Shown here piece after piece: positions 1-40,301 of a stretch of 40,301 nt of DNA (its first letter is position 1; each line of letters starts with the position of its first letter). The notes under the pieces were generated by a model that saw only the letters and a list, made by a program, of their open reading frames with translations, made no database searches and had not been told where the DNA came from. The position numbers and the translations under genes are program-made. Source of the stretch: Gemmatimonadaceae bacterium (GTDB lineage: Bacteria > Gemmatimonadota > Gemmatimonadetes > Gemmatimonadales > Gemmatimonadaceae); the NCBI GenBank assembly GCA_013697785.1, contig JACCWE010000153.1, positions 1-40,301 on the forward strand, in the 5' to 3' direction.

Positions 1-2
1 CG

Positions 3-701
3 CTCGCGGCACTTGCCGCGATCGCGCTCACCGTCGCCGCGAACTCGTGGAACGATCTCGCCGACATCGAGATCGATCGCGTTGCGCACCCGGCGCGGCC
101 GCTCCCATCGTTCGCACTTCCGCCGGCCGCGGCCGAAACGATCGCGATGGCAGCGGCGATCGCTGCGGTCGTCTGCGCGTCCATGGTGAGCGTGACTCTC
201 GGCGTGTGCACGGTGGTCGTTCTGCTCCTCATGCAGCTCTATTCTCCGTGGCTCAAGCGCACCGGCTTTCTCGGAAACGCCGTCGTTGCCGTGCTCGCAT
301 CGCTCCCGTTCGTGTACGGGAGCTACGCCGCGGGAAGCTGGGAGCGCGGGCTGCCGCTGGTGCTCATCGCGATCCCGCTGCACCTCGCGCGCGAGCTCGC
401 GAAGGACCTCGATGATCGTGACGCGGATCGCCTCTCGCGCAGCACGTTGCCCAACGTCGCCGGCGTGGGCCCCGCACGCGCGGCGATTCTCGTGGCGCTC
501 GTCGCGGCCGGGATCGCGCTCGCCCTCGGTGTCGTACCGCGCGTGAAGTCGCCGCTCGTTCTGTTCGCCGCGCTCATCCCCGCGATCGCGGCGCTCGGCC
601 TCGCGACCGCGCGTGCAATGCGCGGAAAGCCGGGTAGCCCTGCATTCTTCAAGCTCGCGATGGCGTGCGCGATGGCGGCGCTACTGGTCGCTCGCGCATG
701 A
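3..701 (+). CDS. UbiA-family prenyltransferase, 5' end cut off
   Basis: The open frame runs in from the window edge, so the start is missing; 232 residues are visible. It is a very hydrophobic membrane protein. The first Asp-rich motif NDLADIEID lies at the beginning and is followed by RVAHPARPLPS, the usual N-D-x-x-D-x-x-x-D plus R-P-x-P signature of UbiA enzymes. A second Asp-rich motif, KDLDDRDAD, appears about 110 residues later. Both motifs bind Mg-diphosphate in this family, which transfers a polyprenyl chain to an aromatic or glycerol-phosphate acceptor. The closest resemblance by eye is to the geranylgeranylglycerol-phosphate transferase branch, but the acceptor cannot be told from sequence alone. 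uppP follows after 22 bases, probably in the same transcript. Confidence 0.85.
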   Translation, partial: LAALAAIALTVAANSWNDLADIEIDRVAHPARPLPSFALPPAAAETIAMAAAIAAVVCASMVSVTLGVCTVVVLLLMQLYSPWLKRTGFLGNAVVAVLASLPFVYGSYAAGSWERGLPLVLIAIPLHLARELAKDLDDRDADRLSRSTLPNVAGVGPARAAILVALVAAGIALALGVVPRVKSPLVLFAALIPAIAALGLATARAMRGKPGSPAFFKLAMACAMAALLVARA

Positions 702-723
702 ACCCCACTCTTTCATCAACGAA

Positions 724-1533
724 ATGACCGTCTTTCAGGCGCTGGTGCTCGGTATCCTGCAGGGGCTCGCCGAATTTCTTCCGATCTCGAGCTCCGCGCA
801 TCTCGCGCTCGCGCCGTGGCTCTTCGGCTGGCCCGAGCCGGGGCTCGCCGTCGATGTGGCGCTGCACGTCGGCACGCTCGTCGCGGTGCTCTTCTACTTT
901 CGCGACGAATGGATGAAGCTGATCGTGGCCGCGCTGCAGATCGTGCGCACGCAGCGCATCCAGAGCGTCGAGCAGCGGCGCGTGATCTTCCTCATCGTCG
1001 CCACGATCCCCGGCGCGATCGCGGGACTGCTTCTGAACGACTACGCCGAGTCGCAATTTCGCTCGCCGGCGCTGATCGCGACGGCGCTCGCGGTGATGGG
1101 CGTGGTGCTCTGGTTCGTCGATCGCATCCGCCCGGCAACACGTCCGCTCGAATCGCTTCGCTGGTCCGACGCGATACTCATAGGCCTCGCGCAGATGGCG
1201 GCGCTGCTCCCCGGCGTCTCGCGCTCGGGAGCGACGATCACCGCGGGACGCTCGCTCGCACTCGACCGCGAGAGCGCCGCGACCTTCAGCTTCCTCATGA
1301 GCATGCCGATCATCGCGGCTGCCGCCGTGTTCAAGGTGCCGCATCTGTTGCGCGACGGAGGAGCGTCGATGCCGCTGCTCATTGGCGTACTCGCATCGGC
1401 GATCAGCGGTTGGCTCGCGATCGCAGTCGTGATGCGCTACGTGCGCTCGCACAGCTACGGCGTCTTCGCGGTGTATCGGGTGGTGGTCGGGCTTGCGGTG
1501 CTCGCGCTCTTCTACATGCGCACGCATGCGTGA
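724..1533 (+). CDS. uppP: Undecaprenyl-diphosphatase UppP (BacA family)
   Basis: 269 residues, the normal family length, with many membrane segments. UppP removes one phosphate from undecaprenyl diphosphate so the lipid carrier can be reused for peptidoglycan and O-antigen export; overexpression gives bacitracin resistance in known members. The two catalytic signatures are present: EFLPISSSAHL at residues 17-27 and PGVSRSG at 163-169 with the essential Arg. The open frame extends upstream to 613, but the ATG at 724 gives the standard N-terminus (MTVFQALVLGILQG), so the upstream part is rejected. The stop overlaps the birA start by 8 bases, which suggests translational coupling. Confidence 0.96.
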   Translation: MTVFQALVLGILQGLAEFLPISSSAHLALAPWLFGWPEPGLAVDVALHVGTLVAVLFYFRDEWMKLIVAALQIVRTQRIQSVEQRRVIFLIVATIPGAIAGLLLNDYAESQFRSPALIATALAVMGVVLWFVDRIRPATRPLESLRWSDAILIGLAQMAALLPGVSRSGATITAGRSLALDRESAATFSFLMSMPIIAAAAVFKVPHLLRDGGASMPLLIGVLASAISGWLAIAVVMRYVRSHSYGVFAVYRVVVGLAVLALFYMRTHA

Positions 1534-2284
1534 AGTGATCGCGGCGCAGCTCTACGCCGGTGCGGACGTCGAGACGATCGCCGAGCGCTGCGGGGTGCCG
1601 CACGTCGAGCTCTTCGACGAGGTGCCGTCGACGCTCGACGTCGCGCACCCGCTCGCCCGTGAGGGCGCGAGCGACGGGACGCTGATCCTCGCCGAGCGGC
1701 AGACGGCGGGGCGGGGGAGAAGTGGGCGGTCGTGGGCGTCGGAGGTTGGCGCCGGGATCTGGATGACGATGATCGAGCGGCCGCGCGACGAGGCGGCGCT
1801 CGAGGTGCTATCGCTCCGCGTCGGGCTCGCGGCGGCACGTGCGCTCGAGGCGTTCACCGATGGCGAGCTCCGCGTGAAGTGGCCGAACGATCTCATGCTC
1901 GATGACGGAAAGCTCGGTGGCATCCTGATCGAGAGCCGATGGCGCGACGAGCGCGTCGACTGGATCGCCATCGGTATCGGGATCAACTGCCGCGTTCCGC
2001 ACGACATCCCGCACGCGCGCGCGCTGCGAGCGGGCGTCGATCGCATCGATGTCCTCGCGGCGCTGGTGCCCGCCGTGCGGGCGGCGGTTGCGATCCCGGG
2101 CGCGCTCGGCGCGGCCGAGCTGCACGACTTCGAGCTCCGCGACCGGGCACGCGGCAGGCGGTGCAGCTCGCCGCTCGCCGGTGTCGTGCGCGGCATCGAT
2201 GCGCGCGGCGGTTTGCTCGTTCGCACCAATGCCGGCGACGTCGCCGCGCGCAGCGGCTCTCTGGTTTTCGAGGAGGATCTGTGA
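1526..2284 (+). CDS. birA: Biotin--[acetyl-CoA-carboxylase] ligase, single-domain BirA
   Basis: 252 residues. The enzyme makes biotinyl-AMP and transfers biotin to a lysine on the carrier protein of acetyl-CoA carboxylase and similar enzymes. The biotin/ATP-binding loop GRGRSGRSW is at 62-70, KWPNDLM at 118-124 and GGILIES at 131-137. Only about 30 residues precede the catalytic core, so the N-terminal winged-helix repressor domain of E. coli BirA is absent; this is the monofunctional class and should not act as a biotin repressor. ATG 1526 was chosen because it sits in an 8-base overlap with uppP and gives a full catalytic domain. It is followed by coaX in a GTGA overlap. Confidence 0.93.
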   Translation: MREVIAAQLYAGADVETIAERCGVPHVELFDEVPSTLDVAHPLAREGASDGTLILAERQTAGRGRSGRSWASEVGAGIWMTMIERPRDEAALEVLSLRVGLAAARALEAFTDGELRVKWPNDLMLDDGKLGGILIESRWRDERVDWIAIGIGINCRVPHDIPHARALRAGVDRIDVLAALVPAVRAAVAIPGALGAAELHDFELRDRARGRRCSSPLAGVVRGIDARGGLLVRTNAGDVAARSGSLVFEEDL

Positions 2285-3066
2285 TTCTGGTCTTCGATAT
2301 CGGCAACACGGAGACGACTGTCGGTGTCTTCGATGGCGCCGACCTGCGCGCGCACTGGCGGCTCACGACTGCCGTCGAGCGCACTCCCGACGAGCTCGGA
2401 CTTCTCCTTCATGATTTGCTGCGCGCGGGAAATCTCGAGCGATCGCAGATCACCGGTGCGGCGATCGGCTCCGTCGTTCCCGCGGTGACGGCGCCGCTTG
2501 CCGAGGCGTGCGATCGCTGGCTCGGAGTGAAGGCGCGCGTGATCGATGCGCGCGCGGGCCTCCCGATCGTGCTGCAGGTCGACGAGCCGCTCACCGTTGG
2601 CGCCGATCGCATTCTCAACACCCTCGCCGCGAGTCGCATCTACAAGGTCGACACCGTCGTCGTCGACCTCGGCACCGCCACCACCTACGATTGCATCACC
2701 GCCGAGGGCGTCTTCTTCGGCGGTATCATCGCGCCCGGGCTCCGCACGTCGGCGGACACACTCATTCGTCGCACGTCGAAGCTTCCGGCCACGGAGCTCG
2801 TGCCCCCCGCGCGCGCGATCGGCACGCGCACGGAAGACTGCATTCGCTCGGGTGTGCTCTTCGGAGCGGCGGACGCGATCGACGGGCTCGTGCGTCGCAT
2901 CAAGGCCGAGTGGCCGACGGATCGCGTGCCGAAGATCGTGGCGACCGGCGGCCTCGCGCCGCTCGTGACGTCGATCTGCAAGGAGATCGACATCGTCGAG
3001 CCGTATCTCACGCTCTACGGGCTCGAGATCGCCTTCGCATTCCTCGCGAAGCCCGCCACGGCGTGA
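2281..3066 (+). CDS. coaX: Type III pantothenate kinase
   Basis: 261 residues. It phosphorylates pantothenate, the first step of coenzyme A synthesis, and belongs to the ASKHA fold. The phosphate-1 motif DIGNT is at 6-10, VGADR at 106-110 and VDLGTATTYD at 128-137. The GTG start at 2281 overlaps the birA stop (GTGA), and the protein begins exactly at the first beta strand. Type III kinases are not feedback-inhibited by CoA and need a monovalent cation, according to the known family. A biotin-ligase/coaX pairing is a common gene order in bacteria. Confidence 0.95.
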   Translation: MILVFDIGNTETTVGVFDGADLRAHWRLTTAVERTPDELGLLLHDLLRAGNLERSQITGAAIGSVVPAVTAPLAEACDRWLGVKARVIDARAGLPIVLQVDEPLTVGADRILNTLAASRIYKVDTVVVDLGTATTYDCITAEGVFFGGIIAPGLRTSADTLIRRTSKLPATELVPPARAIGTRTEDCIRSGVLFGAADAIDGLVRRIKAEWPTDRVPKIVATGGLAPLVTSICKEIDIVEPYLTLYGLEIAFAFLAKPATA

Positions 3067-3983
3067 GCGGTCGCCTCCGCGCACTCGGCTATCGAATCCT
3101 GCCGGGTGACGGATTCAGCTACGTGCTGCACATGCGGCCGCGCGAGTGGCCGATCATGATCGCGCACACGACTGTGGGTTTCGCGCTGGCGCAAGGTATC
3201 GGCAACACCGTGCACGGCGTGCGCGCTGGCGCGCTCGCGATCGGTCTCGCGGTGTGGGTGCTGCTCCTCAACGGCGGCACGCTCGCGATCAACAGCGCTT
3301 ATGACAACGACGAGGGAGATATCGGCTATCTCGATGCGCCACCGAAGCCGCCGCGGCATCTCGCGCTCTTCGGCTTTGCGCTGATGCTTGCGGGGCAGGC
3401 GATCGCGCTCGCGCTCGTGCGGCGCGGCTTCGCGATCGCCTACGCGATCTGCTTCGCGATGTCGCTGCTCTACAGCGTGCCGCCGGCGCGACTCAAGGCG
3501 GTGGCTGGCGCGGACTGGATCATCAACATGATCGGCTTTGGAACGCTGACGCCATACGCGGGATGGGCGCTCACACGGCTTTCGCTCTCCGCATCCGGAG
3601 CGTGGGCGCTCGGCGGCTTCGCGCCGCTCTTCGCCGCGCTCTATCCACTCACACAGCTATACCAACTCGAGGAAGACCGTGCGCGTGGGGACCGCACGCT
3701 CGCGCTGGTGCTGGGCGTGCGGGCGAGCCTCGCGGTGTCTATCGTGTCGCTGTGCGCGGCCTTCGCCTGCTTCGCGAGATCATCGTCATTGTCGACGCAC
3801 GCTTCCGGGGCGGCCTACTCCGGCACCGCGCTCGCGATCGCGGCGGCTGCCTGGCTGGCGGTGCTGATTCCCTGGATCGCGCGCGCTCCGTGGATGGCTC
3901 CCCAGGCACATAAGCGCGGGATGTACGCGGCACTCCTCGCCTGGGCAGTGACGGACATCGCGGTACTAATCGCAACCAACTAG
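3063..3983 (+). CDS. UbiA-family prenyltransferase, second copy
   Basis: 306 residues, with a run of hydrophobic segments from about residue 30 to the C-terminus. The first Asp-rich motif NSAYDNDEGD is at 77-86. The second is EEDRARGDRTLA, the D-x-x-R-G-D-R-T form typical of UbiA enzymes that make chlorophyll, tocopherol, menaquinone or archaeal-type lipids. The GTG at 3063 overlaps the coaX stop in GTGA; the longer upstream frame to 2508 lies inside coaX and is rejected. It differs clearly from the UbiA protein at 3-701, so this is not a recent duplication. The acceptor substrate is unknown; quinone or isoprenoid-lipid synthesis is the reasonable guess. Confidence 0.87.
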   Translation: MSGRLRALGYRILPGDGFSYVLHMRPREWPIMIAHTTVGFALAQGIGNTVHGVRAGALAIGLAVWVLLLNGGTLAINSAYDNDEGDIGYLDAPPKPPRHLALFGFALMLAGQAIALALVRRGFAIAYAICFAMSLLYSVPPARLKAVAGADWIINMIGFGTLTPYAGWALTRLSLSASGAWALGGFAPLFAALYPLTQLYQLEEDRARGDRTLALVLGVRASLAVSIVSLCAAFACFARSSSLSTHASGAAYSGTALAIAAAAWLAVLIPWIARAPWMAPQAHKRGMYAALLAWAVTDIAVLIATN

Positions 3984-4109
3984 ACCGAGCGCGCGCTTCT
4001 GCCAATCCCGCAGCGAAGCTCGTAATGTCTGCCAGAGCGGCACGCAGCGATATCGTAACTCGTTCAAATTGGCGCACTTAGAGCGGAACGCATCATACCC
4101 TCCAAGAGC

Positions 4110-4138
4110 TTGACTCACGCCTTACGCTAGACTACCTT
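4110..4138 (+). promoter_or_regulatory. Predicted sigma-70-type promoter of groESL
   Basis: TTGACT at 4110-4115, a 17-base spacer, then TACCTT at 4133-4138. The -35 box is strong and the -10 box is weak. The expected start site near 4145 falls just before the CIRCE operator, which fits HrcA blocking initiation. The rest of the 253-base gap from 3984 shows no gene. Confidence 0.6.
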
Positions 4139-4145
4139 TGGGGTG

Positions 4146-4172
4146 TTAGCACTCTCGCCCGTTGAGTGCCAA
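4146..4172 (+). promoter_or_regulatory. CIRCE operator (HrcA binding site)
   Basis: TTAGCACTC, nine spacer bases, then GAGTGCCAA. The consensus is TTAGCACTC-N9-GAGTGCTAA, so only one base differs. CIRCE binds the HrcA repressor, whose activity depends on GroESL, giving feedback control of the chaperonin. It lies about 64 bases before the groES start and just downstream of the predicted promoter. Confidence 0.95.
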
Positions 4173-4236
4173 CAGTAAGAGGCTCGTTCGTTTCGCAGCA
4201 AGTCTGAACTCATTAACTGAAGGAGAAACGCGACTC

Positions 4237-4542
4237 ATGGCTACTAAGAGCGCGGCAGCGCTGAAGGTCAGTCCGCTCGCCGATCGTGTGGTTGTTAAAG
4301 CGTTGGAAGAGACGGAGTCGATGCGTGGCGGTTTGTACATCCCCGACACCGCCAAGGAAAAGCCGCAGCAGGGTGAGATCGTCGCCGTTGGACCGGGCCG
4401 CTTCGAGAAGGACAAGCGCGTGCCGATGGAAGTGAAGGTTGGCGACAAGGTGCTCTACGGCAAGTACAGCGGCACCGAGGTCACCATCGAAGGCGACCAG
4501 TACCTGATCCTGCGCGAGTCCGACGTCCTGGCGATCATCTAA
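4237..4542 (+). CDS. groES: Co-chaperonin GroES (Hsp10)
   Basis: 101 residues, normal for GroES apart from a short N-terminal extension. It caps the GroEL ring during ATP-driven folding in the cytoplasm. The core begins at [19 protein letters not shown], the mobile loop is around [20 protein letters not shown], and [10 protein letters not shown] follows. The ATG at 4237 has an AAGGAGA Shine-Dalgarno sequence 10 bases upstream (4220-4226); an upstream in-frame start at 4162 falls inside the CIRCE operator and is rejected. It is the first gene of the groESL operon under HrcA/CIRCE control. Confidence 0.97.
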
Positions 4543-4619
4543 ACAGCGTTGCGCGTTGCGCGGGCTTACTCCCGCCGCATCTGATTCGCTATTCAAACTC
4601 TCATTAATCCGAAAATCAT

Positions 4620-6257
4620 ATGGCTAGCAAGGAACTGCATTTCAATACCGAGGCTCGCGCGGCGCTCAAGCGCGGCGTCGACCAGCTCGCGGAGGCCGTC
4701 AAGGTCACGCTGGGCCCGAAGGGACGGAACGTCGTCATCGACAAGAAGTTCGGCGCGCCGACGGTCACGAAGGACGGTGTCACGGTCGCGAAGGAGATCG
4801 AGCTATCCGATCCGCTCGAGAACATGGGCGCCCAGATGGTGAAGGAAGTCGCGACGAAGACGTCCGACATCGCCGGCGACGGCACCACGACGGCGACCGT
4901 GCTCGCCCAGGCGATCTTCCGCGAAGGTCTCAAGAACGTCACGGCAGGCTCGAACCCGATGGCGCTCAAGCGCGGCATCGATCGCGCCGTTGCCGCAGTC
5001 GTCGAAGAGCTCAAGCGCATCAGCGTCCCGACGGCAGGCAAGAAGGAAATCGCGCAGGTCGGCTCCATCTCCGCGAACAACGACAAGGAGATCGGTGATT
5101 TGATCGCCGAAGCGATGGAGAAGGTCGGCAAGGATGGCGTGATCACGGTCGAGGAAGCGCGCGGCCTCGAGACCACGCTCGAGACGGTCGACGGCATGCA
5201 GTTCGACCGCGGCTATCTCTCGCCGTACTTCGTCACCGATCCCGAAAAGATGGAATCCGTGATCGAAGATGGTCTGATCCTGATTCACGACAAGAAGATC
5301 TCGTCGATGAAGGATCTCCTCCCGGTGCTCGAGAAGGTCGCGCAGCTCGGCAAGCCCTTGCTCATCATCGCGGAGGACGTCGAAGGTGAGGCGCTCGCGA
5401 CGCTGGTCGTGAACAAGCTCCGCGGCACGCTTCGCGTCTCGGCCGTGAAGGCGCCCGGCTTCGGCGATCGTCGCAAGGCGATGCTGCAGGACATCGCGGT
5501 CATCACCGGCGGTCAGGTCATCTCCGATGAAGTCGGCTTCAAGCTCGAGAACGCTCAGGTCACCGACCTCGGCAAGGCGAAGCGGATCGTGGTCGACAAG
5601 GACAACACCACGCTGATCGATGGCGCCGGTGAAGAGGACAAGATCAAGGGCCGCATTGCCGAGATCCGCGCCGCGATCGATAAGGCGACGTCGGACTACG
5701 ACAAGGAGAAGCTCCAGGAGCGTCTCGCGAAGATCTCCGGCGGTGTCGCTGTGATCAACGTCGGCGCTGCGACCGAGGCCGAGATGAAGGAGAAGAAGGC
5801 CCGCGTCGAGGATGCGCTGCACGCCACGCGCGCCGCGGTCGAGGAAGGAATCGTCCCCGGCGGCGGTGTTGCCCTTATTCGCGCGCAGAAGGTTCTCAAG
5901 GCGCTCAAGCTCGACGATGCCGAGGAGCAGATCGGTGTCGACATCATCCGCAAGGCGATCGAGGAGCCCCTCCGCATGATCGTGCAGAACGCGGGCGGCG
6001 AAGGTTCGATCGTGCTCGAGAAGGTTCGCAGCTCGAAGGATGACAAGTACGGCTACAATGCACTCACGGACACGTACGAGGATCTGGTTGCCTCGGGCGT
6101 GATCGATCCGACCAAGGTGACCCGCACCGCATTGCAGAACGCGGCGTCGATCGCCGGCCTGCTCCTCACGACGGAAGCGATCATCGTCGAGAAGAAGGAA
6201 GAGAAGTCGGGCGCTCCTGCCGGCGGCCCCGGCGGCGGCATGGGTGGGATGTACTAA
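4620..6257 (+). CDS. groEL: Chaperonin GroEL (Hsp60)
   Basis: 545 residues, full length. It forms the double-ring folding chamber. Visible landmarks are [11 protein letters not shown], the ATP-binding [12 protein letters not shown], the apical-domain segment around [12 protein letters not shown], and the Gly/Met-rich tail ending GGMGGMY. The ATG is clear from homology, but no Shine-Dalgarno-like sequence is visible in the 20 bases upstream (ATTAATCCGAAAATCAT), unlike groES. The 77-base gap after groES holds a weak 5-bp hairpin (4560-4575) without a T-run, so it is not a terminator. The operon ends at the hairpin at 6287. Confidence 0.98.
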
Positions 6258-6286
6258 ACGCACGAGCTCCACAAGTCGTGTTCGAG

Positions 6287-6317
6287 GCGGGGGTCCGGAA
6301 TTCCGGGCCCCCGCTTT
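6287..6317 (+). terminator. Rho-independent terminator after groEL
   Basis: A 12-bp stem (6287-6298 with 6303-6314, one G-U pair), loop AATT, then TTT. The T-run is short but the stem is very GC-rich. It begins 30 bases after the groEL stop. Confidence 0.85.
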
Positions 6318-6374
6318 GCGCTCGTACAACAGGTGACCAGCAATGCACGATTCGACACACACGACACCGTCGTG

Positions 6375-7232
6375 ATGCGGCGGTTTTTTCGCGCCGCGCT
6401 CACGGCGTTTGCACTCGCGTCGCCGAGTATCGCGTCGCCGAGTATCGCGGCGCAGGTTCGCGAGCCGCGCATCTCGCTCGACTCCGCGACGTCGTCGGCG
6501 CCGCATGTCGCCGATCTCCCCGCGTCCGCATTCCGGAACGCCAACGGCAGTCCGCGGCTGCGTGACGATCAGTACGCCTTCGTCCGCCGGCGCATCGTGC
6601 CCCTGCTCGAGAAGTGGTCGCGCGACGATCGCCTCGCCATAGCTCCGGCGTACATCACGGCGCTCATCCTCAAGGAGTCAGGCGGCGACTCGCTCGCCGT
6701 CAGCTACGCTCCCGCGCTCGGACTCGCGCAACTCACGGCGAACGCCGATTCCGACATGCGCCTGATGGTCACCGAATACCACTTTCAGTGGATGGCGCCC
6801 GAGGTGAATCGCTGGCCTCGCGCCGCCGCCGTGCGTTCGCCGACGGCGACGGCCGCCGCGATCCACTCCCTGCTCGCGCGTGGAGCCGTGACCTCCCGCA
6901 CTGAATTTCTTTTCGCGCCCGAGTCAAGCGCGCGCGCGGCGCTCTTCTGGGTCCGCCTGCTCGAGAACAAGTGGACGACGGCTTTCTGGCCCGGCGGCGA
7001 CGGTCCGGCTGCACGCGCGAAACTCAACGGCGGCAGGCCCCTCACCCAACATCAGATGTTCGATCTCGTAACCGTCAGCTATAACAGAGGTTACATCGAG
7101 GTGAAGGCGCTCGTTGACCGCTACGGTGCAGACTGGGTGTCACACCTCTCCGAGCTCACGGGCGGTCAGGCAGAGGCGGCGGACTACCTGGAACGGGTGC
7201 GAGCATACACCACGCTGCTGCAGGCGCACTGA
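6375..7232 (+). CDS. Exported SLT-like (lytic transglycosylase-type) protein
   Basis: 285 residues from the ATG at 6375. The N-terminus MRRFFRAALTAFALA is a signal peptide with a likely cleavage after SIAA. The catalytic-domain signals of soluble lytic transglycosylases are present: LILKESGGD with the presumed catalytic Glu101, then ALGLAQLT (usually GLMQ) at 114-121, and SYNRG (usually AYNAG) at 235-239. Members cleave peptidoglycan strands in the periplasm. The AQ in place of MQ and the long insertions between motifs make the match remote, so activity is inferred. The signal peptide contains a perfect 15-bp tandem duplication (SPSIASPSIA). GTG 6333 is a possible but less likely start. Confidence 0.72.
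   Translation: MRRFFRAALTAFALASPSIASPSIAAQVREPRISLDSATSSAPHVADLPASAFRNANGSPRLRDDQYAFVRRRIVPLLEKWSRDDRLAIAPAYITALILKESGGDSLAVSYAPALGLAQLTANADSDMRLMVTEYHFQWMAPEVNRWPRAAAVRSPTATAAAIHSLLARGAVTSRTEFLFAPESSARAALFWVRLLENKWTTAFWPGGDGPAARAKLNGGRPLTQHQMFDLVTVSYNRGYIEVKALVDRYGADWVSHLSELTGGQAEAADYLERVRAYTTLLQAH
6417..6446 (+). repeat. Perfect 15-bp tandem duplication in a signal peptide
   Basis: GCGTCGCCGAGTATC occurs twice head to tail (6417-6431 and 6432-6446). It is in frame and encodes the repeated residues SPSIA of the transglycosylase-like protein's signal peptide. Confidence 0.95.
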
Positions 7233-7268
7233 CGCCCTGCAACTTTTCTCGACACGCGGACGTACTAA

Positions 7269-7298
7269 TTGTGCGGGCCCGGAACCCGTATCGCACAA
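7269..7298. other. Small inverted repeat in the convergent gap
   Basis: TTGTGCG (7269-7275) and CGCACAA (7292-7298) can form a 7-bp stem around a 16-base GC-rich loop. It starts 36 bases after the stop of the transglycosylase-like gene. No T-run follows on the + strand, so a terminator role is weakly supported. Confidence 0.45.
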
Positions 7299-7311
7299 CG
7301 CCCGAACCGAC

Positions 7312-7420
7312 AAAAAAATAGAAAGAGCCGTCCGCCCGGTGTGTGTGCTCACAGTTGAGGGGTTGTTCCTCCTTGCCCCGTGAAATCACCTTCCAAACAC
7401 CGGACGTACGGCTCTTCTAT
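7312..7420 (-). terminator. Long imperfect inverted repeat with T-run: terminator or hairpin RNA
   Basis: The arms at 7318-7342 and 7397-7420 pair at 22 of 24 positions plus one bulged A, and enclose a 54-base interior. Read on the - strand, the second arm runs straight into a T-rich tract (CTTTCTATTTTTTT, to 7312), so it can end transcription of the MBL-fold gene whose stop is at 7476. The interior can also form GGGG/CCCC and CAC/GTG pairings. Simple terminators usually have loops of 3-10 bases, so this may be a structured small RNA or a small mobile-element relic rather than only a terminator. No ORF is inside. Confidence 0.6.
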
Positions 7421-7475
7421 CGTCTCTCACTCTGAATGTAGGAACGGGGCGAAAAGTCGGCCACCGGGTGCGGCG

Positions 7476-8297
7476 CTAGAGCTCGAGCGACAGCTGACTC
7501 GCAGCGATTACCGCGCGCGTGTTTCTCCCCGCGGTGAACGGCCCGCACACCTCGCTCTGCCGCGCGGCGCTCATTGCTCCCCGAAAGCTCGTTGGCGCAA
7601 TCGCGTCGCGCATCGACCTGAGCGCGATCTCCGGATCGTTGCACCGCTCGCTCAGATGCGCCAGCACGAGCTGCGCGAGTCCGCCGTGCACGCAATCGCG
7701 CGCGAACGCACCCGCACGCCGATTGCTGAGATGCCCGTAGGCGCCGCCGATGCGCGACTGCACGCTCGGAGGGTAGGGTCCTGCGCGCAACATTCCCTCG
7801 TCGTGATTCGATTCGAGCACGAGTATGTCGAGCCGCTCGAACACCCGCCGGTACGACGCGGGCACATGCCCGAGATCGTAGATGATCCCGGCGCGCGCGC
7901 CCGTCGCACGCGATGATGCCACCACCGCAACGGGCTCCGTTCCATCATGCGGCGTGCGCACCGTCCGCACGCTGAGGTCTCCGAGCTCGAGCGTCGCACC
8001 GGCGACGAACGGGCGCGCACAAATCTCCTTGAGCAGCGGATACCCCGCGATCGTCCCCGCGCTCGCGTACACTGCCCACTTCCACTTCTTCGCCGCCGCG
8101 CACACACCGCGCACGTGATCGTCGTGCTCGTGGGTGACGATCGCGCCCTCGATCGACTCGCCGCTCACGCCGATCGCGCTCAGCCGCTTCGCGAGCTCCC
8201 GCACGGGGAAGCCCGCATCGATGAGAATGCGCGTGCCACCGCTCTCGACGAGCACCGCATTCCCCGCGGATCCGCTGCCGAGCACCCAGACGCGCAC
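7476..8297 (-). CDS. MBL-fold metallohydrolase, YycJ/WalJ-like
   Basis: 273 residues. The N-terminus GSGSAGNAVLVESGGTRILIDAG and the metal-binding motif THEHDDH (55-61) place it in the metallo-beta-lactamase fold; further His/Asp ligands are in the TPHDG, SNHD and GHLSNR segments. The pattern is that of the YycJ/WalJ group, reported as double-stranded DNA exonuclease-like enzymes, but the substrate here is inferred only. One base separates it from the upstream GlmU-like gene, and it is the last gene of the operon, ahead of the hairpin at 7312-7420. Confidence 0.88.
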   Translation of the reverse strand: MRVWVLGSGSAGNAVLVESGGTRILIDAGFPVRELAKRLSAIGVSGESIEGAIVTHEHDDHVRGVCAAAKKWKWAVYASAGTIAGYPLLKEICARPFVAGATLELGDLSVRTVRTPHDGTEPVAVVASSRATGARAGIIYDLGHVPASYRRVFERLDILVLESNHDEGMLRAGPYPPSVQSRIGGAYGHLSNRRAGAFARDCVHGGLAQLVLAHLSERCNDPEIALRSMRDAIAPTSFRGAMSAARQSEVCGPFTAGRNTRAVIAASQLSLEL

Positions 8298-8298
8298 G

Positions 8299-9495
8299 CT
8301 ATGCGCTCCTGCTCTTCGCGTGCGCGGCGCTCAGCGCGCGTCGCCCGCGCTCGCTCAGCTCCACCGACCGGCGCGACATCACGCGCGTCGCGATGTCGAG
8401 AAATTTCGGGAGCCGAAAATCGCTCAACTCCCTGCCGTCCGCCCACGAAAACGGCGGCACGTACTTGGGCGGCATCTCCGTTCCGAACACGTTCGCGCCA
8501 GCGCCGATCACGGTTCCCGTCGTGAGCCGCGTGCCGATCCCGGTCTTGGCGTGATCACCGATCATCGAGCCGAGCTTGCTCGTGCCCGTGTCGCGCACAC
8601 CAGCCGGCGTCCACAGCTGCACTGATCCATATGTGTTCTTGAGATTGCTCGTGATCGTGCCGGCGCCGAGGTTCACCCAGCGCCCGAGGTACGAATGGCC
8701 GACGAAGCCATCGTGCCCCTTGTTGGCGTGGCCGAGCACGATCGTCTCCGAAATCTCGCCGCGAATGACGCTGAACTCGCCGATCGAGCATCCGTATACG
8801 CGGTCGCCGAGGACGCTCGCATTCTCGAGCACGGCGCACGGACCCACGAGCCGCGTGAACGCGCGCACGCTGGCGCCGCGCCGCACGAGAATCGGCCCAT
8901 TCGTCACGTCGAATACCACCTGCGGCTCGACCGTCGCACCCTTCTCGACGCACACTCGTCCGCCGCCGATCACGATCGCGCCCGCGGGTAGCTCGCAGGT
9001 GAGATGCGGTCCCATTGCGTCGATGTCCTCGCGGAGCTGCGGGACCAGCTGCGTGATGAGCTCCCACACGGCGCCCACCCAGCGTCCCGGGATATCGACG
9101 ACGCGCGTCCCCGCACCGCGCAGCGTCTCGAGCGCGCGAGCACCGTCTGCGAGCGCCGCTGCGCCGACCGCGCTCGCGGTGCGCACGGCCGCCACCGCCC
9201 CGTCGCACGTCCACACGTCCGCATCCTGCGCGCTCCACCCCAGCGGGACGATGCAGCGACTGTTCGCGACGATCGATCCCGCGCGAAGCTCGCCCGATGC
9301 AGGCGGCGCGCCCGCCTCCTCGAAATCGCGCAGATGCTCGGCACCGATGAAGCCCGAGGCCGTCACATTGAGCGCGCGCTCCCATCGCGCGCGGCCCAGC
9401 GCGATCCCCGCGCGCATCTCACCGAAGGGGCGCGTGAGTGCGAACGGCTCGAAGCTCCGCGCGAGCGCATCGTCGTACAGATGCAGATCGGTCAC
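8299..9495 (-). CDS. Alternative GlmU-like sugar-nucleotidyltransferase/acetyltransferase
   Basis: 398 residues. The N-terminus LYDDALARSFEPFALTRPFGEMRAG matches the divergent GlmU family (TIGR03991-type) known mainly from Bacteroidetes, rather than the G-x-G-T-R-M signature of classic GlmU. Residues of about 160-370 form hexapeptide repeats of a left-handed beta helix (e.g. VGPCAVLENASVLGDRVYG), including NLGAGTITSNLKNTYG, the acetyltransferase-like part. The likely role is making UDP-GlcNAc for peptidoglycan and lipid A; other NDP-sugars are possible. It starts with GTG in a GTGA overlap with manC. Confidence 0.82.
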   Translation of the reverse strand: MTDLHLYDDALARSFEPFALTRPFGEMRAGIALGRARWERALNVTASGFIGAEHLRDFEEAGAPPASGELRAGSIVANSRCIVPLGWSAQDADVWTCDGAVAAVRTASAVGAAALADGARALETLRGAGTRVVDIPGRWVGAVWELITQLVPQLREDIDAMGPHLTCELPAGAIVIGGGRVCVEKGATVEPQVVFDVTNGPILVRRGASVRAFTRLVGPCAVLENASVLGDRVYGCSIGEFSVIRGEISETIVLGHANKGHDGFVGHSYLGRWVNLGAGTITSNLKNTYGSVQLWTPAGVRDTGTSKLGSMIGDHAKTGIGTRLTTGTVIGAGANVFGTEMPPKYVPPFSWADGRELSDFRLPKFLDIATRVMSRRSVELSERGRRALSAAHAKSRSA

Positions 9496-10541
9496 GAGCG
9501 ATCGCGCACGCGCGCGGGCAGGGCATCGAGCAGCAGCTTGAGCTCCGCCGCGCGATCCTTCGTCGTCACCAGCGTCATCCCGTCGCGCGTGACCACGACG
9601 AGATCATCGACACCGTACAGCACCACCGATCCCGCTTCCGCGTGCACCACGTTGTTCGTCGAAAACACGCTGTGCACGTCGCCATACGTGGCGTTCCCTG
9701 CGCCGTCGCGCGCGCGCACGCGATGCAGCGCCGCCCACGTGCCGACATCGTCCCACCCGAAATCGCCGGGAAGCACGAGCACGCGCGAGCTCCGCTCGAG
9801 CACCCCTTCATCAACCGAGATCGACTTCACGCTCGCGAAGAAGGCTGCGAGATCGCCGGACTCCGCAAGCGCGAGCGCCGACGCGACCTCCGGCGTGTGC
9901 GCGCGCACCTCGGCGAGAAAGACATCGGCGCGCCAGACGAAGATCCCCGAGTTCCAGAGAAAGCCATCGGCCACCATCTTCGCCGCCACGTCGCGGCTCG
10001 GCTTCTCCGCAAAGCGCGCTACGCGGCGCGCGCCCTCGGCGTCCGCACCGCCGATCGCCTCGCCGGGCTCGATGTAGCCGAAGCCGGGGTCGGGACGCGT
10101 CGGCACGATGCCAACCGTCACGAGACTTTGTTCATGCTCCGCGACCACGGCCGCGCGCGCGAGCGTGGCGCGAAACTCCACGCTGTCGCCGATCGCCCAG
10201 TCCGCGTGGACGTTGAGAATCACATCGTCGGCGCGTCCACGGCGCGCGACCGCGGCCGCGGCCCACGCCAGCGCGGGCGCAGTACCCGCCGCGCGCGGCT
10301 CCGCAATCACGTTCTCCGCGAGAAGCGCCGGCAGCAGCTCGCGCACGGCGGCGGCGAGCGACGCATTGGTCACGACGAGCGTGCGCTCCGCCGGCACGAG
10401 CTCGGCGAGACGAGCGACCGTGTCCGCGAGCAGCGGCGTGTCGGTGATCAGCGGGAGAAGCTGTTTCGGACGCTTCGGAGTGCTGAGCGGCCAGAAGCGC
10501 GACCCGACGCCCCCGGCGAGAATGACGGCCCAGCGACTCAA
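9492..10541 (-). CDS. manC: Mannose-1-phosphate guanylyltransferase
   Basis: 349 residues. It joins GTP and mannose-1-phosphate to give GDP-mannose for glycans. The nucleotide-binding signature AGGVGSRFWPLSTPKRPKQ is at about 9-27, FGYIEPG, FAEKP and WNSGIFVWR follow, and GDFGWDDVGTW is near the C-terminal part of the catalytic domain. The usual P-S-D-H motif is replaced by NVHADW. No C-terminal isomerase domain is present, so it is the single-function type. The start is TTG at 10541, in a TTGA overlap with the response-regulator stop; the upstream open frame is rejected because the conserved domain begins right after this codon. Confidence 0.9.
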   Translation of the reverse strand: MSRWAVILAGGVGSRFWPLSTPKRPKQLLPLITDTPLLADTVARLAELVPAERTLVVTNASLAAAVRELLPALLAENVIAEPRAAGTAPALAWAAAAVARRGRADDVILNVHADWAIGDSVEFRATLARAAVVAEHEQSLVTVGIVPTRPDPGFGYIEPGEAIGGADAEGARRVARFAEKPSRDVAAKMVADGFLWNSGIFVWRADVFLAEVRAHTPEVASALALAESGDLAAFFASVKSISVDEGVLERSSRVLVLPGDFGWDDVGTWAALHRVRARDGAGNATYGDVHSVFSTNNVVHAEAGSVVLYGVDDLVVVTRDGMTLVTTKDRAAELKLLLDALPARVRDRS

Positions 10542-10951
10542 CGTTCCGTTGCTCCCATCTCCTCGGACGGCACGCCGGTCAGCTCCGCGGCGCGCGCATA
10601 GAGCTTCTTCGGGCTGAACGGCTTCGTGAGAAACTCGCTCGCGCCGAGCGCCATCGCCTGCTTGTGATGCTGCTCCTGTCCTGCCGCGGTGAGTACGATG
10701 CATGGAACCGCGCGCCACCGCTCCTCGAGGCGCAGCTTTGCCAGCACGTCGAGTCCGTTCACATAGGGCATCATGACATCGAGCAGCACGAGGGCGATCT
10801 CCGGATCTGCCTCCATCTGCTCGAGCGCCTCGCGTCCATCGTACACGAGCGTGACGGCGAACGGCCCCTGCTCGAGCTTCATCTTGATGATACGCCCGAT
10901 GTGCGGCTCGTCGTCGGCCACCAGCACGTGGATCCGTTGCTGCTCGAGCAT
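10538..10951 (-). CDS. Single-domain CheY-like response regulator
   Basis: 137 residues forming only a receiver domain. The acidic pair D13/D14, the phospho-accepting D58 (LLDVMMP), T88 and K110 (KPFS) are all in place, so it should be phosphorylated normally. There is no output domain, so it signals by protein contact. The ATG at 10951 is two bases after the roadblock-gene stop; a longer frame to 11311 runs inside that gene and is rejected. The cognate kinase is not adjacent; the kinase at 13304 lies across the divergent promoter and is only a candidate. Confidence 0.9.
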   Translation of the reverse strand: MLEQQRIHVLVADDEPHIGRIIKMKLEQGPFAVTLVYDGREALEQMEADPEIALVLLDVMMPYVNGLDVLAKLRLEERWRAVPCIVLTAAGQEQHHKQAMALGASEFLTKPFSPKKLYARAAELTGVPSEEMGATER

Positions 10952-10953
10952 CC

Positions 10954-11307
10954 TCAAACCAGCGACGAAATGTTCTCGCGATTTCGGCGCAGCTCGAACA
11001 GCAATCGCCCGACGTTCGCGGACGGCTGCGCGAGCACGAGCAGGAGCGCGTCGGCGGAGAGGATGGCGACGATGGCGATTCCCTGTTCGTACTCGAGGAT
11101 GGCGGTCGTCAGCGGGCCGCGCGAATCGGTCGCGCCAAATTCCTCGGCGGCCGCAACGATCGATGGCACCAATGCCGCCACGCTTTCGGCGTTCACCGAG
11201 CCGGTGGTCTGGCTGTCGATCAGCAGTCCGTCGCGGCCGAGCACGACGGCCGCATCGACGCCTTCGCGTTGGCGAAGAGCGCCCACGAGATCTCGAATGG
11301 TGGCCAT
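10954..11307 (-). CDS. Roadblock/LC7 domain protein
   Basis: 117 residues. The pattern MATIRDLVGALRQREGVDAAVVLGRDGLLIDS, followed by VAALVPSIVAAAEEFG, is that of roadblock/LC7 proteins such as MglB, which act as small-GTPase partners or scaffolds. The ATG at 11307 has an AGGAG Shine-Dalgarno six bases upstream, and the longer frame upstream has no support. It is the first gene of a five-gene operon with a receiver, GDP-mannose and UDP-sugar enzymes and an MBL hydrolase. No Ras-like GTPase is in the window, so its partner is unknown. Confidence 0.85.
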   Translation of the reverse strand: MATIRDLVGALRQREGVDAAVVLGRDGLLIDSQTTGSVNAESVAALVPSIVAAAEEFGATDSRGPLTTAILEYEQGIAIVAILSADALLLVLAQPSANVGRLLFELRRNRENISSLV

Positions 11308-11330
11308 GCACGCTCCTGGTGGGTCGTGCG

Positions 11331-11360
11331 AAAGTACTGGCCGCGCGTCGCCGAAGTCAA
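11331..11360 (-). promoter_or_regulatory. Predicted promoter of the roadblock operon
   Basis: On the - strand, TTGACT (complement of 11355-11360), an 18-base spacer, then TACTTT (complement of 11331-11336). It is divergent to the + strand promoter at 11375; the two -35 boxes are only 14 bases apart. Confidence 0.55.
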
Positions 11361-11374
11361 GCGAGGATAACAGC

Positions 11375-11403
11375 TTGAACTCGTTGTGGCTGCGCCCTAT
11401 CCT
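11375..11403 (+). promoter_or_regulatory. Predicted promoter of the lipoprotein-serS-gatCAB gene run
   Basis: TTGAAC (11375-11380), a 17-base spacer, then TATCCT (11398-11403). The first gene starts 44 bases downstream at 11448. No terminator or other promoter is visible before gatB, so it may drive seven genes. Confidence 0.6.
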
Positions 11404-11447
11404 TTCTCTCTCGACAGCTGATTTACCCCTCAACGGCGCGCAGGCAC

Positions 11448-12026
11448 ATGAAGGTCAGATTCTTGGTGCTACTGGCTGGCATCGGCGCGGGCGCCGTGGC
11501 CTGCGCCGACCCGTTCAAGACCGCCGCAACGCTGGCTACGATCGACGACACGGCGGCGGTCTATGCGCTCACGGGCGCCCCCGAGAGCGCGCCGACGGCG
11601 ATCAACGTCACCTTTCCGCGCGCGGTGATCACGACGCCCGGCGAGCATTACGACGTCGTCTTCGACATCCGGAACGACTCGGCCTTCGCCTATCCGCCGC
11701 ACGCGATCGGCGCGATTCTCACCGCCGGCCTGCAACTCTCCACGCTGCCCTTCGGCTCGATCACCGAGGCGCCCACCACCGGCTACAACGACACCCTCCC
11801 CGTGTTCGTTCAGTCGGGAAGCGTGCTGCTCGTGCGGTCGACGTCGGCGCAGTGCTCCAACCAGTCGGTCGCGGCGCGCACGTTCATCTACGCGAAGATC
11901 GTCATCGACAGCATCTTCTACGATGGGGCCACCTCCCCGCACGTGCCGCGCACGATCTGGTATCGCCTGCGCAACGATCCCAACTGCGGCTTCCTCTCGT
12001 TCGACGACGGCATCCCGAAGAACTGA
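11448..12026 (+). CDS. Putative lipoprotein of unknown function
   Basis: 192 residues. The N-terminus MKVRFLVLLAGIGAGAVAC is a signal peptide ending in a lipobox-like AVAC (Cys19), slightly off the usual L-A-G-C. The rest is a soluble domain with a beta-rich look (ITTPGEHYDVVFDIRNDS) and two further Cys residues (AQCSNQ and PNCGF) that could form a disulfide. I do not recognise the family. serS begins two bases after its stop, so it appears to be the first gene of a housekeeping operon. Confidence 0.7.
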   Translation: MKVRFLVLLAGIGAGAVACADPFKTAATLATIDDTAAVYALTGAPESAPTAINVTFPRAVITTPGEHYDVVFDIRNDSAFAYPPHAIGAILTAGLQLSTLPFGSITEAPTTGYNDTLPVFVQSGSVLLVRSTSAQCSNQSVAARTFIYAKIVIDSIFYDGATSPHVPRTIWYRLRNDPNCGFLSFDDGIPKN

Positions 12027-12028
12027 CC

Positions 12029-13300
12029 GTGCACGACCTGAGGACACTTCGGGATAATCTGGAGTCGCTGCGCGCGGGGATGCGCCGGCGCCTCCAGCTC
12101 GATGCGCTCGCGGAGAAGATCGATCGAGCGGAGGTGCTCGATAAAAATCGGCGCTCGCTGATCCAGCGCGCGGACGACAGGAAGGCCGCGCGCAACTCCG
12201 CCACGCAGGAGGTCGCGCGCCGCAAGAAGGCGAAAGAAAACGCCGATGCGCTGATCGCGGAGACGCGCGCGCTCGGCGACGAGATCTCTGCGCTGGAGCT
12301 CGAGCTGGGCGGCGTGGAGGGCGAACTTGGCGACATCCTCATGCAGCTCCCGAACATTCCGCTCGCCGACGTTCCCGATGGCGGCGAGGAGTCGAACAGC
12401 GTCGTACGGTCGTGGGGAGAGCCGCGCGCGAGCGAGGGTGTGCGGCCGCACTGGGAGATCGGCGAGAAGCTCGGCATTCTCGATCTCGCTGCGGGGTCGA
12501 AGATCTCGGGCTCGGGATTCATAGTGCTGCAGCGTGGCGGCGCACGGCTCGTGCGCGCGCTGATGATGTTCATGCTCGACCTGCACACGCGCGAGCACGG
12601 GTACGAAGAGATGAGCGTGCCGTATCTCGTCACTCGCGAGACGATGACGGGAACGGGGCAGCTGCCGAAGTTCGAGGACGATGCGTATCGCACCGACGAC
12701 GATCTGTTCCTCATCCCGACCGCCGAAGTTCCGGTGACGAATCTCCTGCGCGGTGAAATCCTGGAGGCGAGCACGCTGCCACGCGCGCTCACCGCGTACA
12801 CGCCGTGCTTCCGGCGTGAGGCAGGCGCTGCTGGGAAGGACACGCGCGGAATGATCCGCGTCCATCAGTTCGACAAGGTCGAGCTCGTACGCTTCACCAC
12901 GCCCGAGAGCTCGTCGGCCGAGCTCGAGAAGCTCACCTCGCACGCCGAGCACGTGCTGCAGCTGCTCAAGCTGCCGTACCGCGTGCTGCTCCTGGCCGCG
13001 GGCGACACCGGCTTCTCGTCGGCGAAGACGTACGATCTCGAGCTATGGGCGCCCGGCGTCGGGAAGTGGCTCGAGGTGTCGTCGTGCAGCGCGTTCGGCG
13101 ACTTCCAGGCGAGGCGCGCGAACATTCGCTATCGCCCCGCCGCCGGCGAGAAGCCGCGCTTCGTGCACACGCTCAACGGCTCGGCGCTCGCATTCCCGCG
13201 CACGATCATCGCCATCCTCGAGCACTACCAGAACCCCGATGGCACAGTCACGATACCGGACGCGCTCCGCCCGTATTTCGGCGGCGATCTCCTCACTTAG
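12029..13300 (+). CDS. serS: Seryl-tRNA synthetase
   Basis: 423 residues, normal length. It charges tRNA-Ser. Residues of about 1-110 form the long coiled-coil tRNA-binding arm (many K/E/R/A heptads). The class II core follows, with TAEVPVTN, motif 2 FRREAGAAGKDTRGMIRVHQF and motif 3 LNGSALAFPRTIIAILE. The GTG start at 12029 gives the standard N-terminus; the very long frame back to 10664 crosses the divergent genes and the lipoprotein and is rejected. It is two bases after the lipoprotein and three bases before the kinase gene. Confidence 0.96.
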   Translation: MHDLRTLRDNLESLRAGMRRRLQLDALAEKIDRAEVLDKNRRSLIQRADDRKAARNSATQEVARRKKAKENADALIAETRALGDEISALELELGGVEGELGDILMQLPNIPLADVPDGGEESNSVVRSWGEPRASEGVRPHWEIGEKLGILDLAAGSKISGSGFIVLQRGGARLVRALMMFMLDLHTREHGYEEMSVPYLVTRETMTGTGQLPKFEDDAYRTDDDLFLIPTAEVPVTNLLRGEILEASTLPRALTAYTPCFRREAGAAGKDTRGMIRVHQFDKVELVRFTTPESSSAELEKLTSHAEHVLQLLKLPYRVLLLAAGDTGFSSAKTYDLELWAPGVGKWLEVSSCSAFGDFQARRANIRYRPAAGEKPRFVHTLNGSALAFPRTIIAILEHYQNPDGTVTIPDALRPYFGGDLLT

Positions 13301-13303
13301 CCG

Positions 13304-14449
13304 ATGCGCGGACGCGCGCCAGTCATCGTGCTCGGGATGCTTCTCGCGATTCTGCTGGGGGCGTACATCCTTTTTTCGCGGCGCGTCGTGATCGAGCTTC
13401 GACACGATGCCGCGCGCTCGGGGCAGATGTACGCGCGCGTGTTTCGCGCGCTCGCGGATCCGCGCCCCGACGCGGGCAACGATGCGTTGCTCGATCTCGC
13501 GCGCAGCATCGATGCCCTCGGCGTGCCGGTGATCGTGACGGACAGCAAAGGTGCGCCGACCGCGGCCGCCAACCTGCCGTTCACGGCCGAGATCAACGAC
13601 CCGAAGGTGCGCGAGTACATCCCATACCTCGATCGCCTCAACGCGCCCGTGATCGAGCGAAACATCGGGATGGTGCACTTCGGCGACAGCCAGCTGATCA
13701 CGAGCCTCCGCTTCATCCCGGTGGTGCTCGCGTCGCTGCTCGCCTTCGTCTTTCTCGCCGGGCTGTACACGCTGCGCACCCGCAATCGCGCGGATCGCGA
13801 GCGCGTGTGGGCGGGGATGGCGCGCGAATCCGCGCACCAGCTCGCGACGCCGCTCTCGAGCCTGAGCGGGTGGATCGAGCTCCTCCGCGACCAGGCGGAG
13901 GGAACGGTTTCGTCGTCGGCGATCGCGCACATGGAGGCAGACCTCGAGCGGCTGCATCGCGTCTCTCACCGCTTCGAGCGCATTGGGCGCCCGCCGCGTC
14001 GCGACGTCGTCGATCTCGGCGCGCTGGTCGTGCGCGTCGGCAACTACTTCCAGGCGCGCGTGCCGACGCTCGCGCATCGTGTCACGATCGTCGCCGCGGG
14101 CGGAAACGAGCCGATCACGATCGAGGGTGACGAGGTGCTGCTCGAGTGGGCGCTGGAGGTGCTGGTGAAGAACGGACTCGACGCGCTCGCCGGCCGCGGC
14201 GGGCGGATGTACATCACCACCAAGCGCCTCGATCCGGATCGCGTGCGCCTCCGTGTCGCCGACGACGGTCCCGGAATTCCGCGCGAGATGCGTGCACGAA
14301 TCTTCGAGGCCGGTTTCTCGACGAAGGAGTCGGGGTGGGGGATCGGGCTCTCGCTCGCGAAGCGCATCGCAGAGGAGAATCATCGCGGGCGGCTGATTCT
14401 CACTCCGTCGGAGAAAGGCGCGACCTTCGACATTATACTTCAGGGATGA
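13304..14449 (+). CDS. Membrane sensor histidine kinase
   Basis: 381 residues. TM1 at about 6-25, an extracytoplasmic region of about 110 residues, TM2 at about 135-156, then a short linker with no obvious HAMP. The H-box is ESAHQLATPLSSLSGW with the phospho-accepting His178. The N-box VKNGLDA has Asn290, G1 is DGPGIP (321-326), the F-box is IFEAGFST and G2 is GWGIGLS (344-350). The kinase looks complete. No response regulator is adjacent; the single-domain receiver at 10538 is the nearest. It overlaps the helicase gene by ATGA. The signal sensed is unknown. Confidence 0.92.
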   Translation: MRGRAPVIVLGMLLAILLGAYILFSRRVVIELRHDAARSGQMYARVFRALADPRPDAGNDALLDLARSIDALGVPVIVTDSKGAPTAAANLPFTAEINDPKVREYIPYLDRLNAPVIERNIGMVHFGDSQLITSLRFIPVVLASLLAFVFLAGLYTLRTRNRADRERVWAGMARESAHQLATPLSSLSGWIELLRDQAEGTVSSSAIAHMEADLERLHRVSHRFERIGRPPRRDVVDLGALVVRVGNYFQARVPTLAHRVTIVAAGGNEPITIEGDEVLLEWALEVLVKNGLDALAGRGGRMYITTKRLDPDRVRLRVADDGPGIPREMRARIFEAGFSTKESGWGIGLSLAKRIAEENHRGRLILTPSEKGATFDIILQG

Positions 14450-16707
14450 GCAGCCCCCCGATCATCGATGTCGTTGAAGATTCGCTCGCGAAGCTGAATA
14501 GCGCGCAGCGAGCCGCCGTGCTCCACTTCGAGGGTCCGATCCTCGTGCTGGCGGGCGCAGGCTCCGGAAAGACCCGCGTGCTCACCACGCGCATCGCCCG
14601 GCTGATCGAGCATCACGAGGTTCGGGCGGAGGAGATTCTCGCGGTGACCTTCACGAACAAGGCCGCCGGCGAGATGAAGGAGCGGATAGCGAAGCTGATC
14701 GGCAAGGCGCCGGCGGGAATGTGGGTCGGCACCTTCCACGCGATCGGCGCACGCATGCTGCGCCGCGAGGCGAAGCTCGTGGGACGAACGTCGGGCTTCA
14801 CGATCTACGATGAAGATGACTCGCTCGCCGTGGTGCGCCGCATCATGGAGCGCCTCCGCATCTCGCCGAAGGAGTGGACGCCCAAGGCGCTGCGCAGCGC
14901 GATCTCCGGTGCGAAGAATGCGCTCGTGACGCCTGAAGAGTACGCGAAGCTCGCTCAGGATCCGCTGAGCAAGGCGGCGTCGCTGATTTACGATCAGCTC
15001 GAGCCCACCCTGCGCGAGTCGAACGCGGTAGATTTCGATGATCTGCTCGTGCTGCCCGTGCGCGTGCTGCAGAAGAATCCGGATCGCGTTGCCGCGTATC
15101 GGGCGCACTTTCGGTTCCTGCTCGTCGACGAGTATCAGGACACGAACCGTGCGCAGTACGAGTTCGTGAGGCTGATGGCGGGGAGCGACGGTAACGTGCT
15201 CGTCGTCGGCGACGACGATCAAAGCATCTACGGCTGGCGCGGCGCGGACATTCGCAACATCCTCGACTTCGAGCGCGACTTCCCGACGGCCGCCGTCGTG
15301 CGTCTCGAGGAGAACTACCGCTCGACGCCGCAGGTGCTGGACCTCGCCAACGCGGTGATCAGCGAGAACACCGGCCGCCGCGGGAAGACGCTGCGCGCAA
15401 CGCTTGCCTCGGGCGACGCGGTTACTCAGGTCGCGACACTCGACGAGCGTGACGAGGCAGAGTTCGTCGCCGACGAGATCGTAGTCCTCGGCGCGGGCAC
15501 GCGCGCGCTCGACTACAAGGATATAGCAGTGCTCTATCGCACCAACTCGCAGAGCCGCTCATTCGAAGAGTCGTTCCGCAAGCGCGCGATTCCGTACCGA
15601 CTGATCGGTGCGGTGCGCTTCTACGATCGTCGCGAGATTCGCGATCTGATGAGCTACCTCAAGCTCATCGGAAATCCAGCGGACAACGAGGCATTTCTGC
15701 GCGCCGTTGCCGTTCCGCGCCGCGGACTCGGCGACACCACGCTCGAGCAGCTGCAAACCATCGCGCGCGAGGCCGGCCGTCCATTGCTCGACGTCGCAGG
15801 CGAGCCGTCGAAGCTGCTGTCGCTGCGCGCTGCGGCACGGCAGGCGCTCGCCCATTTTTCGGCGCTGATCCATCGCTACCAGCTCTCCGCGGCCGACACG
15901 GCGGTGGATGAGCTGCTGCGCAATCTCGTCACCGAGATCCGCTTCGACGATCACTTGAAGGCCGAGGGACCCGAGGCGCGCGACCGGCTGGACAACGTGC
16001 AATCGCTCATTGATGCTGCCGCGGACACGGTCGAGGATGATGGCGGCGAGGTTGGGCTCACGCCACTCGCGCACTTTCTGCAGCGCGCGGCGCTCAACAG
16101 CGAGGAGCAGCAGAAGGCGGGTGCCGACTCGGTGTCCATGATGACGTTGCACAACGCGAAGGGACTCGAGTTTCCGGCCGTCTTCATCACCGGGCTCGAA
16201 GATGGTCTTTTTCCCCTGCGTCGCGCGCAGGACGAGCCGGAGATGATGGAGGAGGAGCGCCGACTGTTCTACGTCGGCATCACGCGTGCGATGCGTACGC
16301 TCTATCTCTCGCATGCCCGGAGCCGCAGGCGAAACGGCGAGACGATGCAGAGCATCCCATCCAGCTTCCTCAAGCCGATTCCGCCGGAGCTGGTCACGCA
16401 GCGGGGCTCCTTCAAGCTGCGAGGCAGCACACGCGCAGTGCCGACGTTCTCGCAAACACCGTCTGCCCGCCGTCCGGGGCAGCCGCTGCAGCGTGCCGCG
16501 TGGCTCGATGAGGCGGAGGCATCGCAGGATGCGCCCAGCTTCTTCAAGGGCGAGCGCATTCGACATGCACGCTTCGGATCGGGAACGGTCGCCGAGCTCT
16601 CGGGAAGCGCGCGCGACGCGAAGCTCACAGTCGACTTCGATGATTCCGAGATCGGGCGAAAGCGATTCGTTCTCGCCCACGCCCAGTTCGAACGAGGCTT
16701 CGAGTAG
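14446..16707 (+). CDS. pcrA: UvrD/PcrA-type DNA helicase
   Basis: 753 residues, the usual size for superfamily 1A helicases that unwind DNA 3'-5' in nucleotide-excision and mismatch repair and clear replication roadblocks. Walker A AGAGSGKT is at 36-43, the Q-motif LNSAQRAAV comes before it, DEYQDTN is near 228, GDDDQSIYGWRGA follows, and MTLHNAKGLEFPAVF and EERRLFYVGITRA are in the second half. The C-terminus (GERIRHARFGSGTVAELSG) is the KOW/Tudor-like tail of PcrA that contacts RNA polymerase in known members. The ATG at 14446 overlaps the kinase stop. Confidence 0.95.
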   Translation: MSSPPIIDVVEDSLAKLNSAQRAAVLHFEGPILVLAGAGSGKTRVLTTRIARLIEHHEVRAEEILAVTFTNKAAGEMKERIAKLIGKAPAGMWVGTFHAIGARMLRREAKLVGRTSGFTIYDEDDSLAVVRRIMERLRISPKEWTPKALRSAISGAKNALVTPEEYAKLAQDPLSKAASLIYDQLEPTLRESNAVDFDDLLVLPVRVLQKNPDRVAAYRAHFRFLLVDEYQDTNRAQYEFVRLMAGSDGNVLVVGDDDQSIYGWRGADIRNILDFERDFPTAAVVRLEENYRSTPQVLDLANAVISENTGRRGKTLRATLASGDAVTQVATLDERDEAEFVADEIVVLGAGTRALDYKDIAVLYRTNSQSRSFEESFRKRAIPYRLIGAVRFYDRREIRDLMSYLKLIGNPADNEAFLRAVAVPRRGLGDTTLEQLQTIAREAGRPLLDVAGEPSKLLSLRAAARQALAHFSALIHRYQLSAADTAVDELLRNLVTEIRFDDHLKAEGPEARDRLDNVQSLIDAAADTVEDDGGEVGLTPLAHFLQRAALNSEEQQKAGADSVSMMTLHNAKGLEFPAVFITGLEDGLFPLRRAQDEPEMMEEERRLFYVGITRAMRTLYLSHARSRRRNGETMQSIPSSFLKPIPPELVTQRGSFKLRGSTRAVPTFSQTPSARRPGQPLQRAAWLDEAEASQDAPSFFKGERIRHARFGSGTVAELSGSARDAKLTVDFDDSEIGRKRFVLAHAQFERGFE

Positions 16708-17027
16708 TGGCTATTGGACCGGATGATGTTCGTCACGTCGCCGCGCTCGCGCGGCTTGCGGTGCCCGAGAGCCAGCTTCCCGAGCTCGTCGGGCAGCTCG
16801 ACGGCATTCTCTCGCATATGGACGCGCTCGCGCAGGTGAAGACCACCGGCGTGATGGCGGCCGCCGGCGTTGGCGACGCGGCGATGCCGCTGCGTATCGA
16901 CATCGGCCCGCCGATCCCGCTCGCGCGGCCACTCGAGTCCTTCGCACCGCAGTCGCGCGACGGCTTCCTCCTCGTGCCGCGTCTCGCGACGCACGAGAGC
17001 ACCGGCGACGACGAGTCAGTCGAGTGA
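16707..17027 (+). CDS. gatC: Asp/Glu-tRNA amidotransferase subunit C
   Basis: 106 residues. The small GatC subunit stabilises the GatA-GatB complex. IGPDDVRHVAALARLAVPE and the ILSHMDALAQVKTTGV segment are typical. GTG 16707 shares one base with the helicase stop. It is followed by gatA in a GTGA overlap, so the three subunits are probably made together. Confidence 0.94.
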   Translation: MAIGPDDVRHVAALARLAVPESQLPELVGQLDGILSHMDALAQVKTTGVMAAAGVGDAAMPLRIDIGPPIPLARPLESFAPQSRDGFLLVPRLATHESTGDDESVE

Positions 17028-18409
17028 GCACTTCTGCCGTCGACGCGGTCCGCGATGCGTTCGAGCGCATGGCGGAGGTCGATGCTGGTCCCACGGGTCT
17101 CAATTGCATTCTCTGGACCGACGAAGGGCGCGCGCTCGAAGATGCCGCCGCCGTCGACGCGATCCGCTCGTCGCTGGCGCTCGCGGGCGTGCCTTTCGTC
17201 GCGAAGGACAACATCGCGACGACCCATCTGCAAACGACGTGCGGCTCGCGCATCCTCGCGGGCTACGTGAGCCCCTACGAGGCCACGGTGGTCACGCGCC
17301 TCCGCGACGCGGGGGCGGTTCTCGTCGGCAAGTCGAACATGGACGAGTTCGCGATGGGCAGCTCGAACGAGCACAGCGCGTGGGGGCCGGTGCTCAATCC
17401 GGTCGACCGCACGCGCGTGCCCGGTGGCTCATCCGGCGGTTCCGCCGCTTCCGTCGCCGCCGGCATCGTCCGCATCGCGCTCGGCTCCGAAACCGGCGGC
17501 TCGGTGCGGCAGCCCGCGTCGTATTGCGGCATCGTCGGTGTGAAGCCGACGTACGGACGCGTCAGCCGCTTTGGACTCGTCGCCTTTGCGTCGTCGCTCG
17601 ACCAGGTTGGCGTGTTCGGCGCGACGGTGCAGGACGCCGCGGTCGCGCTCGAGGTCATCGCTGGCCGCGATGTGCGCGACGCAACCAGCGCCGACTGTCC
17701 CGTCGATCGATACGCTGCTGCGGCAACCGCCGATCTGAAAGGCGTGGTCATCGGGAAGCCGCGTGAGTACTTCCCGAGCTCACTCGATCCGGGCATCACG
17801 AAGCTCTGCGACGATGCGCTCGATTCGTTCCGCGCGCGCGGCGCCGAGGTGCGCGACGTCTCGCTTCCGCACACCGATCTCGCGATCCCCGTCTACTATA
17901 TCATCGCGCCCGCCGAGGCGTCGTCGAATCTCGCGCGTTTCGACGGTGTGCGGTATGGGCTGCGCGTCGAGGCGAAGGGACTCCGCGAGATGTACGAGTC
18001 GACGCGCACGAGGGGCTTCGGCCCCGAGGTCACCCGTCGCATCCTCCTCGGCACCTACGTGCTCTCTGCCGGCTACTACGACGCCTACTATAAGAAGGCG
18101 CAGGAAGTGCGCACGTTGATCGCCAGGGACTTCCGCGAGGTATTCGAGTCCGGCGTGCATCTGCTCTTCACGCCGACGACGCCGAGCCCGGCGTTCGAGT
18201 TTGGCGCAAAGTCGGACCCGTACGAGATGTATCTGAACGACATTTTCACGGCGACGGCGAATCTCGCGGGCGTCCCTGCGATGTCGGTGCCGATCGGCAA
18301 CATCGATGGGCTGCCGGTCGGCGGACAGCTGCTCGCGCGCCACTTCGACGAGCAGACGATGTTTCGCGGCGCATTTGCGCTCGAAGCCGCACGCGCGGGG
18401 AAGCCATGA
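17024..18409 (+). CDS. gatA: Asp/Glu-tRNA amidotransferase subunit A
   Basis: 461 residues. GatA is the amidase that frees ammonia from glutamine. The catalytic Lys61 (VAKDN), the Ser-rich GGSSGGSAA at 134-142 holding the cis-Ser, and the nucleophile Ser160 in GSETGGSVRQPA are all present. A functional GatCAB usually means that Gln-tRNA or Asn-tRNA is made by the indirect transamidation route. The GTG start at 17024 overlaps the gatC stop. Confidence 0.97.
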   Translation: MSTSAVDAVRDAFERMAEVDAGPTGLNCILWTDEGRALEDAAAVDAIRSSLALAGVPFVAKDNIATTHLQTTCGSRILAGYVSPYEATVVTRLRDAGAVLVGKSNMDEFAMGSSNEHSAWGPVLNPVDRTRVPGGSSGGSAASVAAGIVRIALGSETGGSVRQPASYCGIVGVKPTYGRVSRFGLVAFASSLDQVGVFGATVQDAAVALEVIAGRDVRDATSADCPVDRYAAAATADLKGVVIGKPREYFPSSLDPGITKLCDDALDSFRARGAEVRDVSLPHTDLAIPVYYIIAPAEASSNLARFDGVRYGLRVEAKGLREMYESTRTRGFGPEVTRRILLGTYVLSAGYYDAYYKKAQEVRTLIARDFREVFESGVHLLFTPTTPSPAFEFGAKSDPYEMYLNDIFTATANLAGVPAMSVPIGNIDGLPVGGQLLARHFDEQTMFRGAFALEAARAGKP

Positions 18410-19869
18410 GCGGCGCGAAGCGAACGTTCGCCGATTATGAAATGGTCGTGGGCCTCGAGGTGCACGTGCAACTGCTCACGCGCACGAAGGCGTTCTGCAG
18501 CTGCAGCACCGCATACGGCTCAGCGCCGAACGCGAACACCTGCCCGGTGTGCCTCGCCCTCCCGGGGGCACTTCCCGTGCTCAACGAGGAGGCCGTACGC
18601 CTCGCCGTGATCGCCGCGCACGCACTCGAGGCGACCGTCAACGAGACATCGATCTTCGCGCGTAAGAACTACTTCTATCCGGATCTGCCCAAGGGCTACC
18701 AGATCTCTCAGTTCGACAAGCCTCTGGCCGAACACGGGAAGCTCGTCATCGGCTCGAACGCGGACGGCACGCCGATCACGGTACGGGTGACGCGCGTGCA
18801 CATGGAAGAGGACGCGGGGAAGTCGGTGCACGATCGCTATCCGGGCGTCACCGCAATCGATCTCAATCGTTCGGGCGTTCCGCTCATCGAGATCGTGAGT
18901 GAGCCCGACATGCGCTCGTCGGTGGAGGCGGGTGCGTACCTGCGCGCGCTCAAGCAGGTGATCGAGTACACGGGGGTGAGCGACGCGAACATGGAGGAGG
19001 GAAGTCTCCGCGTCGACGCCAACGTCAGCGCGCGGCTCCGCGGCGAAACGAAGCTCGGCACCAAGACCGAGGTCAAGAATCTCAACTCGTTTTCCGGCGT
19101 CGAGCGCGCGCTGGAGGTCGAGTTCGCGCACCAGGTCGAAGCGCTCATCGAGGGAGGCGAGATCACGCAGCAGACGATGCTGTGGGACGCGACTCGCGGC
19201 GAGGTACGTCCGGCGCGCAGCAAGGAGGGGAGCCACGATTATCGATATTTCCCCGAGCCTGACTTGCCGCCGTTGCAACTGGCTCGCGCGTGGATCGATC
19301 AGTCGCGCATCTCGCTGCCGGAGCTCCCGAACGCCAAGCGCACGCGATTCGCCACCGTGTACATGCTGCCACCAACGGACATTGAGGTGCTCACGGCGAA
19401 CCCGCCCACCGGTGCGTACTTCGAGAGCGTCGTCAAGGAGGGAGCGGAGCCGAAGGCCGCGGCGAACTGGGTGATCCGCGATGTGCTGCAGGAGGTCAAG
19501 GGCGGTGCGTCGATCGACGCGTTTCCCGTCGAGCCGTCCTCGCTCGCGAAGCTGATCGGCATGGTCGCCGACAACACGGTGAGCAGCGCGGCCGCGAAGA
19601 CGATCTTCGCGATCGCGGTGAAGACGCGCGATCTCCCCGCCGACATCGCAAAGCGCGAGGGGCTGCTACAGGAGCGAAACGAGGATGCGTTGGCCGGCTG
19701 GGTCGATCAGGTGCTCGCCGAGAATCCCGACGTCGCCACTCGCTTTCGCGCCGGCGACAAGAAGCTGCTCGGCGTGCTCGTTGGTCTCGTGATGAAGGCG
19801 TCGAAGGGACGGGCGGACCCCAAGGCGATCAATCAGCTCTTGTCGGCGCGCGCAGCAGCGGGCGAGTAG
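18406..19869 (+). CDS. gatB: Asp/Glu-tRNA amidotransferase subunit B
   Basis: 487 residues. GatB binds the misacylated tRNA and activates its side chain with ATP. EMVVGLEVHVQLLTRTKAFC is the hallmark N-terminus; the Zn ligands C-S-C and C-P-V-C follow, and the C-terminal GatB/YqeY tail domain ends in KGRADPKAINQLL. The ATG overlaps the gatA stop (ATGA). The last 37 bases overlap, antisense, with the 3' end of the phospholipase-like gene at 19833, with no room for a terminator between them. Confidence 0.97.
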   Translation: MSGAKRTFADYEMVVGLEVHVQLLTRTKAFCSCSTAYGSAPNANTCPVCLALPGALPVLNEEAVRLAVIAAHALEATVNETSIFARKNYFYPDLPKGYQISQFDKPLAEHGKLVIGSNADGTPITVRVTRVHMEEDAGKSVHDRYPGVTAIDLNRSGVPLIEIVSEPDMRSSVEAGAYLRALKQVIEYTGVSDANMEEGSLRVDANVSARLRGETKLGTKTEVKNLNSFSGVERALEVEFAHQVEALIEGGEITQQTMLWDATRGEVRPARSKEGSHDYRYFPEPDLPPLQLARAWIDQSRISLPELPNAKRTRFATVYMLPPTDIEVLTANPPTGAYFESVVKEGAEPKAAANWVIRDVLQEVKGGASIDAFPVEPSSLAKLIGMVADNTVSSAAAKTIFAIAVKTRDLPADIAKREGLLQERNEDALAGWVDQVLAENPDVATRFRAGDKKLLGVLVGLVMKASKGRADPKAINQLLSARAAAGE

Positions 19870-20780
19870 AGCGGCGCTTTGAGATCGGCCGCGAATCGAA
19901 GCTGCGATTCCGGCATCGCGAACTGTCGCGTGGCTTCCTCCGCCATGCGGAACTCCATCCCCGCCTTCCGTGAATCGCGGCGCACCTCCTTCGCGAGTCG
20001 AAGCGCGTCGTCGCCCGCTGGATCGAGCGCGTACGGCTCCGATGAGTCGACGCGCCGCAGGAAGTCGATGATGAAGTCGTACGAGCGCTCCATGTAACGC
20101 GCGACATCGGGATCGGTGAGATCCCAGCGGCTGTTCTCCGCCGCGAGCTGGAAGATGCGCTGCCACGATTCCGTATCCGTCACGTACACCATCCCCCGAA
20201 ACAGTCGGCGATTGGTCTGCGTGCTGAAGATCGTGGGGCTCAAGATTCGATCGAGATGATCGTCGGATCTCGAGTGGTCGCGCAGAATCACTTCGCGAGC
20301 GCGCCTGCTGTACCCCTGGCCCAGGTGCGTCTCGAAGCGGCTCTCCCAGTAGCTGTGTCCGACTCCCGTCGTGCGCGACGCGATGATGAGGTAGCGCGGG
20401 ACGAAGAAGTTGTGCGCGACGGTGTCGGCGGCCAGATGTGCGAGATAGCCGAGCGCGAAGCTCTTGATCGCGTCGTCGCGCGCCTGATCGTAGATTTCGA
20501 GACCGACCGCCCAGGAGTGGCAGTGACGCCCGACCGGCGCATACTTCTTGGCGATGCTCGTGTCGGCCGCGATCGAGCCGTAGAGAAACTCCACGGGGTA
20601 GCTGCCGAGGAGCTCGGCGATCGCCCTCGGCAGCGAGTTCAAGGCTCCGAGCACGGCCTCGCCGAGAAAGATGTGCGTGCCGGGTGTCCACGCCCACGCC
20701 GGCGCGGTGATCACGCACAACCCGATCAACGCGAGTGCGAAGGGAATCGCAATGCGCGTGATCGGTCGTCTCCACTTCAT
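19833..20780 (-). CDS. Exported zinc-dependent phospholipase C-like protein
   Basis: 315 residues. It has a signal peptide, MKWRRPITRIAIPFALALIG..., with likely cleavage after PAWA, which would leave Trp as the first mature residue. In bacterial zinc phospholipases C the mature N-terminal Trp is a metal ligand, so this is a telling feature. WTPGTHIFLGEAVL and the His/Asp cluster GYLAHLAADTVAHNFFVP match the zinc-dependent PLC fold (PF00882-type). Substrate unknown. ATG 20780 was chosen because it yields a clean signal peptide; the longer frame to 21065 runs into the neighbouring gene. No good Shine-Dalgarno is visible. Confidence 0.75.
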   Translation of the reverse strand: MKWRRPITRIAIPFALALIGLCVITAPAWAWTPGTHIFLGEAVLGALNSLPRAIAELLGSYPVEFLYGSIAADTSIAKKYAPVGRHCHSWAVGLEIYDQARDDAIKSFALGYLAHLAADTVAHNFFVPRYLIIASRTTGVGHSYWESRFETHLGQGYSRRAREVILRDHSRSDDHLDRILSPTIFSTQTNRRLFRGMVYVTDTESWQRIFQLAAENSRWDLTDPDVARYMERSYDFIIDFLRRVDSSEPYALDPAGDDALRLAKEVRRDSRKAGMEFRMAEEATRQFAMPESQLRFAADLKAPLYSPAAARADKS

Positions 20781-20841
20781 GGTCGTCAGACGCCGGAGGC
20801 CGTTCTCACCGTTCGAGGGCATCCTCGAAGTTACAACGCGG

Positions 20842-21258
20842 TCAGATTCCGAGGTGCTTCCGCTGCCGGCGAATGCCTTTGCGAAGATCGTTGATCTCGT
20901 GCGAGACGACGTCATCGATCGCCTCGCGCGCGTTCTGCACGTACTCGCCGATCGAGTCGCTAATGTCGTCGAAGGGGATCTTGTCCCACATCTCCTCGCC
21001 ACGCTCGGCTGCCCACTTCGCGCCGCGCCGTCCCGCGCGTCCCGCGGCCGCTCCGGCCATCGCACCAGCCTCGCGTGCGAGATCGCGAGGCGTCCGCTTG
21101 CGTCGAATGTGGAGCATCATCGCGATCCCCGCACCCGCCACGAGGCCGAGAACCGCCGCTGTCAGAAGATCGTACTCGCCGTCACCCCGGCCCGCCGCGT
21201 CCTGGCCGTTTGATGCGCGGCTTCGCCCGCTCGAACGAGGTCCCGTTGTCGTAACCAT
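20842..21258 (-). CDS. Small membrane protein, YtxH-like
   Basis: 138 residues. One membrane segment (LLTAAVLGLVAGAGIAMML, about 31-49) is followed by a basic stretch (HIRRKRTPRDLA) and then an amphipathic, charged helix region rich in Ala, Arg, Asp and Glu, like YtxH/gas-vesicle-type small proteins. Function unknown. The ATG at 21258 lies 77 bases inside the end of the DUF948-like gene and has GGAGG nine bases upstream, which supports this long overlap. It probably shares a transcript with its two - strand neighbours. Confidence 0.68.
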   Translation of the reverse strand: MVTTTGPRSSGRSRASNGQDAAGRGDGEYDLLTAAVLGLVAGAGIAMMLHIRRKRTPRDLAREAGAMAGAAAGRAGRRGAKWAAERGEEMWDKIPFDDISDSIGEYVQNAREAIDDVVSHEINDLRKGIRRQRKHLGI

Positions 21259-21952
21259 CCCTCATATCCTCCGCGGCATCAGCAGCCGCATCCAGGTCGC
21301 TGTCATTTACATCATCGAAGTCATCGAATTCCTCACCGCCGAGCGCGTTCACCACCCCTTCGTCGTCATCGAGATCGTCGAGATCGTCGAGATCGTCGAT
21401 GTCGTCACCGTCGTCGAGATCGCGGTGGCCCGCGAGCGGCGCACCCTCTTCGCGGAACGCCGCTGCACCCGCACGCACGCCGCGCACCGTCGATGCCGTG
21501 GAGACGAACGCCTGCTCCGCCTCTTCCTGCACGAGTCTGAGCACCGCACCGAGCTCGTGGATCCGCCGCTCGGACGAGTCGACCACACTGCGAATTCCGT
21601 CGTTCGCGATGAGCAGCGTCTTCCTGATCGCCTGCACGTCCGCGCGAATCGACGTCGATATGTAATCGATGTTGTTCGCGATGTTGGACGCGTGCTTTGT
21701 CACGGGGTCGATGCTCCGCTCGATGTGATTGAGAACGGCTTCGAATTTCGCCGCCGTTCTCCGGAACTTCACCACTGCCGGAATCAGGATGATCATCAGC
21801 ACCAGAAACACGATCACCGACGCGGCACCGATAATCTGGTTGAGCGTCACGTACCACGCCGGACCCGTCGTAGCGGGCTTGACGATCGTTGTCTCGGTGG
21901 CTGCCGTCACCGTCTGCAGCAGCAGCCCGCCCATCTGAGCGATCAGGGTCAT
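21182..21952 (-). CDS. DUF948-like membrane protein with acidic repeats
   Basis: 256 residues from the ATG at 21952. One N-terminal membrane segment (IIGAASVIVFLVLMIILIP) leads into a helical, coiled-coil-like region (KFEAVLNHIERSIDPV, IRADVQAIRKTLL) resembling DUF948/YoxC-type proteins. The C-terminal third is an Asp-rich low-complexity stretch (DDIDDLDDLDDLDDDEG) encoded by a 9-bp tandem repeat, followed by a basic tail (KPRIKRPGR). The function is unknown. A longer frame begins at 22174 but crosses the divergent region; the start is uncertain. Confidence 0.65.
   Translation of the reverse strand: MTLIAQMGGLLLQTVTAATETTIVKPATTGPAWYVTLNQIIGAASVIVFLVLMIILIPAVVKFRRTAAKFEAVLNHIERSIDPVTKHASNIANNIDYISTSIRADVQAIRKTLLIANDGIRSVVDSSERRIHELGAVLRLVQEEAEQAFVSTASTVRGVRAGAAAFREEGAPLAGHRDLDDGDDIDDLDDLDDLDDDEGVVNALGGEEFDDFDDVNDSDLDAAADAAEDMRDGYDNGTSFERAKPRIKRPGRGGPG
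21371..21406. repeat. 9-bp tandem repeat encoding Asp-rich tract
   Basis: Three perfect copies of GAGATCGTC (21371-21397) and one variant, GATGTCGTC, in the DUF948-like gene. On the coding strand it yields repeated Asp-Asp-Leu units. It is a simple coding repeat that could change length by slippage in steps of three residues. Confidence 0.9.
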
Positions 21953-22132
21953 CCGTCCGCGAAGTTCGGAGAGATCAGGGGTCTCGCGTCCCGCGCGATG
22001 CGTCGGCGGCTCGTGAGTATGGGTAAGTGCAATGCTGGTGCCATGATCGTTCAATTGGAAGCGACCCGTTACGTTGTCCAGCGCATTCCTTGACTTGAAG
22101 CCGCGGGCCGGGGCATCCTTCCGAATCTTCGC

Positions 22133-23488
22133 ATGATTGCGAGCGCAAAGCGCGATCCGCCTGCCTCTTCCCACCTCACTCCGTCACCATTGGCCGCCCC
22201 GCTGCGCTACATCGTCGAAGGTGGACACACGCTCGCCGGCACGATCACCCCGTCCGGCAACAAGAATGGCGCGCTCCCGATCATCGCCGCCGCGCTGCTC
22301 TCCGATCAGAAGGTCACCCTCGAGAACGTCCCGCGAATCCGCGACTGCGAGACGCTCGTCGAGCTGATCATCTCGCTGGGTGTCGCCGCCGAGTGGACTG
22401 CGCGGAACACGCTCGTTATCGAGGCGAAGACGGTGCAGCCGAGCGCGCTCGATCCGGTCCTGTGCGCGAAGATCCGCGCGTCGATCCTCCTCGCGGGGCC
22501 GCTCCTCGCGCGCTCGGGTGGCGTCACGCTTCCGCCGCCCGGCGGAGACGTCATCGGCAGACGCCGCCTTGACACTCACTTCCTCGCCCTCGAGCAGCTC
22601 GGCGCGCTCGTCGAGATTGGTGAGAACTATGTGCTGAGCACGAAGGGGCTGCGCGGCGCCGACGTCTTTCTCGATGAGCCGAGCGTGACCGGAACGGAGA
22701 ACGCGCTCATGGCCGCGAGCCTCGCGCACGGCACGACGACCCTCCGCAACGCGGCCGGCGAGCCGCACGTGCAGGACCTCGCGCACTTTCTCGTCGCCAT
22801 GGGCGCGTCGATCGAGGGGATCGGCACCAACACGATCACGATCACGGGCGCGAAGTCGCTCCACGGGGCGATGCATCGCATCGGGCCCGACCACATTGAA
22901 GTCGGCTCGTTCATCGGCCTCGCGGCCGTCACCCGCTCCGAGCTCCGCATCGCGAACGCCGGTGTCGAGCATCTCCGCTCGGTGCGGCTCGGCTTCGAGC
23001 GACTCGGCATCGAGTGCACGGTGGTCGGCGACGATCTTCTCGTCTCGGCGAAGCAGAGTCGCGCGATCGTCAGCGATCTCGGCGGCCACGTTCCCAAGCT
23101 CGAAGATCAGCCGTGGCCCGCGTTCCCCGCAGACCTCATGTCGATCGCCATCGTCACGGCGACACAATGTGAGGGGCTCATTCTCCTGCACGAGAAGATG
23201 TTCGAGTCGCGCATGTTCTTCGTCGACAAGTTGATCGGCATGGGCGCGCGCATCGTGCTCTGTGATCCGCATCGCGCGCTGGTCGCGGGGCCATCGGCGC
23301 TCCGCGGGAGCACGCTCGAATCGCCGGACATTCGCGCCGGCATGGCGATGCTGCTCGCGGCGCTCTGCGCGACGGGGCAGAGCACGATCAACAACGTGGG
23401 CCAGATCGAGCGGGGCTACGAGCGTATCGACGAGCGGCTGCGTGCGCTCGGCGCGCAGATCACGCGCGTGGAGGATCGGCGCAGCTGA
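22133..23488 (+). CDS. murA: UDP-GlcNAc 1-carboxyvinyltransferase, Cys-to-Asp type
   Basis: 451 residues. MurA adds enolpyruvate to UDP-GlcNAc, the first committed step of peptidoglycan synthesis. The substrate residues are present: Lys44-Asn45 in SGNKNGALP, Arg in KIRAS, Asp in FPADLMS, and Arg in ERGYERI. The catalytic-loop Cys (C115 in E. coli, G-G-C-T-I-G) is Asp139 here (GGDVIG; codon 22547-22549). The same exchange in mycobacterial and chlamydial MurA gives fosfomycin resistance while keeping activity. About 23 extra residues precede the usual start, so a later start (TTG 22190) is possible. A TTGACT at 22090-22095 may be a -35 box, but the -10 is poor. Confidence 0.95.
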   Translation: MIASAKRDPPASSHLTPSPLAAPLRYIVEGGHTLAGTITPSGNKNGALPIIAAALLSDQKVTLENVPRIRDCETLVELIISLGVAAEWTARNTLVIEAKTVQPSALDPVLCAKIRASILLAGPLLARSGGVTLPPPGGDVIGRRRLDTHFLALEQLGALVEIGENYVLSTKGLRGADVFLDEPSVTGTENALMAASLAHGTTTLRNAAGEPHVQDLAHFLVAMGASIEGIGTNTITITGAKSLHGAMHRIGPDHIEVGSFIGLAAVTRSELRIANAGVEHLRSVRLGFERLGIECTVVGDDLLVSAKQSRAIVSDLGGHVPKLEDQPWPAFPADLMSIAIVTATQCEGLILLHEKMFESRMFFVDKLIGMGARIVLCDPHRALVAGPSALRGSTLESPDIRAGMAMLLAALCATGQSTINNVGQIERGYERIDERLRALGAQITRVEDRRS

Positions 23489-23499
23489 CTCTCTCCGCG

Positions 23500-24252
23500 G
23501 TGGACGTACCCTCCGCGCCCCCGCGCGAGAATATTCCGGACTTCGAGGACATTGGAATCTCGGCGTTCACGACGACGCGCGAGGCGGGGAGCTACGACAC
23601 ACTCTCGGGCGAGCCTGTGCGCGACGTGATGCTGCGCTGGTACGGGCTGCGCGGATTTCTGCAGGAGCTCGCGCCGCGCTTCGCGACCGCCTCGCAGGTG
23701 CACGGTACACGCGTCGTAGAGCATGACGGCGTGTGGGAGGGGTGGCTCCGTGTGAGCGAAGCCGACGGGCACTTCGCGCCGCGCAGCGGGACGGCGATGG
23801 CGGTGACGATCGCCGACTGCGTGCCGGTGTTCCTCGCGCATCCGGAAGGTGCGATCGCCTTGCTGCACTCGGGATGGCGAGGGACAGCGGCGCGAATCAT
23901 CGACCGCGCGCTCGCGGCATTCAGTCGGCAGGGCTTCGCGGCGCGCGACCTTCGCATGCACCTGGGCCCGGCGATCTGCGGTGAGTGCTACGAGGTGAGC
24001 GCGGAGGTCGCGCAGGCGCTGACGGGCATCGCGGCTGCACCCAACCGAGAGGCCGCTTCGGGGCGGCCGCACATGGACCTGCGCGCGCTCATCGCTGGCC
24101 ACGCGCGCGAGGCTGGCGTTACCCGCATCACGACGAGCCCGTGGTGCACGCGATGCGACAACGCGCTCTTCTTCTCGCATCGCGCCGGCGACGCCGGACG
24201 GCAGCTCGCGGTGATGGTGGCACGCGAGCCCGCGCGGGTTGACTCGCTCTAA
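23500..24252 (+). CDS. pgeF: Peptidoglycan editing factor / multicopper polyphenol oxidase family
   Basis: 250 residues. This YfiH/PgeF family was long annotated as polyphenol oxidase or laccase; in E. coli it removes wrongly inserted residues from peptidoglycan precursors. The metal-site residues are His68 (SQVHGT), Cys107 (IADC) and His123 (LHSGWRG), with GPAICGECYEV after them. The GTG start at 23500 follows the murA stop by 11 bases; the pairing with murA fits a cell-wall role. Its last bases contain the -35 box of the predicted rimP promoter. Confidence 0.9.
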   Translation: MDVPSAPPRENIPDFEDIGISAFTTTREAGSYDTLSGEPVRDVMLRWYGLRGFLQELAPRFATASQVHGTRVVEHDGVWEGWLRVSEADGHFAPRSGTAMAVTIADCVPVFLAHPEGAIALLHSGWRGTAARIIDRALAAFSRQGFAARDLRMHLGPAICGECYEVSAEVAQALTGIAAAPNREAASGRPHMDLRALIAGHAREAGVTRITTSPWCTRCDNALFFSHRAGDAGRQLAVMVAREPARVDSL

Positions 24253-24267
24253 CTTCAAGCCTAGATT
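24239..24267 (+). promoter_or_regulatory. Predicted promoter of the rimP-nusA-infB operon
   Basis: TTGACT (24239-24244), a 17-base spacer, TAGATT (24262-24267): one of the best sigma-70-type matches in the window. It overlaps the end of pgeF. The expected start near 24274 lies upstream of two hairpins, so its transcript must pass a terminator to reach rimP. Confidence 0.65.
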
Positions 24268-24278
24268 GCATATCGGTT

Positions 24279-24302
24279 GCCCAGTCGTAGTTGCGACGGG
24301 GC
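24279..24302 (+). promoter_or_regulatory. First leader hairpin before rimP
   Basis: GCCC and GTCG (24279-24287) pair with CGAC and GGGC (24294-24302) around the loop TAGTTG, with one A-G mismatch. Its GGGGC (24298-24302) could alternatively pair with GCCCC (24320-24324) in the terminator, which would give two mutually exclusive folds. A role as antiterminator is inference. Confidence 0.45.
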
Positions 24303-24305
24303 CGG

Positions 24306-24339
24306 ATGTGGGGGAGGTTGCCCCACATTTTTTATTTTT
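24306..24339 (+). terminator. Intrinsic terminator/attenuator directly before rimP
   Basis: ATGTGGGG (24306-24313) and CCCCACAT (24321-24328) form a perfect 8-bp stem with a 7-base loop, followed by TTTTTTATTTTT (24328-24339). It ends transcription of murA-pgeF. Only 5-17 bases separate it from the possible rimP starts, leaving no room for a downstream promoter with a leader, so rimP-nusA-infB expression needs read-through. Confidence 0.9.
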
Positions 24340-24356
24340 GTCGCTTGCGAATCGAC

Positions 24357-24815
24357 GTGAACGAAGCGCTGGAAGTCATTGTAACAGAAGAGCTTGACCG
24401 TTTGGCCTATGATCTGGTGGAATTGCGCACCGCGGGCAGTCGCGCGCGCCCCACTCTGCAGCTCCGCATCGACCGGCGTGATGGCGCGCCGATCACCGTG
24501 AGCGATTGTGCGATCGTTTCTCGCGCGGTCGAAACGCGGCTCGAGGCGGAAAAGAAAGTAGGCCCGGAGTACGTGCTCGAAGTGTCATCGCCAGGGATCG
24601 AGCGGCCGCTTCACACGGTCGCCGACTGGCGTCGGTTCGTGGGGCAGCGGGCAAGCGTGTTGAGCCCGGCGCTTCAGGGACGCGCAGAGGTCGAGATCGT
24701 GGGCGTCGAAGGAAATGAGGGAGCGGAGAGCGTCGTCATCCGCACCGCGCAGGGCATCGAACAGCGTATCGCGTTGGCCGACGTCAAGGACGCCCGGCTG
24801 GCATTCACTTGGTGA
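24357..24815 (+). CDS. rimP: Ribosome maturation factor RimP
   Basis: 152 residues. RimP helps 30S subunit assembly. LAYDLVELRT, LRIDRRDGAPITVSDCAIVSRAVE and LEVSSPGIERPL are the standard core; the C-terminal SH3-like part ends at KDARLAF. The start is uncertain: GTG 24357 (used) and TTG 24345 (four residues longer, same length as E. coli) both lack a Shine-Dalgarno, and the ORF extends further into the terminator hairpin. It heads the translation operon, and nusA follows 16 bases after its stop. Confidence 0.92.
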   Translation: MNEALEVIVTEELDRLAYDLVELRTAGSRARPTLQLRIDRRDGAPITVSDCAIVSRAVETRLEAEKKVGPEYVLEVSSPGIERPLHTVADWRRFVGQRASVLSPALQGRAEVEIVGVEGNEGAESVVIRTAQGIEQRIALADVKDARLAFTW

Positions 24816-24831
24816 GCGAAGGGAGTTTCCG

Positions 24832-26175
24832 ATGGTCAGCTCCGTAGACATGTTGAGCGCGATCAAAGAGCTTACGAATACGAAGCAGCTCGATCGGTCC
24901 GAGCTGCATCTGCTGCTGCAGGACGGTTTTCTCGCAGCCATGGCCAAGCGCTACGGTCCAACCGTTCAGGCGGAAGTCGAGATCGATGAGGGGCGTGGCG
25001 CGATCAAGATCACGAGACTCCGCAGCGTCGTCGCCGAAGTGACGGATGCGAGCCGCGAGATCTCGGTGGAAGATGCGCAGATCTATGACGAAGGCTTCGA
25101 AGTCGGCGACATGCTCGAAGAGCCGGTCGACTTCGGCGACTTCGGACGCACGGCGATTCAGGCCGCCAAGCAGCGCATCATCCAGCGCGTTCGCGAGCGC
25201 GAGCGCACACGCATCCGCGACGAGTTCGCGACGCGCGTCGGCGACCTGCTCTCCGGCGAAGTGCAGCAGATCGAGCGCGGCAAGCTCGTCGTCATGCTCA
25301 ACAAGTTCCGCGAGGCGGAAGCGATCATTCCGTATCGCGAGCAGAATCATCGCGAGCACTACCATCAGGGGGAGCCGATCCGCGCGGTGCTCAAGCGCAT
25401 CGAGGAGACGCCCAAGGGTCCGCGGCTCATCCTGAGCCGCGCCGATGGTCTGTTCGTGAAGGCACTCTTCAAGCTCGAGGTCCCCGAGATCCAGCAGGGG
25501 ATCGTCGAGATCCGCGCCTCCGCGCGCGAAGTCGGCAGCCGTACGAAGATCGCGGTGTTCTCGCGCGACGACTCGATCGATCCGGTGGGCGCGTGCGTCG
25601 GCCTCAAGGGCTCGCGCGTGCAGGCGGTCGTGAACGAGCTCGGTGGCGAGCGCATCGACATCGTGCCGTGGTCCGCGGATCCGGAGCGCTTCGCGAAGCT
25701 GGCGCTCGCGCCCGCGCGCGTCGCGCGCGTGTTCAGCGATGGCGTCGCGAAGAGCATTCAGGCGGTCGTCGACGAGGATCAGCTCTCACTCGCGATCGGG
25801 CGCAACGGCCAGAACGTGCGCCTCGCGAGTGAGCTCACGGGGTGGAAGATCGATCTTTACTCGAGCCGCGAGTGGCTGGAGCGCGGTGGCGAGACGCCGC
25901 TGTTCGCGCCGCTCCCCGAAGAGGTCTCCGTCGCGGCGGATGTTCGCCTCGCGGACATCGGCGCACTCGGACCGGCGACTGTCGCCGTGCTCGAGGATGC
26001 CGGCTATCGCACGCTGAACGACATCATCGATCTCGACCGCGACGATTTCCTCCGCCTCCCCGGCATCGCGCCGGAAGAAGCGGATCGCATCATGGCCATG
26101 ATCGATGAGCTGACCGAAGACAGCAGTGGTGAGGGCAGTGAGCGTGCAGACTCCGGCGCACTGCCGCCGGCATAG
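24832..26175 (+). CDS. nusA: Transcription termination/antitermination protein NusA
   Basis: 447 residues. NusA binds RNA polymerase and modulates pausing, termination and antitermination. The N-terminal domain (1-125) is followed by S1 (GEVQQIERGKLVVML region), KH1 with GLKG, KH2 with GRNG, and one C-terminal helix-hairpin-helix repeat (ADIGALGPATVAVLEDAGYRT). The start ATG has GGGAG six bases upstream. As the operon has terminators both in its leader and after infB, NusA could tune its own operon, as known in E. coli. Confidence 0.97.
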   Translation: MVSSVDMLSAIKELTNTKQLDRSELHLLLQDGFLAAMAKRYGPTVQAEVEIDEGRGAIKITRLRSVVAEVTDASREISVEDAQIYDEGFEVGDMLEEPVDFGDFGRTAIQAAKQRIIQRVRERERTRIRDEFATRVGDLLSGEVQQIERGKLVVMLNKFREAEAIIPYREQNHREHYHQGEPIRAVLKRIEETPKGPRLILSRADGLFVKALFKLEVPEIQQGIVEIRASAREVGSRTKIAVFSRDDSIDPVGACVGLKGSRVQAVVNELGGERIDIVPWSADPERFAKLALAPARVARVFSDGVAKSIQAVVDEDQLSLAIGRNGQNVRLASELTGWKIDLYSSREWLERGGETPLFAPLPEEVSVAADVRLADIGALGPATVAVLEDAGYRTLNDIIDLDRDDFLRLPGIAPEEADRIMAMIDELTEDSSGEGSERADSGALPPA

Positions 26176-26516
26176 TGGACGCTCCTGCCGCGGCTGCGAC
26201 CAAAAGCGCGGTGGAAGCGAAGATGCTCGGGCTCGTCGGGCTCGGTGTGAGAAGTCGGCGGGTGGTCGTGGGCGTCGAGATGGTGCGCGCGGCTGCGAAG
26301 AAGGGAACGCTCGTGCTCGCGATCGTGGCGCCGGATGCTTCGCGGCACAGTCGTGAGAAGGTGCTGCCGCTGCTGGCGGCGAAGGGCGTGCAGGTGATCG
26401 AAGGCCCCTCGGCCGCAGCGCTGGGGGCGGCCGCAGGTCGAGAGACGACGGCGGCGGTGGGTGTGATCGATCGCGATCTCGCGAAGGGGATTTCCGGGAT
26501 CGCGGAACGTGGTTAG
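26175..26516 (+). CDS. L7Ae/L30e-family ribosomal-type protein (YlxQ-like)
   Basis: 113 residues. LGLVGLGVRSRRVVVGVEMVRAA and GTLVLAIVAPDAS, with K-turn RNA-binding-type spacing, fit the L7Ae/YlxQ family found between nusA and infB in many bacteria. GTG 26175 shares one base with the nusA stop. The usual partner ylxR (DUF448), which normally sits between nusA and this gene, is missing. Exact function is unknown. Confidence 0.82.
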   Translation: MDAPAAAATKSAVEAKMLGLVGLGVRSRRVVVGVEMVRAAAKKGTLVLAIVAPDASRHSREKVLPLLAAKGVQVIEGPSAAALGAAAGRETTAAVGVIDRDLAKGISGIAERG

Positions 26517-26542
26517 ATGAGCAGGCTCCAGAGGAGGAGTGT

Positions 26543-29266
26543 TTGATCAAGCTTCGAGTGAATGAACTGGCAGGGGAGTTCGGCATTACCAGCGAGGAGC
26601 TCATGACGATGCTCCGCTCAATGGATGTGCCGGTTCGTAGTCATCTCAGTCAGCTGAGCGACGAACAGATCGCGCGCCTGCGTGCACGGTGGGAGCGCGA
26701 AAAGCGCGCGCGCCAGGAGAAGCCGGCAGCGGCGCCGGCACGCCGTCGTCGGGGAACGGCCGCCGCTGCAGCAGCTGCGCCGGTCGTCGCTGCGCCCGTA
26801 CCCGAAGCCGCTCCGGAGGCCGCGGGCACGGCACCCGCTCGTCGTCGCCGAAAGGCGTCGGACATCGCGGCGGCGGCTGAAGTCACAGCCGCGCACGAAG
26901 CCGAAGTCGCGGCCACGGCCGCGACGAACATCGAGCCCGCAGTGTCGCGCCTGGAGGAAGAGCTCCTCGTTGCGGATCCCGCGCCCGAGGCTCCGCCGCG
27001 CCAGCCGATCGAGGAGTCGCGCATCACAGCGTACTCGTCGCCGCCGACGCCCGCACGCCCGTCTGCGCCTCGCCCTCCGGAGGCGAACACGTACAGCCGC
27101 TCCGGCGACGCGACCACCGCTGGCCCCGCGCAGACACCGCGTCCTGCCTCGGGCGGCGACTGGCAGCGTCCGCGTCCCGTCGTTCCAGGACCGCCGCGTC
27201 CGAAGCCCGCCTCCGCCGGCGGCTATCCGCCACGTCCGATCGCGTCCGCAGCACCGGGCGGCGCGTCGGGCTCATCGTCCGCATCGGGGCTCGCTCCTCG
27301 TCGGGATGACAAGCGCGGCGGCGCCGGCAAGCGAAAGAAGGGGAAGCGCGGTTCGGTCGATCAGGAAGCGGTGACGGCGAACATCTCGAAGACGATGACC
27401 GCCATGCGCGGCGCGCCAGCGCGTCGTGGCTCGCGTCGCTCCGACGAGCCGTCGTACCGAGAGGAAGTCGAAGCGCAGCGCATCGCCGAAGTCGAACGCG
27501 AGAAGACGATCGTTCGCGTCAACGAGTTCATCACGGTGAGCGAGCTGGGTGCGATCCTCAAGGTTCCGCCCACGCAGATCGTGACCTTCACGCTGAAGAA
27601 TCTCGGCTTGATGGTGACGATCAATCAGCGTCTCGACTTCGACCAGATCGAGCTGATCGCCTCCGAGTTCGGCTTCCAGGCCGTGCGCGAGGCCGATTAT
27701 GCCGTCGCGGACTCCGCCGATGAAGTGGAAGACGAGCGCGCGGATCTCATCTCGCGACCGCCCGTCGTTACGATCATGGGTCACGTCGATCATGGCAAGA
27801 CGTCGCTGCTCGACTACATCCGCAAGGCGAACGTCGTCGCGGGCGAGGCCGGCGGCATCACGCAGCACATCGGCGCGTACCACGTCACGCTCGCGAACGG
27901 AAAGACGATCACCTTCCTCGACACGCCTGGCCACGAAGCGTTCACGGCCATGCGCGCGCGCGGTGCCCAGGTCACGGACATCGTCGTGCTCGTCGTCGCG
28001 GCCGATGATCAGGTGATGCCGCAGACGATCGAGGCGATCTCGCACGCCAAGAATGCCGGTGTGCCGATGGTCATCGCGATCAACAAGATCGATCTCCCGT
28101 CGGCGAACGTGCCGAAAGTGAAGCAGGAGCTCCTCCAGCACGGCGTCGTGCTCGAAGAGTTCGGTGGCACCGTGCTCGACACGCCGATTTCGGCGAAAAA
28201 GGGGACGGGCGTGCCCGAGCTGCTCGAGCAGATTCTGCTGCAGGCGGAAATTCTCGACCTGCGCGCGAATCCGAATCGTCGGGCGAGCGGCGTCGTCGTC
28301 GAGGCCCAGCTCGATCCGGGCAAGGGTCCGGTCGCGACGGTGCTCATCGAGAACGGCACGATCCGCGTCGGCGAGGATTTCATCTGCGGCATGTTCTCCG
28401 GCCGCGTGCGAAATCTGTTCGACGAGCGCGGCAAGCCCGTGAAGAGCGCAGGCCCAGCAATACCGGTGCAGGTGCTCGGCATGGACGGTGTGCCGATGGC
28501 CGGCGATCAGCTCCGCGTCGTGGAGGATGCAACGTCGTCGCGCGAGATCGCGCAGCGGCGCCAGCGTCTCGATCGCGAGGCGAAGAGCCGGCGCACGTCG
28601 CGCGCAGCGGTGTCGCTCGAGGACTTCATGTCGCAGGCGGCCGCGGGACTCGTGCAGTCGCTGCGCCTGGTGATCAAGGCGGACCAGGGCGGACCGGCGG
28701 AAGCGCTCGCCGATTCACTCGGACAGCTGTCGACGAGCGAAGTGCGCGTCGAGATCATTCATCGCGGCGTCGGTGCCATCACGGAGAGCGACATTCAGCT
28801 CGCGAAGGCATCGGGCGCGATCATCATCGGCTTCCACGTGCGCCCGGACAACAATGCGCGCGCTGCGGCCGAGCGCGATGGCGTCGAGATCAAGCTCTAC
28901 CGGATCATCTACGAGGCGGTCGCGGAAGTTCGCGCCGCACTCGAAGGGCTGCTGCGTCCGGACGAGAAGGAAGTGGTGCTGGGCGAGGCCGAAGTGCGCG
29001 AGCTCTTCAAGGTGCCGCGGATCGGCGTCATCGCCGGTTGCAACGTGCGCAGCGGCGTGATCAATCGCGCCGGCAAGGTTCGCGTCGTTCGCGACGGTGT
29101 CGAGATTTACGGGGGGACGATCGGATCGCTGCGTCGCTTCAAGGACGACGTGAAGGAGGTCCGCGAAGGCTTCGAGTGCGGTATCGGCATCGAGAACTTC
29201 AACGACCTCAAGGTCGGCGACGTGATCGAGTGCTATCGCACCGACCAGATCGCCCGCACCCTCTAG
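26543..29266 (+). CDS. infB: Translation initiation factor IF-2
   Basis: 907 residues. The GTPase positions fMet-tRNA and joins ribosomal subunits. The N-terminal IF2_N domain ([20 protein letters not shown]) is followed by about 230 residues of Ala/Pro/Arg-rich linker, a second IF2_N-like segment ([14 protein letters not shown]), the G domain with GHVDHGKT at 413-420, DTPGHEAF and NKID, and the C-terminal domains with [18 protein letters not shown]. The TTG start at 26543 has GGAGGAG just upstream. The linker is variable in all species. Confidence 0.97.
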
Positions 29267-29284
29267 AGCGTAGCCGGATCGAAG

Positions 29285-29315
29285 CGCACGGGCGATCTCA
29301 CTGCCCGTGCGTTTT
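29285..29315 (+). terminator. Intrinsic terminator between infB and rbfA
   Basis: A perfect 9-bp stem (29285-29293 with 29303-29311; CGCACGGGC/GCCCGTGCG), 9-base loop, then TTTT. It begins 19 bases after the infB stop and ends 24 bases before rbfA. The short T-run suggests partial termination. Confidence 0.75.
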
Positions 29316-29338
29316 GCCGGATACTCGTCGAGGATTCG

Positions 29339-29746
29339 ATGGCTCACGATAACAGACGGTCCGAGCGCGTGGCGGAAGCCATTCGCATCGAGGTAGCGAC
29401 CTTCCTCACCGAAGGCGCGAAGGATCCGCGCATCGTCGGCTTCGTCACCGTCACCGGTGTCGAGGTGACGCACGATCTCAGGCATGCAAAAGTGTTCGTC
29501 AGCGTAATGGGCACCGAAGCCGAGCAGAAGCGCACGCTCGAGGGGCTCTCGAGCCTCGCCGGTCATCTGCGCTCGCGGCTCTCGAAGTCGCTCGCGCTGC
29601 GTTTCGCTCCGGAGCTCGAGTTCCGCCACGATCCGAGCGTCGAGCGCGCCGCGCGCATCGAGACGCTGCTCGCGCAGGTGAAGAGCGAGAAGCTCGAGTT
29701 GGCCGAGGAGGCCAGGGAAGACGCCGCGGAGGACTCGACCGATTGA
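29339..29746 (+). CDS. rbfA: 30S ribosome-binding factor RbfA
   Basis: 135 residues. RbfA helps 16S rRNA 5' end maturation and cold adaptation. RSERVAEAIRIEVATFL, VTVTGVEVTHDLRHAKVFVSV and FRHDPSVERAARIETLL are the family hallmarks. The C-terminal 20 residues are an acidic tail (EEAREDAAEDSTD). A terminator lies 24 bases upstream. No canonical Shine-Dalgarno is evident apart from a weak GAGGA, 29329-29333. The end of the gene carries the GGAGG for truB. Confidence 0.95.
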   Translation: MAHDNRRSERVAEAIRIEVATFLTEGAKDPRIVGFVTVTGVEVTHDLRHAKVFVSVMGTEAEQKRTLEGLSSLAGHLRSRLSKSLALRFAPELEFRHDPSVERAARIETLLAQVKSEKLELAEEAREDAAEDSTD

Positions 29747-30602
29747 CGCACTGCTCCTCGTGGACAAGCCCGCAGGCATCACCTCCCACGACGTCGTGAG
29801 CGTCGCTCGCCGCGCGCTCGGCGAGAAACGCATCGGACACGCGGGCACGCTCGACCCCTTCGCGACGGGACTCCTCGTGTTGCTCACCGGCCGCGCCACG
29901 CGTGTGCTCCCCTACGTCGAGGGCGAGCCGAAGGAATATGAGGCGACGATTCGCTGGGGCGCGGAAACCGACACCGACGATGCGACGGGATCCGTCACTC
30001 GCGAGGCCGCCGGCTCGATCCCGGCGCGCGACGCGCTCGATGCCGCAATGGCGACGCTCACCGGGCGCATCGAGCAGCTCCCGCCCGACTACTCGGCGAA
30101 GCAGGTCGGCGGTCGGCGCGCGCATGCGGCCGCGCGGAGCGGAGCGCCGCTCGTACTCGCGCCGGTGCCTGTGCACGTGCACAGCTGGGCGCTTCGCGCA
30201 CATCGCGAGAGTGAGAGCGAGACCGACGTCACGATCGTCTGCGGCGCCGGAACCTACATCCGCGCGCTCGCTCGCGATCTCGGCCGCGCGACGGGCAGCG
30301 CCGCGCATCTCTCGGCGCTCCGCCGCACGCGGAGCGGGCCGTTCGATGTCGCGAACGCCACCTCGTTCGCCGATCTGCGCGCTCAGCGCGCCACTGTGCG
30401 TTCGCCGCGGGAGGCGATTCCCTCGGTCGCCGAACAGCGCGTGAGCACGGAGGATGCGGCGAGGCTCGCGCACGGGATGCGCGTCGCGGCGACCATCGAG
30501 GGCGCGCGCGCCGCGCTCCTCGATGGTGCGGGCGCGCTGCTCGCGATCGCTGAGCGGAGCGGCGACGACTGGCAGCCGCGCGTGGTGCTCGCCAATGAGT
30601 GA
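29742..30602 (+). CDS. truB: tRNA pseudouridine-55 synthase
   Basis: 286 residues from a proposed ATT start at 29742, 280 residues from the conventional GTG at 29760. It converts U55 of tRNAs to pseudouridine. The catalytic Asp38 (GHAGTLDPFATGLL; Asp32 from the GTG) is clear. The conserved first strand, LLLVDKPAGITSHD, begins before the GTG, and GGAGG (29728-29732) sits nine bases before the ATT and too far from the GTG. No ATG/GTG/TTG is in frame upstream. I therefore prefer ATT, but GTG 29760 is the fallback. It overlaps ribF by eight bases. Confidence 0.93.
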   Translation: MDALLLVDKPAGITSHDVVSVARRALGEKRIGHAGTLDPFATGLLVLLTGRATRVLPYVEGEPKEYEATIRWGAETDTDDATGSVTREAAGSIPARDALDAAMATLTGRIEQLPPDYSAKQVGGRRAHAAARSGAPLVLAPVPVHVHSWALRAHRESESETDVTIVCGAGTYIRALARDLGRATGSAAHLSALRRTRSGPFDVANATSFADLRAQRATVRSPREAIPSVAEQRVSTEDAARLAHGMRVAATIEGARAALLDGAGALLAIAERSGDDWQPRVVLANE

Positions 30603-31563
30603 GACGTTCCGCAGCTGGGACGACTCCGGACTGCCGCCCACCGCTCTCGGCACCGTGCTCACCGTCGGCACCTTCGACGGCGTGCATCGCGGACACCAGC
30701 GCGTGCTCGAGTGCATCGCACGACGCGGCGACGAGCTCGGACTCTCGAGCGTGCTCGTCACTTTCGATCCGCACCCGCTCGAGATCGTGCGCAAGGATGC
30801 CGCGCCCGCGCTGCTCACTCTCGCGCAGGAGAAGCTCGAGGTGATCGCGGAGAGCGGCATCAACTACGTCGCAGTGGTTCCGTTCACGAAGACGCTGCAG
30901 CGTTACGACGCGGCCGCCTTCGTCGACCAGATTCTCCGCCAGCGCTTTCACGTGAAGCATCTCGTGATCGGCCACGACCACGGCTTCGGCCGCGGTCGCG
31001 CGGGTGACGTCGAGGTGCTGCGGCGACTCGGCGATACGCGCGGCTTCACGGTCGAGGTGGTGCCCGCCGTCGAAGCCGGCGATGGCGTCGCGATCTCGTC
31101 GACGACGATCCGCCAGGCGATCGCCGCCGGTGAGCTCGAGCGCGCTGCCAGGCTCCTCGGCCGCGCCTATTCGATCGCCGGGCGAGTGCAGGATGGAGAC
31201 CGGCGGGGACGACTCCTCGGCTTCCCGACCATCAATCTCGGCGCGCCATCTTCACGGAAGCTCCTTCCGCCCGCCGGAGTATATGCGGTGCGCGCCCAGA
31301 CCCACCTCGGCGCCTTTGGCGGAATGATGAACCTCGGCGCTCGGCCCACGTTCGGCGACGACACGGTGGCGATCGAGGTCCATCTCTTTGATGCCGACGG
31401 CGACTTCTACGATCGCGCCGTGAGGATCGACGTCGTGTCGCGCCTCAGAGACACCCGAAAATTCGATGGCGTCGATGCCCTGGTCGCCCAACTCCGCGAG
31501 GATGAGCAACACGCTCGCCGCGCGTTGACTCAACCGTTGTCCAGCCATAACGTTAAGAGCTGA
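30595..31563 (+). CDS. ribF: Bifunctional riboflavin kinase/FAD synthetase
   Basis: 322 residues. It makes FMN and then FAD. The nucleotidyltransferase motif GTFDGVHRGHQ is at 25-35, VGTFD and ISSTTIR follow, and the kinase part starts near GRLLGFPTINL with PAGVYAVR and NLGARPTFG. Both domains look intact. The ATG at 30595 overlaps the truB stop. The usual next gene in this cluster, rpsO, is absent; secD follows instead after 31 bases, with its own promoter inside the ribF 3' end. Confidence 0.96.
   Translation: MSETFRSWDDSGLPPTALGTVLTVGTFDGVHRGHQRVLECIARRGDELGLSSVLVTFDPHPLEIVRKDAAPALLTLAQEKLEVIAESGINYVAVVPFTKTLQRYDAAAFVDQILRQRFHVKHLVIGHDHGFGRGRAGDVEVLRRLGDTRGFTVEVVPAVEAGDGVAISSTTIRQAIAAGELERAARLLGRAYSIAGRVQDGDRRGRLLGFPTINLGAPSSRKLLPPAGVYAVRAQTHLGAFGGMMNLGARPTFGDDTVAIEVHLFDADGDFYDRAVRIDVVSRLRDTRKFDGVDALVAQLREDEQHARRALTQPLSSHNVKS
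31525..31553 (+). promoter_or_regulatory. Predicted promoter of secD-secF
   Basis: TTGACT (31525-31530), 17-base spacer, TAACGT (31548-31553). The -10 box is weak. It lies inside the ribF 3' end, 41 bases before the secD start. Confidence 0.45.
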
Positions 31564-31594
31564 GCAATATCCTTATTTTCCGTCCTCACGCCGC

Positions 31595-33250
31595 ATGAAC
31601 AACAATATTCGTAATCGGCTTCTCGTCATTCTCGTACTCGTTGTCGCGTCCGTCTTCGTGCTCTGGCCGCGTTCGGTCACCGTGCGCGAGCGAAACGCCA
31701 GGACGGGTCAATTCCACGATACGACGCTGAAGAACGTGCCGCTCAAGAAGGGGCTCGATCTGCAGGGCGGGATGTATCTCGCGCTCGAAGTGGACGACGC
31801 GAAGGGCGTGGTCGCGAACAAGGGCGAGGCGATCGACCGGGCACTCAAGGTCGTGCGCAACCGCATCGATGAGTTCGGGGTGTCCGAGCCTGTTGTACAG
31901 AAGGTCGGCACCGATCGAATCGTCGTCGAGCTACCAGGCGTCGACGATCGTACGCGCGCTGAGGGGCTCGTGCAGAACTCGGCCTTCCTCCAGTTCCAGA
32001 TCACCGACAAGTCGCAGGCCTTCGACAAGGCGCTCGCGCGGCTCGACGGCGTGGTCAAGCAGAGCGGTGGAGCAGCGGTTGCGTCGGCGGGCGATTCAAC
32101 GAAGGGCGCGTCGCCGCTCAACAATCTCTTTTCGAAGTCGGACAGCGGAAAGGCGAAGAACGACAGTAGCAAGGGCGATACGACCACGGCCACGGCGACC
32201 GGCGGCCCCTTCTCGAAGCTGATCTCGCCTGGGCAGATGCCGGGCGAGTATCTCGTGGCGAAGACCGATGTGCCGACGCTGCAAGGCTATCTCGATCGCA
32301 AGGAAGTGCAGGCGGCGCTGCCGCCCGGCAAGTCGCTGCATTGGGGGAGCGAGGATCTGAGCGCGGGCAACGCCTCGTACGCGACGCTCTATCTCGTCGA
32401 CTCGCGACCGATCATCACCGGCGAATACCTCACCGATGCGAAGCCCGGCAACGACCCGACGGAAGGACAGTTCGTCTCCTTCACGCTCAACAACGAAGGC
32501 GGACGGAAATTTCGCAGTGAGACCGGCAAGCACATCGGCGACTACATGGCGATCGTGCTCGACGATCGCGTGATGGGCCGCCCGCCCGTCATCCAGAGCG
32601 CGATCGGCACGCGCGGTCAGATCACCATGCGCGGCGCGCAGCTGCAGAAAACGCAGGATCTCGCGCTCGTCCTGCGCGCCGGTGCGCTTCCGGTGCCGCT
32701 CAAGATCGTCGAGTCGCGCTCGATCGGTGCATCGCTCGGCGCCGATTCGATTACCGACGGCATTCACGCCGGCCTCGCCGGCGTGACGCTCGTCGTACTG
32801 ATCATGCTCTTCTACTATCGCTTCTCCGGCATGCTCGCGGTGGGCGCGCTGCTGCTCTATCTGCTCTTCACGCTCGCGCTGCTCGCCGGCCTGCAGGCGA
32901 CCCTCACGCTCCCCGGGCTCGCGGGACTCGTGCTCTCTGTTGGTATCGCTCTCGATGCGAACGTGCTGATCTTCGAGCGAATACGAGAGGAGATGGTGCA
33001 CGGGAAAACCGTGCGCGCCGCCATCGATGAAGGGTTCAAGCACGCCATGAGCGCCATCATCGATTCGAACGTCTCCACCGTGATCACCGCGCTCGTGCTC
33101 TACGAAGTCGGCACCGGACCGGTGAAGGGCTTTGCAGTCACACTGATGGCCGGTATCGCCGCCTCGATGGTCAGCTCGATCTTCGTCGTTCGCACCTTCT
33201 TCCTCCTGTGGCTCAACCGCACGCGCGGCGCCCAGACGCTGAGCATCTGA
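31595..33250 (+). CDS. secD: Protein translocase subunit SecD
   Basis: 551 residues. SecDF uses the proton gradient to finish Sec export. TM1 is at about 8-24; LKKGLDLQGGMYLALEV opens the first periplasmic domain. The five C-terminal membrane segments contain the usual LPGLAGLVLSVGIALDANVLIFERIREE. Between about residues 155 and 215 is a Ser/Lys/Thr/Ala-rich low-complexity insertion in the periplasmic part. The ATG has no evident Shine-Dalgarno. secF overlaps by one base. Confidence 0.96.
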   Translation: MNNNIRNRLLVILVLVVASVFVLWPRSVTVRERNARTGQFHDTTLKNVPLKKGLDLQGGMYLALEVDDAKGVVANKGEAIDRALKVVRNRIDEFGVSEPVVQKVGTDRIVVELPGVDDRTRAEGLVQNSAFLQFQITDKSQAFDKALARLDGVVKQSGGAAVASAGDSTKGASPLNNLFSKSDSGKAKNDSSKGDTTTATATGGPFSKLISPGQMPGEYLVAKTDVPTLQGYLDRKEVQAALPPGKSLHWGSEDLSAGNASYATLYLVDSRPIITGEYLTDAKPGNDPTEGQFVSFTLNNEGGRKFRSETGKHIGDYMAIVLDDRVMGRPPVIQSAIGTRGQITMRGAQLQKTQDLALVLRAGALPVPLKIVESRSIGASLGADSITDGIHAGLAGVTLVVLIMLFYYRFSGMLAVGALLLYLLFTLALLAGLQATLTLPGLAGLVLSVGIALDANVLIFERIREEMVHGKTVRAAIDEGFKHAMSAIIDSNVSTVITALVLYEVGTGPVKGFAVTLMAGIAASMVSSIFVVRTFFLLWLNRTRGAQTLSI

Positions 33251-34227
33251 TGCTGCGTATCCTGCACGACACCAAAATCGATTTCATCAGGCTGTGGAAG
33301 ATCACGACGATCGTCACGCTGCTCTTCATCCTTCCGGGCCTCGCCTGGATCGCTGTGAGCGGATACAAGTACAGCATTGAGTTCACGGGCGGCACGCTCA
33401 TGCAGGTGCGCTTCGCACAGGCGCCGAACATCGCCGACGTTCGCTCGACGCTCGACGGGGCGGGGATCAAGGGCGCGGAGATCACGCAGTTCGGCAGCGA
33501 TCTCGACTACCTCATTCGCGCGCAGGATCCGCGAGTGGTCGCTCAGCAGTCGCGCGGGGCGGAGTCGATCGCCACCGAGATTCAGGCGGCGCTCACCAAG
33601 CGCTTCGGAGCATCAACCTTCACCGTGCAGCGCACCGAGGCGGTCGGGCCCAAGGTCGGAGGTGAGCTGAAGCAGAAGGCGATCTACGCGATTCTGCTCT
33701 CGTTCCTCGCGACGCTGATCTATCTCGCGTGGCGCTTCGAATGGCGCTTCGGCGTCGCCGCCGTGGTCGCCACCGCGCACGACATTCTTGCGACGCTCGC
33801 GTTCATCAAGTATGCGAACCTCGAGATCTCGCTGATAGTCGTCGGCGGCATCCTGACGATGATCGGCTATTCCCTCAACGACACGATCATCATCTTCGAT
33901 CGCGTGCGCGAGAACCTTCGCCGCCGCCAGAAGGTCTCTCTCTACGACACGCTCAACCGCTCCGTGAACGAGACGCTGCCGCGCTCCGTCCTCACGCACG
34001 CCACCGTCTTCGCCACGCTGCTCGCGCTGGCCCTGCTGGGCGGCGAGGTCCTGCGCCCGTTCGCGCTCGTCATGCTCTTCGGTGTCGTGACTGGAACCTT
34101 CAGCTCGATCTACGTGGCTCCGCCGCTCCTCCTCTGGATCGAGACGAAGTGGCCGCGCACCGCCACCGATAGCGCATCTCCGCGCGTGAAGGCGACGCGG
34201 GGCGGCCCCGTCGCGATGAGCCGGTAG
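33250..34227 (+). CDS. secF: Protein translocase subunit SecF
   Basis: 325 residues. Partner of SecD. TM1 at about 19-37, followed by YSIEFTGGTLMQVRF (the G-G-T motif), and the C-terminal membrane block with GGILTMIGYSLNDTIIIFDRVREN. The ATG at 33250 shares one base with the secD stop. The C-terminal 30 residues are Arg/Pro/Ser-rich and basic. tatD follows after 28 bases. Confidence 0.96.
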   Translation: MLRILHDTKIDFIRLWKITTIVTLLFILPGLAWIAVSGYKYSIEFTGGTLMQVRFAQAPNIADVRSTLDGAGIKGAEITQFGSDLDYLIRAQDPRVVAQQSRGAESIATEIQAALTKRFGASTFTVQRTEAVGPKVGGELKQKAIYAILLSFLATLIYLAWRFEWRFGVAAVVATAHDILATLAFIKYANLEISLIVVGGILTMIGYSLNDTIIIFDRVRENLRRRQKVSLYDTLNRSVNETLPRSVLTHATVFATLLALALLGGEVLRPFALVMLFGVVTGTFSSIYVAPPLLLWIETKWPRTATDSASPRVKATRGGPVAMSR

Positions 34228-34255
34228 TCACGCGGTCGGCGCAAGGCGCCGGGCT

Positions 34256-35032
34256 ATGCGCTACATCGACAGTCATTCGCATCTCGCAGACGCGGTGTTC
34301 GACGAAGATCGTGGCGCAGTGATCGAACGGGCGGCGGCTGCGGGTGCGGCCGCCGTCGTCTGCATCGGCGCGTCGCTCGCGGACGCCGCGCGCGCCCGCG
34401 ACCTCGCCTCCGCGTACCCGCTCCTTCGCTGGACGGCGGGGATCCACCCCCAGGAAGCCGGCAGCTTCGACGCGGATTCCGACATCGCCGCGCTCGGAGC
34501 GTTGCTCGATGCCGGCGCGGTCGGGATCGGTGAGTGCGGGCTGGACTTCCACTACGACAACGCGCCGCGCTTGCGCCAGCACGAGGCCTTCGAGGCGCAG
34601 CTCATCCTCGCCGCCGAACGCGACCTGCCGGTCATCGTCCACACGCGCGAAGCGGAGTCCGACACCGCGATCATGATCGACCGCGCGGCGCGCGACGGTG
34701 TGGTCGGTGTCCTTCACTGCTACACGGGATCGCTTGCCCTCGCCGAGCGCGCGATCGGCTACGGCTGGTACGTCTCGTTCAGCGGGATCATCACCTTCAA
34801 GAGCTGGACGGATCTTGCACTGCTCCGGGCGATCCCCGACGACCGCGTGCTCGTCGAGAGCGACGCACCGTATCTCGCGCCCGTGCCGTGGCGCGGTAAG
34901 CGCAACGAGCCCGCGCTCGTGGTCCACACCATTGAGCGCCTGGCCGAGGTGCGCGATGTCGCGCCCGAGCTCCTCGCGGAGCGCTGCCTCGAGAATACCG
35001 AGCGTCTCTTCGGCTTCACAACGCGCCCGTAG
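34256..35032 (+). CDS. TatD-family metal-dependent hydrolase
   Basis: 258 residues, the normal size. The metal ligands are all in place: His7/His9 (DSHSHL), Glu93 (GECGLD), His129 (VIVHTR), His154 (LHCYTG) and Asp203 (ESDAPYLAP). TatD proteins are magnesium-dependent nucleases or D-aminoacyl-tRNA deacylases; which activity applies here cannot be said. It starts 28 bases after secF and ends 60 bases before fhs; the gap to fhs holds nothing recognisable. Confidence 0.92.
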   Translation: MRYIDSHSHLADAVFDEDRGAVIERAAAAGAAAVVCIGASLADAARARDLASAYPLLRWTAGIHPQEAGSFDADSDIAALGALLDAGAVGIGECGLDFHYDNAPRLRQHEAFEAQLILAAERDLPVIVHTREAESDTAIMIDRAARDGVVGVLHCYTGSLALAERAIGYGWYVSFSGIITFKSWTDLALLRAIPDDRVLVESDAPYLAPVPWRGKRNEPALVVHTIERLAEVRDVAPELLAERCLENTERLFGFTTRP

Positions 35033-35092
35033 CCCGCCTGGCTCCGTTACCTTGCGGGAGCTATCATCAGCGCTGAAATCTCCCGTCCCGCC

Positions 35093-36781
35093 ATGGAGGC
35101 GACTGTGGCCACTGTCCCGTCAGATATCGAGATCGCACAGCACGCGAAGCTTCGCCCGATCGTGGACGTAGCTGCGGATCTCGGATTGAAGGCGGACGAG
35201 CTCGATCTCTACGGCAAGTACAAGGCGAAGATCGATCTCGACGTGTCGCAACGTCCCGCTAGGGGGCGGCTCGTGCTCGTCACCGGCGTGAATCCGACCG
35301 CCGCCGGCGAGGGAAAGAGCACCACACTCGTCGGCCTCACGCAGGCGATGCGCCGACTCGGCAAAAATGCCGTGCTCTGCATGCGCGAGCCGAGCATGGG
35401 ACCGGTGTTTGGTGTGAAGGGCGGCGCGGCCGGCGGCGGATACGCGCAGGTCGTGCCGATGGAGGACATCAATCTCCACTTCACCGGCGACTTCCACGCG
35501 ATCGCCTCCGCCCACAATCTGCTTTCGGCGATGTTCGACAATCATCTGACGCAAGGCAACGCGCTCAATGCCGATCCGCGCCGTATCACGTGGCCGCGCA
35601 CGATCGACATGAACGATCGCGCGCTCCGCGACGCAGTGATCGGTCTCGGTGGCGTCGCGAACGGCGTCGTACGCGAGGAGAAGTGGGTGATCATCCCCGC
35701 GAGCGAGGTGATGGCGATCCTCGCGCTCGCGTCGAGCCGCGAAGATCTCGAGGCGCGTCTCGCGAACATCGTCGTCGGGTCGACGGCGGGCGCCAAGCGC
35801 GTGCCGATTCGGGCGAGCGATCTCAAGGCCGTCGGCGCGATGAGCCTCCTGCTCAAGGATGCGATTCGTCCGAACCTCGTGCAGACGCTGGAAGGCGGCC
35901 CCGCGATCGTGCATGCGGGCCCGTTCGGCAACATCGCGCACGGCTGCAACTCCGTCATCGCAACGAAGACCGGTCTCGCCCTCGCCGATATCGTGCTCAC
36001 CGAAGCCGGCTTCGGCTCTGATCTCGGCGCCGAGAAGTTTTTCGACATCAAGTGCCGCTCCGCGGGGCTCAATCCGGAAGTCGCGGTGCTCGTCGCGACG
36101 GTGCGCGCGCTCAAGCTCAATGGCGGCGCGAACAAGAAGAACCTTGCGGCCGAGGATCTCGGCGCGCTCGAGAAGGGGCTTCCGAATCTCGCACTGCACA
36201 TCGAGAACGTCGCGCAGTTCGGCGTGCCGGTGATCGTCGCGATCAACCGCTTCATCACCGACAGCGACGCCGAGCTCGCCATGGTCGCGGACTTCGCGCG
36301 TAAGCACAAGGTGCGTGTGGCGCTCAACGAGGTGTGGGAGAAGGGCGGTGAGGGCGGTGAGGAGCTCGCGCGCGCCGTGCTCGACGCGCTCGACAACGAC
36401 ACGTCTGCGTTCAAGCCGCTGTACGATGTGAAGCAGCCGATCAAGGCGAAGATCGATACGATCGTTCGCAAGGTATACGGCGGCGATGGCGCCGATTACA
36501 CTCCAAAGGCCGACCGCGCGATCGAGTATCTCGAGTCGATCGGGCTTGGCGAGACTCCGGTGTGCATGGCGAAGACGCAATACTCCGTCACCGACGATGC
36601 GACGAAGATGGGGCGGCCGACCGGCTTTCGCATCAACGTCAACGAGGTCTATCCGCTCGCGGGCGCCGGCTTCGTCGTGGCCCAGGCGGGCGACATCATG
36701 ACGATGCCGGGACTGCCGAAGGAGCCGTCCGCCGAGAAGATGAGTATCAGCAAGGACGGCACGATCCTGGGACTCTTTTAG
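35093..36781 (+). CDS. fhs: Formate--tetrahydrofolate ligase
   Basis: 562 residues, normal length. It makes 10-formyl-THF from formate, THF and ATP for one-carbon metabolism. The ATP-binding loop is AGEGKSTT at 71-78, and EPSMGPVFGVKGGAAGGG and the ending GLPKEPSAEKMSI are family hallmarks. ATG 35093 is used; GTG 35105 is also possible. I saw no THF riboswitch in the short upstream gap. Confidence 0.97.
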   Translation: MEATVATVPSDIEIAQHAKLRPIVDVAADLGLKADELDLYGKYKAKIDLDVSQRPARGRLVLVTGVNPTAAGEGKSTTLVGLTQAMRRLGKNAVLCMREPSMGPVFGVKGGAAGGGYAQVVPMEDINLHFTGDFHAIASAHNLLSAMFDNHLTQGNALNADPRRITWPRTIDMNDRALRDAVIGLGGVANGVVREEKWVIIPASEVMAILALASSREDLEARLANIVVGSTAGAKRVPIRASDLKAVGAMSLLLKDAIRPNLVQTLEGGPAIVHAGPFGNIAHGCNSVIATKTGLALADIVLTEAGFGSDLGAEKFFDIKCRSAGLNPEVAVLVATVRALKLNGGANKKNLAAEDLGALEKGLPNLALHIENVAQFGVPVIVAINRFITDSDAELAMVADFARKHKVRVALNEVWEKGGEGGEELARAVLDALDNDTSAFKPLYDVKQPIKAKIDTIVRKVYGGDGADYTPKADRAIEYLESIGLGETPVCMAKTQYSVTDDATKMGRPTGFRINVNEVYPLAGAGFVVAQAGDIMTMPGLPKEPSAEKMSISKDGTILGLF

Positions 36782-36826
36782 CCCGTCGGGCCGGCACCGG
36801 GTTCTCTACTACAGAAAGGGGGACGT

Positions 36827-37213
36827 GTGGCGCACTACCGCATCGAGACCGAGACCGCTCCTGCCGCGATAGGTCCCTACTCCCAGGGAATCGTCGCAGG
36901 TGGCTTTCTCTTCACCGCAGGACAGATCGCGCTCGACCCAAAGAATGGCAAGATCGTCGACGGCGGTATCGTCGAGCAGACCACGCGCGTGCTCGAGAAC
37001 CTCCGCGAAGTGCTCGCGAAGGCGGGCGCGACATGGAGCGATGTCGTGCGCAGTACCGTCTACCTCGTCGACCTCTCCGAGTTTCCGACGGTGAACGAGA
37101 TCTACGGCAAGCATCTCGGCAGCGCGCGTCCGGCCCGTTCGACGGTGCAGGTCGCGGCGCTCCCGCGCGGCGGCCTGATCGAGATCGATCTCATCGCTCA
37201 GCTCCCCGCGTGA
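36827..37213 (+). CDS. ridA: RidA-family enamine/imine deaminase
   Basis: 128 residues. RidA hydrolyses reactive enamines, mainly 2-aminoacrylate from PLP enzymes. IGPYSQGIVAGGFLFTAGQIALDP, the Arg in ARSTVQVAALP, and the C-terminal GLIEIDLIAQL are the standard active-site pieces. The GTG start at 36827 has AAAGGGGG (36816-36822) just upstream, and the next gene starts in a GTGA overlap. Confidence 0.95.
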   Translation: MAHYRIETETAPAAIGPYSQGIVAGGFLFTAGQIALDPKNGKIVDGGIVEQTTRVLENLREVLAKAGATWSDVVRSTVYLVDLSEFPTVNEIYGKHLGSARPARSTVQVAALPRGGLIEIDLIAQLPA

Positions 37214-37821
37214 TCCTGGCGGTGCGCTTTCGTGCGCGCGTGACGACGATCGCGTGCGCGCTTCTGGTCGGAGCTGCGGCGCGCGCCCAGGTCGCCGATA
37301 GTGCGCGCGTCGGCATCTCGCAGCCCACCGACAGCACCCGACAGATCGTCGCGCCCGCGCGCATCCGCTCCGCCGCCGACTCGCTCAGCGACCGCCGCGA
37401 CTCGGTTTTACTCGCGGGACCGCCGATCCGCCCGAAGACGGCGCTCCTTCGCTCGCTGCTCATTCCAGGATGGGGGCAGGCGTCGCTCGATCGCGGCACC
37501 GCAGGCGCGACGTACTTCGCGCTCGAGGCGGGATCGATCGCGATGCTGATTTTCGCGAAGCACGAGCTCGCGACGGCGCGACGCGCCGCGCGCGACAGCA
37601 CCTTCGTCGACGACTCGACGTTCAGCGCGCCGCCGGAGCTCGCCGGCCGCGTGCGCGTGCGCAAGCTGCAGGTCGAGGATTGGGCTGCGCTGATCTTCTT
37701 CACCCACCTCTTCTCAGCGGCCGACGCGTTCGTCTCGGCGCATTTGTGGGACGTGCGCGTGCAGGTGCACGGCGGGCAGGAGGAGCACTCGGCGATGGTC
37801 ACCGCGACGATTCCGTTTTGA
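37210..37821 (+). CDS. DUF5683-like exported/membrane protein
   Basis: 203 residues. A signal peptide (RVTTIACALLVGAAARAQ) is followed by a disordered Ser/Asp/Arg-rich stretch, then LLRSLLIPGWGQASLDRGTAGATYF, the P-G-x-G-Q signature of DUF5683, and a likely second hydrophobic segment (AALIFFTHLFSAADAFVSAHLW). The function is unknown. The GTG at 37210 overlaps the ridA stop and it is followed by murI in a TTGA overlap, so it is in the middle of an operon. Confidence 0.75.
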   Translation: MILAVRFRARVTTIACALLVGAAARAQVADSARVGISQPTDSTRQIVAPARIRSAADSLSDRRDSVLLAGPPIRPKTALLRSLLIPGWGQASLDRGTAGATYFALEAGSIAMLIFAKHELATARRAARDSTFVDDSTFSAPPELAGRVRVRKLQVEDWAALIFFTHLFSAADAFVSAHLWDVRVQVHGGQEEHSAMVTATIPF

Positions 37822-38627
37822 GCGGGAAGAGCGCGCCCGTCGGCGTCTTCGATTCGGGAATCGGCGGCCTCACCGTCGTGCGCGAGATCGAGCGGCAGCT
37901 TCCGCACGAGCGCATCATCTATTTCGGCGACACGGCTCGCGTTCCGTACGGCCCGAAGAGTCCGGAGACCGTTCAGCGCTACAGCCGCGAGATTTCGGAC
38001 TGGCTCGTCGGCGAGGGAGTGAAGGCGATCGTCGTCGCGTGCAACACCGCCACGGCACACGCGCTTCCGATGCTGCGCGAGTACGTGACGGTGCCGGTCA
38101 TCGGCGTCGTCGAGCCGGGCGCGCGCGCCGCGATGCGCGTGACGCGATCGAAGGTGGTGGGCGTGATTGGCACCGCGGGCACCATCGCCTCGGGTGCGTA
38201 CGAGCGCGCGATCCACGCGATCGAGCCACATGCGCGTGTGATCGCACGCGCCTGTCCGCTCTTCGTGCCGCTGGTCGAGGAAGGTTGGACAGATCGCGAG
38301 GCGGCGCGACTCATCGCTCGCGAATATCTGGCGCCGCTGGCCGAGGCGGAGGTGGACACGATCGTGCTCGGATGCACGCACTATCCGCTGCTCGTGCCGA
38401 TGCTCTCCGAGCTCGCGATGCCGGGTGTGCGGCTCATCGACAGCGCTGCCGAGACGGCCGCGGAGACGCGACGCACGCTCATCGATCGTGATCTCGTGGC
38501 GCCGAGCGGAGGCGCGTCGCCCGCACACCGCTTCGTCGCCTCCGACGATCCCGACCACTTCCTACGCGTCGGCCAGCGCTTCCTCGGCTCGGCGATCGAT
38601 CGCGTCGAGAAGGTCACCCTCGGATGA
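37818..38627 (+). CDS. murI: Glutamate racemase
   Basis: 269 residues. It supplies D-glutamate for peptidoglycan. The two catalytic cysteines are Cys75 (ACNTATA) and Cys186 (LGCTHYPLL); PVGVFDSGIGGLTV and YFGDTARVPYG are the family N-terminus. The TTG start at 37818 overlaps the DUF5683 stop. The last 66 bases overlap lpxH antisense (38562-38627), so the two convergent genes cannot be separated by a terminator. Confidence 0.96.
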   Translation: MSGKSAPVGVFDSGIGGLTVVREIERQLPHERIIYFGDTARVPYGPKSPETVQRYSREISDWLVGEGVKAIVVACNTATAHALPMLREYVTVPVIGVVEPGARAAMRVTRSKVVGVIGTAGTIASGAYERAIHAIEPHARVIARACPLFVPLVEEGWTDREAARLIAREYLAPLAEAEVDTIVLGCTHYPLLVPMLSELAMPGVRLIDSAAETAAETRRTLIDRDLVAPSGGASPAHRFVASDDPDHFLRVGQRFLGSAIDRVEKVTLG

Positions 38628-39347
38628 TCCGGTCCACGCGCGGAGCTCGATGCGTTCGGGACGCATGACGAGATACGCGGGCCGATTCACCCACGCGCCG
38701 GGGTTCGCATACACTCCGCCGGTGGGCGAGCGCTCGAGTGTCGCGGCATGCGAGTGACCGAAGACCACGAGCTCTACCGCGCGATGCGCGCCGAGATATT
38801 CGTGCGCCACTGTCCGGAGCCCGCTCCCGCCATCCGTCGCGCCGTGCGAGCGGCTCTTGTTCGACGTCCCGCTCGCTATCCACGTGGCCAAATCGGGGTG
38901 GAGCGAGCCGAAGGTGCGGATTGCGAGCGGGTGTCGCATCACTCGCTTGAACGCGCGGTAGCTTCGGTCGGCTCGTGCACGCAGCCCATCGCCATGCGCG
39001 ATGTGCGCGCGCCATCCGCCGAGGCTACCGTCCCACTCGCCGGCCACGAGCTGCGCGCCGATTTCGCGCGTGAGCACGTCGCCGCCCCACGCGTCGTGAT
39101 TGCCGGCGATCATCACCACCGGCACCCCGGCATCTGCGAGCGCGGCCAGCGCCCCGAGCACGCGCACGTGGCCGCGCGGAATGACGGTGCGCCACTCGAA
39201 CCAGAAGTCGAAGAGATCGCCGTTGATGACGACGGATCCCGCTGCGTCTTGCGCGTAACGGAGAAAGGCGACGAGCTCCCGCTCACGTTCGGTGCGCGCA
39301 GCACCGAGATGCGCATCGGACATCAGCAGAGCTGGCGCTGGAAGCAT
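38562..39347 (-). CDS. lpxH: UDP-2,3-diacylglucosamine diphosphatase LpxH-like
   Basis: 261 residues from the ATG at 39347 (263 from GTG 39353). LpxH removes UMP from UDP-diacylglucosamine to give lipid X in lipid A synthesis. The metallophosphatase residues are present: Asp11/His13 (SDAHLG), Asp44 (GDLFDFW), Asn83-His84 (GNHD), His118 (HGDG) and His198/His200 (GHSH). The LpxH assignment rests on the D-F-W following the GDLFD motif; a related calcineurin-type phosphatase cannot be excluded. A promoter with its -10 box at -12 to -7 from the ATG suggests a leaderless mRNA. Its tail overlaps murI. Confidence 0.85.
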   Translation of the reverse strand: MLPAPALLMSDAHLGAARTERERELVAFLRYAQDAAGSVVINGDLFDFWFEWRTVIPRGHVRVLGALAALADAGVPVVMIAGNHDAWGGDVLTREIGAQLVAGEWDGSLGGWRAHIAHGDGLRARADRSYRAFKRVMRHPLAIRTFGSLHPDLATWIASGTSNKSRSHGATDGGSGLRTVAHEYLGAHRAVELVVFGHSHAATLERSPTGGVYANPGAWVNRPAYLVMRPERIELRAWTGSSEGDLLDAIDRRAEEALADA

Positions 39348-39353
39348 GCGCAC

Positions 39354-39382
39354 ATTCTAGCCACCCGTGGCACGCATTACAA
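39354..39382 (-). promoter_or_regulatory. Predicted leaderless-type promoter of lpxH
   Basis: On the - strand, TTGTAA (complement of 39377-39382), a 17-base spacer, TAGAAT (complement of 39354-39359). The -10 is a 5/6 match to TATAAT and ends seven bases before the ATG at 39347, so transcription would begin at or within a base of the start codon. Confidence 0.65.
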
Positions 39383-39400
39383 ATCGTCGTCGCGCTGCAC

Positions 39401-39832
39401 GTGACGACGCAAATTCCGGAGTCGGTCACCGAAGTTCGCGTGCGCTACGCGGAAACCGACCAGATGGGCGTCGTTTATCACGCCAACTATCTCATCTGGT
39501 GCGAGATCGCGCGCACCGATCTCATTCGCACCTTCGGCGCCAGCTATCGCGAGCTCGAGGAGCGGGGCATTCGGCTCGCGGTCTCCGAGGCGTCCGTGCG
39601 GTACATTGCAGCGGCTCGCTACGACGACCGCATCCGCGTCGAGACACGCCTCACCCGCGTCACCTCGCGCACCCTGATCTTCGACTACACAATCATGAAT
39701 GCCGACAGCATGCAGCGACTCGCGACCGCCAGCACGACGCTCATCTCGCTCGACGCGAACAATCGTGTCGCCGTGCTGCCGGCCGATGTCCGGCGCACGC
39801 TCTCCGGCGCCGGGAAGTCCGATGCGTCGTAG
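39401..39832 (+). CDS. YbgC/4HBT-family acyl-CoA thioesterase
   Basis: 143 residues. Hot-dog fold. VRYAETDQMGVVYHANYLIWCEIAR holds the catalytic Asp20 and the D-x-x-G-V-V-Y-H-x-N-Y signature of 4HBT/YbgC thioesterases, which hydrolyse acyl-CoAs; several YbgC proteins act with Tol-Pal, but no tol gene is in view. The start is GTG 39401. The neighbouring lipoprotein gene overlaps its end by 11 bases. Confidence 0.93.
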   Translation: MTTQIPESVTEVRVRYAETDQMGVVYHANYLIWCEIARTDLIRTFGASYRELEERGIRLAVSEASVRYIAAARYDDRIRVETRLTRVTSRTLIFDYTIMNADSMQRLATASTTLISLDANNRVAVLPADVRRTLSGAGKSDAS

Positions 39833-40301
39833 CGTTCCGCTCGCGCTCGTCGCGATTATCTCGATGCTCGCGGCGTGCGCGAGCGGCGGTGCAGGGGCCG
39901 GAGGAGGGAGCTCGTCGCACCTGAGCTCCGCGCCGGTGAACGTCGAGCGCTACGCCCGCCTTCTCGCGATGTCCGATGAGCGCCGCATCGACACCGCGCT
40001 CATACAGGGAATACTTCGTTCGGGCTCGAGTGCCGAGCGTCGCGCCGCGGCTCTGGCGATCGGTCAGGTGCATGCCTCCGTGCTTGCCCCGACACTCCGC
40101 GCGCTGCTCGCCGACGGCGACACCACGGTTGCGGGCAATGCCGCCTACTCGCTCGGCCAGCTCGCCGATGCCGGAAGCATCGCCGCGCTCTCCCACGCGC
40201 TTGACGCTCCGCCGTCGGTCGCGGGCAACGCCGCGTGGGCGCTGGGCCAGATCGGCGAGCCTGCGCGCGCAGCGATCGTTGCCGGGCTCGCGCCCGCGAG
40301 C
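39822..40301 (+). CDS. Putative lipoprotein with HEAT-like repeats, 3' end cut off
   Basis: 160 codons are visible and the frame is open to the window edge. The N-terminus MRRSVPLALVAIISMLAAC is a lipoprotein signal with lipobox LAAC, followed by a Gly/Ser/Ala linker. From about residue 55 there are short helical repeats of the HEAT/PBS type, for example AGNAAYSLGQLADAGSIAAL and AGNAAWALGQIGEPARAAI, with spacing of about 31 residues. Probably an outer-membrane-anchored scaffold. It overlaps the thioesterase gene by 11 bases. No function can be named. Confidence 0.8.
   Translation, partial: MRRSVPLALVAIISMLAACASGGAGAGGGSSSHLSSAPVNVERYARLLAMSDERRIDTALIQGILRSGSSAERRAAALAIGQVHASVLAPTLRALLADGDTTVAGNAAYSLGQLADAGSIAALSHALDAPPSVAGNAAWALGQIGEPARAAIVAGLAPAS

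Follow-up and report, generated by a model that had tools for sequence, protein, structure and literature searches.

Known attenuators upstream of nusA

Transcription attenuation upstream of nusA has been reported or proposed in several bacterial groups. The rimP-leader, described by Naville and Gautheret in 2010 (PMC2965389), is found in the 5' UTR of the rimP-nusA-infB operon and consists of a GGGc...gCCC stem followed by a U-stretch, 4-130 nt ahead of rimP; its general form has no antiterminator fold. NusA was proposed as the sensor, but RimP could not be excluded. In Bacillus subtilis, NusA is reported to act on its own 5' leader, where it stimulates termination (Mondal et al. 2016, as cited in PMC12288461), and NusA feedback has also been reported in Escherichia coli (PMC6511841). 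The leader of gbs0413-gbs0418 in Streptococcus agalactiae gives rise to a short RNA that ends 31 nt past the start site, and attenuation was proposed for it (PMC4448216).

How does the corresponding locus of Gemmatimonadota compare? The stretch of DNA analysed here, 40,301 nt from a Gemmatimonadaceae bacterium (hereafter the window), carries the gene order murA-like, pgeF-like, rimP, nusA, L7Ae-family gene and infB, and all features discussed below lie on its forward strand. The leader of this operon is most likely an attenuator of the known rimP-leader type in a new phylum and not a new type; the literature searched contained no paper linking the rimP-leader to Gemmatimonadota. The most useful new point comes from genomes that have lost rimP.

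Anatomy of the leader

The pgeF-like gene (23500-24252; PF02578, with TIGR00726 below its cut-off) lies directly upstream, and its 3' end overlaps the promoter. From the region of its stop codon to the GTG start of rimP at 24357, the promoter, two hairpins and a T-tract are all packed together. The -35 element TTGACT (24239-24244) and the -10 element TAGATT (24262-24267) are separated by a 17-nt spacer, and both are conserved among relatives. From their position, transcription is predicted to start at 24272-24275, about 7 nt past the -10 element; no paper on Gemmatimonas start sites was found in the literature searched. The upstream hairpin, H1 (24274-24304), is followed by the terminator hairpin, H2 (24305-24329), GATGTGGGG-GAGGTTG-CCCCACATT, in which 24305-24313 pair with 24321-24329. 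The T-tract TTTTTTATTTTT (24328-24339) marks the predicted end of a short leader RNA. The folding energy of the leader is -30.7 kcal/mol (z = -2.94 against shuffled sequences). The initial annotation had described a promoter, a hairpin and a terminator with a T-run ahead of rimP, and this description is confirmed by sequence, folding and conservation in relatives.

Downstream of the leader are rimP (24357-24815; PF02576), nusA (24832-26175; TIGR01953 above cut-off), which is both the likely regulator and the likely target, a gene of the L7Ae/L30e family in a YlxQ-like position (26175-26516; PF01248), and infB, encoding IF-2 (26543-29266; TIGR00487 above cut-off). Alignment of relatives indicates that the GTG at 24357 is the likely start of rimP, 17 nt past the T-run. 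An in-frame TTG at 24291 was considered as the start of an N-terminally extended RimP or of a coding uORF. In several relatives, however, the frame closes a short way upstream of rimP, giving open frames of 153, 156 and 157 aa in G010, G025 and G043, and the candidate was rejected on this ground.

Comparison with the rimP-leader reveals both shared and distinct features. As in the described element, the window's hairpin is part of the rimP-nusA-infB 5' leader, the stem has a G-rich 5' arm and a C-rich 3' arm (GTGGGG...CCCCAC, or GCGGGC...GCCCGC in a sister clade), the U-stretch follows the stem directly, and there is no visible antiterminator fold. The distance from T-run to rimP also lies within the described range. 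The differences are that the stem in Gemmatimonadota is mostly GTGGGG...CCCCAC, that the window's family has an additional hairpin, H1, ahead of it, and that the leader also stands ahead of nusA where rimP has been lost. Rfam family RF01770 (rimP) shares the gene context, but its gathering score (47 bits) is not reached in the window or in its own genome; among control genomes it matches in E. coli only. A weak match to XIST_A_REPEAT in the same type of search is attributed to chance.

Conservation and specificity of the terminator

The H2 motif is specific to this site. An exact-pattern search with the consensus finds it once in the window, where none is expected, and it occurs only once in the genome even when three mismatches are allowed. 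A hairpin of G-rich and C-rich arms with a T-run is present in all 82 readable regions upstream of rimP from the order. Across 72 distinct sequences, 96.6% of H2 cells are paired and three G-C pairs in the core are invariant. Pairing is kept through double changes at five of the nine pairs (42 cells, compared with 10.4 in shuffled alignments and 0-23 in slid controls).

In a sample of 200 genomes from the phylum, a covariance model of H2 (R1) gives exactly one match per genome in 87 genomes. Among the matches listed, 82 of the 87 lie 4-92 nt upstream of a rimP match. As for the other five, three (G088, G153 and G172) have a weaker rimP match outside those listed, one (G218) is at a contig edge, and one (G096) is followed by nusA instead. 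With the strict filters of this search, R1 misses other families of the class whose leaders carry the core. By direct reading, [AG]GTGGGG...CCC[CT][GA]C with a T-run is found in 27 of 28 leaders from these families, and AGTGGGG...CCCC[AG]CT or a similar hairpin in four of five genomes of another class. R1 reached no leaders outside the phylum; hairpins similar to H2 are found upstream of rimP in Alphaproteobacteria, Clostridia and Sumerlaeota.

Past the T-run there is often GTT or ATT (TTTTTTTGTT; L089-L131), in Gemmatimonadota and likewise in proteobacterial rimP leaders. In one clade (L062-L073), the T-run reaches or nearly reaches the rimP start codon (TTTTTTTTATG), and there is no Shine-Dalgarno sequence.

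A promoter ahead of the terminator

TTGACT-17-TAGATT (24239-24267) is the sole sigma-70-like match in the surrounding 10 kb, where 0.8 would be expected by chance. Such a match in a single genome is weak evidence when taken alone. Shuffled sequences give as many promoter and terminator-like sites per 10 kb as are seen here, namely one of each. On their own, these two sites prove little, and it is the comparison across genomes that settles whether they are real. A promoter scoring at least 8/12 lies upstream of the hairpin in 68 of 81 leaders, compared with 2.2 expected from shuffles, and the distance from promoter to H2 is similar within clades. In the window's family, the -10 element is typically 33-41 nt ahead of the GTGGGG core, and in one Gemmatimonadales clade of a sister family it is 10-16 nt ahead of the hairpin. 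The proposal that a promoter precedes the terminator is therefore borne out, and this layout is kept throughout the order and also beyond it within the phylum.

The spacing in the sister-family clade is close to that seen in S. agalactiae, where about 31 nt separate the start site from the terminator, as is predicted for this clade. In the window's genus, by contrast, the presence of H1 places the predicted end about 60-65 nt from the start.

Might the terminator merely end the murA-pgeF transcript, with rimP served by incidental read-through or by another promoter? The terminator does lie directly past pgeF, whose transcripts must reach it. However, a conserved promoter is located between pgeF and the terminator, and the motif is conserved in sequence and present once per genome. 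It also persists where no upstream pgeF was detected (L235-L238). In several members of the clade with the 10-16 nt spacing, rimP starts about 13 nt past the stem; since this leaves no space between stem and rimP, a downstream promoter is excluded in these members. In the window itself, little or no room remains for a second promoter in the 17 nt between the T-run and the GTG, as had been suggested. It is quite improbable that transcript ending is the whole function of the element. The conserved order of promoter and terminator, together with the covariation of H2, supports the earlier view that expression of rimP-nusA-infB would need read-through.

The upstream hairpin and the proposed two-state fold

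H1 evolves differently from H2. Within the genus (five sequences), 95% of its cells are paired and the changes are one-sided only. Across the family, its sequence drifts and its hairpin-forming potential is maintained on average (mean z -1.15 +/- 0.17, 52 leaders). H1 probably plays a structural role, shielding or spacing the 5' end.

The initial annotation had suggested instead that H1 could pair with the terminator, each of the two folds ruling out the other, and complementary segments, GGGGC (24298-24302) and GCCCC (24320-24324), are indeed present. This two-state switch is very unlikely. The alternative fold has an energy of -16.5 kcal/mol, about 14 kcal/mol worse than H1 and H2 together, and H1 is predicted to have completed its folding by the time H2 is synthesised. 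The alternative pairing is broken in two of five congeners and shows no covariation. Over the whole family, the H1 region pairs with the 3' arm of H2 no more than shuffled sequences do (z -0.13 +/- 0.17). Energy, congeners and family-wide pairing thus all speak against the switch.

The leader is retained before nusA after the loss of rimP

Fifteen genomes carry nusA without a detectable rimP (L224-L238: G063, G075, G077, G089, G090, G093, G094, G096, G098, G178, G196, G111, G129, G134 and G140). All are at least 90% complete; nothing in them scores above the Pfam RimP_N cut-off, tblastn gives no RimP match upstream of nusA, and the T-run is separated from nusA by only 71-203 nt. The hairpin and T-run are kept ahead of nusA in all 15, and a promoter scoring at least 8/12 is present in 14 of them.

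The NusA tree calls for at least two losses of rimP within family f2. Genera g71 and g75 of family f5 account for at least one further loss, a count based on taxonomy rather than on the tree. Together, these suggest three or more independent losses in Gemmatimonadota. It seems that rimP is dispensable in this phylum and has been lost several times.

The leader stays with nusA with or without rimP, which points to nusA(-infB), rather than rimP, as the regulated gene. The leader might partly persist after a deletion of rimP because nusA needs its promoter. This would lead one to expect retention of the promoter alone; a strong terminator between promoter and nusA, stem sequence included, would not be expected to survive if it were unused. 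Lineages that lack rimP but keep the leader are in effect natural deletion experiments, and they favour NusA over RimP as the sensor.

Which factor sets read-through?

The reading that fits best, and which we consider likely, is that this rimP-leader attenuates transcription, with read-through set by NusA. RNA polymerase would start at about 24274, and H1 would fold first, followed by the conserved terminator H2. The polymerase would then either stop near 24333-24339, releasing a short transcript of about 60-65 nt, or read through into rimP-nusA-(L7Ae-family gene)-infB. NusA, a stimulator of intrinsic termination, most likely sets the fraction that reads through. At high NusA levels, more termination would leave less nusA and infB mRNA, and no alternative antiterminator fold would be needed. 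A feedback circuit of this kind, raised in the initial annotation, appears likely from the feedback reported in other bacteria and the conserved arrangement found here. In B. subtilis, too, the intrinsic terminator lies in a leader upstream of nusA; according to the citing paper, NusA dependence is reported there, whereas for the present leader we infer it.

Attenuation might be real and yet have another controller, for example cold-shock proteins that melt the hairpin, RimP, or NusG. For the E. coli operon, work cited in PMC6511841 proposed antitermination by CspA-family proteins, and RimP feedback was considered by Naville and Gautheret (PMC2965389). Against this, the E. coli cold-stress paper saw no read-through of the kind that Csp antitermination predicts (PMC6511841), the 15 genomes without rimP keep the leader, and attenuation by NusA is reported in B. 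subtilis (PMC12288461). A controller other than NusA is therefore rather unlikely.

If NusA is the controller, does it recognise the stem? NusA stimulates about 75% of the intrinsic terminators of B. subtilis (PMC12288461), so that regulation could in principle do without a dedicated motif. A more tentative idea, which we hold to be possible but not the favoured one, is that GTGGGN...NCCCAC is a sequence-specific signal of ancient origin, which polymerase-bound NusA reads within 30-65 nt of the start, with nusA as its true target, and that the hairpins of Alphaproteobacteria, Clostridia and Sumerlaeota are the same element. On this view, the hairpin would survive repeated loss of rimP because nusA is the real target. 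The near-invariant stem provides a defined sequence with which to ask whether NusA recognises it or strengthens any terminator.

Unusual rimP loci

Two observations concern rimP itself. In genus g31 (L079 and L080, from G034 and G058), RimP matches span residues 1-96 only and there is an internal TAG stop, so the gene is possibly truncated or frameshifted. In G001, a second rimP locus (L083, G001:C75) has a leader identical to that of L011 (G025:C19) from a different genus; this second locus is probably assembly contamination.
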